Source: Maribacter sp. ACAM166
Lineage (GTDB): Bacteria > Bacteroidota > Bacteroidia > Flavobacteriales > Flavobacteriaceae
Reading direction: 5' to 3'
Assembly: GCF_005771495.1 (NCBI RefSeq)
Contig: NZ_VAUW01000005.1
Location: 1-64,000, forward strand
Length of the DNA: 64,000 nt
Part shown: in pieces, positions 1 through 64,000 of the stretch
Position numbering within the stretch: position 1 is the first letter of the stretch
Layout of the letters: each line of letters begins with the position of its first letter
Translations under genes and position numbers: made by a program
The notes under the pieces: generated by a model
Databases searched by the model: none
Told to the model about the DNA's origin: nothing
What the model saw: only the letters and a program-made list of their open reading frames with translations

Positions 1-323
1 ATATAAGTACAGATGCAAAAATAGTGACAGATAAATGGAGAGGATATTCACCACTAAAAAAGGACTATGATATCGAACAGAAATTCAGTAACAACGGTAA
101 AAATTTCAAAGAACTGCACATAGTGATTATGCAATTAAAATCTTGGTTAAGAGCAATACCAACTCACGTAAGCAAATGGCACGTACAAGCTTACTTTGAT
201 GAATTTTGTTTTAGAATCAACCGCTCTCAATTCAAGCAAAGTATTTTTCATAAAACTATAGAAAGAATGGTCTTAGCGAAACCTATTTATCATAAAGACA
301 TAAAACGGATACTAGGCGTATAA
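1..323 (+). CDS. IS1595-type (ISXO2-like) transposase, 3' part only
   Basis: This is the C-terminal part of a DDE transposase. The frame is open to the window edge, so the gene starts upstream; the GTG at 24 is not its start. Visible motifs fit the ISXO2-like domain of the IS1595 family: a TDKWRGY strand near the start, the block LKSWLRAIPTHVS, and the C-terminal YFDEFCFRINRSQ stretch. The element catalyses cut-and-paste movement of its own DNA. It lies against a truncated glycosyltransferase gene on the other strand, so the insertion probably broke that gene. Family assignment is by motif recognition; the N-terminal half, with the first catalytic residues, is not visible. Confidence 0.8.
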   Translation, partial: ISTDAKIVTDKWRGYSPLKKDYDIEQKFSNNGKNFKELHIVIMQLKSWLRAIPTHVSKWHVQAYFDEFCFRINRSQFKQSIFHKTIERMVLAKPIYHKDIKRILGV

Positions 324-330
324 CTCAAAA
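1..330 (+). mobile_element. Right end of an IS1595-type insertion sequence
   Basis: The element enters from the left edge and ends within a few bases of the transposase stop at 323. On the minus strand a glycosyltransferase reading frame becomes recognisable just beyond this point. The exact terminal inverted repeat cannot be set, because the left end lies outside the window. Confidence 0.6.
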
Positions 331-514
331 AATTTATATTATTGTAGTTGTTACAATAAGAGTTAACAATCTCTTCGCTCTTATCCTTTGATCCATCACT
401 AACTATGATAATTTCATAATCCTTAAAATTTAAATCCTGGTTAAGAAGACTATCAATGCATTTAGAAATATGCTTTTCAACATTATAAACAGGTAAAATT
501 ATACTTAGTTTCAT
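326..514 (-). pseudogene. Family 2 glycosyltransferase, 5' fragment
   Basis: The first roughly 60 residues of a GT-A glycosyltransferase are present: a MKLSIILPVYNVEKHI start, a conserved SLLNQ segment and the EIIIVSDGSKDKS strand and loop that binds the nucleotide sugar. After NINF the frame runs into the end of the IS1595-type element. The catalytic core and the rest of the gene are missing. The original enzyme would have moved a sugar onto a glycan or lipid at the cytoplasmic membrane; the fragment is surely inactive. Confidence 0.8.
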
Positions 515-874
515 TCTGTAATTTAAAGTTAAAGCGAAAATATAAATTCGTTAACGTTTATTAGTTCTACAATTAAATTAAAAGCTATTTTTTTCGTGTT
601 ATTAATGCTAATGTTGTTGTATACGGTTCGTTGCGTGTGTAAATAACTAAACTAGCAATCAAATTACAGACCTACCTGCCTGCAGGTAGAAAATAGGCAA
701 GGGTTTTCGTAAGTAGACTTGTACTAGCAATTAATTTTATTAAGTGTTGGTTTATGTATTCCCTTACTTATTTATCGTCGCTCTACGCTAACTTTATAGA
801 ATTTAGGAGATTTAAACCCCATCTTCTCTTACATTATATCGAATGCGAATGAGGTTAAAATTCATCATTAACTA
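515..874. other. Non-coding stretch with a small perfect palindrome
   Basis: No gene is seen in these 360 bases. There is a perfect inverted repeat at 672-689 (8-bp arms CTACCTGC and GCAGGTAG, 2-bp spacer), a type of short palindrome common between flavobacterial genes. The motif actagcaat occurs twice in direct orientation near 650 and 722. The sequence looks like decayed flank of the broken glycosyltransferase gene. Confidence 0.5.
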
Positions 875-1480
875 TTATAAAATCAACTTTTTATCCTGTT
901 CGTCCATGGGTAAAAAGGTGATATCCAAATAACCTCCACTGGCGTTATCATCAGTAACTAATTGAGGTTTTCCTTTGATCATTTCAATAGAGTTTCCATG
1001 GATATGTCCTGCAAAAATACCTAGTAGATTTGGAGTAGTAAAAACTTTCTTGTGAAAATTAAATGTTGTTTGAGTATGCCTATTTTTTGGCCATTTAGGA
1101 CGTCTTTCTAATTCAAAATTACGATCTGTGGCCGCACCCCAATTCGGATTTCCACAACCAAATGAAACCTATTTTACTAGGCCGTATACCTCACAGGATA
1201 AAGGGGCGGTGGAAAATAGAAAAGGCGTTATAAGGAGATTCTTCTCTAAAAAAACAGATTTGAGAGAAGTCTCAATCGAAAGAATAAAAGATGTAGAAAG
1301 ATTGCTAAATTACAGACCCATTAGAAAGTTTAATTATAAGAACCCTATTGAAGTCCTAAAAAGTAAGTCTGTTGCACTTATGGGTTGAACCCAGCGTTGT
1401 TCTTCTGTTGCAGAGAAATTATTAAACCAATCAAATATTTATATAGGCTGTGATTAGATGTCAACTATAGTATGTGCCTA
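875..1480 (-). pseudogene. Metallophosphoesterase gene split by an IS30 remnant
   Basis: Two same-strand pieces of a calcineurin-like phosphoesterase are visible. The C-terminal piece (875 to about 1165) reads CGNPNWGAATDRNFELERR and later GIFAGHIHGNS; the GHIH motif is a metal-ligand motif of the fold. A second piece (about 1388-1445) reads FDWFNNFSATEEQRW and has in-frame stops just upstream. Between them lies an IS30 transposase remnant, and the middle of the enzyme is missing. This is a dead gene, disrupted by insertion and then decayed. Family assignment rests on motifs only. Confidence 0.65.
1163..1388 (+). pseudogene. IS30-family transposase remnant (C-terminal part)
   Basis: About 74 residues of the C-terminal catalytic region of an IS30 transposase remain. 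It reads TYFTRPYTSQDKGAVENRKG, which holds the last acidic residue of the DDE triad, followed by the typical LLNYRPIRKFNYKNPIEVL ending and a stop. An open frame extends upstream to a GTG at 1128, but that stretch belongs to the phosphoesterase fragment on the other strand. No N-terminal helix-turn-helix region and no clear inverted repeats are left. Confidence 0.8.
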
Positions 1481-1577
1481 ATCAATGGGGTCACATTCTG
1501 TAGTGTAAACAGCTAAATTAAAATTCAATATATCCGTTAGTAGGTGGTCTCCTGATCTTCCTGCTGCCAGGGATAAA

Positions 1578-1913
1578 TTATTTAGTGAGTTCTTTATGGA
1601 TTATTTTTCCATTCTTATAATCAATACTAACAGTGAAACAATTCCAGCTACTAACTACAAAAGAATTATTGGATTCAGAAAAAAAATCGTCCCAACTTAT
1701 CGCATCCTTATTTATTCCTTTATTCCATTGTATAGGATTACAGTAAGTGTCTCCTATTAAAGGAAGTTCTGCAGACCAAATGACATTATTATCTATATCC
1801 TTTGCATAAATGTTTGATTTTCCTTTTGGGTAATTGTCAGGGTTTTCACGAACCACTGTAATACTGTCTATTCGTTTACTTTCAAGAATATCTGTATGTA
1901 TTGCTTTTTCCAT
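1578..1913 (-). CDS. Small hypothetical protein (111 aa)
   Basis: A 111-residue acidic soluble protein without signal peptide or membrane segment. It has the look of a small beta-rich immunity-like or orphan protein (NNVIWSAELPL, NSFVVSSWNCFTVSID), but no family is recognised. It lies in a degenerate region with the next gene in the same direction. The 5' flank carries a TTTATACAA...ATTGT block followed by an A-rich stretch, and the same arrangement precedes the gene at 2127-2645. This suggests that both arrived as small cassettes. No function is proposed. Confidence 0.5.
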   Translation of the reverse strand: MEKAIHTDILESKRIDSITVVRENPDNYPKGKSNIYAKDIDNNVIWSAELPLIGDTYCNPIQWNKGINKDAISWDDFFSESNNSFVVSSWNCFTVSIDYKNGKIIHKELTK

Positions 1914-1927
1914 AAGTTTTTTAATGT

Positions 1928-2123
1928 GCTACAATGATTTGTATAAAAGAAGTAGGGATGGTGATAATCTATAAATTTTCGGATGAACCACAAGCCAAAT
2001 CCTTTGTATGTTGTTTTATTGATTTAAAATCCAAATTAAAAGATTTGGCGACCTCGAAAATATTCCAGAATCATTGAGTTTAGCAACTGCTTGCCCTATT
2101 CCTTTATACACTATTGGCAACAT
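1928..2123. repeat. Long imperfect palindrome between two orphan genes
   Basis: The whole gap between the 111-aa and 172-aa genes can fold back on itself. Outer arms are the tacaatgatttgtataaa region (about 1930-1950) and the tttatacactattggcaac region (about 2102-2121). Inner arms GCCAAATC-CTTT (about 1992-2003) and AAAGATTTGGC (about 2038-2048) pair almost perfectly, with one extra base in one arm. Between them ATTTTCGG faces CGAAAAT. This resembles in form the folded recombination sites of gene cassettes, but the integron consensus GTTRRRY is not met. Confidence 0.5.
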
Positions 2124-2126
2124 TTT

Positions 2127-2645
2127 TTATTGGTAAACTAATTCACTTGATTTAAAAATTTTAATCCATTTTTCAACAAATTCGTTACTCAATTTTTTAT
2201 TTTTTACTGCAACAAAATTAGAATAGAGTGAAGAATTGCCTTGGATAATATAATATAATTGAGATTCAGGATTATTGTCGTTTGTAAATCTTGGTGATTC
2301 GATTTGAAAAAGTGCCCAATGATTTTTATCTGTTTTGTTCTTCTCAATTACTGTTAATACTGCTTTAGGTGCTGTTTGTTTTGTTTGCTTATAAGTCAAA
2401 TTAATGTATGTGTCTATTGGTATATTCTTTGCTCCTTTTATTGAAATCATTGTACCAAGAATTTTCCAATTATCAATACTTTCTTTTTTTGGAACTAATT
2501 CAATGAAATGCATTTGTTCATTTTCTTGATTTGAGACTATTTCCCATTCATATTCTTCAGGCCAGTTTACTTTTAGATTCTCAATTTTGTTCTGACTGAA
2601 TAAATTGAGTGAAATAAATAAAATTAAGATTTGTAATATTCTCAT
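2127..2645 (-). CDS. Secreted hypothetical protein (172 aa)
   Basis: A 172-residue protein with a signal peptide: MRILQILILFISLNLFSQ, with likely cleavage after FSQ, the usual flavobacterial pattern. The mature part is soluble, rich in Lys, Trp and Asn, without cysteines, and presumably periplasmic. No family is recognised. It is flanked on both sides by inverted copies of a TTTATACA...TTGGC motif, so it may sit on a small mobile cassette. The start at 2645 is chosen because the signal peptide begins there. Confidence 0.55.
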   Translation of the reverse strand: MRILQILILFISLNLFSQNKIENLKVNWPEEYEWEIVSNQENEQMHFIELVPKKESIDNWKILGTMISIKGAKNIPIDTYINLTYKQTKQTAPKAVLTVIEKNKTDKNHWALFQIESPRFTNDNNPESQLYYIIQGNSSLYSNFVAVKNKKLSNEFVEKWIKIFKSSELVYQ

Positions 2646-2660
2646 TATTTTGTTTTTTAA

Positions 2661-2760
2661 ATTGCCGCCAACAATTGTATAAACATTTCAGGGTACGTTT
2701 ATTTCTCAAATTAGGGAGTAAACGGTACCCTATTGTACTATTAAAGAATAAAGCTACACT
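2661..2760. repeat. Imperfect palindrome upstream of the 172-aa gene
   Basis: Arms AGGGTACGTTTA (2690-2701) and TAAACGGTACCCT (2719-2731) pair along their length except for one extra base in the right arm. The outer flanks (acaattgtataaa on the left, attgtactattaaa on the right) show weaker pairing. A bulged base in a long stem is also seen in the palindrome at 1928-2123. Confidence 0.5.
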
Positions 2761-2841
2761 TAGCAATACGACCACACTTACGGGAAACCATAAAATGCGA
2801 AAAATCATGTATAGTTTGGGTATTTTTTCGACTAAAAGAGG

Positions 2842-3219
2842 ATGTCAAAAAAATTGCTTTTTATTTATAATGCGAATAGTACTGCGGGGAGTCAACTATT
2901 AGATTTCGCCCACAAAATCATAAGTCCCGTTACGTATGATTGTAAGCTCTGTTCCTTAACCTTCGGCACGTTCACTGAGAACAAGCAGTGGAAAGCCTTT
3001 CGAAAAACCTTATTGGCTAAAGGCTACGACCTTTCCTTCTTGCATAAAGATGAATTCCAGAAAAGCTATAATAGTAAATTTGGGCCTGCGTTTACCTTTC
3101 CGATTATCTTAGTGGAAACAGAGTATGACTTGGAGGTACTGGTGACTACAGCGAAATTGAATGCGATGGAGACGGTCGGTGAGCTGGTGGATGGTTTGTC
3201 GTTGTCGGTTGTTCGTTAA
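2842..3219 (+). CDS. Conserved-looking hypothetical protein (125 aa) with CxxC
   Basis: A 125-residue cytosolic protein that begins MSKKLLFIYNANST and carries a CKLC pair at residues 34-37 in the stretch TYDCKLCSLTFGTF. The style is that of a small flavobacterial protein often found alone; I recall similar proteins but no assigned function. The N-terminal hydrophobic strand and the CxxC could suit a thioredoxin-like fold or a metal site, which is a guess. It stands alone between an upstream palindrome and the 123-bp repeats. Confidence 0.6.
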   Translation: MSKKLLFIYNANSTAGSQLLDFAHKIISPVTYDCKLCSLTFGTFTENKQWKAFRKTLLAKGYDLSFLHKDEFQKSYNSKFGPAFTFPIILVETEYDLEVLVTTAKLNAMETVGELVDGLSLSVVR

Positions 3220-3247
3220 TCGTTGTTGGATTGTAGTTATATAAAAT

Positions 3248-3370
3248 GTCATTTCGAGTGGTTTTAGGGTGTAGTGTAGCGGAAACTTAAAATTATATCG
3301 AGAAGCTATGGAACGCATGATATTTCTCAATACTAATTTTTTCGTACCTCAAAATTCACTCGAAGTGACA
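3248..3370 (+). repeat. 123-bp intergenic repeat, copy 1
   Basis: Copy 1 of a unit whose ends are inverted (starts gtcatttcgagtg, ends cactcgaagtgac) and whose middle holds atatcgagaag and atatttctcaata, which also pair. It is therefore a long hairpin-forming element of the kind scattered between flavobacterial genes. The 3220-3699 gap contains nothing else recognisable. Confidence 0.8.
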
Positions 3371-3391
3371 GGGTGACCAAAAGCAACTATG

Positions 3392-3514
3392 GTCATTTCG
3401 AGTGGTTTTAGGGTGTAGTGTAGCGGAAACTTAAAATTATATCGAGAAGCTATGGAACGTATGATATTTCTCAATACTAATTTTTTCGTACCTCAAAATT
3501 CACTTGAACTGACA
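3392..3514 (+). repeat. 123-bp intergenic repeat, copy 2
   Basis: This copy has the same length as copy 1 and sits 144 bp downstream in direct orientation. I count three substitutions: one in the loop (gcatga to gtatga) and two in the terminal arm, where cactcgaagtgaca became cacttgaactgaca. The arm changes weaken the terminal pairing. The near identity points to a recent duplication. Confidence 0.8.
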
Positions 3515-3699
3515 TTCAGGTATTATTAATATGAAATTTGCCAGAAGTTGGTTGTCCGTTGTTGGAATGTAGTTGTCCGTGTAATATTTTACAGCAAAAG
3601 TACTTCGTACTAAAGGTCTTGCCTACAGTTACTGCATGATGAAAATTAGTTCAAGAAAGTCTGTCCACTGGTACTGCTCACTGAACACTAAAAAAACAA

Positions 3700-4317
3700 C
3701 TACTTCTTAATCGCTTCAAAAAACTTCTCGTTGATGCTGTCAATATAGTTTAAGAGTTCGTCGCGGCCACTACGGTGGCTAGCGCTGGTGACGAAATGTA
3801 GCGGAGCTTCTTCCCACATATCGGCCAGTAGCGTATCTAGGTAGGTTTTAACATCGCGTTCTACGGCCTTAGGTTTTAACTTATCGGCCTTGGTGAAGAT
3901 AATGGCAAAAGGTATTGCATTTTCGCCCATCCATTGCATAAACTCCATGTCAATGGGTTGTGGCTCGTGGCGAATATCTACCAGCACGAATGAACAAACG
4001 AGTTGCTCGCGTTGTAGAAAGTAATTAGTAATGTATTTCTGAAAGGTTTTTTTGTCGCGTTTCGATACACGTGCATACCCATACCCAGGTAAATCGACCA
4101 AGAACCAATTTTCATTAATTTTAAAGTGGTTGATAAGTTGCGTTTTTCCGGGTCTACCCGAAGTTTTTGCCAAGCTTTTACGCTCGGTCAACATATTGAT
4201 TAATGATGATTTTCCCACATTAGAGCGACCAATAAAGGCGTACTCAGGTATAGGCTCATTAGGGCATCGTGCAACATCAGAGTTGCTTATTACAAAGTCG
4301 GCCGACTTTATTTTCAT
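3700..4317 (-). CDS. engB: Ribosome biogenesis GTP-binding protein EngB/YsxC
   Basis: A 205-residue TRAFAC GTPase of normal EngB length, which helps assemble the large ribosomal subunit in the cytosol. The motifs are clear: G1 GRSNVGKS (30-37), the switch stretch TSGRPGKTQ (52-60), G3 DLPG (75-78) in the typical DLPGYGYARVSK block, G4 TKAD (142-145) and G5 TSAS (177-180). It lies 12 bp downstream of the alpha/beta hydrolase gene on the same strand, so the two are probably cotranscribed. Confidence 0.97.
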   Translation of the reverse strand: MKIKSADFVISNSDVARCPNEPIPEYAFIGRSNVGKSSLINMLTERKSLAKTSGRPGKTQLINHFKINENWFLVDLPGYGYARVSKRDKKTFQKYITNYFLQREQLVCSFVLVDIRHEPQPIDMEFMQWMGENAIPFAIIFTKADKLKPKAVERDVKTYLDTLLADMWEEAPLHFVTSASHRSGRDELLNYIDSINEKFFEAIKK

Positions 4318-4329
4318 CCGTAGAAAATT

Positions 4330-5094
4330 TTAAAATTTGTTTTTCTCTAACCATGCGTCTAGAATGGTATTGAATTCAACTGGGTGCTCCATCATCGGGG
4401 CATGTCCACATTTATCTATCCAAAATAAATCTGAATTCGGCAGCAGTTCATCAAATAGTTCAGCAACATCGGGTGGTGTTACACCATCGTTCTTTCCCCA
4501 AATAATACAGGTAGGGGTTTTCATAGCAGGTAAGTCTTGCGCCATATTATGGCGTATTGCACTTTTAGCGATTGCCAAGGTCTTTACTAATTTAACACGG
4601 TCATTTACCGTGGCAAAAACCTCGTCTACGATTTCTTTGGTCGCAACCGCAGGATCATAAAATACGTCTTGAGCTTTTTTCTTAATAAACTCATAGTCAC
4701 CACGCTTAGGGTACCCATCACCCATAGCACTCTCATATAAACCCGAACTACCGGTAATGACCAAGGCCTTTACTTTTTCTGGGTACATTTTAGTGTATAA
4801 TAGTCCGATATGGCCACCTAAGGAGTTCCCCAAAAGAATAACATCATCAAGCTCTTTATGGTCTATAAATTTTTTGAGGTACTTGGCAAAATTCTTTACC
4901 GTTGTTTTCAGCATGGGCATTGAATACAAGGGCAATTCTGGAATTAGCACCTTATAGCCTTTTGGTGGGAAATGGGAGGTTACGCCCTGAAAATTACTTA
5001 GCCCACCCATAAGACCGTGAAGGATAATAATGGGTTTACCCTCACCTACTTCTATGTAATTAAACGTGCCGTCGCTGATCATATCGTTTTCCAT
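4330..5094 (-). CDS. Alpha/beta-fold hydrolase
   Basis: A 254-residue single-domain hydrolase without signal peptide. The oxyanion-hole motif is HGLMGG (26-31), the nucleophile elbow is GNSLGG with Ser91, the acid is probably Asp203 in GKNDGVTP and the base His231 in CGHAP. All three catalytic residues are in place, so it should be active, but the substrate (ester, lactone or other) cannot be read from the sequence. It is upstream of engB on the same strand and divergent from the dcw operon. Confidence 0.9.
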   Translation of the reverse strand: MENDMISDGTFNYIEVGEGKPIIILHGLMGGLSNFQGVTSHFPPKGYKVLIPELPLYSMPMLKTTVKNFAKYLKKFIDHKELDDVILLGNSLGGHIGLLYTKMYPEKVKALVITGSSGLYESAMGDGYPKRGDYEFIKKKAQDVFYDPAVATKEIVDEVFATVNDRVKLVKTLAIAKSAIRHNMAQDLPAMKTPTCIIWGKNDGVTPPDVAELFDELLPNSDLFWIDKCGHAPMMEHPVEFNTILDAWLEKNKF

Positions 5095-5232
5095 GAACTC
5101 TACTCATCATATTTGCCCAAATATAGGTAATTACCGAGAATAGCAAACAACTCTTTTGATAAGGCGTGTTCACAAATCTTTCTTGATTTCTTTTTTTTAA
5201 GAATTATAGGTCAGGTGGTGATTTTTTCTTCA

Positions 5233-5311
5233 AAAGTGAGTGAAGGTGTTAAAAGGTGTTCAAAAGTGGGGTAATTTATTAACAAAGTGGATTTTAGTGG
5301 TAAAATGTGGT
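5233..5311 (+). promoter_or_regulatory. Seven-box GTG array, probable MraZ operator
   Basis: GTG boxes preceded by A/G-rich bases (aaagtg, aaggtg, aaggtg, aaagtg, aaagtg, tagtg, atgtg) have GTG at 5236, 5246, 5256, 5266, 5287, 5297 and 5307. Four lie exactly 10 bp apart, then there is a 21-bp step, then three more at 10 bp. MraZ is known to bind direct repeats of this kind, one per helical turn, upstream of its own operon, so autoregulation is likely. The array ends just before the probable -7 box. Confidence 0.8.
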
Positions 5312-5322
5312 AATAATATTTA

Positions 5323-5330
5323 TATATTTG
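5323..5330 (+). promoter_or_regulatory. Probable -7 box of the dcw operon promoter
   Basis: TATATTTG matches the Bacteroidota -7 consensus TAnnTTTG and lies 26 bp before the mraZ start and 14 bp after the last GTG box. Bound MraZ would cover the upstream promoter region. No convincing -33 TTG box is seen. Confidence 0.5.
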
Positions 5331-5355
5331 AGTTATATAATAAAAACCAACCATT

Positions 5356-5829
5356 TTGGATATCTATTTCTTTGGGACATTTAACTGCAAGGCCGATGCC
5401 AAAGGGCGTATTATGCTCCCTGTTGCCTTACGGAACCAAGTGGCCCCAATTTTAAAAGATGGTTTTTTTATTAAGAAATCCTACCTCAGTGAATGTTTAG
5501 AGTTGTATCCGGCTTATGAGTGGAACAGGGTGATGGCAGAATTGAATGAAAAGAGCAGGTTCGACGAAGAGAACCTACAATTTATAAGAATGTATACGGC
5601 AGGCTTGCGTCAGGTTGAAGTAGATGCTACCGGAAGATTGTTAATACCCAAGGATATTATTTCATTGGCAGGCATTTCGAAAGAAGTGGTCATTGCACCG
5701 ATTGGTAAACGATTGGAGATTTGGGATAAGAAGGCGTATGACGAATCGATTAGCGCTACCAAAGAAGAAAAAGTGAACTTGGCAAAGCGCGTTATGTTGA
5801 ATGAAAAACCGTCGGAAAATGTATCATAA
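5356..5829 (+). CDS. mraZ: Transcriptional regulator MraZ
   Basis: A 157-residue protein with two SpoVT-AbrB-type repeats. Their hallmark motifs are DAKGRIMLP (14-22) and DATGRLLIP (90-98). MraZ forms rings that bind the repeats upstream of its operon and controls division and wall genes. The start is TTG at 5356: an in-frame stop lies at 5341-5343, and the only other upstream candidate is ATT. The first residues then match those of homologues (GTFNCKADAKGR). It is the first gene of the dcw operon and overlaps rsmH. Confidence 0.95.
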   Translation: MDIYFFGTFNCKADAKGRIMLPVALRNQVAPILKDGFFIKKSYLSECLELYPAYEWNRVMAELNEKSRFDEENLQFIRMYTAGLRQVEVDATGRLLIPKDIISLAGISKEVVIAPIGKRLEIWDKKAYDESISATKEEKVNLAKRVMLNEKPSENVS

Positions 5830-6721
5830 CCCGGTATTGCTGAAAGAATCAGTAGATGGTCTTGATATCAAGGAGAATGGCGTGTATGTTGATGTGACCT
5901 TTGGTGGAGGCGGTCACTCTAAAGAAATATTGAAACGATTGGGGGCTGGCGGCAAATTGTTCGCTTTTGATCAAGATGAAGATGCGCAAGCAAATACACT
6001 AGGTGATGAACGTTTTGTGCTTATAGCAGAGAATTTTAGGTACATCACTCAATTTTTGAAGTTCTATGGCATTCGGAAAGTAGATGGAATCTTAGCAGAT
6101 TACGGAGTTTCATCGCATCAGTTCGATCAAGCCGAAAGAGGGTTTTCTACCCGTTTCGATGCAGATTTGGATATGCGGATGAGCAAACGTAATACGCTTT
6201 CTGCCTATGAGGTGGTCAATAAATACAGGTATGATGAGTTGCGTAAAGTATTGTTCGATTATGGGGATATACGCAACGCCAACGCCATGGCGAAAGTTAT
6301 TATAGCAAGTAGGGAAATAGAGGAGATTAGAACGACCGATGCGTTGAAGCAAGCTTTAAAACAGTTTTTGCCAGAGCACAAGCAACATAAGATTTTGGCT
6401 CAGATTTATCAGGCGATTCGCATAGAGGTGAATCAAGAGATTGAAGTGATTAAAGAATTTTTAGAGCAGGTGCCAGATTTATTGAAGCCGAATGGCCGGT
6501 TGAGTGTTATAAGTTACCACTCGTTAGAAGATCGCTTGGTGAAACGGTTTATACGCGCTGGTCAATTTGAAGGAGAGCCGGAAAAGGATTTTTATGGAAA
6601 TATAGAGGTACCTATGAGAAAAGTTGGAGGATTGATCATTCCGTCTAGAGAAGAAATAAAACAGAATAACAGAGCACGTAGTGCAAAATTGCGAATAGCA
6701 GAGAAAAATGACAAAAAGTAA
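5819..6721 (+). CDS. rsmH: 16S rRNA (cytosine(1402)-N(4))-methyltransferase RsmH
   Basis: S-adenosylmethionine-dependent methyltransferase that modifies C1402 in the ribosomal P site. The SAM motif VDVTFGGGGHS lies at about residues 24-34; DADLDMRMS and SYHSLEDRLVKRF follow, as does the C-terminal NNRARSAKLR typical of the family. I take the ATG at 5819 (MYHNPVLL, 300 aa) rather than the in-frame ATG at 5801, because family members begin right before the YHNPVLL motif. It then overlaps mraZ by 11 bp, consistent with coupled translation. Confidence 0.96.
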   Translation: MYHNPVLLKESVDGLDIKENGVYVDVTFGGGGHSKEILKRLGAGGKLFAFDQDEDAQANTLGDERFVLIAENFRYITQFLKFYGIRKVDGILADYGVSSHQFDQAERGFSTRFDADLDMRMSKRNTLSAYEVVNKYRYDELRKVLFDYGDIRNANAMAKVIIASREIEEIRTTDALKQALKQFLPEHKQHKILAQIYQAIRIEVNQEIEVIKEFLEQVPDLLKPNGRLSVISYHSLEDRLVKRFIRAGQFEGEPEKDFYGNIEVPMRKVGGLIIPSREEIKQNNRARSAKLRIAEKNDKK

Positions 6722-7049
6722 AATGAAAACGGGGGTCTTAGACCTATTGAAAGGTAAATTTTTGGTAAGCGGAGACGCACCCAAGAATTGGCTGTTCATC
6801 ATTTTCATTTCCTTTTTGGCAACGGTAATGATTAGTAGCTCGCATAGTGCAGATCAAAAAGTACATGCGATAGCCTTATTGAACGAAGAAGTTAAAGAAC
6901 TGCGCAACGAGTTTGTCGATATGCGATCAGATGTGCAGCAGTTGAAATTAGAATCGAGCATTACCGGTAAGATTTCTGATAAGGGACTTTATCCTTCAGA
7001 AACACCACCACAGAAAATTAGGGTCAAATCTTTAAATGAGAACGAGTAG
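6708..7049 (+). CDS. ftsL: FtsL-like cell division protein
   Basis: A 113-residue bitopic membrane protein: short cytoplasmic N-terminus, one membrane helix at about 28-46 (WLFIIFISFLATVMISSS), then a periplasmic heptad-rich coiled coil at about 50-84. Size, topology and position between rsmH and ftsI identify it as the Bacteroidota FtsL-like protein, part of the divisome complex that activates FtsWI. It overlaps rsmH by 14 bp and abuts ftsI. An alternative start five codons later is possible. Confidence 0.85.
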   Translation: MTKSKMKTGVLDLLKGKFLVSGDAPKNWLFIIFISFLATVMISSSHSADQKVHAIALLNEEVKELRNEFVDMRSDVQQLKLESSITGKISDKGLYPSETPPQKIRVKSLNENE

Positions 7050-9056
7050 ATGGCCACAACAGACAAAAGCATACTTAAACGACTATATCTTGTAGCGGGC
7101 TTTCTTGTGCTCTTTGCTGGTGCTGTCTTATTCAAGTTGGTGTCTATACAGGTGATTGATGGTGAAAAATATAAGGCATTGGCAGAAACACGCACGTCTC
7201 ACATGTTCACCATTGAGCCGAACAGAGGAAATCTTTATTCTGATGATGGTAGCCTTTTAGCAACGTCGGTATCTAAATACACCGTTCGTTTTGATGCCGT
7301 TACTGTAAGCGATGCTGATTTTAAAGAACATGTAAAACCATTATCTGATGCGTTGGCGAAGCAATTCGGTAAAACATCTTCCCATTACCAACAAATACTT
7401 AGAAAGGCAAAAGAGCATAAAAACAGGTATACCTTAATAGCACGAAATTTGGACTATTCTGAATATATGACGGTTAAAACTTTTCCGCTTTTTAAGAAAG
7501 GTGCTTTTCAAGGAGGTTTGATTATTGAGCAAAAGACAAAACGTGAGCATCCATTAGGGAAAATAGCTGAACGTAGTGTTGGGTATGAGCGTGTAGATAA
7601 AGATGGGTACCGTACCCGTGTAGGTATGGAAGGTGCTTTTGGCGAATACCTAAGGGGCGTTGAAGGAAAACGCTTGAAGCAAAAAATAGCCAAAGGGCAG
7701 TGGAAACCAATCGGAAATGATAATATTATTGAGCCTAAAGATGGGTATGATGTGTATTCTACCATTGATATCAATATACAGGATATAGCACACCATGCCT
7801 TGTTAAGGCAATTGGAGCTCTATAAAGCAGATCATGGTACGGTCATCGTAATGGAAACCAAAACCGGAGAAGTGAAAGCTATTGCTAATCTAGGGCAAAC
7901 ATCAGAAGGTAAATATTACGAGCGTTTGAACTATGCAATTGGTGAATCTCACGAGCCAGGGTCAACATTTAAGTTGATGAATCTGGTAGCGGCCTTAGAA
8001 GATAGGGTTGTTGATACCAGTAGCGTGATAGATACTGAAGATGGGACGTGGAAATTATACAATCACAGAATAAGGGACTCTAAACGTGGTGGATATGGGA
8101 AAATTTCTGTAGCCAAAGCCTTTGAAGTATCCTCAAATGTAGCGTTTGCTAAAATCATACACAATGGGTATAAGAATAATCCAGAAAAATATGTAAACCG
8201 GCTAATGAGCATGGGTATTCATAAGAAATTGGGTCTTCCGGTACGAGGAGAAGGTGTCCCGGTACTTCGATATCCTGGTGATAAAGGATGGTCTGGTCTG
8301 TCGTTGGCTCAAATGGCTTATGGGTATGAAATTTCTATGACCCCGTTACAGACGTTAACCTTCTACAATGCGATTGCGAATGATGGAGAAATGATCAAAC
8401 CAAGACTTTTAAAAGAAGTAAAGGAGTGGAACAAGTCCATCGAAAAATTTGATAAAAAAGTATTGAATCCTGCAATTTGTTCGCAGGCAACCGTAAAAAA
8501 GGTACAGCAAATTTTAAAGGATGTGGTTGAGAAGAAACATGGTACAGGTCACGGCATGTATTCAAAAAATTTTTCTATGGCAGGTAAAACGGGTACGACA
8601 CAAACAAACTATGTGTCTAAAGATCGTAGTAAGTACGAATATATTTCTTCGTTTGCCGGATATTTTCCTGCTGACAACCCCAAGTACTCCTGTATCGTAG
8701 TTATTCATAAGCCAGACAAAAGCGTCGGTATTTTTGGTGCAGATGTGGCGGGTCCGGTATTTAAATCCGTAGCACAAAAAGTATATGCCACCTCACCATT
8801 GACTAGTGAGGTTGATCTGAGAAATGTACTAATCGCTGGAGGGGAAGATGCCTACCAAGGATATTTTAAAAAGGCACAACAAGAATATTCGCATGTACCT
8901 AATGTAAAAGGGATGAGCGGAATGGATGCCGTTGCGATTTTAGAAAATTTAGGAATAGAAGTAGAGGTGAAAGGAAATGGAACCGTAAAACGTCAATCTA
9001 TCTCCAAAGGAACCGATATCAAAACCGTAAAAAAAATAGTATTAGAATTAATATGA
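7050..9056 (+). CDS. ftsI: Penicillin-binding protein 3, septal transpeptidase FtsI
   Basis: A 668-residue class B PBP that cross-links septal peptidoglycan. It has an N-terminal membrane anchor (about 11-32), a dimerisation domain, and the transpeptidase motifs STFK (305-308, active Ser305), SSN (361-363) and KTGT (513-516). The C-terminus (from about 612) is a PASTA domain starting VPNVKGMSGMDAVAILENLG; enterobacterial FtsI lacks it. It begins directly at the end of ftsL and overlaps murE by 4 bp (ATGA). Confidence 0.97.
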   Translation: MATTDKSILKRLYLVAGFLVLFAGAVLFKLVSIQVIDGEKYKALAETRTSHMFTIEPNRGNLYSDDGSLLATSVSKYTVRFDAVTVSDADFKEHVKPLSDALAKQFGKTSSHYQQILRKAKEHKNRYTLIARNLDYSEYMTVKTFPLFKKGAFQGGLIIEQKTKREHPLGKIAERSVGYERVDKDGYRTRVGMEGAFGEYLRGVEGKRLKQKIAKGQWKPIGNDNIIEPKDGYDVYSTIDINIQDIAHHALLRQLELYKADHGTVIVMETKTGEVKAIANLGQTSEGKYYERLNYAIGESHEPGSTFKLMNLVAALEDRVVDTSSVIDTEDGTWKLYNHRIRDSKRGGYGKISVAKAFEVSSNVAFAKIIHNGYKNNPEKYVNRLMSMGIHKKLGLPVRGEGVPVLRYPGDKGWSGLSLAQMAYGYEISMTPLQTLTFYNAIANDGEMIKPRLLKEVKEWNKSIEKFDKKVLNPAICSQATVKKVQQILKDVVEKKHGTGHGMYSKNFSMAGKTGTTQTNYVSKDRSKYEYISSFAGYFPADNPKYSCIVVIHKPDKSVGIFGADVAGPVFKSVAQKVYATSPLTSEVDLRNVLIAGGEDAYQGYFKKAQQEYSHVPNVKGMSGMDAVAILENLGIEVEVKGNGTVKRQSISKGTDIKTVKKIVLELI

Positions 9057-10516
9057 AGCAATTGAAAGACATACTATATGGAGTGAATCTTACCGCAGTT
9101 AGTGGTACGACTTCGTGTGGTATAGCTTCAGTATGTTTTAATTCACGACAGGTTAGAAAGGGTGATGCTTTTGTGGCTATAAAAGGCACGTTGACCGATG
9201 GTCATAAATACATCGATACAGTAGTTGAGGCAGGTGCACGAGCTATTATTTGTGAGGTATTGCCTGCAAATATGGTAGATGATGTTACCTATGTTGAGGT
9301 TGGGAACGGTAATCAGGCCTTGGCGGTAATGGCTTCTAATTATTATGAAAATCCGTCCAAAAATTTAAAATTAGTCGGTGTAACCGGTACCAATGGCAAA
9401 ACTACCGTATCGAGTTTATTGTATCAGCTATTTAAAAAAGCGGGGTATAAAGTTGGCTTGTTATCTACGATAAAAATTATGGTAGATGAAACCGAATATC
9501 CAACAAAGCATACGACACCAGATGCATTGGTGATCAACAAGCATTTAGCGTTAATGAACGATGCTGGTGTTGAGTTCTGCTTTATGGAGGTCAGTTCACA
9601 CGGTATCCATCAAAAAAGGACTGAAGGTCTTGTTTTTGAGGGAGCGGTTTTTACCAACCTTTCTCACGATCACCTAGATTATCATAAAACGTTTGCCGAT
9701 TACAGGGATACGAAAAAAATATTGTTCGATCAGTTACCAAAAACAGCTTTTGCCCTTACCAATATAGATGATAAGAACGGCTTGGTCATGCTACAGAATA
9801 CCAAAGCCAGAAAATATACTTATGCCCTTAAGAATTATGCAGATTTTAGGGCACGGATTTTAGAAAATCAGTTCGATGGTCAGTTGTTGAAAATTAATGA
9901 GCATGAGTTGTGGACTAAATTAATCGGACATTTTAATGCCTATAATATGTTGGCGATTTTCGCTACGGCGGACTTATTAGGACTTGAGGAATTGGAAACT
10001 TTACGCTTGTTAAGTGAGCTGGATAATGTCGCAGGAAGGTTTCAATATTATATATCAAAAAATAAAATTACAGCTATAGTTGATTATGCCCATACGCCGG
10101 ACGCCCTTAAAAATGTGCTTGAGACAATCAACACGTTGAGAACTGGAAATGAAAACGTCATCACCGTTGTGGGGTGTGGTGGCGATAGAGACAGATCAAA
10201 GCGTCCGGTAATGGGCAATATCGCATCAGAAATGAGCGACAAAATTATTTTCACTTCCGATAATCCAAGAACAGAATCCCCTTCTGAAATTATTGCAGAA
10301 ATGGAAGCAGGCGTTGAACCACAAAATTTTAAAAAAATACTATCTATTGAAAATAGAGCGCAGGCCATTAAAGCAGCTTGCCAATTGGCAGACGCCAACG
10401 ATATCATTTTAGTCGCTGGTAAAGGTCATGAGGCCTACCAAGAAACTGATGGTGTTCGAATAGATTTTGACGATTTTAAAATGGTACAAGAAGTACTAAT
10501 TAGCCTTGATAAGTAA
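9053..10516 (+). CDS. murE: UDP-MurNAc-L-Ala-D-Glu:meso-DAP ligase MurE
   Basis: Cytosolic ATP-dependent ligase that adds the third stem-peptide residue. The P-loop TGTNGKTT is at 111-118, the central VDYAHTPD at 344-351, and DNPR at 403-406. DNPR is the known signature for meso-diaminopimelate, so the wall is of the DAP type, as expected for Bacteroidota. The 487-aa length is normal. The start overlaps the ftsI stop by 4 bp, so the two genes are translationally coupled. Confidence 0.97.
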   Translation: MKQLKDILYGVNLTAVSGTTSCGIASVCFNSRQVRKGDAFVAIKGTLTDGHKYIDTVVEAGARAIICEVLPANMVDDVTYVEVGNGNQALAVMASNYYENPSKNLKLVGVTGTNGKTTVSSLLYQLFKKAGYKVGLLSTIKIMVDETEYPTKHTTPDALVINKHLALMNDAGVEFCFMEVSSHGIHQKRTEGLVFEGAVFTNLSHDHLDYHKTFADYRDTKKILFDQLPKTAFALTNIDDKNGLVMLQNTKARKYTYALKNYADFRARILENQFDGQLLKINEHELWTKLIGHFNAYNMLAIFATADLLGLEELETLRLLSELDNVAGRFQYYISKNKITAIVDYAHTPDALKNVLETINTLRTGNENVITVVGCGGDRDRSKRPVMGNIASEMSDKIIFTSDNPRTESPSEIIAEMEAGVEPQNFKKILSIENRAQAIKAACQLADANDIILVAGKGHEAYQETDGVRIDFDDFKMVQEVLISLDK

Positions 10517-10548
10517 CATTGGCCTGAGAATGCCATAATGATAAAACT

Positions 10549-11769
10549 ATGTTAACCTATTTGTTCGAATATTTAGAAAAACAATACCAGTTCCCAGGGG
10601 CTTCGCTATTTCAGTTTAGTACGTTTCGTGCGGCCATGGCAATCTTGTTTTCTTTGATTATCGCAACAGCGTTCGGTAAGCGCATCATTCTTTTTTTACA
10701 AAAGCAACAAGTTGGGGAAACGATTCGTGATTTAGGTCTTGAGGGTCAACAACAAAAAGCAGGTACGCCTACCATGGGTGGTATCATCATTATACTGGCA
10801 ACCTTGATTCCGGTGGTGTTATTTGCTCGTTTGGATAATATCTATATCATACTATTAATATTCACCATGTTATGGATGGGTGTTATTGGTTTCTTAGATG
10901 ATTACATCAAGGTATTTAAAAAGAATAAAGAAGGCCTTAAAGGAAGGTTCAAGGTATTGGGGCAGGTTGTATTAGGTCTTATTGTAGGGGCGGTATTATA
11001 TTTTCATCCCGAAGTGACCATGCGTGACCATGATAAAACGATTATTACCAGCGAATTTACGGTTGAACAGGTAAAGGGCGTGGAAATTAAGTCTACCATG
11101 ACCACGGTACCCTTTTTTAAGAACAATGAATTTGATTACGGACACTTAATTGACTGGGCAGGAGATGGAGCACAAGAATATGCTTGGTTGTTGTTTATTC
11201 CAATCATCATTTTAATTGTAACAGCAGTATCTAACGGAGCGAACCTAACAGACGGTATTGATGGTCTTGCCGCCGGTACATCTGCCATCATCGTTTTTAC
11301 CCTAGGTGTTTTTGCCTTGGTATCGGGTAATATCATTTTTTCAGACTATTTGGATATTATGTATATACCACGGGTTGGTGAACTATTGATATTTATCACC
11401 GCTTTTGCCGGTGCCTTAATTGGGTTTCTTTGGTACAATACATTTCCTGCCCAAGTTTTTATGGGTGATACAGGTAGTTTGACCATTGGTGGTGTCATCG
11501 CTGTAATTGCCATTATCGTACGTAAAGAATTATTGATTCCAATTTTATGCGGAGTATTCTTTGCGGAGTCACTTTCTGTGATTTTGCAAGTAGGTTATTT
11601 CAAGTACAGTCGAAATAAATATGGAGAAGGTAGGCGTATATTTTTAATGTCGCCATTGCACCACCACTATCAGAAAAAAGGATATCACGAAAGTAAGATT
11701 GTTACACGTTTTTGGATTGTGGGGATATTATTGGCTATCGTAACAGTGGTTACTTTAAAAATTAGATAA
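10549..11769 (+). CDS. mraY: Phospho-MurNAc-pentapeptide-transferase MraY
   Basis: Polytopic membrane enzyme that makes lipid I from UDP-MurNAc-pentapeptide and undecaprenyl phosphate. At 406 aa it is longer than the usual 360 or so, because of a loop at about 155-205 (a periplasmic insert typical of Bacteroidota). The catalytic FLDDYIK lies at 115-121 with the acidic pair D117-D118. [10 protein letters not shown] is at 232-241 and the SPLHHHY motif is near the C-terminus. It is 32 bp after murE. The downstream gap to murD contains a hairpin repeat. Confidence 0.96.
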
Positions 11770-11770
11770 T

Positions 11771-11873
11771 CCCATTCCTAGCCCTTCTCAAAAGGAAGGG
11801 AATATGAATATGAAAGAGAAGAATGAAAACTTAGGAAAAGAGCGTCCCTTCTTTGGAGGGATTGAGGGAGGAC
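11771..11873 (+). repeat. Hairpin repeat pair spanning the mraY-murD gap and the murD 5' end
   Basis: The left arm around 11778-11802 (cctagcccttctcaaaagg) and the right arm around 11849-11873 (cccttctttggagggattg) are each small hairpins and lie in roughly inverted orientation. This CCCTTC...GGAGGG pattern is a familiar intergenic repeat of Flavobacteriia. The right half is read as part of the murD frame. Confidence 0.6.
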
Positions 11874-13201
11874 TTTTAGTAGTGCTTGGCGGTGGAGAAA
11901 GTGGTGTAGGAACAGCCATTTTAGGATTAAAAAAAGGATATGAAGTTTTTGTATCCGATAAGGGGAGAATAAAAGAGAAGTATAAAAACGTTCTTGAGCA
12001 TTTTGGAATTGATTGGGAAGAAGAAACACATTCTGAAGACCGCATCTTAAAAGCCGATTTGGTAATGAAGAGTCCGGGGATACCCGATACGATGCCCTTG
12101 GTAAAGCAGTTGGTGGAAAAAGGTATTCCAGTAGTATCTGAGATTGAATTTGCATCAACATACACTGATGCTAAAATTATCGGTATTACAGGGAGCAATG
12201 GAAAAACTACCACGACCATGTTAACGAACCATATCCTCGCTACAGCAGGATTGAAAGTTGGTATGGCAGGGAATATTGGCGATAGCTATGCGAAAATGGT
12301 GGCAGAACATGATTTTGACTATTACGTGCTCGAGATAAGCAGTTTTCAGTTGGACGGTATAGTGAATTTTAAACCGCATATCGCGGTAATCACCAATATA
12401 ACGCCCGACCATTTAGACCGATACGGATATTCTTTTGAAAACTATATCGCATCGAAATTCAAAATTGCAGAAAATCAAGATGAGAACGATTATTTGATTT
12501 ATGACGCAGATGATTCGGTAGTGGTAAAGTGGCTCGATGAGCACCCAGTCAAATCAAAATTAATGCCGTTTTCATTGAAAAAGGTATTCGCAGAAGGAGC
12601 ATTTTTAGAACAAAACAACATTATAATAAAAACAACAACAGACACTATAACCATGATTAAAGACACTTTGGCCTTAGAAGGTCAGCACAATGTAAAGAAC
12701 ACGATGGCAGCTGCCACAATCGCAAAATTGGTTGGTATTCGTAAAGAAACGATACGAGCTTGTGTGTCTAATTTTCAAGGGGCACCGCACCGTTTAGAAA
12801 AGGTGTTGAAAATACATCATGTACAGTATATCAACGACTCAAAGGCGACCAATGTAAATGCAGCCTATTATGCTTTAGATAGTGTAAAATCTCCAACGGT
12901 ATGGATAGTCGGTGGTGTTGATAAGGGAAATGAGTATATGGAGTTAATGCCTTTGGTACGTGAAAAGGTAAAGGCAATTATTTGTCTTGGAGAAGACAAT
13001 GAGAAAATCAAACACGTTTTTGGTAATGCTGTCGATCTGTTAGTAGAAACTTTCGCTATGGAAGAAGCGGTAAAAGTAGCCTATAAAATTGCAGAGCGTG
13101 GAGATACGGTTTTGTTATCACCGGCGTGTGCGAGTTTTGATTTATTTGAAAATTATGAAGATCGCGGAGATCAATTTAAGAACTGTGTAAAAAACCTATA
13201 G
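11804..13201 (+). CDS. murD: UDP-N-acetylmuramoylalanine--D-glutamate ligase MurD
   Basis: Cytosolic Mur ligase that adds D-glutamate to UDP-MurNAc-L-Ala. The Rossmann strand VVLGGGESGVG begins at 26, the P-loop GITGSNGKTT is at 127-136, and NDSKATNVNA and SPACASFDLFENYEDRG follow. The first 23 or so residues are not part of the family: they read from an intergenic hairpin repeat (KERPFFGGIEGG). Relatives start about four residues before the VVLGG strand. The only later in-frame start is a GTG inside that strand, so the ATG at 11804 or 11810 is likely used. Confidence 0.94.
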   Translation: MNMKEKNENLGKERPFFGGIEGGLLVVLGGGESGVGTAILGLKKGYEVFVSDKGRIKEKYKNVLEHFGIDWEEETHSEDRILKADLVMKSPGIPDTMPLVKQLVEKGIPVVSEIEFASTYTDAKIIGITGSNGKTTTTMLTNHILATAGLKVGMAGNIGDSYAKMVAEHDFDYYVLEISSFQLDGIVNFKPHIAVITNITPDHLDRYGYSFENYIASKFKIAENQDENDYLIYDADDSVVVKWLDEHPVKSKLMPFSLKKVFAEGAFLEQNNIIIKTTTDTITMIKDTLALEGQHNVKNTMAAATIAKLVGIRKETIRACVSNFQGAPHRLEKVLKIHHVQYINDSKATNVNAAYYALDSVKSPTVWIVGGVDKGNEYMELMPLVREKVKAIICLGEDNEKIKHVFGNAVDLLVETFAMEEAVKVAYKIAERGDTVLLSPACASFDLFENYEDRGDQFKNCVKNL

Positions 13202-13202
13202 G

Positions 13203-14405
13203 GTGTTGGATATATTTCAAAAAATAAAGGGAGATAAAGCCATTTGGGCCATTGCGGCACTACTGGCTCTATTTTCATTTTTACCGGTGTACAGTGCAAG
13301 TAGTAATTTGGTATACGTAGTGGGCAATGGTACCACAGCGGGCCATTTAATGAAACATGCTATTCTACTGTTCATGGGTTTTGGAATTATTTATGGGATT
13401 CATAAGATACCCACACACTTTTTTAAGGGGCTTTCAATGATTGCCCTACCTATTGTTTTGGTCCTTCTTGTATTTGTTTTGGCGCAAGGCACATCAGACG
13501 GCGGCACCAATGATAGTCGGTGGATTCGTATTCCTTTGGTAGGGTTCGGTTTTCAACCCTCTAGCTTGGCAGCGGTAGTATTGATGATTTATGTAGCACG
13601 TTATTTCTCAAAAGTGAGGGAAATTAAGGTAACTTTTAAAGAGAGCATATTGCCGTTGTGGCTTCCTGTTTTCTTAGTGGTGATGCTTATTTTGCCTGCT
13701 AACTTTTCAACCGCTGGTATTATATTTTCAATGGTGATGATCTTGTGTTTTTTAGGAGGATATCCTTTTAAATATTTACTTGGAATAGTTGGTGCGGGCA
13801 TACTGTTTCTATCAATTTTTATATTGACAGCTAAAGCATTTCCAGATCTATTTCCGAATAGGGTAGATACATGGATGAGTCGTATCGATAGCTTTTCTAA
13901 TCCTGAAGATACCGAAGCAAACTATCAAATAGAAAAAGCAAAAATAGCTATTGCAACTGGTGGTATAGTAGGTAAAGGTGCTGGTAAGAGTGTTCAAAAG
14001 AACTTTTTACCGCAGAGTTCTTCAGATTTTATTTACGCCATTATTGTAGAGGAATACGGATTGATAGGTGGTTTTGCCTTAATGTTCTTTTACTTGTTTT
14101 TACTGTTTCGTATCGTAGTGGTAGCCAATGGCTGTACTACTATTTTTAGTAAATTATTGGTATTAGGTGTTGGGTTGCCCATCGTTTTTCAGGCACTAAT
14201 TAATATGGCGGTTGCAGTGGAATTGTTTCCTGTTACGGGTCAGAATTTACCACTGATTAGTAGTGGAGGCACATCTAGCTGGATGACCTGTTTGGCCATA
14301 GGTATAATATTAAGTGCAAGTAATAAAAGTATAGTGCAGGAGAGTGCTTCTGCAGAGAATATCGATGAGACGAACCCCTTAGAGATTTTAAGTGGGCAAT
14401 TATAG
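13203..14405 (+). CDS. ftsW: Septal peptidoglycan glycosyltransferase FtsW
   Basis: A 400-residue SEDS-family polymerase with about ten membrane helices that works with FtsI at the septum. Family marks are [16 protein letters not shown] in the first half and the C-terminal [17 protein letters not shown]. The gene starts with GTG at 13203, one base after the murD stop; no closer ATG fits. It ends inside murG with a 14-bp overlap. Confidence 0.95.
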
Positions 14406-15480
14406 ATTCATCTTATCAGGCGGAGGTACAGGTGGGCATATTTATCCGGCCATAGCCATAGCCAATGAATTGAAGAGAAGGTATCCTGATGCCGAATTTT
14501 TATTCGTGGGTGCAAAGAATAGAATGGAAATGGAAAAGGTGCCACAGGCAGGATATGAAATTGAAGGATTGTGGATTACTGGGTTACAGCGGAAACTGAC
14601 CCTGAAAAATTTAATATTTCCTATAAAATTGATAAGTAGTTTGATTAGAGCGAACAACATCGTAACCAAGTTTAAGCCTCATGCTGTTATAGGTACGGGT
14701 GGTTTTGCTAGCGGGCCATTGTTAAAAATAGCAACGATTAAGGGGATACCCTGTTTGTTGCAGGAACAGAATTCATTTGCGGGCATAACAAACAAACTTT
14801 TAAAGCATAAGGTGGCAAAAATTTGTGTTGCTTATGATGGTATGGATACATTTTTTCCAAAAGAAAAAATTGTAAAAACCGGAAATCCCGTACGTTCATA
14901 TTTAGTTGAGTTAAGTACGTCCAAAAATGATGCGTTGGAATATTTTGAACTTAAGCCCACCAAGAAAACACTTTTGGTGTTGGGTGGTAGTTTAGGTGCC
15001 AGACGCATCAACCAATTAGTAGCAGATTATTTGTCCTATTTTAAAGAACTGGGCTTGCAAGTGATATGGCAATGTGGAAAAGGATATTACGAAACATATA
15101 AAGCGAACCAATCGGAAACTATTAAAGTTCATGCTTTTTTGAATACGATGGATAAGGCCTACGTAGCTGCAGATTTTATTATTTCTCGCGCAGGGGCAGG
15201 AGCGGTATCGGAATTATGTTTGGTAGGGAAACCGACATTTTTCATTCCATCACCTGTCGTAGCAGAAGACCACCAGACTAAAAATGCGTTGTCTCTTGTA
15301 GGGAATAATGCAGCGATAATGATACGGGAGAAAGATTTAAATGAACAGTTTAAAGCTGAATTTGAAGCAGTATTTAATTCCCTTGATAAACAAGTGCAAT
15401 TATCTAAGAATAGTAAGGCATTGGCGTTGCCAAATGCTACTTCAGATATCTGTGATGAAATTGAAAAACTATTGAAGTAA
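14392..15480 (+). CDS. murG: UDP-N-acetylglucosamine transferase MurG
   Basis: Peripheral membrane GT-B glycosyltransferase that turns lipid I into lipid II. The N-terminal [12 protein letters not shown] motif (9-20) and the donor-site stretch [17 protein letters not shown] identify it, followed by EDHQTKNA, which binds UDP-GlcNAc. Length is normal at 362 aa. It starts with GTG at 14392 inside ftsW (14-bp overlap), supported by the glycine-rich motif placed nine residues in. Confidence 0.97.
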
Positions 15481-15481
15481 A

Positions 15482-16834
15482 ATGAATATAGCGCAAATAC
15501 ATAGGGTGTATTTTATAGGTGTGGGAGGCATAGGTATGTCTGCCCTAGCGCGCTATTTTGCTTTTATAAATAAAACGGTTGCTGGGTACGATAAAACAGA
15601 AAGTCTGTTGACCAAAGAATTGTCAAATGCCGGTATCGCCATTCATTACAAAGATGATTTAGAGCAAATACCGAATGAGTTTAGAAATCCTAAAAACACG
15701 TTAGTTGTGTACACTCCGGCAGTACCTTCAAGTCATACGGAGTACCAGTATTTCTTGTCAAATGGTTTTGTAATCAAGAAACGATCTGAGGTGCTTGGGC
15801 TAATTACGAAAGATTCGTTCTGTTTCGCTGTAGCAGGAACGCATGGTAAAACAACGACGTCAAGTATACTAGCGCATTTGTTAAAAGAGACAGGCGTATC
15901 GTTAACGGCATTTTTAGGCGGAATTTCAGAAGATTTTAATAGTAATTTTTTATTGGAGGGAACAGAATATTCTGTGGTAGAAGCAGATGAATTTGATCGT
16001 TCATTTTTGCAATTAACACCAAATGTAGCCTGTGTAACCTCTATGGACGCCGATCATTTGGATATTTATGGGGATGCGCAAGAACTCGAAAAAACGTTTG
16101 TTGAATTTACGAAACGATTAAAACCAGGCGGAAAATTATTTGTCCGTAATGGGCTGCCTTTAGAAGGGTTGACTTATGGTATTGAAGACAATTCTGATTA
16201 TTGTATTCGGAACATAACAATAGAACGTGGTACCTACATATTCGATTTGGAGACCCCCGAAGTCACGCTGAAAGGGGTTGAATTTAACAAACCGGGAAGG
16301 CATAATTTGCTCAACGGTTTGGTTGCTTTTGCGATGGCGATAGAATCAGGTTCCCCGCCGTATCGCCTTGCTTTAGCTATGGCCACATTTAAAGGAGTGC
16401 AAAGGCGTTTTTCTTATCAGATTAAAAATGACGACTTCATTTTTATTGATGATTATGCCCACCACCCAACAGAAATCAATGCAATTTTTGAGGCTATTTC
16501 AGAAATGCATCCGAACAAAAAAGTGTTGGCTGTTTTTCAACCGCATCTATTTTCAAGAACTAGAGATTTTGCTGATGATTTTGCAAAGAGCTTGTCAAAA
16601 TTTGAAAATATCTTGTTGTTAGATATATATCCTGCTCGAGAAGAACCTATTGCAGGAATAGATTCACAATGGCTGTTGGAAAAAATAACCAGTACGAATA
16701 GAAAATTAATTTCAAAGGAACAAATCATTGCTCAAATTAAAATTCAAGCCCCAGAGGTTTTAGTAACGATGGGTGCAGGGGATATCGGTTTGGAAGTAAT
16801 AAAAATCAAAAAGGAAATGTCATATGCGATTTAA
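15482..16834 (+). CDS. murC: UDP-N-acetylmuramate--L-alanine ligase MurC
   Basis: Cytosolic Mur ligase that adds the first amino acid to UDP-MurNAc. It has the Rossmann motif GVGGIGMSALA (13-23), the P-loop AGTHGKTT (118-125), EADEFDRSFL, and the C-terminal IDDYAHHPTEI. The 450-aa length is normal. It lies one base downstream of murG and overlaps ftsQ by 11 bp. Confidence 0.97.
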   Translation: MNIAQIHRVYFIGVGGIGMSALARYFAFINKTVAGYDKTESLLTKELSNAGIAIHYKDDLEQIPNEFRNPKNTLVVYTPAVPSSHTEYQYFLSNGFVIKKRSEVLGLITKDSFCFAVAGTHGKTTTSSILAHLLKETGVSLTAFLGGISEDFNSNFLLEGTEYSVVEADEFDRSFLQLTPNVACVTSMDADHLDIYGDAQELEKTFVEFTKRLKPGGKLFVRNGLPLEGLTYGIEDNSDYCIRNITIERGTYIFDLETPEVTLKGVEFNKPGRHNLLNGLVAFAMAIESGSPPYRLALAMATFKGVQRRFSYQIKNDDFIFIDDYAHHPTEINAIFEAISEMHPNKKVLAVFQPHLFSRTRDFADDFAKSLSKFENILLLDIYPAREEPIAGIDSQWLLEKITSTNRKLISKEQIIAQIKIQAPEVLVTMGAGDIGLEVIKIKKEMSYAI

Positions 16835-17543
16835 TTTGAATTTCTTAAAGTTAACGGCCTTGGTTATTATAATCATAGGGTTATATGCGTTTTCTAATGG
16901 ACGTAATAGTGCTAAAAACGTCACAGGAATGAAGGTGGAATTCGTAGGTGATCAAAATTTATACCTCACTGAAGGTTCGGTTAATAAATTGTTAATACAA
17001 AAATATGGTAGCCTTAAAAATGTGCCCAAAGAAAATATAGTTTTGAATACTGTGGAAAAGGCGATTGAGGCTAATGAAATGGTGAAAAGTGCCCAGGTCT
17101 ATCTAACTATAGACGGTGAGCTTAATTCAAAAATTGTTCAACGCAAACCAATTGGACGCATAGAGGGGAATATTAAGTTTTATTTGGATGATGAAGGGAA
17201 AAGAATGCCACTTTCCAACAATCACTCAGCGAGAGTTCCCATAATAACAGGTAATATTAGTGGTAAAAGCCTTGAGGATGTCTATGTCATATTGGAGCAT
17301 ATTAATAAAGACGATTTTTTTCGTAAAACGGTAATCGGTATTCATATCAAAGTTGAAAATAAATATCAATTACGATTAAGGTTAAACAATTTTGTGGTGA
17401 ACATAGGTGGTATTGAAGATTTGGAGGGGAAGTTCAGCAACTTTAAGGCATTTTATGCCAAAGCGAACAAGGATCAAACCTTGGATGATTATGCAGAAGT
17501 TAGTTTAGAATTCAATAACCAGGTGGTGTGCACTAAAATTTAA
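16824..17543 (+). CDS. ftsQ: Cell division protein FtsQ
   Basis: A 239-residue bitopic protein: one N-terminal membrane helix (about 8-23), then a periplasmic POTRA-like region and a beta domain. Sequence is poorly conserved in this family, so the call rests on size, topology and its place between murC and ftsA. It recruits FtsL and FtsI to the septum. The C-terminus (EVSLEFNNQVVCTKI) resembles other flavobacterial FtsQ ends. Confidence 0.88.
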   Translation: MRFNLNFLKLTALVIIIIGLYAFSNGRNSAKNVTGMKVEFVGDQNLYLTEGSVNKLLIQKYGSLKNVPKENIVLNTVEKAIEANEMVKSAQVYLTIDGELNSKIVQRKPIGRIEGNIKFYLDDEGKRMPLSNNHSARVPIITGNISGKSLEDVYVILEHINKDDFFRKTVIGIHIKVENKYQLRLRLNNFVVNIGGIEDLEGKFSNFKAFYAKANKDQTLDDYAEVSLEFNNQVVCTKI

Positions 17544-17549
17544 TATAAA

Positions 17550-18884
17550 ATGGAACAAACTAAATATTCAGTCGGTCTAGACATAGGAACAACAAAAATC
17601 GTTGCCATTATTGGTAAACAAAATGAATACGATAAGATTGAAATTTTGGGTATCGGAAAGTCCAAAAGTTTGGGGGTACACCGAGGTGTAGTCAATAATA
17701 TTACACAGACTATAAAATCGATTCAACAGGCAGTTGAAGAGGCAGAAGCTAATTCTGGACTTAAAATAGGTTCGGTTGTGGTAGGTATTGCTGGGCAGCA
17801 TATTAGAAGTTTACAGCACAGCGATTACATTACCCGTAAAGATTCTGAAGAAGTTATCGATGAGGAGGATGTGGATTCGCTTTGTAATCAAGTGCACAAA
17901 TTGATTATGTTACCTGGTGAGGAGATTATTCACGTACTGCCACAAGAGTATAAAGTTGATGGGCAAGCAGAAATTCGTGAGCCAATCGGGATGTATGGTG
18001 GTCGATTAGAAGCCAATTTTCATGTAGTAGTTGGGCAAGTGGTTTCCATAAAAAATGTAGGCCGATGCATTAAGAGTGCGGGTCTAGATTTAGGTAATAT
18101 TACATTAGAGCCATTGGCATCATCTGATGCCGTACTGAGCCAAGAAGAAAAAGAAGCGGGTGTAGCTTTAATCGATATAGGAGGTGGTACTACTGATCTT
18201 GCTATTTTTAAGGATGGTATCATCAGGCATACAGCGGTTATTCCTTTTGGTGGAGGTGTGATTACAGAAGATATTAAAGAAGGTTGTTCTATCATAGAGA
18301 AGCAGGCAGAATTGTTGAAAACAAGGTTTGGCTCTGCATGGCCAGGGGAAAATAGGGAAAATGAAATTGTTTCTATACCAGGTTTACGTGGAAGAGAACC
18401 AAAGGAAATATCTTTAAAGAACCTTTCGAAAATTATTCATGCGCGCGTGGTTGAAATCATAGAGCAGGTCTATGTAGAGATAAAGAATTACGGTCATGAG
18501 GAGCAAAAGAAAAAATTAATTGCAGGAATTGTTTTAACAGGTGGCGGTAGTCAGTTGAAACATTTGAAGCAATTGGTTGAATATATTACTGGTATGGATA
18601 CCCGTATCGGTTATCCGAATGAGCATTTGGCGGGTGATTCAGATGAAGAAGTTGCTAGTCCATTATACGCTACTGCAGTTGGTCTTTTAATGAATGCGAT
18701 TAAAAATCAGGAGAAATTAAAATGTATAAAAGAAGAGATTCACCAAGAAGAGGAAGCGGGGGAATTGGTCTATGCAGATCGTGATACAGAAGCAGCAACC
18801 CAAACCCGAATGCATAAAGAGCGTAAATCTGTTTTCGATAAATGGTCTGAAAAGTTAAAGGAATTTTTAGACAACGCAGAGTAA
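17550..18884 (+). CDS. ftsA: Cell division protein FtsA
   Basis: Actin-fold ATPase that anchors FtsZ to the membrane. It begins with the phosphate-1 motif VGLDIGTTKI, has the second ATP motif ALIDIGGGTTDLAIF and the adenosine motif GIVLTGGGSQLKHL. The C-terminal end (FDKWSEKLKEFLDNA) is an amphipathic helix suited to membrane binding. Length is 444 aa. It is 6 bp downstream of ftsQ and 43 bp before ftsZ. Confidence 0.97.
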   Translation: MEQTKYSVGLDIGTTKIVAIIGKQNEYDKIEILGIGKSKSLGVHRGVVNNITQTIKSIQQAVEEAEANSGLKIGSVVVGIAGQHIRSLQHSDYITRKDSEEVIDEEDVDSLCNQVHKLIMLPGEEIIHVLPQEYKVDGQAEIREPIGMYGGRLEANFHVVVGQVVSIKNVGRCIKSAGLDLGNITLEPLASSDAVLSQEEKEAGVALIDIGGGTTDLAIFKDGIIRHTAVIPFGGGVITEDIKEGCSIIEKQAELLKTRFGSAWPGENRENEIVSIPGLRGREPKEISLKNLSKIIHARVVEIIEQVYVEIKNYGHEEQKKKLIAGIVLTGGGSQLKHLKQLVEYITGMDTRIGYPNEHLAGDSDEEVASPLYATAVGLLMNAIKNQEKLKCIKEEIHQEEEAGELVYADRDTEAATQTRMHKERKSVFDKWSEKLKEFLDNAE

Positions 18885-18927
18885 GTAGCATAGAGTAAGA
18901 ATATACATAACCAGTAATAATTAGAAT

Positions 18928-20832
18928 ATGAGCAAGAACAGCGAATTTGATAATATCTCATTTGATCTTCCAAAGAATCAAAGTAACGTTATAAAGGTCA
19001 TCGGTGTAGGTGGTGGTGGTAGTAATGCCATTAATCACATGTTCCAGGCAGGAATTAACGGAGTTGATTTTGTAATCTGCAATACCGATTCACAGGCTTT
19101 GGACAATAGTCCTGTACCTAATAAAATACAATTAGGTATTTCATTAACAGAAGGTTTGGGTGCTGGTGCCAATCCTGAAGTTGGAGAACAGGCTGCAATG
19201 GAAAGCATGGAGGAAATTAAATCCATGTTAGATTCTACAACTAAGATGATTTTTATTACTGCAGGTATGGGAGGGGGGACAGGAACTGGTGCTGCCCCAG
19301 TCATAGCCAAATTCGCAAAGGAAATGGATGTTCTTACAGTTGGTATCGTTACGATGCCGTTTCAATTCGAAGGTAAGATGCGAGTTGAACAGGCGCAACG
19401 AGGTATTGAAAAATTACGTAAGAATGTAGATTCGCTTATTGTTATCAATAACAATAAATTAAGGGAAGTATACGGAAACCTAGGCTTTAAAGCTGGTTTT
19501 TCTAAGGCTGATGAAGTTTTAGCAACTGCTGCTAGAGGTATAGCCGAAGTTATCACACACCATTATACTCAAAACATAGATTTACGTGATGCCAAAACGG
19601 TACTTTCTAATAGTGGAACAGCCATTATGGGGTCTGCTATTTCGTCTGGGTCTGCAAGAGCGAATGAGGCCATTATGAAAGCTTTAGATTCTCCGTTATT
19701 GAATGATAATAAAATACAAGGAGCAAAAAACGTGCTTTTGTTGATAGTTTCTGGAGCACAAGAAATTACTATTGATGAAATAGGTGAGATTAATGATCAT
19801 ATTCAAGTCGAAGCTGGTTATGGAGCAAACATCATTATGGGTGTTGGTGAAGATGAAAGCTTAGGAGAGGCTATTGCCGTAACGGTAATTGCCACGGGTT
19901 TTAATATAGAGCAGCAGGATGATATTGTAAATACGGAGTCTAAAAAAATCATTCATACCTTAGAAGACGGTCAGCGGGCCGAGGCAATGTTGCTGTCCAA
20001 ATCCAAAACGGTGCATGCGTTGGAAATGGATGAAGAAGAGAAGAAAGTTGAACCTGTAAAAAAATATGAGTTTGTAGACGAAGCAGATTTTGATTTGATA
20101 CCAACGACCAATTATATTAAAAACTTCAATGTTTTTTATGAAGAGGTGGTAGCACATAATGTATCTGACGAAGATTTTGTAATCGTAGATGCAGTAGCAT
20201 CTTTAAGAGATATTGAGGTAGTTGATCCAGAAATTTTGAAATCGAAGGAAAAGGAAAATCAGGTGTCATTAGGTTTCGATATGCCTTTTAGAAAAGAGGA
20301 AAAGGAGAATGTGATTACATTCAATTTGCATGATGAAGTAAAGGATTTGGATGTAAATGATAGTATTGAAATCATACCTGTGTTGGAATACAATAAAAAA
20401 GGTGAAAAACGTTATAGCCTAGATGACTATATGCAGTTAGAAAGCAAATTGACCGGTGCAAAGTCAAAGGCCGAAGAATTTGAGCCGAAGATTATTGAAG
20501 ATGAATTGATATTTGAAAAGAAAACGGAAGCGCCAAAAAGAGATGCGTATCAATCAGACAATCATCTAGACCCCATGGAAACTCCTATTGAAGAATTGTT
20601 ACGGGACAGAGCTGATGAACGTAGAAGAAAACTTAAGGATTTCAACTACAAGTTTAAGAATAGCACACCAAACAATTACGATGAAAAAAAACCTGCTTAT
20701 CAAAGGCAAGGTGTCAATCTTAATGATAATCCTAGGGAGAATAAAATTTCAAGAACATCATTGAGTGATGATAGTAATGATGAAATTCAGTTGCGTTCCA
20801 ATAACTCTTTTTTACATGATAATGTAGACTAG
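18928..20832 (+). CDS. ftsZ: Cell division protein FtsZ with long C-terminal extension
   Basis: Tubulin-like GTPase that forms the Z ring. It has GVGGGGSNA (27-35), the tubulin signature GGGTGTG (115-121) and the T7-loop region around NNNKLREVYGNLGFKAGFS. At 634 aa it is far longer than the 380-400 aa norm. The roughly 300-residue tail is acidic, probably disordered, and ends in IQLRSNNSFLHDNVD instead of the common DIPxFLR-type peptide. Long tails are usual in Flavobacteriia. It is the last gene of the operon and is followed by a terminator. Confidence 0.97.
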   Translation: MSKNSEFDNISFDLPKNQSNVIKVIGVGGGGSNAINHMFQAGINGVDFVICNTDSQALDNSPVPNKIQLGISLTEGLGAGANPEVGEQAAMESMEEIKSMLDSTTKMIFITAGMGGGTGTGAAPVIAKFAKEMDVLTVGIVTMPFQFEGKMRVEQAQRGIEKLRKNVDSLIVINNNKLREVYGNLGFKAGFSKADEVLATAARGIAEVITHHYTQNIDLRDAKTVLSNSGTAIMGSAISSGSARANEAIMKALDSPLLNDNKIQGAKNVLLLIVSGAQEITIDEIGEINDHIQVEAGYGANIIMGVGEDESLGEAIAVTVIATGFNIEQQDDIVNTESKKIIHTLEDGQRAEAMLLSKSKTVHALEMDEEEKKVEPVKKYEFVDEADFDLIPTTNYIKNFNVFYEEVVAHNVSDEDFVIVDAVASLRDIEVVDPEILKSKEKENQVSLGFDMPFRKEEKENVITFNLHDEVKDLDVNDSIEIIPVLEYNKKGEKRYSLDDYMQLESKLTGAKSKAEEFEPKIIEDELIFEKKTEAPKRDAYQSDNHLDPMETPIEELLRDRADERRRKLKDFNYKFKNSTPNNYDEKKPAYQRQGVNLNDNPRENKISRTSLSDDSNDEIQLRSNNSFLHDNVD

Positions 20833-20855
20833 AAATTAAATACTACGCATATTTT

Positions 20856-20892
20856 AAACCCGAAAATCACTATGGTTTTCGGGTTTATTTTT
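20856..20892 (+). terminator. Rho-independent terminator after ftsZ
   Basis: A stem of 11 bp, AAACCCGAAAA against TTTTCGGGTTT, with a 9-base loop and a following T-rich run. It closes the dcw operon 24 bp after the ftsZ stop. Confidence 0.85.
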
Positions 20893-20920
20893 TATCTTCG
20901 CAAACCAATATAAGCAAGCA

Positions 20921-21364
20921 ATGAGTTTACAGCAAAAGGTAATGGAGCAATTGAAATTGGCTATGAAGGCAAAAAATTCAGTAGCACTAGAATCACTTAG
21001 AGCTATAAAATCTGCGCTATTGATGGCAAGTACCAGTGGAGGGGGTGAACTTACAGAAGAAGATGAGGTGCAATTGGTGCAAAAATTAGTAAAACAACGA
21101 AAAGACAGTGCTACTATTTTTATCGAACAAGGAAGACAGGATCTCGCTGATCCAGAATTAGCACAAATCGCTGTTATCGAACAATTTTTACCAGAACAAC
21201 TTACAGAAGAAGAAGTGGAGAAAGTTGTAGTACAAACTATTGATGCTACCGGTGCTTCAGGGATGAAGGATATGGGTAAGGTAATGGGTATTGTGTCTAA
21301 AGAATTGGCAGGTCAGGCAGATGGCAAATTGATTTCTACTATTGTAAAAAAGAAACTGTCTTAA
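20921..21364 (+). CDS. GatB/YqeY domain-containing protein
   Basis: A 147-residue cytosolic helical protein with the YqeY fold, related to the C-terminal tRNA-binding domain of GatB and GatE. Typical marks are LRAIKSALLMA near the start, EQFLPEQLTEEEVE in the middle and MGKVMGIVSKELAGQADGKLIS at the end. It is not the amidotransferase itself; the role is unknown, possibly tRNA-related. A TATCTTCG box at about 20892-20899 may be its -7 promoter element. It stands 24 bp before tRNA-Arg. Confidence 0.93.
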   Translation: MSLQQKVMEQLKLAMKAKNSVALESLRAIKSALLMASTSGGGELTEEDEVQLVQKLVKQRKDSATIFIEQGRQDLADPELAQIAVIEQFLPEQLTEEEVEKVVVQTIDATGASGMKDMGKVMGIVSKELAGQADGKLISTIVKKKLS

Positions 21365-21388
21365 ATTTATAAAACGTTTAAAATAATT

Positions 21389-21462
21389 GGCTCCGTGGCG
21401 CAACTGAATAGCGCATCAGATTTCGGCTCTGAGGGTTGGGGGTTTGAATCCCTTCGGAGTCA
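21389..21462 (+). tRNA. tRNA-Arg (anticodon UCG)
   Basis: A 74-nt cloverleaf. The acceptor stem GGCTCCG pairs with CGGAGTC (one G-T pair), the anticodon stem TCAGA pairs with TCTGA around the loop TTTCGGC, giving anticodon TCG, and the T arm is GGGGGTTTGAATCCC. Discriminator base A; CCA is not encoded. Its 3' end from 21446 is the attachment site of an integrative element and is repeated at 30110. Confidence 0.95.
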
Positions 21463-21469
21463 CTAGTTT
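21446..21469 (+). repeat. attL: 24-bp direct repeat in the tRNA-Arg 3' end
   Basis: The last 17 bases of the tRNA plus 7 bases beyond are repeated exactly at 30110-30133. The tRNA stays intact on this side. Confidence 0.9.
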
Positions 21470-21474
21470 AAAAT

Positions 21475-21511
21475 CCTAATCAACTAAAAACAAGTTGGTT
21501 AGGTTTTTTTT
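21475..21511 (+). terminator. Element-borne terminator behind tRNA-Arg
   Basis: CCTAATCAACT pairs with AGTTGGTTAGG (one G-T pair) around a 7-base loop, followed by eight T. It lies inside the element and replaces the host terminator now at 30135-30167. Confidence 0.8.
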
Positions 21512-21576
21512 ATCTCTTATTATTTTATAAATGGTACGATAAATGGTACAATAATGATTTAGAGAAGTCTTTTTTA

Positions 21577-21651
21577 CTAGATTCTATTCGGAACATTACT
21601 ATATTTTTTCGATGACTCGCCACTAACGAAACTATCTTAAATTTCTTTGTT
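21577..21651 (-). pseudogene. Decayed 3' fragment of the 78-aa gene, copy 1
   Basis: On the minus strand this reads NKEI*DSFVSGESSKKYSNVP followed by a stop. It lines up with NKILEISSFVGGESLNRYSNVP of the intact gene at 23719-23955. It has an in-frame stop and no start. It touches the 3' end of the following lipoprotein gene. Confidence 0.7.
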
Positions 21652-21901
21652 AGTTACATTTAATAACAGCCTTGCCATCAGAGGTGTTAAATTCTTGCTC
21701 GTCTTGGCAAACTACCGATTCCGTGCTTATTAAACTATAACCAGGAACGTTAAGGGTAGGCAACCCACTGGAAGTACTTCCAAAACTAACGTCATCAACT
21801 TTGTAAGTTTCTTTAACGCATTCGCAATTTCCGTCTTCTTTCTTATCACATGATGTTAGTAATACAAATACTAACAAAGACCCTAACCTTAGTTTTTTCA
21901 T
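21650..21901 (-). CDS. Small lipoprotein (83 aa)
   Basis: An 83-residue protein with a lipoprotein signal (MKKLRLGSLLVFVLLTSC, lipobox LTSC with Cys18 as the lipidated residue). The short mature part has a CEC pair near its start and two later cysteines (VVCQDEQEF and the C-terminal KCN), so it may be held by disulfides. It is probably attached to the inner or outer membrane on the periplasmic side. No family recognised. It is cargo of the integrative element, convergent with the tRNA side and alone in its unit. Confidence 0.6.
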   Translation of the reverse strand: MKKLRLGSLLVFVLLTSCDKKEDGNCECVKETYKVDDVSFGSTSSGLPTLNVPGYSLISTESVVCQDEQEFNTSDGKAVIKCN

Positions 21902-22002
21902 CTTAATTTTATATTATGGTTATTACACTTCATATAGGCGTATTTTACGTTATTATTTTTAATAGAGTTTACGGAAATCTATAATAGTGGTTTTCTAAAC
22001 AT

Positions 22003-22130
22003 TCAAATTTCCTTTGGTATATTATAATACCTATTCAATGACTCGCTCCCTGCGAAACTAACTATACCTAAAATTTTAGTAGTTGATTTATCATACATTA
22101 CCTCAACCTAAACATAAGATAAAAGCAGTT
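22003..22130 (-). pseudogene. Decayed copy 2 of the 78-aa gene
   Basis: The minus strand reads SYV*VEVMYDKSTTKILGIV and then SFAGSESLNRYYNIPKEI and a stop. This matches the C-terminal half of the intact protein closely, but the conserved Trp codon is TAG and the upstream part has further stops. It lies in the 378-bp gap before the nuclease gene; the rest of that gap (22131-22279) is AT-rich, with only a short inverted repeat agtat-atact near 22200. Confidence 0.75.
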
Positions 22131-22279
22131 AAGCACAGTAAAAAATTATTTTTAATGGTTTCTTTTATCTGCTAATTTTATAAAACTTATATCAATATAG
22201 TATTTATGATACTGTTTTTATCCCTAAGTATATTAGTTGAATTGTATATTTAAGTTTCTAAAAAAATCTAAATTAAAAG

Positions 22280-23722
22280 ATGTCATTGGATTATTACAAA
22301 GAATATTGCGTTAATAATAGCAATCATTTAGATAGAATTACAAATGATAAATCTTACATCAATCAAGATGTCAGGATTACCGGTGAAGTAACTAGTCTTG
22401 GGAAAGTAAAAAAAATATACGGTCATCTTAATGTAGATGAGCAGTTAGAAGATTTAGGTTATTTAAACTATGTGAAAACAGATTTGTGGTGTAATCAAAA
22501 AGAATCAACGTTAAAAACTCTCGGTAAATTGGAGAGGATAGGGGGTAATCTTAACTTAAGATATTCTAACGTAGAGGATTTAGGAGAGTTATGTAGGGTG
22601 TCTGGGAATATTAGTTTAAGAGACTCAAAAATCAGAGACCTTGGAAAGTTGAAATATGTTGGAGGCAATTTGTATTTACCAAAAAGACTTGAAGGTTGTG
22701 ATTTAACTAAAATAATTGTTAAAGGTAAAATTCGTTTTTGGAATGATGTTACAGACTCTCAATCCTTGACTTTAAATAAAACTCTAAGTTGGGATGTTTC
22801 AAAAACATGTTTTTCTCAGGTTCATAATAATGAAATATCTCATAAAAAAAGACACCTAAATGGGAAAATACTTGTACAAAAATGTTTTAGACCCACAGAT
22901 TTAAATTCTTATATTTTAGAAAACATAGACGATTTTTACACATTTGTAGATAAAGAAATTAATGAGTTATACGGGCAAGAATACTCTTTTTATAAAGCCT
23001 TTTTCGGTTGTATAAAAACCTCATCAGAAATTAATAAAGAATTTCCAAAAGTTAGAATTGATAAAAAAATTAAAGGTTACATTAAAAACCAAAAGAGAAA
23101 GGCACATCAAATAATACAAACAAACAAACTGAATTATCCATTTGTTTTGTACAATAACAAATTAACCGAGTTTATTTTAAAATATGATTTTAAAAACGAT
23201 GTTAATGATTTTATAATGATTGGTTATCCCAATGACCACAAATTAGGATACGATTACTACAAATGTGCGGGTAAAAAAAATATATTTATATATTATATAG
23301 AGAGAATTATAACTGAAATTTTTACGGTTTTTTGTTTTCAATTACAAAACAAGTTCAGAGTTTCAAGAGGTATTCCCAAAATTGGTGAGGGTTGGGTTTC
23401 AGAAACACATTTATTTTACAAAATAAGAGAGTTTTTGTTACCCGTTGAGGTAATTCATCATGGTAGACCCAAATGGTTAAAACCTCAACATGTGGACATT
23501 TGGATACCAAATTATAAAATTGGGATTGAGTATCAAGGGCAACAACACTATAAACCTATCGAATTTTTTGGTGGTGAGGAAGCCTTCATAAAAAACCAAG
23601 AACGAGATGAGAGAAAAAGAAATCTCTTTATTGAAAACAACGCCACATTAATTGACGTAAGCAGTGATTATATTTTAGAGGAATTGGTTTTGCAGTTAAA
23701 TAATTTGATTAAGAACTATTAA
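22280..23722 (+). CDS. Leucine-rich-like repeat protein fused to a PD-(D/E)XK-type nuclease domain
   Basis: A 480-residue soluble protein in two parts. Residues about 39-133 hold repeats of the form LGxLxxVxGxLxL (clear at 81, 101 and 121, exactly 20 residues apart), which should form a solenoid that could bind protein or nucleic acid. The C-terminal part (about 368-460) looks like a restriction-type nuclease: SETHLF with Glu375, then WLKPQHVDIWIP with Asp406, then IEYQGQQHY with Glu417, and ERDERKRN near 441-448. The middle (about 200-360) is not recognised. It is the largest cargo gene of the element and overlaps the next gene, on the other strand, by 4 bp. A defence role is inferred from context, not shown. 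Confidence 0.7.
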   Translation: MSLDYYKEYCVNNSNHLDRITNDKSYINQDVRITGEVTSLGKVKKIYGHLNVDEQLEDLGYLNYVKTDLWCNQKESTLKTLGKLERIGGNLNLRYSNVEDLGELCRVSGNISLRDSKIRDLGKLKYVGGNLYLPKRLEGCDLTKIIVKGKIRFWNDVTDSQSLTLNKTLSWDVSKTCFSQVHNNEISHKKRHLNGKILVQKCFRPTDLNSYILENIDDFYTFVDKEINELYGQEYSFYKAFFGCIKTSSEINKEFPKVRIDKKIKGYIKNQKRKAHQIIQTNKLNYPFVLYNNKLTEFILKYDFKNDVNDFIMIGYPNDHKLGYDYYKCAGKKNIFIYYIERIITEIFTVFCFQLQNKFRVSRGIPKIGEGWVSETHLFYKIREFLLPVEVIHHGRPKWLKPQHVDIWIPNYKIGIEYQGQQHYKPIEFFGGEEAFIKNQERDERKRNLFIENNATLIDVSSDYILEELVLQLNNLIKNY

Positions 23723-23955
23723 ATCTCCTTAGGAACATTACTATACCTATTCAATGATTCACCACCTACAAAACTACTTATTTCTAAAATCTTATTAGTT
23801 GGCGCATCATACATTATTTCAACCCAAAAATAGGAAAGCGAATAAATTATATAAGTAACCCTATCTTCTTTAACTGAATCTACGAATTGACCTTTAGTAA
23901 AAACGGTGTCATATTTGCCATGGTCTGATAGTATGTTGAAATCGTATATACCCAT
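23719..23955 (-). CDS. Small unknown protein (78 aa), intact copy of a repeated gene
   Basis: A 78-residue acidic protein without signal sequence: MGIYDFNILSDHGKYDTVFT at the start and SFVGGESLNRYSNVPKEI at the end. It looks like a single small alpha/beta domain. No family recognised. Two decayed relatives lie at 21577-21651 and 22003-22130 in the same orientation. Its start codon overlaps the stop of the 124-aa gene (TAATG), so the two are translationally coupled, and its 3' end overlaps the nuclease gene tail to tail by 4 bp. Confidence 0.6.
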   Translation of the reverse strand: MGIYDFNILSDHGKYDTVFTKGQFVDSVKEDRVTYIIYSLSYFWVEIMYDAPTNKILEISSFVGGESLNRYSNVPKEI

Positions 23956-24329
23956 TAACTAAATATTGATGTACCTAATTTAAAACTTGTTTTCAGGGTC
24001 TTAAATTTGGCTAACCATGCCGTTTCCTCATACCTCTCCAACCTTCTCTGCTCCAATTCTTCCAACACTGTTATACCTCCCTCTGGCATAAGGCTGTATC
24101 TATAACCAGTACTTCGGGAGTGTTCCTTTATTACCTTTAGATTAGCCAATGATACCGCAACCTCATGAACAGGGTACTTATAAGATTTACAAAGAGTGTT
24201 CAAAACCTTGTAAAACTCCGTCTTAGTATAAATAACGCCCTTTCCCATAACTCTCTTTACATCATTTGTTATGTAATGCGCCACTTGTTCAGCGTTTTTT
24301 GCTACTCTCTGCATCTTTCTCTTTTTCAT
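23955..24329 (-). CDS. Unknown basic protein (124 aa), possibly winged-helix
   Basis: A 124-residue, strongly basic protein (MKKRKMQRVAKNAEQ start). The central part, from about GVIYTKTEFYKVLNTLCKSY to LANLKVIKEHSRSTGYRYSL, has the helix-helix-strand pattern of a small winged-helix DNA-binding domain, with a long charged C-terminal helix (LEELEQRRLERYEE). The DNA-binding idea is inference from pattern only. It is the first gene of a two-gene unit with the 78-aa protein. Confidence 0.55.
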   Translation of the reverse strand: MKKRKMQRVAKNAEQVAHYITNDVKRVMGKGVIYTKTEFYKVLNTLCKSYKYPVHEVAVSLANLKVIKEHSRSTGYRYSLMPEGGITVLEELEQRRLERYEETAWLAKFKTLKTSFKLGTSIFS

Positions 24330-24496
24330 TATTACCCTATTAATTTACATCAAGTGTTCTTACAATGTCTATACTGGTTCTGAATATAAAAGAGTTCCCT
24401 CTTTCGGAACTTAATTTTTAATGAGATTATTAGGAACATAAGGAAGCACTTTATATTTTTCCATAATAAACATTATAAACGGACAAAATAAACAAA

Positions 24497-25072
24497 ATGA
24501 ACAAACTAACATTATTATTATTGGCGGTGTTGTTAATATCATGTGAAAGAAGTAAAGAAGAACAAATGTTTTATGACTTTATGGATGGTATAACAATAAA
24601 GTCTGTTAATATGAGTATTAAAGACCTTGACTTTAAAATTATATCACTTAATAAAGTTGGATTAGTTGCTGCTAAAGATAGCATCTTCATATTAGAACCT
24701 TTATTAGATGAGTTACGTGTTAAAATTGAAGAACAAAAGACCTCAATAGAGAAGGACTTGGACGAACTGTATAAATATAATTTGGATAAAAATAAAACTA
24801 AGCGAAAAGAGGCTATATCTATCTATCAAAATCTAATAGATTTAACAAATGGAAAAATTGAAGATAGACAAGAGGTATTAGGTATCTATACGCCGAAATT
24901 CGCCAAAACATCATCAAAATTAGACGAATATAGACTTGATTCGACTCGTGTGATTTCAACAAAGTACGAAGTTACTTATTCAATGCACATGCCTGATACT
25001 GATTTAACCAATACGATTAAGGTTTATGCTTACACAAATGAGGACAATTCAAAATTTCTAGGAATAGAATAA
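24497..25072 (+). CDS. Lipoprotein with coiled coil (191 aa)
   Basis: Begins with a lipoprotein signal (MNKLTLLLLAVLLISC; lipobox LISC, Cys16). The mature part has a long charged helical segment at about 70-130 (LRVKIEEQKTSIEKDLDELY and following) and a beta-like C-terminal end. It is exported and membrane-anchored. No family recognised. It is divergent from the 124-aa gene and is the last cargo gene before the element core. Confidence 0.6.
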   Translation: MNKLTLLLLAVLLISCERSKEEQMFYDFMDGITIKSVNMSIKDLDFKIISLNKVGLVAAKDSIFILEPLLDELRVKIEEQKTSIEKDLDELYKYNLDKNKTKRKEAISIYQNLIDLTNGKIEDRQEVLGIYTPKFAKTSSKLDEYRLDSTRVISTKYEVTYSMHMPDTDLTNTIKVYAYTNEDNSKFLGIE

Positions 25073-25301
25073 TAATATAAAAACTAATCAGTAAAACTGT
25101 TCGTTATTTTGTTTCCAAAAATTACAACTTTATCAAACATTAGTAGTTTTTAATGGTTCGTTACTTAGGCTGTCGATTTCTTTTTTTAGTCTTTGATTTT
25201 CTTTTTGTTATGCATGGATTTTGGGGTGTTGCCTCTAAGAATTGGGAAATATATTGTAAGGAGGAAGATTAAAAAAGATTATTAATAATTGGATATATGG
25301 G

Positions 25302-25398
25302 TATCTGTCGCGCGCGTAACAGATAGTGGGATATTGATTTTATTTTCATTGCGCGCGCGAACAGATAGTGAAATATTAATTGATTTCGCCGCGCACGC
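25302..25398. repeat. CG-rich direct repeats in an AT-rich gap
   Basis: Two copies of CGCGCGCG followed by AACAGATAGTG and an AT stretch start at 25309 and 25352, 43 bp apart. A third CG-rich piece (gccgcgcacgcg) lies near 25388. The first copy is also an inverted repeat: TATCTGT (25302-25308) faces ACAGATA (25319-25325). Nothing else is seen in the 25073-25549 gap. The repeats lie about 150 bp downstream of the replication-initiator-like gene. Confidence 0.7.
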
Positions 25399-25549
25399 GT
25401 ATTGTTTTGAAATCTTTTTTTGTTGTTTCCTTAGTAAATCCCATAATGTTATTTAATGTTAGTTTAACTTAATATTAATTTTACAAATCATTCCCTTTTT
25501 AAGTAGTCCAATTCGTAAGATTAGTTAACTTTTATTGTTCTAAAGGCAT

Positions 25550-26821
25550 CTACCAATTAAACAACCTTTGTTGATTTTCTGAATATAGGGCGGTTTGTTT
25601 TATCCTACCGTTACTATGTGCGTTTCTGATATTGTGCGCTATCTCTTTTATTTGGGTTTTGTGGTCTGCGTTATTCCATAACCTAGAAAGATATCTTGCT
25701 CTTATCTCTTTATATTTTTTTTTATCGGTCTTATAATAGTAATTTAAGCCTGTATGACTTAATAAAATACTATCCGTTTTCTGCATTGAAATATTCAAAC
25801 CAGTAACTAAACAGATTCGTCTGTTTTTGTCTGTTTCTGTAGAAGTAGAAACTACCGTTTTTAACAGTATATGTAAAGGGTTAATTTCGGTAGTTTGCAT
25901 ATTTAAGAAATCAACCTTTAGGTCGATTAAGTTTGATACTATTTTCTTTGGGTTGTTTGGGTTTAAATCAATCAATTTATTTAGTTGGCTTCTGTGGTAT
26001 TTGAAGTTCTCATAATTGAGTTCGCTCCACCAATTAACATTGTTGTACTTATTGTCGTTTTTAGTGGCTTTTATCATTTCTAAATCACAGTATAGCACTT
26101 CTTGCCACAACCTCAGCAAATCGCTTTTAAGGGTGCTTAAATCGTGCTTGATTAAATCATTGAGGGTGTAAATTCCTTTATCGTTTAACTCTACCATTTT
26201 GCACCACTTTTTTTCAATTCTCATTATCTCATTATCAATCTTAAAACCCTTGTTCGTGTAGTGTGTTTTCTTATCATATAATTTTATAAAGTGTCTTTGG
26301 TTCTTTACTTGTATGTAGTTTCCTTCATCCTGTGTGTAAACCCATTTAAAAGGCTTTGTCTTGTGCATTATAGAAGCCTTTATAAGGTTTTTTGTCTTTA
26401 TTGGCGGCACTATGTTAACTCCAATTTCTAACTGGATTAAAACACAATTAAAAGTTAGTATATCAAACTTCTTTTTTAAATCTGCCAAAACAATAATTAT
26501 CTCATTAATACCAAAATCATTAAAGTTGTGTGCGCCTTTATTCCAATACTTATGTAAACTTCCTTCTACCGTTACTCGTCTGTAATTTGTTATTTCCGTG
26601 GTTTCATATATTTTAAATTCTAGACCTCTATAAAAAGCAGACTTGTGAATTGTTAGATATTTAGTTCTGCCATCTTTGTAAAAAGTCTTTTTTCCATTGT
26701 TTAGGATTGGTATTAATTCGCCATTTTCGGTTACGTTTCTTAAAACAAAATACAACAAACTGTTACCTTCTAATTCCTTAGGGTTCGAGTTAATCAATTC
26801 GTATTTTAAGAAGTCAATCAA
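25550..26821 (-). CDS. Replication-initiator-like protein of the element (423 aa)
   Basis: A 423-residue soluble protein. Its N-terminal two-thirds follow the pattern of phage and plasmid initiators of the RstA/gene II type: GSLHKY (87-92), QLEIGVNI (130-137), KLYDKK (180-185), MRIEKK (200-205) and YTLNDLI (218-224). The C-terminus carries ICLVTGLNISMQK and IAHNIRNAHSN, blocks I associate with this kind of flavobacterial element. If the reading is right it nicks an origin to start rolling-circle copying of the excised circle. A catalytic tyrosine cannot be singled out, so the role is only probable. Confidence 0.5.
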   Translation of the reverse strand: MIDFLKYELINSNPKELEGNSLLYFVLRNVTENGELIPILNNGKKTFYKDGRTKYLTIHKSAFYRGLEFKIYETTEITNYRRVTVEGSLHKYWNKGAHNFNDFGINEIIIVLADLKKKFDILTFNCVLIQLEIGVNIVPPIKTKNLIKASIMHKTKPFKWVYTQDEGNYIQVKNQRHFIKLYDKKTHYTNKGFKIDNEIMRIEKKWCKMVELNDKGIYTLNDLIKHDLSTLKSDLLRLWQEVLYCDLEMIKATKNDNKYNNVNWWSELNYENFKYHRSQLNKLIDLNPNNPKKIVSNLIDLKVDFLNMQTTEINPLHILLKTVVSTSTETDKNRRICLVTGLNISMQKTDSILLSHTGLNYYYKTDKKKYKEIRARYLSRLWNNADHKTQIKEIAHNIRNAHSNGRIKQTALYSENQQRLFNW

Positions 26822-26922
26822 GTAGAATTTTGTATTTTTAAATAGTGGGTATGCGTTGCCACGTTACCTCAATATTTGAATAATTAGGAGCGTTTTTACA
26901 CGCTCCTTTTTTGTTTCCTATG

Positions 26923-27309
26923 TTAGTCTGTAAATAGTGGCAAAAGGTTCGTTAAATCCTTTGTGTAGTAGTTCTCGAAGTACTTAATTGTGAGAGTTCT
27001 GGCGTTATTTGAAAACTTAAAGAGTGTCAGGTGTTTTCTCTTATGTAAATTACCTTTATAGATTAAAGGAATTGCAGTCTTAAATAGGCCAGTTAGCCAT
27101 TCGCTGTACTTCTTGCCTTGCTTAATCTTAAACCAATAGTCTGGCATTGATTTTGCACACTTCCTGTCTTTGCTAATGTTAACTAAAGTAGATAGTTTAT
27201 TTTTCGGGTCGTCAAGTCCTACTAGTTGGTAGTGCTTTGTTGCAATGTACTTACCTACATTAATTTCATTATAAACGTAGGTACTGTGTTGTAGTGTCTG
27301 CGTTGCCAT
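26923..27309 (-). CDS. Element core protein of unknown function (128 aa)
   Basis: A 128-residue basic protein with many Tyr, Lys and Asn residues and no signal peptide. The central KSMPDYWFKIKQGKKYSEWL segment may be a nucleic-acid contact surface. No family recognised. It lies 3 bp downstream of the HTH gene and upstream of the initiator-like gene, so the three probably form one operon serving replication or excision. Confidence 0.6.
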   Translation of the reverse strand: MATQTLQHSTYVYNEINVGKYIATKHYQLVGLDDPKNKLSTLVNISKDRKCAKSMPDYWFKIKQGKKYSEWLTGLFKTAIPLIYKGNLHKRKHLTLFKFSNNARTLTIKYFENYYTKDLTNLLPLFTD

Positions 27310-27312
27310 ATC

Positions 27313-27579
27313 TTAATTATTAAGTTTGACAATGCTTTGTTCTACTTGTGAACGTAGATATAGAACTCTACCACCTATCTGCAATTTTTGAAGTGTCCCA
27401 CGCTTGCTTAAATTGTGAACGGTTGACAAATCCACCGATAACAATTTTGCTACTTCTTGGCGTGTTAAATAAGTTTTAGGTTGTTTGGGTTGAAAGGATT
27501 TTTTCAGAGTTTCTAGTTCTCTTTTGATATAATCAATATCATTTAAAAACTCTTTTGGTAATTCAATTTGTACTTGCAT
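27313..27579 (-). CDS. Excisionase-like helix-turn-helix protein (88 aa)
   Basis: An 88-residue protein with an N-terminal coiled segment and a MerR-like winged HTH of the excisionase type at about 36-84: TYLTRQEVAKLLSVDLSTVH is the HTH, and RVLYLRSQVEQSI the wing and last helix. Such proteins steer integrase towards excision or act as repressors. Its own start codon lies inside one arm of a 15-bp inverted repeat, which suggests autoregulation. Confidence 0.85.
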   Translation of the reverse strand: MQVQIELPKEFLNDIDYIKRELETLKKSFQPKQPKTYLTRQEVAKLLSVDLSTVHNLSKRGTLQKLQIGGRVLYLRSQVEQSIVKLNN

Positions 27580-27619
27580 CTTGTGAAATATTATTGATTA
27601 ATACTTTCGCAAGATGCAA
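27574..27619. promoter_or_regulatory. 15-bp inverted repeat over the HTH gene start
   Basis: TTGCATCTTGTGAAA (27574-27588) faces TTTCGCAAGATGCAA (27605-27619); 14 of 15 positions pair, with a 16-bp AT-rich spacer. The left arm contains the start codon (27577-27579) of the HTH gene. It is a likely operator for the HTH protein, or an excision or origin site. Confidence 0.65.
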
Positions 27620-27658
27620 CCGTTTAAAGGTGTGTAAAGACTACTAACTTTTACCTAA

Positions 27659-28405
27659 CTAGCGATTTTTATTTATTTTCATTGAAATATATTCAGATAG
27701 GGAGTTCGCTAATTCCTTTAAAAATTTACTTTCACCACTATTTGAGTTAAATTTCGTAATTGCTTGGTCTATATTATTTAGTTGTTTATTGAAGGTTTTT
27801 TGTACTGTATTAAAAATAACCTCTTGGTTTCCTTTTAAATTACCATTTACAATTAAGGCCTTTGTCAGTTCTATTAAATCCGTTTGACTACCATACCATT
27901 GTAAGTCATAGTTGGTTGTTTTTATTTGTTGGCTATTGTCTCTTAAGGAAGGGTTTTGTAGTTCTTTTCTTTTTTTTACTAGGCTAGATAATATATTGCA
28001 CCTCGAATAAACTATAAGTATATCATTATGGATTAACCTATAAAGTTCCGAAGTTTCATCTTGTAATAAGTCAAATGTATTCAATTCTAAAAAATTACAA
28101 CATTCTTCTATGTTTTTACAATTATATGTATTGGACAACATATTAATCAATGTGTTACTTTCCGATTCTAAGTAATAATTATTTTTAAAGATACCTTCGT
28201 CAAAGTTATATGATAGGAATGGCCAACCCGCATCTAGCATTTCAGAAAAACGAATTATTTCTTTATTTATCTTGCCTATTTGAGTTTCAATATCATAAAT
28301 AGGTAGTTCATTGAATGTTTCAAAATCATGCATTTCCGTACCTCGATAATTATTATCTACATAGTTTTTTAGCCAAAAATATATTTGGTTATCTGTATTT
28401 TCCAT
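27659..28405 (-). CDS. RteC-family protein (248 aa)
   Basis: The C-terminal part (about 168-245) fits the RteC domain: LQWYGSQTDLIELTKALIVN, followed by QKTFNKQLNNIDQAITKF and a terminal helix. RteC of the Bacteroides conjugative transposon CTnDOT controls expression of excision genes, so this protein probably regulates excision here. The N-terminal half is helical and less conserved. It sits between integrase and HTH genes on the same strand, with an integrase terminator just upstream of it. Confidence 0.8.
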   Translation of the reverse strand: MENTDNQIYFWLKNYVDNNYRGTEMHDFETFNELPIYDIETQIGKINKEIIRFSEMLDAGWPFLSYNFDEGIFKNNYYLESESNTLINMLSNTYNCKNIEECCNFLELNTFDLLQDETSELYRLIHNDILIVYSRCNILSSLVKKRKELQNPSLRDNSQQIKTTNYDLQWYGSQTDLIELTKALIVNGNLKGNQEVIFNTVQKTFNKQLNNIDQAITKFNSNSGESKFLKELANSLSEYISMKINKNR

Positions 28406-28435
28406 TTGAACTAATAAATTACGTTGCCTTGCTAA

Positions 28436-28471
28436 TATAAAAAAACCCTCTTAAAGTTACTTAAAAGGGTT
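28436..28471 (-). terminator. Terminator after the integrase gene
   Basis: AACCCTCTTAA faces TTAAAAGGGTT with one mismatch and a 6-base loop. On the minus strand the stem is followed by a run of T. It lies 31 bp behind the integrase stop and separates integrase from the RteC-like gene. Confidence 0.75.
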
Positions 28472-28501
28472 CTATTGATTTACTTAGTTTAGTTATAAAG
28501 T

Positions 28502-29941
28502 CTAAATGACTTTTGGTATAACCGTTAATTTAATATTATTCTTTTCTTTTTTTCTTTTTTCGTGGAATTGGTCTATTTGTTCTTTAGTTCTTAATATGTT
28601 GCTTTCATCATTGTTATTTATATAGGCTTTTAGTTGTTGTTCTGTGCTGTGTCCAGTTATAGAGGTTATTAGGGCGGTATCTATTTTGCCGTAGTAGTTT
28701 GTTGCAAATGAACGTCTAAAACTTCTAGTGGTTATTAAATCGTGCTTTGGGAAGTAGTCCGTAATGTTTCGAGTAACCTTTTTACCTTTAATTTCAATAA
28801 CGGTTGATTTTTTACCTTTTATGCTTTCGTTTATTTCTGAAAGTGCGCAAACCGTTTTTATATCTTCATTGAGTTTAACACCATTATTAGGATAGTTGGT
28901 TTGAGGTAACCCATATTTTTCGATTAAATATTGCATCCTGTTTGAAACTGTTATTTGCACTACAGTGTCCGTTTTTTCAGTTCTGAACTTCCAATAATTA
29001 ACTCCGTCAACATTTTTTATATTAGTGTCAATTAATTTGTTGAGGTCGGAATATCTTAAGCCAGTTTCACAACCAATTAAAATTGCTTTTTTAGCATCAA
29101 ACAACCTTGTATCTGTAATTTCTTTTTTATCTATTTTGTCTATTTCTTCATAATCTAGTGTCACTACAATTTTATCTTTATATACCTTGTCGAACATAGT
29201 AAATGACCTTAAGGTTTTACTTACTTGTATATTATTTTCTTCGTCCGCTTCATATGCCTTAACCGCTGAACTTCTAAACTTTTTGAGTTGAGCATTTACA
29301 TATGATTTACTGTATTTCATTTCTATGAAAGCCCAATTCATAAAGTGATTTGCAAAATCTTGATTTAGTTCTTTTATCGTAAAAACTTGATTTTTATAAT
29401 CTTGATATTTTAATAGTAGACCGAGGGTGACCTTGTATTTTTTTAATTCGCTATTGTTAGTCTTGTACCTAATGAACATTTTTTTGATTGCAGTACCTAA
29501 TAAATTTATTTGAAGTATTTCGTCTTTTAATGTTTCTTCGGTTTGCTCGATTCGTTTATTCTCTGAATCTATGAGGTTTATCTTTTCCGTAGTGTTTAAG
29601 ATAGTTACAGTTTCTAGAATTGCAGACTTTAGCCAATTCGATGTAATTGGAATACTGTTGTTGTAGTCCCTTATGAAAAGAATTTTAATAGACTGTTGTA
29701 CTTCCTTTAGGTATTCTTTGTGATTGTATGCTTCCCCCGAAATATTGGTTGATACGTCTTTTAACTGTAGATGTTTCTGAACGGTTTTACCTAGTTTGTT
29801 AGTTGTTCTTCTATACCAATACTTTTTTTCGGATTCAATCGGTGTTGCTACTCTATAGTCAATTTCTTTACCATGTATCAGCCTTATTGATAGTTTTCCG
29901 TTTTCTTTAGAACCTCTATACAGGAAATTTAATTTTGCCAT
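28502..29941 (-). CDS. int: Tyrosine recombinase (integrase)
   Basis: A 479-residue phage-type integrase with an N-terminal Arm-like region, a SAM-like core-binding domain (about 150-250) and a catalytic domain. Visible catalytic residues are Arg296 in ETGLRYSDL, Arg409 in TRSFRRSFATN, His431 in ITGHS and the nucleophile Tyr440 in LKAYINNND. The first His of the usual HxxR motif is Arg406 here. It should recombine the 24-bp repeats in tRNA-Arg. It has its own promoter and terminator. Confidence 0.95.
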   Translation of the reverse strand: MAKLNFLYRGSKENGKLSIRLIHGKEIDYRVATPIESEKKYWYRRTTNKLGKTVQKHLQLKDVSTNISGEAYNHKEYLKEVQQSIKILFIRDYNNSIPITSNWLKSAILETVTILNTTEKINLIDSENKRIEQTEETLKDEILQINLLGTAIKKMFIRYKTNNSELKKYKVTLGLLLKYQDYKNQVFTIKELNQDFANHFMNWAFIEMKYSKSYVNAQLKKFRSSAVKAYEADEENNIQVSKTLRSFTMFDKVYKDKIVVTLDYEEIDKIDKKEITDTRLFDAKKAILIGCETGLRYSDLNKLIDTNIKNVDGVNYWKFRTEKTDTVVQITVSNRMQYLIEKYGLPQTNYPNNGVKLNEDIKTVCALSEINESIKGKKSTVIEIKGKKVTRNITDYFPKHDLITTRSFRRSFATNYYGKIDTALITSITGHSTEQQLKAYINNNDESNILRTKEQIDQFHEKRKKEKNNIKLTVIPKVI

Positions 29942-29949
29942 AATATATG

Positions 29950-29971
29950 ATATTTGAACATATCAAATATA
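29950..29971 (-). promoter_or_regulatory. Integrase promoter with overlapping inverted repeat
   Basis: On the minus strand TATATTTG (29964-29971) fits the -7 box TAnnTTTG. It overlaps an inverted repeat, ATATTTGA (29950-29957) and TCAAATAT (29963-29970), 5 bp apart. A bound regulator would block integrase transcription. The arrangement suggests autorepression or control by the RteC-like or HTH protein. Confidence 0.6.
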
Positions 29972-30109
29972 TGTAATTGGTACGATTTATGGTACGATTA
30001 TGTGCAATTTCATTCAAACGATTTAAAGTATATTAAATAATCATACTTGCTAGGGTCATTATTATATAGGTTTTTTAATTGATATAGTTTTAAGGTTGTT
30101 TTGATATTC

Positions 30110-30133
30110 GAATCCCTTCGGAGTCACTAGTTT
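30110..30133 (+). repeat. attR: second copy of the 24-bp repeat
   Basis: Identical to 21446-21469 and marks the right end of the element. The rest of the tRNA is absent here, and the original host terminator follows directly. Confidence 0.9.
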
Positions 30134-30134
30134 T

Positions 30135-30167
30135 AAAAAAGGTCTTGCATTTGCAAGACCTTTTTTT
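30135..30167 (+). terminator. Original terminator of tRNA-Arg, displaced by the element
   Basis: AAGGTCTTGC faces GCAAGACCTT around an ATTT loop, with a T run. It begins right behind attR, where it would have followed the tRNA before integration. The next 278 bp (30168-30445) hold no gene. Confidence 0.85.
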
Positions 30168-30445
30168 ATTTTATAAATGTTCTATATATATGTTTTAAGA
30201 AGTGAATTACTAGTTACTCTAGTTCTTAATTCCTGTTAATTTGTGAAATTATACTGTCTATCTGCATGAGTGCTATTTTTACTTTTGAATAGCTATATGT
30301 AGCTTCAGGGTAATTTTCTTAGTACAAATTGGATTAAAAGTAGTTTGTAAAACTAAGTATTCATGTAGCTGTGGGTGTATTCAGTAAAATAAGAACAGTT
30401 TAATCAAACTTTATAAATTAGCGGTAAATTGAATTAAAAATTACA

Positions 30446-31276
30446 ATGGATAAGTACAATGTAGATGAAATAGTGGAGACCAAGGCCGAGAAAGAAGAGA
30501 TTCAAGATCAAGATGATATTTTGGTGAAACAATTATGTGAGGGAATGGATACCTATCGTAAAAAACGATTTTCCACTTTCCTGAGTAGTCTAATGGCGGG
30601 TTTAGAAATTGGTTTTAGTTTCTTATTGGTAGCCATTGTTTATAGTCTTTTTACAGGACAGATTGATGATAAATTCATCCCGTATATAGCCGCATTTGTA
30701 TATCCTCTTGGCTTTATATTGGTGGTTATGGGTAAATCGGTACTGTTTACCGAACAAACATCATTGTTGTCATTACCAGTAATTAGCGGAAAAAAAACCA
30801 TTGGTGACCTTATATCTCTTTGGGGCATTGTAATTTTGGGTAATCTCGTCGGTGGATACATTATTGGATTATTTATCGTTTGGATGGGACCCGCTCTCGG
30901 AGTGATATCACTTGAAGGAATAGAAAGTTTGGCGTTTCATGTAAGTCATTTTTCTACGATGACAATTTTAGGCAGCTCAGTGCTGGCGGGTTGGCTTATG
31001 GCTCTTTTATCTTGGATTATCACTTCTACAGAATCGGCATCAGGTAAAATAGTGATAATATATATGATAACTTTTATTATTGCCACGGCCGGTCTTCATC
31101 ATAGTATAGTAGGTAGTATTGAAGTATTCGCTGGTTTGCTTACGTCAAGTAAAATTTCATTGATGGATTACCTAACTTTTCAATCTACAGCATTGGTTGG
31201 AAATTCAGTTGGTGGAGTATTCTTTGTTGCTATATTAAAATACGGTGCATTCTTGGCAAATAATAAGGAGAATTAA
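30446..31276 (+). CDS. Formate/nitrite transporter family protein
   Basis: A 276-residue membrane protein of the FNT channel family. The charged N-terminus (about 1-45) is followed by six hydrophobic segments. Pieces typical of the YfdC-like branch are visible: GLEIGFSFLLVAI, VMGKSVLFTEQTSLL, WGIVILGNLVGGYIIG, HHSIVGSIEVFAG and LVGNSVGGVFFVA. It probably passes small anions such as formate, nitrite or hydrosulfide; the substrate cannot be told. It stands alone just outside the integrative element. Confidence 0.88.
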   Translation: MDKYNVDEIVETKAEKEEIQDQDDILVKQLCEGMDTYRKKRFSTFLSSLMAGLEIGFSFLLVAIVYSLFTGQIDDKFIPYIAAFVYPLGFILVVMGKSVLFTEQTSLLSLPVISGKKTIGDLISLWGIVILGNLVGGYIIGLFIVWMGPALGVISLEGIESLAFHVSHFSTMTILGSSVLAGWLMALLSWIITSTESASGKIVIIYMITFIIATAGLHHSIVGSIEVFAGLLTSSKISLMDYLTFQSTALVGNSVGGVFFVAILKYGAFLANNKEN

Positions 31277-31331
31277 TAATTGCTTCTTAATAAAATCATT
31301 AAAGTTTATTTAACGTTTATTTATACTAGTT

Positions 31332-31365
31332 AGTTCGGAACTTTACGAACTAAGTTCTAATTTTG
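31332..31365 (+). promoter_or_regulatory. Promoter and probable operator of the efflux operon
   Basis: TAATTTTG at 31358-31365 fits the -7 consensus TAnnTTTG. Just upstream AGTTCG (31332-31337) faces CGAACT (31346-31351), and gttcggaac within it is itself palindromic. The repeat covers the region where polymerase would bind. It is a likely site for the regulator encoded next. Confidence 0.6.
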
Positions 31366-31383
31366 CGTTTCAATTTTTTTGAA

Positions 31384-31869
31384 ATGAGTATTTGTTCCCA
31401 AGAGAAAAAGAATTTAGTAGAAGATTTAGGCCTGTTTTTTCAAGCACGACACAAGTTCCCTCCATTGGCGGCTCGTATCTATTCGATTTTAGTATTGACA
31501 TCACATGATGGCTACACCTTTGAAGACCTTATGGAGATTACCCAAAACAGTAAAAGTTCAGTGTCAACAAATTTAAACCTATTGGTTTCTTTGAAATTTG
31601 TTGAATACTATACAAAAACAGGTAACAGAAAGCGTTATTTCAGAAGCAATGGTAGCTATGTGAAAAATATGTTGGTCGAACGTATGGAATCAGTTTCCAA
31701 TGAATTAAAAATGGTGGATAAGGTAAATACCTTTAATAGAATCAATAATCCAGAAAAGTACGAACAGAAGGGCTATAATGGGACTGTTTTTCAATCCTAT
31801 TTAGCATCTGAAAAAGAAAATTTAGAGCAAGCAATCCAAAAAATAAATGTGTATCAAATTAATAATTAA
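31384..31869 (+). CDS. GbsR/MarR-type transcriptional regulator
   Basis: A 161-residue winged-helix regulator. LAARIYSILVLTSHDGYTFE begins the DNA-binding domain; EITQNSKSSVSTNLNLLVSL is the recognition helix region and TKTGNRKRYFRS the wing. The C-terminal part is helical, for dimerisation. I start at the ATG at 31384; the longer frame from a TTG at 31363 would run through the -7 box. It is the first gene of an efflux operon and probably represses it. Confidence 0.85.
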   Translation: MSICSQEKKNLVEDLGLFFQARHKFPPLAARIYSILVLTSHDGYTFEDLMEITQNSKSSVSTNLNLLVSLKFVEYYTKTGNRKRYFRSNGSYVKNMLVERMESVSNELKMVDKVNTFNRINNPEKYEQKGYNGTVFQSYLASEKENLEQAIQKINVYQINN

Positions 31870-31897
31870 ATCACTCCAACATATCAAAATAAAAAAA

Positions 31898-33010
31898 ATG
31901 AGACTAATTATACTGTTATTTCCACTTTTACTATGTGTATCCTGTGGGGATGGAAATGTCAATAAAAGTGCTATGGTCAATGGTCCAACACCATTTCAAG
32001 TGGTGTCAATTCCAACACAAGATATAACGTCCTATACTACGTATCCAGCAAGTATAGAAGGTATTATTTATAGTGAGGTTAGGGCTAAAATTTCTGGATA
32101 TATTACTGATGTTTTGGTAGATGAAGGGCAAAGGGTGCGAAAAGGAGAAACCTTATTCAAATTAGAGACTCAGGCACTATCTCAGGATGCTGCTGCTGCT
32201 GCTGCTAATGTAAATGCCGCTCAAGTTGAGGTAGATAAATTGAAGCCGTTGGTAGAAAAGGATATTATCAGCAATGTTCAGTTAGAAACCGCAAAGGCAA
32301 AATTACAACAGGCACAGAGTAGCTACAATTCAATAAATGCCAATATTAATTACGGGTTAATCAAGAGTCCTGTAGATGGTTTTGTGGGTTCAATTCGTTT
32401 TAGAAGGGGTGCATTGGTTAGCCCTACGAACCAACAAGCCTTAACTAGCGTAGCTGATATTAGTGAGGTATTTGCGTATTTCTCTATGAACGAAAAGGAC
32501 TATTTGGATTTTATACAAGATGCCGAAGGTGATAATATAGTGGACAAGATAAAAAACTTACCTAAAGTGAAACTTATTTTAGCAAATGGGCGAGTTTATG
32601 ACCAAGAAGGAATAATAGAAACGATTAATTCTCAGGTAGACGAAGCTACAGGAGCAATAACCTTTAGGGCAAAATTTGATAATCCGTCAAGAATTCTGAG
32701 TAACGGTAACAGTGCGAAAATACAGTTACCTAAAGTATTTAAAGATGTGGTTGTAATACCTAAAGAAAGCACCTATGAGCGTCAAGGCAATACCTATGCT
32801 TACAAGGTGGGTAAAGATAGCATGGCTATTTCTACAGCACTTACAATCCTTACCGAAGTAGATAATTTGTATTTGGTGGAAAATGGTTTGAATGCAGATG
32901 ATGAGATTGTAGCAAAAGGGATAGACAAAATTAGGGGTGATATGAAAATTATTCCGAAATCGGTTCCTTTTGATAGTATCGCCAAGCCAATTCAAAAAGT
33001 ATTTAGATAA
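31898..33010 (+). CDS. RND efflux periplasmic adaptor (membrane fusion protein)
   Basis: A 370-residue lipoprotein adaptor that links inner-membrane pump and outer-membrane channel. The ATG at 31898 gives a clean lipoprotein signal (MRLIILLFPLLLCVSC); the frame is open further upstream, but that part does not look like a signal. The lipoyl half-motif ISGYITDVLVDEGQRVRKGE, an alanine-rich helical hairpin (QDAAAAAANVNAAQVEV) and the second half-motif LIKSPVDGFVG are in order, as in AcrA and MexA. It is 20 bp before the pump gene. Confidence 0.95.
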   Translation: MRLIILLFPLLLCVSCGDGNVNKSAMVNGPTPFQVVSIPTQDITSYTTYPASIEGIIYSEVRAKISGYITDVLVDEGQRVRKGETLFKLETQALSQDAAAAAANVNAAQVEVDKLKPLVEKDIISNVQLETAKAKLQQAQSSYNSINANINYGLIKSPVDGFVGSIRFRRGALVSPTNQQALTSVADISEVFAYFSMNEKDYLDFIQDAEGDNIVDKIKNLPKVKLILANGRVYDQEGIIETINSQVDEATGAITFRAKFDNPSRILSNGNSAKIQLPKVFKDVVVIPKESTYERQGNTYAYKVGKDSMAISTALTILTEVDNLYLVENGLNADDEIVAKGIDKIRGDMKIIPKSVPFDSIAKPIQKVFR

Positions 33011-33030
33011 GTACCGATAAATAAAAGAAC

Positions 33031-36000
33031 ATGTTAAAAAAGTTTATTGAACGTCCCGTACTTTCTACGGTTATTTCTATAATTATAGTAATTCTTGGGG
33101 TATTAGGGCTCTCCACTTTGCCAATTACCCAGTATCCTGATATAGCACCTCCAACAATTAGTGTAAGTGCTAGCTACCCTGGTGCTAATGCAGAAACTAT
33201 TTTGGAAAGTGTAATCATTCCATTGGAAGAGCAGATAAATGGGGTAGAAGGTATGACTTACCTGACTTCTACGGCTACCAATAGTGGTACGGCATCGATT
33301 AATGTTTTCTTTGATCAAGATGTTGATCCTGATATTGCAGCGGTAAATGTTCAAAATAGGGTTGCACGAGCAAATGCTTTTTTGCCACAGGCAGTTATTC
33401 AAACGGGTGTAACCACTCAAAAACAGCAGACAAGTGCTTTAATGTACATGTCTTTCTATAGCAGTAATCCAGATTACGACGATACGTTTATACAGAATTA
33501 CTTAAAAATAAATGTAATTCCAGATTTACAGCGGGTAAATGGTGTTGGTGATGTAAGTGTATTCGGGTCTAAGGATTATGCTATGAGGATTTGGTTGCAA
33601 CCTGAAAAATTAGCCGCATACGGACTTATTCCGTCAGATGTAACTGCAGTATTAAAGGAGCAAAGTTTGGAAGCTGCTGCAGGGTCACTTGGTGAAAATG
33701 ATGGCGAGGCATTTAGTTATGCTATTAAATATGCGGGTCGTTTTAAAACAGAAGATCAGTATAGTAATATTATTGTAAAGGCTTTGGATAATGGTCGTTT
33801 TTTAAGACTAAATGATATTGCTGAAATTGAATTAGGTGCACAATCTTATTCGGGTGGTTCAATGACCTCTGGTTTTCCTGCAGTTAATTTAGGGATATTC
33901 CAGACCAAGGGGTCTAATGCACGAGATATCATTGTGGAGATTGAAACCAAGCTGGAGGAAATTAAGCAGAATATGCCGGCAGGAATGGAAATATTTGTGC
34001 CTTACAACACCAATAATTTCCTGAACGCCTCCATTGAAAAGGTGGTAATTACGTTGGTAGAAGCATTTTTATTGGTTTTCTTGGTCGTGTTCGTCTTTTT
34101 GCAAGACTTCAGGTCTACCTTGATACCTGCTATAGCGGTGCCTGTTTCTATTATTGGCACGTTTTTCTTTTTAAATTTATTTGGTTATTCTATCAACCTT
34201 CTGACACTTTTTGCTATGGTTTTAGCCATTGGTATTGTGGTGGATGATGCAATTGTTGTAGTAGAAGCCGTGCATGCTAAATTAGATGAAGGTGCTAAGG
34301 ATCCCAAGAAAGCTACAATAAATGCAATGCAAGAAATATCTGGGGCAATTATTTCAATAACCTTAGTGATGGCAGCGGTATTTATTCCGGTGACATTTGT
34401 ACAAGGACCTACAGGAGTTTTTTATGAACAATTCGGAGTTACCCTTATTGTGGCTATTATCATTTCTGCGGTAAATGCATTGACCTTAAGTCCTGCACTT
34501 TGTGCATTATTATTAAAACCACATAAGGATGAGCATGTAAAGAGCAAGAATTTTGTTCAACGATTTTTTGATGCTTTTAATGCAGGTTTTAAAGCCACTA
34601 CTCAAAAATATGGGAAAGCGGTTCATTTTTTATACAGGAATAAATGGGTTACCGTAGTAATCTTAGTATTGGCGGTTGTTGGAATATGGTGGTCTTCAAG
34701 TAACGTGAAAACGGGATTTGTACCTGATGAGGATAGAGGAATTATATTTGTAAACGTTGAATTACCGGCTGGTTCTTCTATAGATAGAACGCATAAGGTA
34801 AATCAAGAATTATATGCTAAATTAAGGCAAATTCCGGGCGTGTTGGAAGGTTCAATTGTTGATGGACGAAGTTTTTTGGGCGGATCAGGGAGTAATTATG
34901 GTCTTGGTTTTATACGATTGAAAGATTGGGATGAACGAGGTGCAGATTCTTTATCAATTGAAAGTGTTACGGCAAAAATGTTTGGTGTAGCCGCAACAAT
35001 ACCAGAAGCTAATATCATCTTTTTTTCTCCTCCAAGTATACCAGGTTTTGGTAGTTCTGCTGGGGTAGAGGTAAACCTTTTAGACCGCTCAGGGGGAAGT
35101 TTTGAAAATTTGGATATTACAAATCAAGACTTTATTTCAAAATTAACGCAACGGCCTGAAATTCAATATGCACAATCTTCATTCAACACGAAATATCCAC
35201 AGTATGAATTGGAATTAAATGTACCACGCGCTAAGGAATTGGGTGTATCTGTGAGTAGTATTTTCTCAACCCTTCAAGGGTATATTGGAAGTATTTTTGC
35301 ATCCGATTTTTCACGATTTGGAAAACAGTATCGCGTATATGTACAAGCCTTACCAGAAGATCGAGCTGATGTTGATAACCTAGATCAGATTTTTGTAAGA
35401 ACCGATGCTGGGGTAATGACCCCTATAACTGAATTTATTACACTGAAGCGTGTTTATGGTCCGCAATCGGTAACGCGTTTTAACCTATATAATTCAACAA
35501 AGATAACGGCGGCAACTAACCCTGGCTTCAGTAGTGGGGATGCAATTGCTGCAGTAGAGGAAGTTGCAGCAACGTTGCCTGTTAATTATACTACGGCCTA
35601 TTCTGGATTAACTAGGGAAGAGGTTAATGCAGGAAATCAGACTACCACCATATTCTTACTGTCATTATTGTTTGTTTACTTCCTATTAGCGGCGCAGTAC
35701 GAGAGTTATTTAATACCATTTTCGGTATTATTATCCTTGCCTTTAGGTGTATTTGGAGCCTATTTCACAACGCAAATGGCAGGGTTACAGAACAATATTT
35801 ATTTCCAGATAGCATTGATTATGTTAGTTGGTCTTCTGGCTAAGAATGCTATCCTAATTGTAGAATTTGCACTGCAACGAAGACGAGAAGGTATAAGCAT
35901 TTTAGACGCTGCAGTACAAGGAGCTGAATCTCGATTACGACCGATTTTAATGACTTCATTTGCCTTTATACTAGGTTTGATGCCTTTAGTACTTGCATCT

Positions 36001-36177
36001 GGGGTAGGTGCTGCGGGTAACAGGTCTATTGGTACAGGCGCTGTTGGTGGCCTATTAATAGGTACGGTTACAGGAGTTTTTGTAATACCTATTCTCTTTA
36101 TTTTCTTTCAATGGTTGCAAGAAAAAATAAGTGGGGCGCCAAAAAAAAATGAATTAGAAACTATTCAAGAATCATAG
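33031..36177 (+). CDS. RND multidrug efflux permease (AcrB/MexB type, HAE1)
   Basis: A 1048-residue, twelve-helix proton-driven exporter of full length. It begins MLKKFIERPVLSTVISIIIV, then SASYPGANAETILESVIIPLEEQINGV of the porter domain and AIGIVVDDAIVVVEAV, with the two aspartates of helix 4 that carry protons. MLVGLLAKNAILIVEFA and AGNRSIGTGAVGGLL follow in the second half. Related pumps export drugs, bile salts and detergents; the substrate is unknown. It is encoded between adaptor and channel, 4 bp before the latter. Confidence 0.97.
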   Translation: MLKKFIERPVLSTVISIIIVILGVLGLSTLPITQYPDIAPPTISVSASYPGANAETILESVIIPLEEQINGVEGMTYLTSTATNSGTASINVFFDQDVDPDIAAVNVQNRVARANAFLPQAVIQTGVTTQKQQTSALMYMSFYSSNPDYDDTFIQNYLKINVIPDLQRVNGVGDVSVFGSKDYAMRIWLQPEKLAAYGLIPSDVTAVLKEQSLEAAAGSLGENDGEAFSYAIKYAGRFKTEDQYSNIIVKALDNGRFLRLNDIAEIELGAQSYSGGSMTSGFPAVNLGIFQTKGSNARDIIVEIETKLEEIKQNMPAGMEIFVPYNTNNFLNASIEKVVITLVEAFLLVFLVVFVFLQDFRSTLIPAIAVPVSIIGTFFFLNLFGYSINLLTLFAMVLAIGIVVDDAIVVVEAVHAKLDEGAKDPKKATINAMQEISGAIISITLVMAAVFIPVTFVQGPTGVFYEQFGVTLIVAIIISAVNALTLSPALCALLLKPHKDEHVKSKNFVQRFFDAFNAGFKATTQKYGKAVHFLYRNKWVTVVILVLAVVGIWWSSSNVKTGFVPDEDRGIIFVNVELPAGSSIDRTHKVNQELYAKLRQIPGVLEGSIVDGRSFLGGSGSNYGLGFIRLKDWDERGADSLSIESVTAKMFGVAATIPEANIIFFSPPSIPGFGSSAGVEVNLLDRSGGSFENLDITNQDFISKLTQRPEIQYAQSSFNTKYPQYELELNVPRAKELGVSVSSIFSTLQGYIGSIFASDFSRFGKQYRVYVQALPEDRADVDNLDQIFVRTDAGVMTPITEFITLKRVYGPQSVTRFNLYNSTKITAATNPGFSSGDAIAAVEEVAATLPVNYTTAYSGLTREEVNAGNQTTTIFLLSLLFVYFLLAAQYESYLIPFSVLLSLPLGVFGAYFTTQMAGLQNNIYFQIALIMLVGLLAKNAILIVEFALQRRREGISILDAAVQGAESRLRPILMTSFAFILGLMPLVLASGVGAAGNRSIGTGAVGGLLIGTVTGVFVIPILFIFFQWLQEKISGAPKKNELETIQES

Positions 36178-36181
36178 TTGT

Positions 36182-37585
36182 ATGAAATTATCAAGAGTTA
36201 TAAAATGTATCGGGGTTGTTTTATTGCCATTTTTACTAGTATCCTGTTTTTCGGCCAAAACTTATGAACGTCCGGAAAATGAAGTACTCAATGCACAGTA
36301 CTTTAGAACCGATTCTTTGCAAAAGGATAGCGTTTCTTTAGCATCGGTATCTTGGAAAGAACTTTTTACAGATCCTATTCTCCAGGGTTATATACAAGAA
36401 GGGCTTCAGAATAACATTGATATTAGGCAGGCCATTCAGCAAATATTAATTTCTGAAGCATATTTAAAACAAGGGAAAGCAGGTTATTTGCCAACATTGA
36501 ACGGTACAGCGCAATACACACATAGTGAACTTTCTTCGAATAGTCAGTTTGGTGGTCAGTTCAGTACGTTAGATCAGTACCAATTAAGTAGTGGATTATC
36601 ATGGGAAGCTGATATTTGGGGTAAAATTAGAAGTAATAAACGCGCTTATAAAGCTAGATATTTACAATCAGTAGCAGCCCATAAGGCAGTTAAGAGTACG
36701 TTGGTTGCAAATATCGCATCGCTCTATTACCAACTTTTAAGTTTGGACGAACAAATAGAGATAACAGAAATGACGATTAAAATCAGAGAAAGTGGATTGA
36801 AGACAACCAAAGCTTTGAAAGAGGCTGGTAACGTAACTGAAGTAGGGGTAAAGCAGACTGAAGCACAGGTATATACTGCCCAAGCTATTTTAATCGATTT
36901 GAAAAATTCCGCTCGACTATTGGAAAACTCTTTGTCTATTTTATTAGGAGGAGAACCAAAGGACATTACTAGAGGTAGGTTGGAAGAACAAAAAATCACG
37001 ACACCTTTAAAAACTGGAATTCCGTATGAGTTATTGGCTAATAGGCCCGATGTAATTTCAGCGGAATATGCCTTGGTAAATTCTTTTGAGCTAACAAACG
37101 TAGCTAGGAGTAATTTCTACCCTTCTATAACGCTTACGGCAAATGGAGGATTACAAAGTTTGGATTTTGATAAGCTTTTTGACACTAGTTCATTGTTTGC
37201 AACTATAATTGGTGGATTAACACAACCTATTTTTAACGGAAGAAAAATAAGAACCCAATACGAGGTAACCAAAGCGCAACAAGAACAGGCAAAATTAGAA
37301 TTTAAATTTGCCTTGATCACGGCATCTAAGGAAGTATCTGATGCATTGTATTCTTATGACGCAGCCATGGAAAAGATAGAGGTGAAAGAAAAGGAATTTG
37401 AAGCCTATACATTAGCTAGAGAATATTCTCAAGAACTTCTTGATAACGGTTTAGCGAATTATCTGGAAGTATTAAATGCTAGGCAGAATGCCTTAAGTAC
37501 GAATTTAGACCTTACCAGTACGAAAAATGCCAAGCTACAGTCAATTGTAGATTTATATCAAGCCTTAGGAGGTGGGTGGCAATAA
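36182..37585 (+). CDS. Outer-membrane efflux channel, NodT/OprM type lipoprotein
   Basis: A 467-residue TolC-family channel with a lipoprotein signal (VVLLPFLLVSC). The two repeats typical of the family are visible: WKELFTDPILQGYIQEGLQNNIDIRQA with SWEADIWGKIRSNKRAYKA in the first, and YELLANRPDVISAEYALVNS and the LTQPIFNGRKIRTQYEV stretch in the second. It completes the tripartite pump. The gene ends 26 bp before a terminator. Confidence 0.95.
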   Translation: MKLSRVIKCIGVVLLPFLLVSCFSAKTYERPENEVLNAQYFRTDSLQKDSVSLASVSWKELFTDPILQGYIQEGLQNNIDIRQAIQQILISEAYLKQGKAGYLPTLNGTAQYTHSELSSNSQFGGQFSTLDQYQLSSGLSWEADIWGKIRSNKRAYKARYLQSVAAHKAVKSTLVANIASLYYQLLSLDEQIEITEMTIKIRESGLKTTKALKEAGNVTEVGVKQTEAQVYTAQAILIDLKNSARLLENSLSILLGGEPKDITRGRLEEQKITTPLKTGIPYELLANRPDVISAEYALVNSFELTNVARSNFYPSITLTANGGLQSLDFDKLFDTSSLFATIIGGLTQPIFNGRKIRTQYEVTKAQQEQAKLEFKFALITASKEVSDALYSYDAAMEKIEVKEKEFEAYTLAREYSQELLDNGLANYLEVLNARQNALSTNLDLTSTKNAKLQSIVDLYQALGGGWQ

Positions 37586-37610
37586 GATTTAATACTGACT
37601 TATTATAAAT

Positions 37611-37643
37611 AAAGGCATTAGAATAGCATGTTCTAATGCCTTT
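37611..37643. terminator. Terminator after the efflux operon
   Basis: A perfect 13-bp stem, AAAGGCATTAGAA against TTCTAATGCCTTT, around a 7-base loop. It lies between the efflux operon and the convergent ypdA gene and could serve both strands. Confidence 0.8.
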
Positions 37644-37719
37644 GTCTTTTGTGGTTTTAGTAAAAAAACACGTATAGGAATTGATTGGCTTTTATTAAGA
37701 ATTGAACTAAGACAACGAT

Positions 37720-38706
37720 TTATACTTTCGTGTCAATCGTTGTCTTAGCGAGTATATTCCTGATAATTATTTTAGCGTGAATTCTAGAATTTTCTATAAA
37801 CCATTTATGGGTCTCCATTCCGCCGCAAATAACTCCTGCCAAGTAAAGTCCCTTCACATTCGTCTCCATAGTTTCTGTATCATATTCTGGAAGTCTTTTT
37901 TCATCATTGCTGATGTGAACACCGAGCATTTCTAAAAACTTAAAATTGGGTTTGTAACCGGTTAGAGCCAATACAAAATCGTTATGAATTTCTAATTCTT
38001 CTCCATTAGAAGATAAGGTAAGGGTGTTTTTTTGAACCGCCTTTACCGTGGTATTATAAAATGCTTTTATACTTCCTTCCTCGATACGATTTATGATGTC
38101 TGGTCTTACCCAGTACTTTACACGTTGCCCAACTTCATCACCGCGAATAATTAAAGATACTTCAGCTCCTTTGCGCCAACATTCAAGTGCAGCATCAATA
38201 GCTGAGTTACTTGCGCCTACAACAGCTACTTTTTGACCTGAATAGTAATGTGGATTATCATAATAGTGAACAACTTTATCCAGCTCTTCACCTGGTACAT
38301 TTAATAAGTTAGGGATGTCATAAAAGCCTGTAGCTAATACTATTTGATGCGTCGTATAGCTGTTTTTGTCAGAAACAACAGTGAATGAATCTGTTTCCTT
38401 CTTTACATTTTTAACTTTCTCGAATAAATGAATGTTCAGTTTATTCGTTGTGACAATACGTCTGTAATACTCTAATGCTTCATTCCTTTTTGGTTTGGCC
38501 TCGTTACTGATAAAAGGAATCTCATCGATTTCCAGTTTTTCGGATGAGGAAAAGAATTGCATGTTTGCGGGATAGTGGAACAGTGAATTAACAATTGGTC
38601 CTTTCTCCAATATTAGGTACCGAAGTCCTTTTTTCTTTGCCTCTAAACCACAGGCAATACCTATAGGGCCACCTCCTATGATGATGATATCAAATTCAGT
38701 TTTCAT
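37720..38706 (-). CDS. ypdA: YpdA-family (bacillithiol disulfide reductase-like) oxidoreductase
   Basis: A 328-residue FAD/NAD(P)H flavoprotein of the thioredoxin-reductase-like fold without a CxxC pair. The FAD motif IIGGGPIGIACG is at about 9-20, then FHYPANMQFFSSSEKLEI, which is typical of YpdA, and the NADPH motif VVGASNSAIDAALE at about 163. Members reduce bacillithiol disulfide in Bacillota; Flavobacteriia also carry them. Start overlaps the rpe stop by 4 bp, so the two are coupled. Confidence 0.9.
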   Translation of the reverse strand: MKTEFDIIIIGGGPIGIACGLEAKKKGLRYLILEKGPIVNSLFHYPANMQFFSSSEKLEIDEIPFISNEAKPKRNEALEYYRRIVTTNKLNIHLFEKVKNVKKETDSFTVVSDKNSYTTHQIVLATGFYDIPNLLNVPGEELDKVVHYYDNPHYYSGQKVAVVGASNSAIDAALECWRKGAEVSLIIRGDEVGQRVKYWVRPDIINRIEEGSIKAFYNTTVKAVQKNTLTLSSNGEELEIHNDFVLALTGYKPNFKFLEMLGVHISNDEKRLPEYDTETMETNVKGLYLAGVICGGMETHKWFIENSRIHAKIIIRNILAKTTIDTKV

Positions 38707-39353
38707 CCCTTTAGCGCTTTTATAGTTGCTGTAGGATTCGAGCTCTTAAAAACAAAACTTCCCGCAACCAAAATATCAGCACCAGAATCAACCAATTGTT
38801 GTGCGTTTTCTGTGGTGACACCGCCATCAATTTCAATTAAGGTTGAAGCATTTTTTTTGGTGATAAGAGCTTTTAAAGCTTTTACCTTAGCATACGTGTT
38901 TTCTATAAACGATTGTCCTCCAAAACCAGGGTTGACACTCATAATTAGAACGATATCGATATCTTTTATGGTATCTTCTAAAAGTAGTATGTTGGTATGC
39001 GGATTTAAGGCAACTCCTGCCTTCATACCATGTGCTTTTATAGCTTGTAATGTTCTATGCAAATGTGTGCAAGCTTCATAATGTACAGTCAAGATACTTG
39101 CTCCCAGGTTAGCGAATTCTTCAATATAACGGTCTGGATTAACAATCATCAAATGCACATCCAACGGTTTGGTTGCACTTTTTTGAATTGCTTTTACAAC
39201 TGGCATTCCGTATGAAATGTTGGGGACAAAAACACCATCCATAACATCGATATGATGCCAATCGGCTTCACTTTCATTCACCATTTCTACATCACGCTGT
39301 AGATTTCCGAAATCTGCGGCTAAAAGTGATGGTGCTATTAGTAGCTTTCTCAT
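38703..39353 (-). CDS. rpe: Ribulose-phosphate 3-epimerase
   Basis: A 216-residue TIM-barrel enzyme of the pentose phosphate pathway that interconverts ribulose 5-phosphate and xylulose 5-phosphate. Visible are the start APSLLAADFGNL, the metal and catalytic segments WHHIDVMDGVFVPN and LDVHLMIVNPDRYI, MSVNPGFGGQSFIE, and IEIDGGVTTENAQQLVDSGA with the second catalytic aspartate. Full length. It is the upstream gene of a pair with ypdA. Confidence 0.97.
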   Translation of the reverse strand: MRKLLIAPSLLAADFGNLQRDVEMVNESEADWHHIDVMDGVFVPNISYGMPVVKAIQKSATKPLDVHLMIVNPDRYIEEFANLGASILTVHYEACTHLHRTLQAIKAHGMKAGVALNPHTNILLLEDTIKDIDIVLIMSVNPGFGGQSFIENTYAKVKALKALITKKNASTLIEIDGGVTTENAQQLVDSGADILVAGSFVFKSSNPTATIKALKG

Positions 39354-39427
39354 GCTTATCTTCCCTTTAAATTCAATACAAAAATAAGAATTTGTAAACC
39401 TTCATCGTAAAATTTAAACTATTCAAT

Positions 39428-42400
39428 TTATTCTATTGGAGTTAATCCATTCTGGTTTAAAATAGGATTTACTTTTGGTTTATAATTATCCAAGATAGTA
39501 TTCAGTTTTCCAATCTGTACTTCAAGATCTACGGATAATTCTTCAAATACCTTATAAGCTCCATTCGTAGGTTTTGCGTCCCCATGTTCGATACTACGTC
39601 TCAACGATGCCATTCTATTATTGAGTTTTATCGGAAAATTTAAAGGATCTTGACCAGATTGATTTTTAACTTGATATAATTCTTCTTCTACAACGGATAG
39701 TTCACTTAAAAACGGTGAAATAGTTTTTTTGTAAGCACTGGCTTCAATTTTCTCTTTAGCATCTTTAAATGTAGATTTGATTTTTCGGATTCGAATTACT
39801 GCTTCGTTAGCAGTAGTTGTTTTACCCATTATTTTATTGGCCAACTCAAACTGTTCATCTAAATCCTCTTTTGTAATCCCTTTAAGATTAGGGTCCATGT
39901 CTACCTGAAAAGAATAAGTTTTTTCATAATCACCCGACTTCATTTTTACTTTATAGGTGCCTAACGGTGCTTTTGGTCCTCTGGTCGGCCTGGCGCTCCA
40001 AATAATCATTCCATCAAAACTGGTCGCTCCAGGATATCTAAGGTCCCAAGTGAATGTATTGATACCTTTTGCCGTAGTAGGTTTAGAAGAACCTCCTCTT
40101 AGCCAATAAGGTAGGTTTGGGTCTACCTCGTATTTAGGTTTGCTACCGGTGAAAGTGTTGACCAATTTATCTTTGGCATCATAAATCTCAAAAGTTATGG
40201 TATCTTTTTGGTCCTTTAAGTAATATTGAATCGAAGCATCATTGATTCCTCGTAAGACATTGTTAGGTTGAAATAAAACAGCCTCTTGCGATGTCATTTC
40301 TTGCTTATATTGACGTAGCGGTTGAATGTCATCTAAAATCCAAAAGCCTCTACCGTGTGTGCCCAATACGACATCATTATCTTTTATCACTAAATCACGA
40401 ACAGGTGTATCTGGAAGCTTTAATTGCAGGCTCTGCCATAATGCACCATCATTCATTGAAAAGTAAACACCGTGTTCAGTTGCTAAGAATAAAAGGCCTT
40501 CTCGTACTGGATCTTCACGAACTGCCCTTGCAAAGTGACCGTCTTCGATGCCGTTGATAATCTTTGTCCAAGTTTTACCGTAGTCATGTGTCTTAAACAC
40601 ATAAGGTTGTCTATCATCAACTTGATATCTATTGGCAGCAACATATAATGTACCCGGATTGTGTATGGATTCGTCAATAATACTTACCCTTGAAAACTTA
40701 GGTAATTCTTTAGGGGTAATGTCTGTCCAGTTTTCCCCGCCATCTCTGGTAATATGAATTTTTCCATCATCCGAACCCGCCCAAATAGTATTAATGTCAT
40801 GGTTGGATGGAGCAAGAGCGAATACTGTTGCGTAAATTTCAGGGCCATTCATGTCCATGGTTATGATTCCTCCAGTTTTCCCTAAAGTGGAAGGGTCTGC
40901 ATAGGTAAGATCCGGACTTATTTTTTCCCATGATTGTCCGTCATCGGTTGTTTTCCATACATGTTGTGAACACGTATACATTACTTTAGAATCTTGTGGC
41001 GCAAACATAATAGGGAATGTCCATTGCCAGCGTTCTGGTAAGGCACTAGCAGGTTCACCAGAGAAAAAACGAGGGTATACCTGAATATCTCTTGATTGAC
41101 CATTACTTCTATCATATCTAGTCAAAAGTGCACCTTGACTACCAGCATAAAAAATATCTAAATTTTCAGGATGTTGTGTAATCCAACCGCTTTCTCCACC
41201 ACCAACAGCATAAGCCCAACCATCACCTTGTCCTCTTGCCTGCATATGTTCCCAACCATCACTAGGTACTGCAATTGTACTATTATCTTGTTGCGCGCCT
41301 GCCACATGATAAGGAACATCATTTGTTGTCATTACATGGTACAATTGAGTGGTACTATAATCTTCTTCTGTCCAGGTCTTGCCGCCGTTAATACTTACGA
41401 CACCTCCACCATCATTGGAAGAAATCATACGTTCTGGATTGTTAGGGTCGATCCACAAATCATGGTTATCGCCGTGCGGTACTTTAATTTCGATGTCAAA
41501 GGTTTTACCGCCGTCTGTTGATTTCCAGAAATTTACGTTGAGCCCGTAGACAGTCTCTTTATCGAATGGGTCAGCATAAATTCTAGAATAATAGAAAGCA
41601 CGCTGCCGTAACTTGCGTTCATCATTGGTTCTCTCCCAAGTTTTACCAGCATCATCTGAACGGAAAACACCACCTTCATTTGCCTCGACAATTGCCCACA
41701 CACGATTAGAATCTGCAGGAGAAACAGTAACGCCGATTTTACCTATTGGACCTTCTGGCATTCCTGGGTTTTCTGTAAGGTCCATCCATGTTTCACCAGC
41801 GTCTGTAGATTTCCACAATTTACAATCAGGTCCACCACCCCACATTTTCCATGCTTTTCGCTGAACTTGCCATGTACTAGCATACAATACCTTCGGATTG
41901 TTCCTGTCAATTATCAAATCTACTGCACCGGCTTTATCGCTAACATATAAGGTCTTTTTCCACGTATTTCCGCCATCAGTACTTTTGAAAACACCACGTT
42001 GTTCGTTGTCCCCATAGGGGTGACCAAGAGCCGCAACATATACGATATTGGGGTCTGTAGGGTGAATTCTAATTCTAGAAATTGCTTGGGTTTCTTCTAA
42101 ACCTAAATGCCTCCATGTTTTTCCTGCATCGGTAGTTTTATACACACCATCACCTTGGGTAATGCTTCCCCTAAGCTGTACTTCTCCCATACCGATATAT
42201 ACAATATCCGGATTTGTCTCTGCAATGGCTACGGCACCAACTGAAGAACTTGTAATTTGCCCATCAGTAACTGGCGCCCATTCATTGCCTCCATCGGTAG
42301 TTTTCCAGAGACCACCGCCTGTGGCACCAAAATAGTATTCATTTGGTCTCCCTGGGCTACCCGCAGATCCTAAAGAACGTCCACCTCTAATCGGACCAAT

Positions 42401-42544
42401 ATTCCTCCAAGCTAGATTTTCATAAAACTCCGAGCCTAACGGATTTGTAGGAGTAGTTTCTTTTTTTGATTTTTTCTGAGCAAAAATCGTACTGAAAGCT
42501 GATAAGACAATAATAAGAAAAAGATGGAAGTGTTTTGTTTTCAT
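39428..42544 (-). CDS. Secreted BNR-repeat beta-propeller protein (VPS10/sortilin-like)
   Basis: A 1038-residue exported protein with a signal peptide (about 1-22, cleaved after IFAQ). At least ten Asp-box motifs of the form SxDxGxTW are visible, for example KTTDGGNEW, KTTDAGKTW, KSTDGGNTW, RSDDAGKTW, KTTDDGQSW and KTHDYGKTW, and they should fold into one or two large propellers. The C-terminal part is helical. Such proteins are often labelled glycosyl hydrolases, but no catalytic residues can be pointed out. No type IX sorting domain is evident at the end. Confidence 0.85.
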   Translation of the reverse strand: MKTKHFHLFLIIVLSAFSTIFAQKKSKKETTPTNPLGSEFYENLAWRNIGPIRGGRSLGSAGSPGRPNEYYFGATGGGLWKTTDGGNEWAPVTDGQITSSSVGAVAIAETNPDIVYIGMGEVQLRGSITQGDGVYKTTDAGKTWRHLGLEETQAISRIRIHPTDPNIVYVAALGHPYGDNEQRGVFKSTDGGNTWKKTLYVSDKAGAVDLIIDRNNPKVLYASTWQVQRKAWKMWGGGPDCKLWKSTDAGETWMDLTENPGMPEGPIGKIGVTVSPADSNRVWAIVEANEGGVFRSDDAGKTWERTNDERKLRQRAFYYSRIYADPFDKETVYGLNVNFWKSTDGGKTFDIEIKVPHGDNHDLWIDPNNPERMISSNDGGGVVSINGGKTWTEEDYSTTQLYHVMTTNDVPYHVAGAQQDNSTIAVPSDGWEHMQARGQGDGWAYAVGGGESGWITQHPENLDIFYAGSQGALLTRYDRSNGQSRDIQVYPRFFSGEPASALPERWQWTFPIMFAPQDSKVMYTCSQHVWKTTDDGQSWEKISPDLTYADPSTLGKTGGIITMDMNGPEIYATVFALAPSNHDINTIWAGSDDGKIHITRDGGENWTDITPKELPKFSRVSIIDESIHNPGTLYVAANRYQVDDRQPYVFKTHDYGKTWTKIINGIEDGHFARAVREDPVREGLLFLATEHGVYFSMNDGALWQSLQLKLPDTPVRDLVIKDNDVVLGTHGRGFWILDDIQPLRQYKQEMTSQEAVLFQPNNVLRGINDASIQYYLKDQKDTITFEIYDAKDKLVNTFTGSKPKYEVDPNLPYWLRGGSSKPTTAKGINTFTWDLRYPGATSFDGMIIWSARPTRGPKAPLGTYKVKMKSGDYEKTYSFQVDMDPNLKGITKEDLDEQFELANKIMGKTTTANEAVIRIRKIKSTFKDAKEKIEASAYKKTISPFLSELSVVEEELYQVKNQSGQDPLNFPIKLNNRMASLRRSIEHGDAKPTNGAYKVFEELSVDLEVQIGKLNTILDNYKPKVNPILNQNGLTPIE

Positions 42545-42891
42545 GTAGTTGTATTTTATTTGGTATGTAAGCTGTTGGATTTTAGAAAAGCCAGCTTGAA
42601 AATAATCATTTATTCCGCCAATTCTAAGGGATGGGTTAATTTTAACGACTTAGAATACATGACCAATTTACGATAATCAAATTGGGGTATTATGTTTTTT
42701 GAAAAGTGTTGCGTGTACACAATCGTTTTGTATTCTAAATTAATAGGATAAATGTAATTTGCAACGCAATGAATAGTAGCAAACAGAGCTTCTAATCATA
42801 GCGTTTTTAACTATTTAGCTCTTAAAAATTCAGTATCCAGTCATTTTGGGCAGGATATGAAATAACAATTTGCTAAAAGTCTACCTGGTAT
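42545..42891. other. Intergenic stretch without recognisable feature
   Basis: I see no gene, RNA or strong hairpin in these 347 bases between two minus-strand genes. The part next to 42545 must hold the promoter of the BNR gene; no clear -7 box stands out. Confidence 0.4.
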
Positions 42892-45528
42892 TTATTTCTG
42901 CCCAGTATACATTTTATGTTTTTCATCGCCGCCGGCAATTATATAGGCAAAAAGGTCAACCACTTCTTGCTCGTTCAATCTATTCAATAAAGCTGGGGGC
43001 ATTGGTGAGACCGGTGATAGTTCTCTTTTTGTAATAACACTTTTTGCAATGCTAACGGTATAGCTTTCATTGAACGGATTGGGCATTATTACGATGGAAT
43101 CGCCAGCTTCAGATTTAATTCTTCCGGCTAATTTTTCATCATATTTAAAATGAAAAAGGGTGTTGGCGTATTGATCGGAAATTTCATCATTAGGACTATA
43201 GATAGCAAACATCAAATCAAAGGTGCTAAATTTAGCATGGGTTTGAGTTAGGTCTGGTCCTGCAGCACCGCCTTCACCGCGCATTCTGTGGCAAAGCACA
43301 CAATTTGCAGCAGCAAATGCTCTTTTACCATCTTTCAGGTTGCCTTGGTAATCATCTAAACCGCCCCAAACAATATCGCCCATATTCTCACCTGTATACT
43401 TCTTGCCCGGTCCTATAGGTTGTGGTAGTTCTGCTACGGCACTAGAAGGGGAGTAAACGCCAGAAATTTCTTGAAAATAATTCCTGCGTTCCTTTGGTAC
43501 ATTACTGATTGCGCGTTGGCGAACATTTTCCATATAGGCTTTAAAGCTCATGCCACCCTTAGAACCAAGCACGTCAAAATACCAAGAAAAGTAACGCTTT
43601 CTTAAATCGTCGTTCCAACCATTTTCAGCATTACTCAACAGCATACCATAATAAATAGCTTCACTTGGTGGCATTTTGGCAATAACATCCCTAATTAAAG
43701 GTCCGTATTCCTCACTACGAAGCGTTGCTTCTTTTGAAAGCATTTCAACACCTTCAGTTACGGTTTTTTGTTCTGTATGATATTCAAGACGTTCTACCAA
43801 TTTTGCTGTAATTCCGTCAGCTTCTAAAAATAGAAGAATTTGTGCCAATTCTTTACTTATGGCACTTTCAGGTGCAGGAAATAACGGATTCAAAGTAGTT
43901 ACAATTTCTTGTCTCTCTTTTTTAGTAGGAATTCCCATTCTTATAAAGTTGAGGGAATACGAACGAAGTAAATCCATTTGCAGATCTGCACCCAAGGATG
44001 TTATGGGGATGTGTAGTAATTTTTTCAACATCAAAGATTGAAGTTTAGGTTCACCTTGATGATTTAAAGCGATACTACTTTCAATAATTTTTCGAAAGTC
44101 TGTTTCATTGGTATAGTTATCTAACCAGCTATCAACAGGTTGGTGCTCTAAAGCGACCCTAGCTGCATAGCGAATAAATCGATCGGGATTGTCTAAATGT
44201 TCCCAAGCCAATTCAGTGCCTTTTTGAGAAACAATGGTATGATAATCTTCCAGTTGTTTACGAAGGTTTCGTTCTGTACTACCTTCTGAATTGGCTTGTG
44301 CGACCTCCATTTTTTCAGAACCGATATAGCTAAGTCGATATAAATGTGAATCGAGTCGGCGACCACCGGTGGCGAAGTATAAATTACCATCATTACCAGC
44401 AATCATATCTGTTAAGGGCAGGGGAGTACCCGATAAGAATTCTTCTCTTTTGGCTTCGTACGAACTTCCATTTGGAATTAAATTGATAAAATATACCGTA
44501 CCAAAACTCCAGTCCATTACTAGAAGTCCATTTTTGTATCTACTAGGGAAATTCAGTTTAGCGGTCGATAAAACCGCAGTTGGTGAGCCTTGTTCTAGAT
44601 TATGTACAGCAGGAAGATTATCCGGATAATAAGCAGGCCATTTTCCAGAACCTGTTCGCCATCCATATTCACTTCCACTGGTAACATGGCATATTCTAGT
44701 GGGTCTATACCAAGGCATACCAATGTCCCATTCCATATCAGCATCATACGTAAAAAGTTCCCCATCTGAATTGAAGGCGATGTCAAAAGGATTTCTATAA
44801 CCTGCTGAAATCAACTCCCAAGAAGACCCATCAGGGTTAAATTTGGTTATCCATCCACCAGGAGCCTTTATATCGTTTGCATGTCCTCTAGCATCCAAAT
44901 AAGGCGTAAATAGATTATCCTCATCCCAATTGATAGGAATACGGCTATTTTGTTGAACAGATTCGGGGATTAAGGTATGGTTTCCTGCAATAAAATAAAT
45001 CTCCTTACCATCTGGTGAAAGGGTAAAACTATGTGGCCCGTGTTCACCGTTTCCATCCAACTTAAGAAGCATTTTTACAGTGTCTAGTTTTCCATCCTGA
45101 TCATTATCGGTAATACGATAAATTCCGCTTCCATTTTCTTGGTCGTCGGGCGTATCGTCGTCCCAATTTTTATTGACTGCAACATACAAACTATTAAATG
45201 CCCATAATATACCATGTGCTTCCCCAAGTTCAAGTTCAAGTGGTATAACGTTTTGAGAATTGAGAACTTCTCCGTTTTCAGGAATTTCAAATTGATATAG
45301 TTTACCATATTGGTCACAAGCGAACATTTGGTTGTTATCCCCTTGCGCTAATGCCACCCATGAACCTTGTTCATAGCTGCTGGGGTGGTAGATTTCTTCC
45401 AGTAAGAAGCCCTCTGGAGTGTTGAATGTGATTTTGGTATTTTTAGCTATTTCTTTTTGTTCATTACTACAAGATGCAGCTATAAAAATAAGGGTGCATA
45501 CTAAAAGGCGGTTGGTTAATTTGGTCAT
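42892..45528 (-). CDS. Propeller-HEAT-cytochrome c lipoprotein (putative membrane-bound dehydrogenase type)
   Basis: An 878-residue lipoprotein (signal ending FIAASC). The N-terminal half is a six-bladed propeller of the glucose/sorbosone dehydrogenase type, with VALAQGDNNQMFACDQYGKL at the start and AGYRNPFDIAFNSDGELFTYD in the middle. A helical repeat region follows (about 420-640). The C-terminal cytochrome c domain has one haem site CVLCH (743-747) and a likely axial methionine in SPMPPALL. It probably oxidises a periplasmic substrate and passes electrons on; the substrate is unknown. Confidence 0.8.
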   Translation of the reverse strand: MTKLTNRLLVCTLIFIAASCSNEQKEIAKNTKITFNTPEGFLLEEIYHPSSYEQGSWVALAQGDNNQMFACDQYGKLYQFEIPENGEVLNSQNVIPLELELGEAHGILWAFNSLYVAVNKNWDDDTPDDQENGSGIYRITDNDQDGKLDTVKMLLKLDGNGEHGPHSFTLSPDGKEIYFIAGNHTLIPESVQQNSRIPINWDEDNLFTPYLDARGHANDIKAPGGWITKFNPDGSSWELISAGYRNPFDIAFNSDGELFTYDADMEWDIGMPWYRPTRICHVTSGSEYGWRTGSGKWPAYYPDNLPAVHNLEQGSPTAVLSTAKLNFPSRYKNGLLVMDWSFGTVYFINLIPNGSSYEAKREEFLSGTPLPLTDMIAGNDGNLYFATGGRRLDSHLYRLSYIGSEKMEVAQANSEGSTERNLRKQLEDYHTIVSQKGTELAWEHLDNPDRFIRYAARVALEHQPVDSWLDNYTNETDFRKIIESSIALNHQGEPKLQSLMLKKLLHIPITSLGADLQMDLLRSYSLNFIRMGIPTKKERQEIVTTLNPLFPAPESAISKELAQILLFLEADGITAKLVERLEYHTEQKTVTEGVEMLSKEATLRSEEYGPLIRDVIAKMPPSEAIYYGMLLSNAENGWNDDLRKRYFSWYFDVLGSKGGMSFKAYMENVRQRAISNVPKERRNYFQEISGVYSPSSAVAELPQPIGPGKKYTGENMGDIVWGGLDDYQGNLKDGKRAFAAANCVLCHRMRGEGGAAGPDLTQTHAKFSTFDLMFAIYSPNDEISDQYANTLFHFKYDEKLAGRIKSEAGDSIVIMPNPFNESYTVSIAKSVITKRELSPVSPMPPALLNRLNEQEVVDLFAYIIAGGDEKHKMYTGQK

Positions 45529-45578
45529 ACGTTCTGTGAATTATACTCTTAAAGATACGAAGTAACCTTAAATGATAA

Positions 45579-46031
45579 TCAGCCAATTTGTCGCAATCCT
45601 TCATATATGGATATTGCTACAGCGTTAGCCAAATTCAGACTACGTATATGTTCGCTGAACAAAGGGATTTTAACTGAATGTTTTTCATTCTGAATTAAAA
45701 TAGTTTTTGGGAGTCCGATTGATTCTTTACCGAAAACCAGAAACATGTCATCTTTATAATTAACCTCCCAATGGTTTTGCTTGGCGGTAGCCGAGAAAAA
45801 AACCATTTCCTTGTCTTGGTGCTGTTCAAAAAACAATTCTTGATTCTCGTAAATTTTTACGTTTAGGTGTTGCCAATAATCTAACCCTGCTCTTTTTAAA
45901 CGTTTGTCACTTAATTCAAATCCAAAAGGTTTTACTAAATGTAGTGTAGATCCGGTTGCAAGGGCTAATCTGCCAATATTACCTGTGTTATTAGGAATTT
46001 CTGGTTCTATTAGAACAATGTTAAATGCCAT
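45579..46031 (-). CDS. trmL: tRNA (cytidine(34)-2'-O)-methyltransferase TrmL
   Basis: A 150-residue minimal SPOUT methyltransferase that modifies the wobble base of tRNA-Leu. The family blocks are all present: IEPEIPNNTGNIGRLALATG at the start, RAGLDYWQ, LVFGKESIGLP and the knot-forming IPLFSEHIRSLNLANAVAISI near the end. Length is right for TrmL and too short for other SpoU enzymes. Its start overlaps the stop of the VF530-type gene by one base (TAATG). Confidence 0.95.
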   Translation of the reverse strand: MAFNIVLIEPEIPNNTGNIGRLALATGSTLHLVKPFGFELSDKRLKRAGLDYWQHLNVKIYENQELFFEQHQDKEMVFFSATAKQNHWEVNYKDDMFLVFGKESIGLPKTILIQNEKHSVKIPLFSEHIRSLNLANAVAISIYEGLRQIG

Positions 46032-46255
46032 TATTTTTTGATAGATTGTAAATATAAATGTTCTACTTTTTCACGAGCCCAAGGCGTTCTTCGTAAAAAT
46101 TTTAAACTGGATTTAATTGTCGGATTACTTTTAAAGCAATTGATGTTGACTTGACCAGCCAAATCTTCCCACGAATATTTTTCAGTAAGTTCTTCTAGAA
46201 TAGTGACTAGTTTAACTCCGTGTAGCGGATTGTTGGGTTGGGTTTCAGAATTCAT
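46031..46255 (-). CDS. VF530-family DNA-binding protein
   Basis: A 74-residue protein that matches the VF530 (DUF2132) family: [20 protein letters not shown], then [20 protein letters not shown] with the conserved lysines, and [12 protein letters not shown]. Structures of this family show a small helical fold proposed to bind DNA. It is translationally coupled to trmL. Confidence 0.88.
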
Positions 46256-46305
46256 GAATTTCGTACTAGTATTAGTTGAGAATATATAAGAGTGTATATG
46301 TTCTA

Positions 46306-48288
46306 TTATTTTTGAAATGCAACGTACAAAGATAGGGCTGGAACCGCTATTTTATTTTTTAAGGTACGCTTTCCTTCTAAATCAAAGTTGTCTCTAGAAA
46401 CTGCCTTTTGCCAAGTTTCTTTTATAGGATAATCAATGATTTTATTTGATGCGTTATAGATTACTAAAATATTTTTCCAACTATCATCATTGGCATGGTC
46501 TTCAATAGTATAGGAAATAATTCCATTTTCCACCATTTGAAATTTTAAATGTTTAACGACATCTGAGGCACTATTCATAAAAAATGCAGGATGTGCTTTT
46601 CGTAAAGTAATCAAATTTCGGTAATAATTGAAAACGTCTTGATGTTTTACCTTCCAATTCCAATCGATTTGATTTATACTATCAGGTAAATTATAGGAAT
46701 TGTGCTCACCATTTTTAGTACGAAGTAGTTCAACACCTGCATGTAGAAAAGGGGTGCCTTGCGTTGTTAGTACAATCGCATTTGCCAATTTATGCATAGC
46801 GATTAACTCTTCTAAATCGGCATTTGGTCTAGAAACCTTTAGTTTATCGAGTAACGTGTGATTGTCATGACATGAAACATAATTGATCGCTTGCCATGGT
46901 TCTTGAGTCCAAGGAGCATTTGAGTAATTGACATTTTCATAGTCGAGTTGCGGATGTTGTATAGCCCCTACAATACCAAATTTTATGGATTCTTCTGTGT
47001 TTGTTGCCCCGCTAACAAAACCAGTACTTTCATCCTCGAAGACAGATCCTTTAATTCCGTCCCGTATGTCATCACTAAAGGCGGCAATATCGGGTAACTG
47101 TTGCATGTGTTTTTTAAGTGCTCTTTCCGCTTCAGGTAAGGGCGAATCTGTAGCGGTCCATCCTTCGCCATATAGTAATGCATCTGGATTTATTTTTTTA
47201 ACAGCATCTGATATTTTGTTCATTGCTTCGACGTCATGAATACCCATAAGGTCAAATCGAAAACCATCAATATGGTATTCTTGGGTCCAAAAGGTTACAG
47301 ATTCTATCATGAACTTTTGCATCATGGCACGTTCAGATGCTGTTTCGTTCCCACAAGCCGCGGCATCTGCAAAAGAGCCATCTTCCCAATGGCGGTAATA
47401 ATAGCCAGGCACTTCTTGATTGAAGTTAGATTCTTCGGTTTTGCCGGTGTGATTATAAACAACATCCATAATGACCCCGATACCTTTGTCATGAAAAGCC
47501 TTTACCATTTGTTTGAATTCCTTAATTCTGACTTCAGCATTAAAAGGGTCTGATGAAAAGGAACCTTCAGGTACATTGTAATTTTTTGGATCATAGCCCC
47601 AGTTGAATTGTGGGGTATTTAAAGTGGCCTCATCGATGGAATAATAATCAAAAGTTGGTAATAAGTGCACATGAGTAATCCCTAATTCCTTTAAATGATT
47701 AATTCCTGTTGCTACATTTTCAGGTCCCTTTGTCCCTTCCTCTACTAATCCTAAATACGAACCAGGAGAGGATGATCCAGAGTGAGGATGAATAGTCATA
47801 TCCCTAATATGCAGCTCATAAATTATTGCTTCATTGTAATTGGTTAAACCTGGACCTTTATCCATTGTCCATCCTTCTGGGTTTGTAGATTCCATATCTA
47901 CTACCATTGCTCTATTACCATTAACGCCAACTGCCTTAGCATAGATACCAGGTGTTTCTGCTAACCATAAATTTTCTACCCGTACTTGAAATGTGTAATA
48001 AGTGCCATTTAAGTCTCCATCAACTTTAAGTTGCCATATGCCATCCGCCCCTTTTTTTAACTGTTTGGTGGTAAAGGCTTCGGAGTTATTTCCAGTTTTA
48101 TATAAAGTTAAAACTACCTCCGCTGCAGTGGGCGCCCATAATGAAAACAATGTGTTTTCTGTTGTGTATATTGGCCACAGGGTGCTTTGGGTGGGAGCGG
48201 TATAAGAAGAAAATGCGGTACTATGTTGTATAGTACCAGATGAATATGATAATAGAAAGGATAACATCAAACTAAAGAATAATTGCAT
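46306..48288 (-). CDS. pulA: Type I pullulanase
   Basis: A 660-residue GH13 enzyme that cleaves alpha-1,6 links in pullulan and branched glucans. A signal peptide (about 1-20) sends it out. A starch-binding-like N-terminal domain ([20 protein letters not shown]) precedes the barrel. The type I mark is [17 protein letters not shown] (YNWGYDP in most); conserved GH13 regions are [19 protein letters not shown] with the nucleophile Asp, YGEGW with the acid Glu, and [12 protein letters not shown]. All catalytic residues are present. No other starch genes are near. Confidence 0.95.
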
Positions 48289-48503
48289 TTTGGGTTATTT
48301 GAAAAAGGCACAACTTTCAAGGGCTGCAATCTTTTTCACAGGTAATTAATAGGTCTTATATCGATTTAAAACTAACTTATATAAATGAAAAAACTCCAAT
48401 ACTTGGTCGCAGGTTTTTGAAAACTTCTATATTTGGATAAAATTTAGTACTTTTTTCGTGAAGGGCCATTTGCTTTTTCTTTTGGAATGCAATCGGTTTT
48501 GCT

Positions 48504-50141
48504 TTATGCTGGATTCATCCTGAATAGCTTGTTTTCAATTAAATCTTGATAATATGCTTCGGTTTTAATTAATATTGGCTTTGGTTTTTCTTTAGCGATT
48601 GGTGGTTTCTTGATATGAATTTTATTTGATTTCTTATTCTGAATTGTTTTCAATTTTGAGTTTTTGACACTTGACTGGTTATTTGAAACCTGGTCAATGC
48701 TAATAGGATAAACAGGTAAACGTTTAAGGTCTGGATTGATGGACATTAATTGGTTAAAACAGTCATCTGTATCAGCCGAATTACCACATGCCAGGGAAAA
48801 ATCATGAAGATATTCTCTTTCTAAGTCAAACCCCCTTCCTACCAGAGCATTGAAGTTTTTGGTAGTTAAATACTGCCAATCTAAAATAAGTTCATCCAAT
48901 ATATGAATATTGAGGAATGCCGCAGGTATATAATCATCATTATTTGGGTTACACTTGCTCGGTAATGGATCGTGTTTGTAATATGTTGTTAATGGTCCAT
49001 ATTGTGAAGCGCCTACACTATTACCCAAATAAAAAGCTTGGTGCTTTGGTTTATCGAAGAATGAGCTTGGAAAAACTACGTTGCTTGTATTTGGAGAAGC
49101 ACCCAATCTAAGGGGTGCATTTAGTAGTGTTATAATGTTTTCTGTTGCATCATTATTTTGTATCGCATCATTATTCCCTGCTGTAGTAATGCTTCCTAAA
49201 CTACTGGCTACACCTAATACAGTAACGGTAACAGGTGTACTGGATTCTTGATTGTTTCGGGGGTATTCGGAAAGCTCCGCTAGGTCACGAATTGTATATT
49301 TACCTAGATTGTTCTTCGCAATCATTTTCATTGTTTCGCGGTATCCTTTTTTGGTTAATTCTTGCTGTATTTTAGCATTGTGCAAGGTGTTAAAATCAAG
49401 ACTATACCCCGATTCAACAACTCGTAAGTAGTTGAGCCAATCCCCAGTAGCATTTGCATCTAAGTACGTTGTAAGTCTTTCAAAACTATTGTCATTCATC
49501 CAATTGTGACCTATTGGGTCATCAATAGTTCCATTACCATTTGTGGTTACACCGCCTGTTAAAGGAGCGTGATTATTGAATGACCTACTTGCACCGTTAA
49601 TGGATGGAATAGCTGACTGGCCATTTGGGCTATATTGGTTCATCTTGTTTATGATGTGATAAAAGAAATCATCATCACATAATAGTGCTTCGTGACCACT
49701 AAACTCTAAAAAAAAGCCATTGCCGTTATATGGGTTTTGACCATACGTTCTATTCTTAATTTCGTACACATCACCTAAAATGAAGTTGCCATCTGGGTCG
49801 TGAGCGAAGCTGTTTGTGCCAAATATTCCAATATTATTATTCTGTGTTCCAATATGCTTAAAACATGGTGTATCTATCAAATTTCCGTTGGAAGAACAAT
49901 TTGTACCATAGATGGCATTATCATAATATTTTGGTCGAATAGTTTCAACCACCAAATGATTTCTATCGCTACCCGCGGCATTAGTACCGTTTAAAACATG
50001 AATTTGAAACCCTTGTGGTGCGGCGATATAGCTGCAACTTGAGGTTACCGTAAAATCTAGATTCTGAAGTGCTTTTGTCTGTGCTTGAATAGTAGTATAT
50101 AGCAACACGGCAAGAGCAATTAATAAGGTTTTTTTTATCAT
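48504..50141 (-). CDS. Secreted protein of unknown function (545 aa)
   Basis: A 545-residue exported protein with a signal peptide (MIKKTLLIALAVLLYTTIQAQ). The mature part has several cysteines that could pair and a segment HNWMNDNSFERLTTYLDANA followed by WLNYLRVVESGYSLDF. It ends in a basic low-complexity tail (KKPPIAKEKPKP) and a short last helix. I recognise no domain and no type IX sorting signal. It stands alone between the pullulanase and rpoD terminator. Confidence 0.7.
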   Translation of the reverse strand: MIKKTLLIALAVLLYTTIQAQTKALQNLDFTVTSSCSYIAAPQGFQIHVLNGTNAAGSDRNHLVVETIRPKYYDNAIYGTNCSSNGNLIDTPCFKHIGTQNNNIGIFGTNSFAHDPDGNFILGDVYEIKNRTYGQNPYNGNGFFLEFSGHEALLCDDDFFYHIINKMNQYSPNGQSAIPSINGASRSFNNHAPLTGGVTTNGNGTIDDPIGHNWMNDNSFERLTTYLDANATGDWLNYLRVVESGYSLDFNTLHNAKIQQELTKKGYRETMKMIAKNNLGKYTIRDLAELSEYPRNNQESSTPVTVTVLGVASSLGSITTAGNNDAIQNNDATENIITLLNAPLRLGASPNTSNVVFPSSFFDKPKHQAFYLGNSVGASQYGPLTTYYKHDPLPSKCNPNNDDYIPAAFLNIHILDELILDWQYLTTKNFNALVGRGFDLEREYLHDFSLACGNSADTDDCFNQLMSINPDLKRLPVYPISIDQVSNNQSSVKNSKLKTIQNKKSNKIHIKKPPIAKEKPKPILIKTEAYYQDLIENKLFRMNPA

Positions 50142-50360
50142 ATTGTATATTGATTGTTAAGAAACAACGCTTGAAAAAGGCAAAAGATATAGTTTTGCCA
50201 TTGAATACAATAAATAGGTAGTTTACAATACTTTAATTATGATTAAATAGTATTGATTATGCGTTTGAAAAGCTTGTGAAATAGGAATAGTATGATTTGC
50301 TACTAGTACTATTTTAAGGCTGTCGATTTTCTTGACAAGGTTTCAAAAATGTATTAAATG

Positions 50361-50389
50361 AAAAAACTCCGGTAATCAGCCGGAGTTTA
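50361..50389 (-). terminator. Terminator behind rpoD
   Basis: AAACTCCGG faces CCGGAGTTT around a 7-base loop. On the minus strand a T run follows. It lies about 130 bp after the rpoD stop. The rest of the 375-bp gap (50142-50516) shows nothing else. Confidence 0.8.
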
Positions 50390-50516
50390 TTCATCAATCA
50401 AAAAACGAACAGTCATGATAAACTGTTGTTACCGTTAAAATTACAATTAATATGCCATATTACCAATTTAAGGAATATTTAACGTGCAATTTTTATAGCT
50501 TAACCGCTATTGGTTT

Positions 50517-51380
50517 CTAACCCAAATACGTTTTTAGAATTTTACTTCTTGAGGTATGTTTTAATCGTCTAATCGCTTTTTCCTTAATTTGACGAACTCT
50601 TTCCCTTGTTAGGTCAAAAGTTTCTCCAATTTCTTCTAAAGTCATTGAATGCTGGCCTGCAAGACCAAAGTATAAACGAATAACGTCTGCCTCACGCGGT
50701 GTCAATGTTTCTAATGCACGTTCGATTTCTGTACGTAAAGATTCATTTAATAACTCTCTATCTGGATTTGGAGATTCACCACTACGCAAAACGTCGTAAA
50801 GGTTAGAATCTTCACCATCAATTAAAGGCGCATCCATGGATACATGTCTTCCTGAATTCTTCAAGGACTGTTTTACATCCTCAACGGTCATATCCAATTC
50901 TTTTGCAATTTCTTCTGGAGAAGGCATTCTTTCATGCGCTTGTTCTAGAAAAGCAAAAGTTTTGTTGATTTTATTAATCGAACCAATTTTGTTCAACGGC
51001 AAACGAACGATACGCGATTGTTCTGCCAGAGCTTGTAATATAGATTGACGGATCCACCATACGGCGTAGGAGATGAATTTGAATCCCCGCGTTTCGTCAA
51101 AACGCTGTGCAGCTTTAATTAGACCAAGGTTACCCTCGTTAATCAAATCTGGCAAAGTAAGGCCTTGGTTTTGATACTGTTTAGCAACTGAAACCACGAA
51201 TCTGAGGTTGGCTTTTGTAAGTTTTTCAAGAGCGAGCTGGTCGCCTGCCTTGATTCGTTGTGCCAACTCTACTTCTTCATCAGCGGTAATCAAGTCAACC
51301 TTTCCAATTTCTTGTAAGTACTTGTCCAAAGATGCGGTCTCCCTATTGGTGACCTGTTTTGTAATCTTAAGCTGTCTCAT
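50517..51380 (-). CDS. rpoD: Primary RNA polymerase sigma factor (RpoD/SigA)
   Basis: A 287-residue group 1 sigma-70 factor. Regions in order are 1.2 ([20 protein letters not shown]), 2 ([26 protein letters not shown], then [16 protein letters not shown] for -10 recognition), 3 and 4 ([28 protein letters not shown]). Region 1.1 and the long non-conserved insert are absent, as normal for Bacteroidota, whose primary sigma reads TTG/TAnnTTTG promoters. It is the last gene of the pnp-rpoD stretch but has its own terminator. Confidence 0.97.
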
Positions 51381-51485
51381 TAAAATAAATTAAGTTCAGT
51401 TTGCATAGACTGCATATACTTGTACGTAAAAAACTTCCGAATGTTACAAAAAGGAAGGAAAAAATTCATTTATCCGATGAAACGC

Positions 51486-51519
51486 ATAAAAAAGCCCCGA
51501 CCAAAAAATGTCGAGGCTA
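51486..51519 (-). terminator. Terminator behind pnp
   Basis: AGCCCCGAC faces GTCGAGGCT with one mismatch around a 7-base loop; on the minus strand six T follow. It lies 22 bp after the pnp stop. Confidence 0.85.
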
Positions 51520-51540
51520 ACTTTTTAAACTTTAGAAGAA

Positions 51541-53763
51541 TTAATCTCTTCTTGGTTTTCTATCGCGATCACGACTACGATCGTTTCCACGACGGTCATC
51601 TTTACGTTTGTCGTCACGTGGTGGTCTTTCAACAAAACCTTCGGGCTTTGGTAAAAGTGCCTTACGTGAAACTTTCTCCTTTCTTGTTCTTGGGTCAAGA
51701 CCAAAATATTTCACATCAAACACATCACCCATGTTTACCACATCAGATACGTTTTCTGTTCTTTCCCAAGCCAATTCAGAAACGTGAAGCAATACTTCAT
51801 TGCCTGGAGCATCCTTATATTCAACAACAGCACCAAAATCTAACATCTTGATAACTTTTACTTCATATACATTCCCTACTTCAGGTTTGAACAAAATAGA
51901 ATCTATTTTTGCCATAACAGCATTAATACCTTCTTGTCCAACGCCTAAAATTTCAACGATACCTTCTTCAGTCACTGGATCTTCGTTAATAACGATAGTT
52001 GTATCAGTTTCTTTTTGCATCTCTTGAATCACTTTTCCTCCTGGTCCAATTAAAGCACCAATAAATTCGTTAGGAATTCTACGCGTAACCATAGTTGGCG
52101 CATGTTCTTTTACAGCTGAATTTGGTAAAGAAATAGTTTCTGTTAGTTTGCCTAAAATATGTAAACGACCATCTCTAGCTTGTTTTAGTGCATTTACTAA
52201 AATCTCGTAAGACAATCCTTTTACTTTAATATCCATTTGACAGGCAGTAATACCTTCTGAAGTACCGGTAACTTTAAAGTCCATATCACCTAAATGATCT
52301 TCATCGCCTAAAATGTCAGAAAGAACCGCATATTTACCAGAATCAGCATCAGAGATTAATCCCATTGCAATTCCAGAAACTGGTCTTGTCATTTGCACAC
52401 CAGCATCCATTAACGCCATTGTACCAGCACAAACAGTTGCCATAGAAGATGAACCGTTAGATTCTAATACTTCAGATACAACTCTTACAGTATAAGGACA
52501 ATCTTCAGGAATCATTCCTTTTAAACCACGTTGTGCTAAATTACCATGTCCAACTTCTCTACGAGAGGTTCCTCGAATTGGTCTAGCTTCACCGGTGCAA
52601 AAAGGAGGGAAGTTATAGTGTAAATAGAAATTTTCTTCACCTTCGTAGGATGGCATATCTATTTTGTTTGCATCTCTAGAGGTTCCTAAAGTTACAGTTG
52701 CCAAAGCTTGTGTTTCGCCTCTTGTAAAAATTGCTGAACCGTGTGTTGATGGTAAGTAATCTACCTCACACCAAATTGGTCTAATTTCATCTGTTTTACG
52801 ACCATCTAAACGTAAACCTTCATTTAAGGTTAAATCTCTTATCGCAGCTTTTTCGGCTTTACGATAATAATCAGAAACTAAACCGCCATAATCTGCTAAT
52901 TCTTCTTCAGAAAAAGTAGCTTTAATGTCTGCTTTAATTTCAGCAAATGCAGCACTTCTTTCATGTTTAGCAGATCCCGCTTTTGCTATAGCATATACTT
53001 TATCGTATGCCATATCATGAACCTTCTTTTCTAAAGCTGCATCTTCTCTATCACCCTCGTATTCACGAACGTCTTTCTTTCCAAATGCTTCAGCTAATCT
53101 TAACTGAGCTGCACATTGAAGTTTAATAGCTTCATGTGCAAACTTAATAGCAGCAGCCATATCGTCTTCAGAAATTTCATTCATTTCACCTTCAACCATC
53201 ATTACAGAATCAGCAGATGCTCCAATCATCATATCGATGTCAGAATCTACTAATTGTGCTCTAGTTGGGTTGATAACAAATTCTCCGTTAATACGACCAA
53301 CTCTTGCTTCAGAGATTGCGCACTCAAATGGGAAATCTGATAATTGGATAGCTGCTGATGCTGCTAAACCAGCCATTGCGTCGGGCATAACGTCTTCGTC
53401 ATGAGACATTAACTGTATCATCACTTGCGTTTCTGCGGTATAATCTTTTGGGAATAATGGACGTAAAACACGATCCACTAAACGCATCGTAAGCACTTCA
53501 CCATCACTTGGTCTTGCTTCTCTTTTAAAGAAACCACCTGGATAACGACCTGCAGCTGCAAATTTCTCTCTGTAATCTACCGTTAATGGTAGAAAACCAA
53601 GATCTTTTTGTTCGTAATTGGAAACAACTGTACATAACATCATACATTTTCCCGATGTAACAACAACAGAGCCATGTGCCTGTTTTGCCAATTTTCCGGT
53701 TTCGATAGAAATTTCCCTACCGTCACCAAGGTCTATGACCTCTTTAAATACTTTTGGAATCAT
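51541..53763 (-). CDS. pnp: Polyribonucleotide nucleotidyltransferase
   Basis: A 740-residue phosphorolytic 3'-5' exoribonuclease of the RNA degradosome type. It has two RNase PH domains ([19 protein letters not shown] in the first, [17 protein letters not shown] in the second), then a KH domain ([18 protein letters not shown]) and an S1 domain ([18 protein letters not shown]). It ends in a short Arg/Asp-rich tail after about 710. Full length. rpsO is upstream with a hairpin between, the usual rpsO-pnp order. Confidence 0.97.
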
Positions 53764-53937
53764 AAAATTTGATTAAAACCTGCTTTTTGCAGATTAGTTA
53801 AACAATGGTCTTTCCGACTAAATTTCTCTGGTCGGAGCTGTTGTGTTGTTGTGTTGACCAATGAAAAACCGTGTGTAGCTTTTTGTGTTCGCCTTTGCCA
53901 ATGTTTGGCTAAATCTCCCAAGGCGCGGAGTATTTTA

Positions 53938-53968
53938 AAAAAAAAGGGGATAGTTAACTATCCCCTTT
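53938..53968 (-). terminator. Terminator or processing hairpin between rpsO and pnp
   Basis: AAGGGGATAG faces CTATCCCCTT almost without loop (central TTAA). On the minus strand a run of nine T follows. It begins right after the rpsO stop; since pnp follows, it may act as an attenuator. Confidence 0.85.
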
Positions 53969-53975
53969 TGCACTA

Positions 53976-54245
53976 TTATTTTCTAATACCAAGCTCTTTA
54001 ATTAGCTCTCTGTATTTTACAATATCATTTTTAATCATGTAATCAAGAAGACTTCTTCTTTTTCCTACGAGTTTCACAAGTGAACGCTCTGTGTTGTAAT
54101 CTTTATGATTATTTTTCAAGTGACCGCTCAAATGATTAATTCGGTGTGTGAACAATGCGATTTGACCTTCAGTAGAACCTGTGTTCTCTGATTTTCCGCC
54201 GTGTTTCTTGAAAAGTTCGGATTTTGCTTCTTTTGTTAGATACAT
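53976..54245 (-). CDS. rpsO: 30S ribosomal protein S15
   Basis: An 89-residue S15 of normal length, which binds the central domain of 16S rRNA. GSTEGQIALFTHRINHLSGH, HNTER-like YNTERSLVKLVGKRRSLLDY and YRELIKELGIRK are the classic blocks. It lies upstream of pnp, as in most bacteria, with its own terminator-like hairpin. Confidence 0.97.
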   Translation of the reverse strand: MYLTKEAKSELFKKHGGKSENTGSTEGQIALFTHRINHLSGHLKNNHKDYNTERSLVKLVGKRRSLLDYMIKNDIVKYRELIKELGIRK

Positions 54246-54360
54246 TCCAATATTATTTTAAATGATTTTTATGTATTATGATTGATTTTCAATCAGGGCG
54301 CAAAGATACTCTTTTTTTGAAATATGAAACTATTTCAAATTAAGAAAACATCTAGCAGCA

Positions 54361-55230
54361 TTACTTTCTGATGGGATTATTTTGAATTAAGTCTATATAT
54401 AGATTCACTTTTTTCTTCAAATCTTTTCTATGTGAAATGAAATCCAAGAAACCATGTTCTAATAAAAACTCAGAGGATTGAAAGCCCTCAGGTAATTCTT
54501 TACCAGTGGTGTCTTTAACAATACGAGGGCCTGCAAAACCAATTAATGCTCCTGGCTCTGCAATATTGATATCACCAAGCATTGCATACGATGCCGTTGT
54601 ACCACCAGTTGTAGGGTCTGTGCAAAGAGATATGTATGGAAGTCCGGCTTCTGATAACTGCGCTAATTTTGCAGATGTTTTAGCAAGCTGCATCAACGAA
54701 AGCGCAGCTTCCATCATACGGGCGCCACCAGACTTGGAAATCATCATAAATGGTGTCTTCTTCTTAATGGCGTAGTCAATACCACGAGCAATTTTCTCAC
54801 CAACAACACTTCCCATTGAGCCACCAATGAATTTAAAATCCATACAACAGATTACCATATCCTTTCCAAATGACTTACCGAATCCTGTTCTAACAGCATC
54901 TTTTAGTCCAGTTTTTTTCTGTGCTGCCTTTAACCGTTCTACGTATTTTTTGGTGTCTTCGAATTTTAAAGGATCTTTCGATGTCAGCTTCTCATCAAGT
55001 TCAGTAAACTTATTGTTATCAAACAAAATTTGGAAGTATTCTTTACTTCCTATTCTAACATGGTAATCATCTTCTGGACTAACATAAAAGTTTTTGGCCA
55101 GATCTTCAGACTCAACAATCTTGCCTGTGGGTGATTTGTACCACAGGCCTTTTGGAGTGTCTTTTTTTTCTTCGGTAGAAGTCTGTATTCCCTTTTCTTT
55201 TCTTTTAAACCAAGCCGTCATATTGTCCAT
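54361..55230 (-). CDS. accD: Acetyl-CoA carboxylase carboxyltransferase subunit beta, zinc ribbon without cysteines
   Basis: A 289-residue crotonase-fold subunit that, with AccA, moves carboxyl from biotin to acetyl-CoA in fatty acid synthesis. The core is intact: [37 protein letters not shown] and [20 protein letters not shown]. The N-terminal region that normally holds four zinc-binding cysteines reads [10 protein letters not shown] and [10 protein letters not shown], with Ser or other residues in their place. The fold is probably kept without zinc. It is 22 bp downstream of fbaA. Confidence 0.95.
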
Positions 55231-55252
55231 TTTCAGGTTATCGTAAAGTCTG

Positions 55253-56320
55253 TTATAACGTATTAACGTTATTTAAGTCCTCAAACGCTTTTTTCAAACG
55301 ATCGATGAAAGTAATTTCTCCTTTTCTTAACCAAACTCTTGGGTCATAGAATTTTTTGTTAGGCTCATCAGCCCCATTAGGGTTTCCTATTTGAGCTTGT
55401 AAATAGTCTTTATTGTCTTGAACATAATCGCGAACTCCCGCAAGAAACGCATATTGCAAATCTGTATCGATGTTCATTTTTATAACACCGTAGCTGATAC
55501 CTTCTCTAATTTCTTCTACTGTAGAACCAGAACCACCGTGGAATACAAAATCGATATGGTTATGTTCAACACCGTATTTTTTAGTAATATATTCTTGAGA
55601 ATTCTTAAGGATTTTAGGGGTTAATTTCACGTTACCAGGCTTGTACACCCCGTGAACGTTTCCAAATGCAGCAGCAATTGTAAATCTTGGACTTACTTTA
55701 GAAAGTTCCTCATATGCATATGCTACTTCTTCTGGTTGCGTATATAGTTTAGAATCATCAACATCTGAGTTGTCAACACCATCTTCTTCACCACCTGTAA
55801 TACCTAATTCGATCTCTAGCGTCATGTTCATTTTGCTCATACGCTCTAAGTATCCTTTGCAAATTTCAATGTTCTCTTCTAAAGGCTCTTCAGAAAGGTC
55901 AATCATATGCGAGCTAAAAAGAGATTTACCTGTTTCAGCAAAATGCTTTTCACTAGCATCTAACATACCATCTATCCATGGCAATAATTTTTTAGCACAG
56001 TGATCTGTATGTAAAATAACAGTTGCACCATATGCCTCTGCCAATTGATGTATATGCTTTGCTCCAGCTACAGCACCTAATATTGCTGCTTTCTGGCCTT
56101 CATTTGATAGTCCTTTGCCAGCATTAAACTGTGCGCCACCATTAGAAAACTGAATGATTACAGGTGCGTTCAAGTTAGCCGCAGTCTCTAAAACACCATT
56201 AATAGTGTCAGATCCTATAACGTTTACAGCAGGTAATGCAAACCCTTTTTCCTTTGCGTAATTGAATATTGCTTGAACTTCGTCTCCGGTAGCAACTCCC
56301 GGTTTAATATTGTGAGCCAT
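55253..56320 (-). CDS. fbaA: Class II fructose-bisphosphate aldolase
   Basis: A 355-residue zinc-dependent aldolase of glycolysis and gluconeogenesis, long (type A) form. The zinc-ligand and catalytic regions are visible: [15 protein letters not shown] with the Asp-His pair, [50 protein letters not shown] and [14 protein letters not shown]. Full length. It is followed by accD in the same transcription unit. Confidence 0.97.
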
Positions 56321-56380
56321 AATTAATTGGTCTATTAGTTTCTAAAAAAATGTGGAACAAAAGTAATAAAACAATTATAT

Positions 56381-58939
56381 TTAAAACGGATAGTTGATGC
56401 CTATTTGTAAAACAGAGTTGGCAAAATTATAATCCTTAAACCATCTTTCAGATTGTATTTCGGCCGGGTTGTACGTCTTAAAACCTAAATCTAAACGAAA
56501 GAGAAAATAGGTGAAATCGTACCGTATGCCAAGTCCAGTCCCCAATGCGATATCTTTTAACGACGCTAGGGTATCAAACGTAGCATTAGGGTCTTCAACA
56601 TTGTCGAAAACATTCCAAATATTTCCGGCATCAGCAAAAATGGCACCATTAATATCACCGACGATCGGGAATCTATATTCTAGATTTAAGGAGAATTTTA
56701 GGTTAGCTTCATTAAAATCGTTAACCGCTGAAACACTGCCAGGACCCAATGAATATGGAAACCACGCTCGGTTATCATTAGAGCCACCAGCAAAATAGCT
56801 GCGTACAAAAGGAATGTTGTCAGAATTTCCATAAGGTATTGCCATACCAAAGAAAGCTCTTGCTGCCAAAACGTTTGAGCGTGAAAGGTCCCAGTATTTT
56901 ACATATTCGAATTCGTTCTTTATATACTGTGAAAAGGGCACGCCAAAGACCAATAACTGTTCTTTGTCATTTTTATTAAAGGGAACAAAACTTGAAAAAG
57001 CTGATAAAAGATTACCCGCACTTTCAAGTTTCCATCTAAATTTATAAAAATTATTATCTATAATTCCATTTCTATTTGTTTTGTTGAATGTATAGTTGGT
57101 GGCAAAAATTAAATTGTTCTCCGTTAAGCGTTTTCTTCTTTCTTCTAAACGTGTTACATCATTAAAGTCTGATGTTGTCGAGGATATAGTTCTATTCTGT
57201 ATTGCATTTATAAATCCAGTAGTCCCTGCAGGTATTATCAACTTTGGGTCTGTAGGGTCTGATTCGTTTTCAAAAAATGCTGATAGTAGTGGGTCGATGT
57301 GGTAGCTGTCGGCAATATCATCCAATCTTTCAAACGTATTTCGATACACATTAAAAAACCGATTACTATTTACATTACGAACAAATTGTATATTCAATAG
57401 TTCAACATTATGGTTTACGAAGTCACTAGGAACCCAATTATAGCCTAAAACAGTTTTAAAAGTCTGCTTGTCAAGCCCGATGTTATTTTGAAAACTCGTC
57501 CCTATAGCAATTCGAGTCTTAGGCAATGAATAATTAGGTATTATTTTAGAGGTGTTAACGAACGGAAACCAAATACGTGGAAAATCAAGGGTGATATCTC
57601 CGCCGATCTCTGAAAAGTAATTTGCTTCAAAAGTAGAATTACTTAAAAGACCGTAAGCACCATCAGCAGAAATACTTAAATTTTCCGCCCCTTTGAAAAT
57701 ATTTCGAATGAGTAGGGTAGTGCCTAAGCCAACTCCTAATCTTCGAAGATTAGAACGACTTACTTCAAAATTTGTACCTAATGAATATTTAGATTTTGGA
57801 GCTAGGTAGATGTTGGTATTTACCTTATTTCCAATACTATCTGCTTCAAAAATTATATTCGGATATTTAAAAATATTTAGGGCATTTAATTGTCTTGAGG
57901 TTCTTATTTTATCAACATCCCTGTAAGTGCTGTCTTTCTTGAAAAAGATGGTGTTAGCCAATGTTTTTGGTTTAATATCAAAATTAGGGGAATAGTGAAT
58001 AGTATAGTCTCCATAATTTACTGTTCTAATGGTGTCTATAATACTTGTTGATAGATAATCTGTATAAACATTTATCTTGTTTATTTTTTCAACCTTGTAC
58101 GCAGATGTAGTTACTTCATTCTCTCCCCGGGTCTTTAGGTTACCAATGTTTAACGTAATATTCATCTTTTGGTCATCGGTAGACCTGACGGTATCTCTTA
58201 AAATATCAAAGGTAATGGAGCTTTCTTGGAAATTACGGATACCGCTATTTCTGAAAATACTGGTTAAGCGTTCACGCTCTTTGTTAAAATTAGATAAATC
58301 GAACTGCTGACCCTCTTTTACGAGTGAGGTTGTTGAATTTAGAAAATATAGCGAATCAATAGCTGTTGATGAAATATCATTAGCAAGGGAGTCAATCATA
58401 TAGGGATTACCTAGTTCTATGTGGTAATTGACTTTCGCCTTTCTATTATGTTTTAGGGTGTCTATTTCATAACTCGTGTTATTCGTAAAATAACCCTTCC
58501 CTTGATAATATGCACTTAGCCTAGCAAGGCTTAATCGTGTTCTTGTCGTGTCTAAAACAGTAGGTGCTTCACCAATATCTTTTAGCCAATTACTTAGGCC
58601 TTTGACTAAAAAAGATTCCCCTAAACGCTCAACTTGCTTGGCAGATAATATTTTATCCAACTTTCTCTCCCTGTTCTTCTTTTTATACAGCCAGGCGTTA
58701 AAGGATGAGTCTGGATTTTCCTTTGCTAAATTGTATAAGTTGAGTCTTAGTGGGTACCCTAATACAGTTGAATTAGGTTTTTGGTAAATAAGACTTTCAA
58801 GTTCCTCGTTGTTAATTTTTATGGAATCTGCGTAAATGGTGTTTTTTAGAACCAGATATTCATCTTGCTCAACTTTTTTAAGTGAGTTGCAGGAAAGCAA
58901 GACTATTGCCAGTAGGGATAATAAGCTTAATTTAGCCAT
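56381..58939 (-). CDS. tamL: TamL-type outer-membrane lipoprotein (BamA/TamA superfamily)
   Basis: An 852-residue protein with a lipoprotein signal (MAKLSLLSLLAIVLLSC) when started at 58939; the upstream ATG at 58978 would put 13 extra residues before it. POTRA-like segments (about 20-330) precede a 16-stranded barrel domain. Late motifs FVRSYFAGGSNDNRAWFPYSLGPG and ANLKFSLNLEYRFPIVGDINGAIFADAGN are typical of the Omp85 superfamily. It likely inserts or transports proteins or lipids at the outer membrane with TamB, whose gene is not nearby. Confidence 0.88.
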   Translation of the reverse strand: MAKLSLLSLLAIVLLSCNSLKKVEQDEYLVLKNTIYADSIKINNEELESLIYQKPNSTVLGYPLRLNLYNLAKENPDSSFNAWLYKKKNRERKLDKILSAKQVERLGESFLVKGLSNWLKDIGEAPTVLDTTRTRLSLARLSAYYQGKGYFTNNTSYEIDTLKHNRKAKVNYHIELGNPYMIDSLANDISSTAIDSLYFLNSTTSLVKEGQQFDLSNFNKERERLTSIFRNSGIRNFQESSITFDILRDTVRSTDDQKMNITLNIGNLKTRGENEVTTSAYKVEKINKINVYTDYLSTSIIDTIRTVNYGDYTIHYSPNFDIKPKTLANTIFFKKDSTYRDVDKIRTSRQLNALNIFKYPNIIFEADSIGNKVNTNIYLAPKSKYSLGTNFEVSRSNLRRLGVGLGTTLLIRNIFKGAENLSISADGAYGLLSNSTFEANYFSEIGGDITLDFPRIWFPFVNTSKIIPNYSLPKTRIAIGTSFQNNIGLDKQTFKTVLGYNWVPSDFVNHNVELLNIQFVRNVNSNRFFNVYRNTFERLDDIADSYHIDPLLSAFFENESDPTDPKLIIPAGTTGFINAIQNRTISSTTSDFNDVTRLEERRKRLTENNLIFATNYTFNKTNRNGIIDNNFYKFRWKLESAGNLLSAFSSFVPFNKNDKEQLLVFGVPFSQYIKNEFEYVKYWDLSRSNVLAARAFFGMAIPYGNSDNIPFVRSYFAGGSNDNRAWFPYSLGPGSVSAVNDFNEANLKFSLNLEYRFPIVGDINGAIFADAGNIWNVFDNVEDPNATFDTLASLKDIALGTGLGIRYDFTYFLFRLDLGFKTYNPAEIQSERWFKDYNFANSVLQIGINYPF

Positions 58940-58993
58940 GTCGTTTTTGGAGCAGAGTGCCATCCTCATAGAAATCAAAAATACATTATTTGA

Positions 58994-59713
58994 ATGGTTG
59001 TCAAAAGTGAATTGAAACTTATCAAAAGTCTACAACATAAAAAATACCGAAATGAACACGGTCTATTTGTTGTTGAAGGTAAAAAGGTGGTAGAGGAAGT
59101 TATAAACTCTAAAATAAAACTGCATAAATTATTTGCGGTAGCGCCTGAAAAAATACAATTAGAGGGTGTGCAAACCTTTTCAATCTCTAATAAGGAGCTA
59201 AGTCAGGTAAGTAGTCTTAAAAGTCCAAACGGGTTTATAGGTGTTTTTTATATACCCAAACTAGAGGAGGAAATAGTATCAGATTGGATTTTAGTACTTG
59301 ATGGTGTTCAGGACCCCGGTAATTTAGGAACAATAATTCGACTCTGCGATTGGTTTGGTGTAACCGATATCGTCTGCTCATTAGAAACTGTTGATTGTTA
59401 TAATTCAAAGGTACTTCAAGCAACTATGGGTTCAATTACACGAGTTAATATCCATTATAGAGCTATAGATTCTTTTCTAAATACAACGAAACTACCTGTT
59501 TTTGGAACATTTGTGGATGGCGCTAGCGTAAAGGATTCAAAATTACCGAAAAAGGGAATCATGATTATGGGCAATGAAGGAAAAGGAATTTCTGATTTGG
59601 TTGCCAAATTTTGTACAGATAAATTGGCAATACCTCAATTTGGTAATAGCACTACAGAAAGTTTGAACGTAGCATCTGCAACAGCCATCTTACTTCACGA
59701 AATACGAAGATAA
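58994..59713 (+). CDS. TrmH/SpoU-family RNA 2'-O-methyltransferase
   Basis: A 239-residue SPOUT enzyme with an N-terminal substrate-binding domain (HKKYRNEHGLFVVEGKKVVE) and the trefoil-knot catalytic domain. The three motifs are VLDGVQDPGNLGTIIRLCDW with the conserved Asn and Arg, IMIMGNEGKGISDLV and IPQFGNSTTESLNVASATAI. It resembles RlmB and TsnR, which methylate 23S rRNA; the exact base cannot be told. It is divergent from tamL, with a 54-bp shared promoter region. Confidence 0.93.
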   Translation: MVVKSELKLIKSLQHKKYRNEHGLFVVEGKKVVEEVINSKIKLHKLFAVAPEKIQLEGVQTFSISNKELSQVSSLKSPNGFIGVFYIPKLEEEIVSDWILVLDGVQDPGNLGTIIRLCDWFGVTDIVCSLETVDCYNSKVLQATMGSITRVNIHYRAIDSFLNTTKLPVFGTFVDGASVKDSKLPKKGIMIMGNEGKGISDLVAKFCTDKLAIPQFGNSTTESLNVASATAILLHEIRR

Positions 59714-59753
59714 AATAGCTTTTAATTGGCTATCGAATTCAAGAATAATATTT

Positions 59754-59913
59754 TACTGACTACTGACTACTGACTACTGACTACTGACTACTGACTACTG
59801 ACTACTGACTACTGACTACTGACTACTGACTACTGACTACTGACTACTGACTACTGACTACTGACTACTGACTACTGACTACTGACTACTGACTACTGAC
59901 TACTGACTACTGA
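59754..59913. repeat. Tandem repeat of TACTGAC, 22.9 copies
   Basis: 160 bp of perfect 7-bp units run from just after the methyltransferase gene to one base before the porT stop codon. I see no variant unit. Perfect arrays of this kind change copy number by slippage. It separates two convergent genes and contains no hairpin of its own. Confidence 0.97.
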
Positions 59914-59914
59914 T

Positions 59915-60610
59915 TTATTCAAAAGTAAAATTGATGAATAACCCTCTTGTTTTCATTGACTCAATATTACCCGTCCATGGGCTATTTGGGTCTTGATCGG
60001 GCACAAGTTCATCCGTTATGGCAAAAACACCACGTATAGAAGGTGTGAATTTGAAATATTCTAAGTAGAAATCTATCCCAAAACCAAGTTCGTAATTATA
60101 CACCCATTTTTTCATTCTAAAGGTACCAGAGCTATTGTCGTCAGGACTAACTTCATTACTTCCTAAGTTAAGACTTCTTGAGCCCCCTCCAATTACAAAA
60201 GGTTTCCAGTTTCCAAATCTTTTGGCGCTTGCTTTTAGCAAAATAGGAAAATTGATATACGTTGATTTTACTTCTCTAATGGCATCACGCTCTTCATCAA
60301 ACCCTTGAAACCCCAAAACTCTTGAGCCATAATAAAGTCCAGGTTCAAAGCGTAAATCTAGAAACTCATTAATACGCAATTCCCCAATAAGGCCTACATT
60401 GAATCCAAAGCTCTTGCTAACCAAAATATCAGGTGCGTTTTCTTTATATTCAAATTTAAAATCATATTGATTAAAACCTAAGAAATATCCCCAGTTTAAG
60501 AATTTCTTATCCTCGTTTTGTTTATTCAATATGGGGTTTTCGTTGAATTGAGCGCTTAACGAAGTGGACATCAACAATAAGGTTAGGCTTATAAAAAACC
60601 ATTTCTTCAT
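59915..60610 (-). CDS. porT: PorT-family outer-membrane protein (type IX secretion)
   Basis: A 231-residue beta-barrel protein. Starting at 60610 gives a proper signal peptide (MKKWFFISLTLLLMSTSLSAQ); the longer frame adds nine basic residues. FLNWGYFLGFNQYDFKFEYK, LRFEPGLYYGSRVLGF and YINFPILLKASAKRF are typical of PorT, which type IX secretion and gliding require. It lies next to ubiE, the usual flavobacterial arrangement. The 3' end touches the 7-bp tandem repeat. Confidence 0.92.
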   Translation of the reverse strand: MKKWFFISLTLLLMSTSLSAQFNENPILNKQNEDKKFLNWGYFLGFNQYDFKFEYKENAPDILVSKSFGFNVGLIGELRINEFLDLRFEPGLYYGSRVLGFQGFDEERDAIREVKSTYINFPILLKASAKRFGNWKPFVIGGGSRSLNLGSNEVSPDDNSSGTFRMKKWVYNYELGFGIDFYLEYFKFTPSIRGVFAITDELVPDQDPNSPWTGNIESMKTRGLFINFTFE

Positions 60611-60665
60611 ATAACGTGGTTTACGATTGTACGACATCTAATTGAATATGCGAATTTAACTAAAG

Positions 60666-61403
60666 CTAGGAATCAGCCTTTTTTGCAATATAAATTGATG
60701 CCACCCCAAATGTTTGAGGCTTGTTCGTTACATCTATAAACCCGATTTCACGTAAAATATTGTTGAAGTTTTCACCATATGGAAAAACAGAAGCTGATTC
60801 GCTTAAATAGCCATAAGCAGAATCATCTTTAGAGAACAGTTTGCCAATTAGCGGAAGAATATATTTGGTGTATAATTTATATCCTTGTTTGTATGGTGTT
60901 TTTGTGGGCACTGACGTTTCTAATATAACCAAGAATCCGTTAGGCTTTAAAACACGAAGTATTTCAGACATACCTATTTCAAGGGTTTCAAAATTCCGTA
61001 CTCCAAAAGAGACTGTTACGGCATCAAAAGAATTATCATCAAAAACAAGGTTTTCGCTATCACCAACGACCATTTCTATATTGTTGTCAAGATTCTTGTC
61101 TTTCACTTTTTCTTTGCCAACGGCTAACATACCAGGAGAAATATCAAGGCCAATGATTTTTTTCGCGCCGGTGTTTACAAGTGCAATGGCTAAATCACCA
61201 GTTCCGGTGGCAATGTCTAATATTGAGTCGGGTTGTTCTTTTCTTAATATCTCGACAACTTTTTTACGCCATTTAATATCTATTCCAAATGAAATTACAC
61301 GATTTAGGCTATCATAATTTTTAGAAATAGTATCGAACATTTTAGTGACCTGTTCCTTTTTTCCAAGCTCTGAATCTTTATAGGGCGTAACTTTACGGGG
61401 CAT
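60666..61403 (-). CDS. ubiE: Demethylmenaquinone methyltransferase (UbiE/MenG)
   Basis: A 245-residue SAM-dependent methyltransferase for the last step of menaquinone synthesis. Blocks present are [36 protein letters not shown] (SAM motif I), [31 protein letters not shown] and [15 protein letters not shown] start at the ATG at 61403 (MPRKVTPY); the longer frame to 61442 has no support. It is 55 bp upstream of porT on the same strand. Confidence 0.96.
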
Positions 61404-61525
61404 TATTATGTTTTCTTTTTTGACAAAGATACAATATAGCAAATGCTTAATTCCTTTTTATTAAGTGCGGTTATAAGTTGAAGGGTTAAAGAGCTGAAAA
61501 CAAATAATAAACTAATTAAATTATG

Positions 61526-61533
61526 TAATTTTG
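61526..61533 (+). promoter_or_regulatory. Possible -7 box of the trkA-trkH promoter
   Basis: TAATTTTG matches TAnnTTTG and lies 105 bp before trkA. No clear -33 box is seen. If used, the leader would be about 98 bases long. Confidence 0.35.
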
Positions 61534-61637
61534 CCCCATAACAATTGCTATTGTTGTCAGGATTACTTTTGGGTATTATTATAGCTAAGAGTAGAACTTC
61601 TTTTCAATTCTTGATAGTTAGCGTTCTAATAAATTAA

Positions 61638-62987
61638 ATGAAAATTATAATCGCTGGAGCTGGGGAAGTTGGCTTTCATTTAGCTAAGTTACTATCTTAT
61701 GAATCACAGGATATTACCTTAATCGATAGTCAAAAGGAAAGTCTTGCTTACGCAGATAATCATTTGGATATACGGGTTTTAAAGGGTGATGCTACCTCTA
61801 TTTCGGTATTGAGAGATGCTCAAGTACAGAATTCTGATTTGGTTATTGCGGTTACTTCTTCAGAAACTACCAATTTAACACTATGTATGTTGGCAAAACA
61901 ATTGGGTTGTAAGCGTACTATTGCGAGAATTTCGAATACCGAATTTATTAAGCATAAGGAGTTATTAAGATTTTCAGAATTAGGAATTGATGAATTGATA
62001 TCTCCAGAAGCACTAGCAGCTACTGAAATTCAATTGCTGCTAAATAAGTCTGCTTTTAACGATACCTACGAATTTGAGGATGGAGAATTGATAATGGTGG
62101 GGGTATCCTTAATTAAATCTGCTACACTTGTGGGTAAAATGGTAAAGGAAGCGGCGAAAATTTTCCCAAAATTACATTTTATGCCTATAGCCCTTCAACG
62201 TACAGGCACGCAATATACGGTTATACCGAGAGGAGATACGTTGTTCAAAGAAGGTGATCAGGTTTATTTTATTACAGTAAAAGAAGGGGTTGATGAGCTT
62301 TACAAGCTTACGGGTAAGAAAAAAGCAGAAATTAAGAATGTAATGATATTAGGCGGTAGTAAGGTAGGGTATAAAACTGCCCGAGACCTTTGCGCCAATA
62401 AATTCAACGTTAAGCTTATAGAAAAAAACAAAGAAAAAGCATTTGATTTAGCCGATGAATTACCAAATGCGTTAGTCATTAATGGAGACGGTAGAAATGT
62501 TGAGTTATTGGAAGAAGAAAGTTTAGAATCTATGGATGCCTTTATTGCGGTAACCGGTAATTCAGAAACCAATATAATGTCATGCTTGGTGGCAAAATCT
62601 AAGTTTATCAAAAAAACGATTGCTTTGGTTGAGAACATGGATTATTTTCAACTCTCCCATTCTATTGGAATAGATACTTTGATTAATAAAAAGCTTTTGG
62701 CCGCTAACAATATTTTTAGACATATTCGAAAAGGTGAAGTAGTGGCATTGATGCGATTGAATAATTTAAATGCTGAAATTTTAGAATTTATCGTAAAAAG
62801 GAATTCTAAAGTAACAGGAGCAACTATTAGGGATTTAGACTTTCCTAAGCAGGCTACAATCGGAGGTGTTGTTAGAGATGGCGTAGGTCATATTGCCCTA
62901 GGGGGATTTAAAATTAAAGAAGGTGATCGAGTTGTTGTTTGTTGTTTACCATCTGAGATACCAAAAATAGAACGAATGTTCCTTTAA
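61638..62987 (+). CDS. trkA: Trk system potassium uptake protein TrkA
   Basis: A 449-residue peripheral regulatory subunit of the Trk potassium channel. It holds two copies of RCK-N plus RCK-C domains. The NAD-binding motifs are IIAGAGEVGFHLAKLL (about 3-18) and MILGGSKVGYKTARDL (about 235-250), each followed by an acidic residue that binds ribose. RCK-C domains show VIPRGDTLFKEGDQVYF and IKEGDRVVVCCLPSE. It is immediately followed by trkH. Confidence 0.96.
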   Translation: MKIIIAGAGEVGFHLAKLLSYESQDITLIDSQKESLAYADNHLDIRVLKGDATSISVLRDAQVQNSDLVIAVTSSETTNLTLCMLAKQLGCKRTIARISNTEFIKHKELLRFSELGIDELISPEALAATEIQLLLNKSAFNDTYEFEDGELIMVGVSLIKSATLVGKMVKEAAKIFPKLHFMPIALQRTGTQYTVIPRGDTLFKEGDQVYFITVKEGVDELYKLTGKKKAEIKNVMILGGSKVGYKTARDLCANKFNVKLIEKNKEKAFDLADELPNALVINGDGRNVELLEEESLESMDAFIAVTGNSETNIMSCLVAKSKFIKKTIALVENMDYFQLSHSIGIDTLINKKLLAANNIFRHIRKGEVVALMRLNNLNAEILEFIVKRNSKVTGATIRDLDFPKQATIGGVVRDGVGHIALGGFKIKEGDRVVVCCLPSEIPKIERMFL

Positions 62988-62988
62988 A

Positions 62989-64000
62989 ATGCGGCTTAAC
63001 TCAAGAATCATATTCCATTTAATGGGCCTTCTACTACTTTGTAACGGTGGTTTTATGCTTTTAGCAGCCGTTGTTAGTGGTATTTATCAGGATGGAGCTA
63101 CATTGAGTATTACATTGGCATCGATTACAACAATGTTTGTAGGTGTGTTTTCAATGTACTATACCAGAGGGCATAAAAAAGAAGTAAAACAGAAAGAAGG
63201 ATATATCATTGTAACTTTTGGGTGGATAGTCATGTCAATTTCAGGCATGTTGCCTTATTTATTCTCTGGCGCAATTCCTGACATTACAAATGCATTTTTT
63301 GAAACAGTATCGGGTTACACGACAACTGGCGCTTCAATTGTTGATGATATTGAAGCGATGCCCGAAGGTATTTTATTCTGGAGAAGCCTTACCCACTGGA
63401 TCGGAGGCATGGGTATTATTGTTTTGGCCATAGCGATATTACCATTATTAGGAATAGGGGGCATGCAGCTCTTTTCTGCTGAAGCTCCTGGGCCAAGTGC
63501 AGATAAATTACATCCTAGAATTACAGATACAGCTAAGCGTCTTTGGCTGATTTATTTTGGATATACAGTAGCAGAAACCATTCTATTGCGAATAGCAGGA
63601 ATGTCATTTTTTGATGCCATAAATCATGCCATGGCCACCCTGTCTACAGGTGGTTTTTCAACAAAAAATGCTAGTCTTGCCTATTGGAACGACCAACCGT
63701 TAATTCAATATATAGTTATCTTTTTCATGTTTCTAGCAGGGAGTAATTTTGTGTTGAGTTATTTTGCTTTTAAAGGTAGGTTTCAAAAAGTAATTAAAGA
63801 TGAGGAGTTTAAGTATTATGCAGGGTTCGTAATCATTTTCACTATCATTGTTGCTCTTGTTATTTATTTTAAAGCAAATATCACGGACATTACTCCGGGG
63901 TATCCAATGGTTTTAGGAAAAGTAGAAAGTTCATTTAGGCACGCACTATTTCAGATAGTTTCGGTCATTACCACAACCGGATTTGTTAGTGCAGATTTTA
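62989..64000 (+). CDS. trkH: Trk potassium channel subunit TrkH, 5' part
   Basis: The gene starts one base after the trkA stop (ATG at 62989) and runs off the window; about 337 residues are visible. It is an integral membrane protein of the TrkH/KtrB family. Selectivity-filter motifs of the pore loops are visible: SGYTTTGAS in the first, TLSTGGFSTKN in the second, and the start of the third (SVITTTGFV) at the very edge. Also typical is FWRSLTHWIGGMGIIVLAIAI. With TrkA it takes up potassium. Confidence 0.95.
   Translation, partial: MRLNSRIIFHLMGLLLLCNGGFMLLAAVVSGIYQDGATLSITLASITTMFVGVFSMYYTRGHKKEVKQKEGYIIVTFGWIVMSISGMLPYLFSGAIPDITNAFFETVSGYTTTGASIVDDIEAMPEGILFWRSLTHWIGGMGIIVLAIAILPLLGIGGMQLFSAEAPGPSADKLHPRITDTAKRLWLIYFGYTVAETILLRIAGMSFFDAINHAMATLSTGGFSTKNASLAYWNDQPLIQYIVIFFMFLAGSNFVLSYFAFKGRFQKVIKDEEFKYYAGFVIIFTIIVALVIYFKANITDITPGYPMVLGKVESSFRHALFQIVSVITTTGFVSADF

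Follow-up and report, generated by a model that had tools for sequence, protein, structure and literature searches.

Background

What might a protein do that carries leucine-rich repeats (LRR) at one end and a series of nuclease-type residues at the other, and that is encoded in a small integrative element of Maribacter sp. ACAM166? The gene in question, here called the LRR-nuclease gene, specifies 480 amino acids and lies in the window, a stretch of 64,000 nucleotides at the start of contig NZ_VAUW01000005.1 (Table 1). The original prediction, made from the DNA letters alone, described a fusion of solenoid repeats and a restriction-type nuclease on a mobile island, and suggested a single-gene anti-phage or anti-plasmid system. 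Here we examine the domains of the protein, its relatives and the surroundings in which they are encoded, and suggest, as a possibility, that the LRR-nuclease is a hitherto undescribed defence system of one gene, directed at phages or at other mobile DNA.

Table 1. Features of the tRNA-Arg integrative element and of the LRR-nuclease gene within it (positions in the window)
Feature	Position	Strand	Remark
tRNA-Arg (tcg), integration site	21389..21463	+	
attL, direct repeat over tRNA-Arg 3' end	21443..21473	+	31 bp
LRR-nuclease gene, 480 aa	22280..23722	+	ORF call; ATG start, no internal stop
Putative N-terminal LRR / receptor-L type module, residues ~30-160	22367..22759	+	Repeats and profiles
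Middle region, residues 161-353	22760..23338	+	Alignable with the middle of L035
Predicted C-terminal EDxHD/DUF559-type nuclease domain, residues ~354-472	23339..23695	+	Profiles and invariant residues
78-aa ORF	23719..23955	-	Relative in G050 element, 62% identical
423-aa chassis ORF	25550..26821	-	No family match; 30% identical to G245 element ORF
128-aa chassis ORF	26923..27309	-	Relatives in G050 and G245 elements
HTH_17 / excisionase-like protein	27313..27579	-	Relatives in all three related elements
RteC-family protein	27659..28405	-	G245 element relative, 33% over 100 aa
Tyrosine recombinase (integrase)	28502..29941	-	Identity to the integrases in the three related elements: 73%, 64% and 38%
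attR, second copy of 31-bp repeat	30107..30137	+	94% identical to attL

Results and discussion

Library matches and relatives

The ORFs that flank the LRR-nuclease gene on either side lie on the opposite strand. Searches with its product returned no Pfam or NCBIfam match (E-values up to 1) and none of the PADLOC 2023 families (E-values up to 1, in a scan of the 480-aa protein itself rather than its relatives), in agreement with the earlier remark that no named defence system with this layout was known. PHROGs was the sole one of these libraries to match, and did so at the C-terminus, with phrog_27771 (1.2e-24) and phrog_19778 (5.2e-22), both of unknown function, phrog_559 (2.4e-17, an HNH endonuclease by name) and phrog_9084 (1.4e-11, homing endonuclease).

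Scanning genomes with an alignment of eight rows gave at least 593 matching stretches, and at least 451 loci encode relatives, of which the best 80 were kept. The combined LRR and nuclease layout, with matches running from the N-terminal part through to the C-terminus, was found in 19 of these best 80 (L035, L036, L038-L040, L043-L045, L047-L052, L054, L066, L078, L081 and L082; L082, its frame broken as called, was left out of all protein alignments). Seventeen of the 19 are of Bacteroidota type (Flavobacteriales, Chitinophaga-type, Bacteroidales and similar groups), and two belong to Melioribacter/Melioribacteraceae; L035 is 52% identical to the 480-aa protein over the aligned length. Of 50,697 annotated phage records, 178 match; in no case is more than 80% of the query covered, and the matches (60 of the 178 listed) start at residue 320 or later. 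Plasmids gave 42 matching records out of 72,556, starting at residue 329 or later in the 40 listed, with 17 of the 42 typed as conjugative and 5 as mobilizable. Within the family, any match was present in 9 of 299 genomes, the own one included, and most of these match one domain only.

N-terminal LRR module

Windows in the register L--L--V-G-L-L occur at residues 40, 81, 101 and 121, each fitting 6/6 positions. Residues 1-160 hold four windows fitting at least 5/6, against a mean of 0.45 in shuffled sequences, where 1 of 2000 shuffles reached four. The 20-residue repeats that had been described at 81, 101 and 121 are borne out, with the window at 40 as a fourth; an earlier repeat pattern with another spacing had no occurrence in the 480-aa protein. 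A profile of the LRR parts of 16 members matched the leucine-rich repeat protein 8z5u in the PDB (3.4e-6) and receptor L domains (let-23, 1e-3; EGFR, 0.03 and weaker), while the match of the 480-aa protein alone to 8z5u was weaker (0.074); a literature search found no paper naming 8Z5U. Pfam Recep_L_domain was detected in 9 of the 19 LRR-type members at E-values up to 0.1 (best 1.8e-4), and in 1 of 57 family members at 0.001. By family profile, an assignment of the predicted N-terminal solenoid to the LRR / receptor-L type is supported.

The LRR module is also encoded without the nuclease (L005, L006 and L166). At 1e-8 it was matched in 4 of 395 genomes of the class, the own one counted, and in two of the three others the matches are long repeat proteins of a different look. 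Elsewhere in the ACAM166 genome, a decayed gene on contig 22 (82167-82592; L002, L169) encodes an LRR module without nuclease; a different N-terminus precedes the same module, and its kin are L005, L006 and L166. A Vsr-family fragment with one stop was also observed, on contig 37 (4893-5018).

C-terminal nuclease domain

The family alignment comprised 57 rows, namely the 480-aa protein plus 56 relatives out of the 80 fetched, the other 24 being left out. Residues R360, E375, D406, E417, Y418, G420, Q422, H423, G431, G432, D443 and K446 are invariant in all 57; Glu375, Asp406 (in HVDIWIP), Glu417 (in IEYQG) and the QH pair (Q422-H423), on which the original prediction had relied, are all among them. 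When three phage enzymes were added, in an alignment of the nuclease domain only (51 rows), D406, E417, Q419, G420, Q422, H423, G431, G432, D443 and K446 were still invariant, and E375 was only nearly so (90% or more). Profile comparison with hhalign matched the nuclease domain to three phage homing endonucleases (E=3.4e-25, 94 columns), to DUF559 (PF04480; E=1.2e-8, 92 columns) and to DUF2726 (E=5.9e-6). In the DUF559 alignment E375, D406, E417, H423 and D443 pair with E, D, E, H and D. The profile had no PDB sequence matches. Membership of the Vsr family (PF03852) was ruled out, with no Pfam match and, against 12 Vsr sequences, an hhalign Prob of 0.4 (E 0.17).

Given the ordered invariant residues and the profile matches to phage enzymes, DUF559 and DUF2726, we conclude that the C-terminus is a predicted nuclease domain of the PD-(D/E)XK superfamily, of EDxHD/DUF559 type. 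We take the EDxHD label, given by motif, to be that of I-Bth0305I-type enzymes. Of the restriction-type nuclease originally proposed, the nuclease stands, on the DUF559 and phage-enzyme matches, while a classical restriction enzyme gives way to a probable EDxHD/DUF559 flavour. EDxHD enzymes have restriction-enzyme-like, metal-dependent active sites and join the nuclease domain to elongated DNA-binding regions, according to one report (PMC3943268).

Modular N-termini and the middle region

N-termini are diverse across the wider family, and Pfam matches among 57 members are scattered. Single-linkage clustering at an E-value of 1e-4 of 72 of 81 sequences, including the 480-aa protein and excluding 5'-partial or short ones, gave clusters of 38, 11, 7, 6, 2 and 2 and six singletons. 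In several phage and genome members, zinc-knuckle-like repeats, judged by eye, replace the LRR.

The middle of the 480-aa protein aligns with that of L035, and showed no significant similarity to the middles of the other LRR-type members. A TerB_N-like middle in the 480-aa protein itself was tried as a candidate and found unsupported (hhalign Prob 3.4; no Pfam TerB_N match). The middles of the LRR-type members, taken without the 480-aa protein and L035, matched those of 19 non-LRR members of the 38-sequence cluster (Prob 98.9, E 1.2e-17), and Pfam TerB_N was detected in 4 of the 57 family members, a count not divided into LRR-type and other members. On the strength of these two results, most LRR-type relatives appear to carry a TerB_N-like middle. 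Comparisons with a single TerB_N sequence were not significant, either for the LRR-type middles (Prob 1.7) or for the non-LRR middles (Prob 10.1), and a literature search found no paper in which TerB-N is combined with Vsr, or TerB_N with a "nuclease domain".

Transfer and selection

Silent divergence (dS) between LRR-nuclease genes was compared with that between the ftsZ genes (first 380 codons) of the same organisms. The LRR-nuclease dS was 0.24 against 1.79 for ftsZ in the pair Kordia/Wenyingzhuangia, 0.54 against 1.89 in an Aquimarina MAG/Wenyingzhuangia, 0.42 against a saturated ftsZ value in the Aquimarina MAG/Kordia, and 0.65 against 1.49 between two Aequorivita species. Aequorivita/Kordia gave no sign of recent transfer (2.5, ftsZ saturated), and silent sites are saturated between the 480-aa protein and L035. 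Over four LRR-type pairs, of which three are drawn from one set of three genes, dN/dS was 0.107-0.161, the LRR and nuclease parts both being constrained. By these estimates, LRR-nuclease genes have evidently moved between genera and are under purifying selection.

The integrative element at tRNA-Arg

The att repeats bound an element of about 8.7 kb. Its tyrosine recombinase matches Pfam Phage_integrase at 9.3e-5, below the family cut-off, and a PHROG integrase at 1.1e-9. GC content is 28-32% within the element and 34-40% on its left, the first 2 kb on the right also being about 32%. Of 18 same-genus genomes, 11 could be read for 0.6-1.5 kb after this tRNA; the island is absent there from all 11, and matches adjoining the tRNA extend over 82 bp at most; the right flank of the element is not common to these 11 genomes. 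With a tRNA site, 31-bp att repeats, an integrase and related elements that hold other cargo, the description of the gene as cargo of a small integrative element proved correct.

The LRR-nuclease gene stands between copies of the tail of the 78-aa gene, fragments of which (DNA about 77-78% identical) lie upstream of it at 21587-21646 and 22005-22119. A cassette mechanism acting through these repeats was considered and rejected, the repeats being present in the ACAM166 element alone and in neither the G050 nor the G245 element. An inner direct repeat, 83% identical, lies just inside the element ends (21528-21556 and 29974-30002); the 28-bp exact repeat just inside the ends of the G050 element has a similar look, and the inner repeats of the ACAM166 and G050 elements are possibly recombinase arm sites.

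Related elements and their cargo

Close integrases were found in three further genomes of the 249 family genomes searched, and each belongs to an element (G050, G245 and G122) whose direct repeat lies at the 3' end of a tRNA-Arg. The G050 element (contig 9, L210; 7.0 kb, tRNA-Arg(tcg)) has a 24-bp repeat, which was used in preference to its longest repeat (28 bp exact, just inside the ends) because the latter lies off the tRNA, and carries genes for HATPase_c and DUF4325 proteins, which may together be a candidate defence system of two genes. It comes from a different genus, where its site is again tRNA-Arg(tcg), with a yqeY relative upstream. The G245 element (contig 19, L211; 21-bp repeat, 14.3 kb) contains large ORFs and a HEPN match below cut-off, the large ORFs (636 and 1244 aa) having, by eye, a phage-tail-like look. 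The G122 element (contig 13, L213/L214; 15.3 kb, tRNA-Arg(acg)) has a repeat of 14 exact bases, the minimum length sought, supported by its position at the tRNA 3' end. Its cargo is a Type I restriction-modification (R-M) system, with N6_Mtase, Methylase_S and a ResIII/SWI2_SNF2/T1R_D3 protein corresponding to the M, S and R genes; a GIY-YIG/DUF4357 protein is encoded there as well.

The HTH protein is common to all three related elements, the other chassis ORFs only in part. Both the Type I R-M genes of G122 and the HATPase_c and DUF4325 genes of G050 lie between the tRNA-Arg and the chassis, which is the slot of the LRR-nuclease gene; no relative of that gene was found in the G050, G245 or G122 elements.

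Gene neighbourhoods of relatives

Neighbours were taken as the 113 ORFs within four genes of the 18 LRR-type loci. In the listed part of the result (25 of 33 families), PADLOC at 1e-20 detected AbiEi (2), AbiEii (2), AbiD and AbiLi, along with PDC-M12, PDC-M16, PDC-M42, typeIV_RecD and mad3. Among the 25 of 111 Pfam families listed are pP_pnuc_1 (2), Phage_integrase (2), WYL (2), Abi_2, AbiJ_NTD3, a caspase domain and HipA_C, and also the housekeeping families H_PPase and SAICAR_synt. The twofold tallies of AbiEi/AbiEii and pP_pnuc_1 probably derive from the sister Aequorivita loci L038 and L040, so that they are not independent. A control set of 111 ORFs, from 18 arbitrary stretches of nine same-family genomes (other genomes than those of the relatives), yielded 105 PADLOC families at 1e-4 as against 109 for the neighbours, which is near equal. 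The control list was led by helicase, MotB-like, dGTPase and UvrD-like families, and also contained AbiH, PDC-S48 and mad3, once each. The two sets differ in the kind of family only, over the top 25 of each list, a contrast rather than a statistical test.

No constant partner gene recurs in all 18 LRR-type loci (264 ORFs). Recurrence was seen for recombinases, at 5 loci, and for an AbiE-like pair, at 3, of which two belong to sister Aequorivita species. Tyrosine-recombinase genes or fragments were identified at 6 of the 18 loci, a motif regex giving 2 of 18 and Pfam on selected ORFs raising the count to six, one of them a fragment. Thirteen plasmid neighbourhoods, picked from the listed rows of the 42 records and judged by eye without a control, include seven with R-M, Abi, TIR, HEPN or CBASS-like annotations and three beside SOS peptidases or error-prone polymerases. 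In an Acinetobacter seifertii plasmid (L194, 392-6387), a nuclease relative lies downstream of an S-4TM effector and nucleotidyltransferase pair, and of an N-6 methylase and BsuBI/PstI-type restriction pair. Homologues mainly at housekeeping loci, which would have told against the original prediction, were not what these 18 loci and 13 plasmid stretches showed, though 3 of the 13 adjoin SOS or polymerase genes.

Proposed function and alternatives

On balance, and by a modest degree, we favour the view that the LRR-nuclease is a single-gene, horizontally transferred sensor-nuclease acting against foreign DNA and carried as cargo of a small tRNA-Arg element; its nuclease activity, substrate, sensing by LRR, activation and protection against phages or plasmids are the parts that we infer. 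By itself or together with the middle region, the LRR module would keep the nuclease inactive or guide it, until a ligand borne by a phage or plasmid contacted the sensor and freed the nuclease. The freed metal-dependent effector of EDxHD/DUF559 type would cut DNA (or RNA), invading or cellular. Arguing for an immune role are the invariant catalytic-type residues, the R-M genes in the related slot, the inter-genus transfer and purifying selection, and also the absence of a constant partner, the varied N-termini, the defence-type neighbours and the recombinases at 6 of 18 loci. Support for defence is circumstantial, and comes most strongly from the differing cargo of the related elements, one with Type I R-M. 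It is weakened by the closest characterised domain relatives being homing endonucleases and by the occurrence of LRR modules without nuclease.

These very relatives raise the alternative of a homing-type selfish endonuclease, in which the EDxHD-type domain would cut a specific site to spread the gene, with the N-terminal module as its targeting part. The phage homing endonucleases recovered through phrog_9084 and hhalign are the nearest characterised relatives of the C-terminus, related phage enzymes sit inside or beside terL, and the position between 78-aa gene tail copies could mark an insertion. We nonetheless regard homing as unlikely: the 18 LRR-type loci have no insertion context in common, 0 of 178 phage records cover more than 80% of the query, several phage and genome members have zinc-knuckle-like repeats (by eye) where the LRR would be, and the gene stands alone where an integrase-driven element holds its cargo. 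Alternatively, the gene may serve the element and exclude or destroy rival plasmids, related islands or incoming conjugative DNA; resistance to phages would then be lacking or a side effect. Carriage by an integrative element, the plasmid-borne relatives, some conjugative or mobilizable, and the absence of a constant partner gene all fit such a role, yet the Abi, R-M and CBASS-like genes among the relatives' neighbours speak mildly against it, and we consider it improbable.

TerB_N is linked to stress systems, and its detection in 4 of 57 members, together with the 3 of 13 plasmid relatives that adjoin SOS peptidases or error-prone polymerases, could point to general cargo with no part in immunity, namely a nuclease of DNA repair or stress response. 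The sparse distribution of the LRR-nuclease (9 of 299 family genomes with any match) counts against this, and neither the inter-genus transfer nor the R-M genes found in the corresponding slot of a related element fits it so well, leaving repair with a low probability. It is in view of the near-equal PADLOC counts, the sister-species tallies and the SOS or polymerase neighbours that our preference for an immune role is kept slight and that repair retains a small share. Within the immune reading, we put forward tentatively, and as somewhat doubtful, that the relatives form a modular family in which one EDxHD-type nuclease effector is combined with interchangeable N-terminal sensors, the Bacteroidota branch being an NTPase-free LRR receptor in one polypeptide that would go straight from recognising a ligand to cutting nucleic acid.

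Comparison with known systems

If the immune reading is true, a frequent single-gene defence family with relatives at no fewer than 451 loci would be added, phage homing endonucleases would be linked to cellular immunity, and the LRR-nuclease would offer a compact model for LRR-to-nuclease signalling without an oligomerising NTPase; since one of the related elements carries Type I R-M genes, the cargo logic can be tested through them. A search of titles and abstract openings, covering few subscription papers, found no description of an LRR and nuclease architecture.

The bacterial NLR-like sensors bNACHT and Avs join a sensor repeat domain to an effector; the LRR-nuclease differs in that no NTPase, STAND or NACHT domain was detected in it (0 Pfam families). 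Shango is described as a TerB-domain anti-phage system of three genes, including a helicase and an ATPase (PMC10250203); the likeness to it lies in the TerB_N of 4 of 57 LRR-nuclease family members, and the 480-aa protein, which has none, is unlike it. Vsr-type PD-(D/E)XK nuclease effectors occur in ARMADA, Druantia-like and type III-B CoCoNuT systems, which are described as helicase-fused and multi-gene (PMC12458937, PMC11090510), whereas no helicase was detected in the LRR-nuclease and Pfam Vsr does not align with it. DUF559 (PF04480) is similar by profile, although the 480-aa protein itself has no Pfam DUF559 match, and DUF559 lacks the PIEFFGGEE segment in the alignment with the LRR-nuclease family. 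Phage homing endonucleases of EDxHD type ("VSR homing endonuclease" of Staphylococcus phage Quidividi and kin) resemble the LRR-nuclease in the nuclease domain, the GEGW-SET segment of which is absent from the two phage rows compared; the other half of the LRR-nuclease, in contrast, consists of the LRR module and a long middle region, and its gene lies outside an intron.
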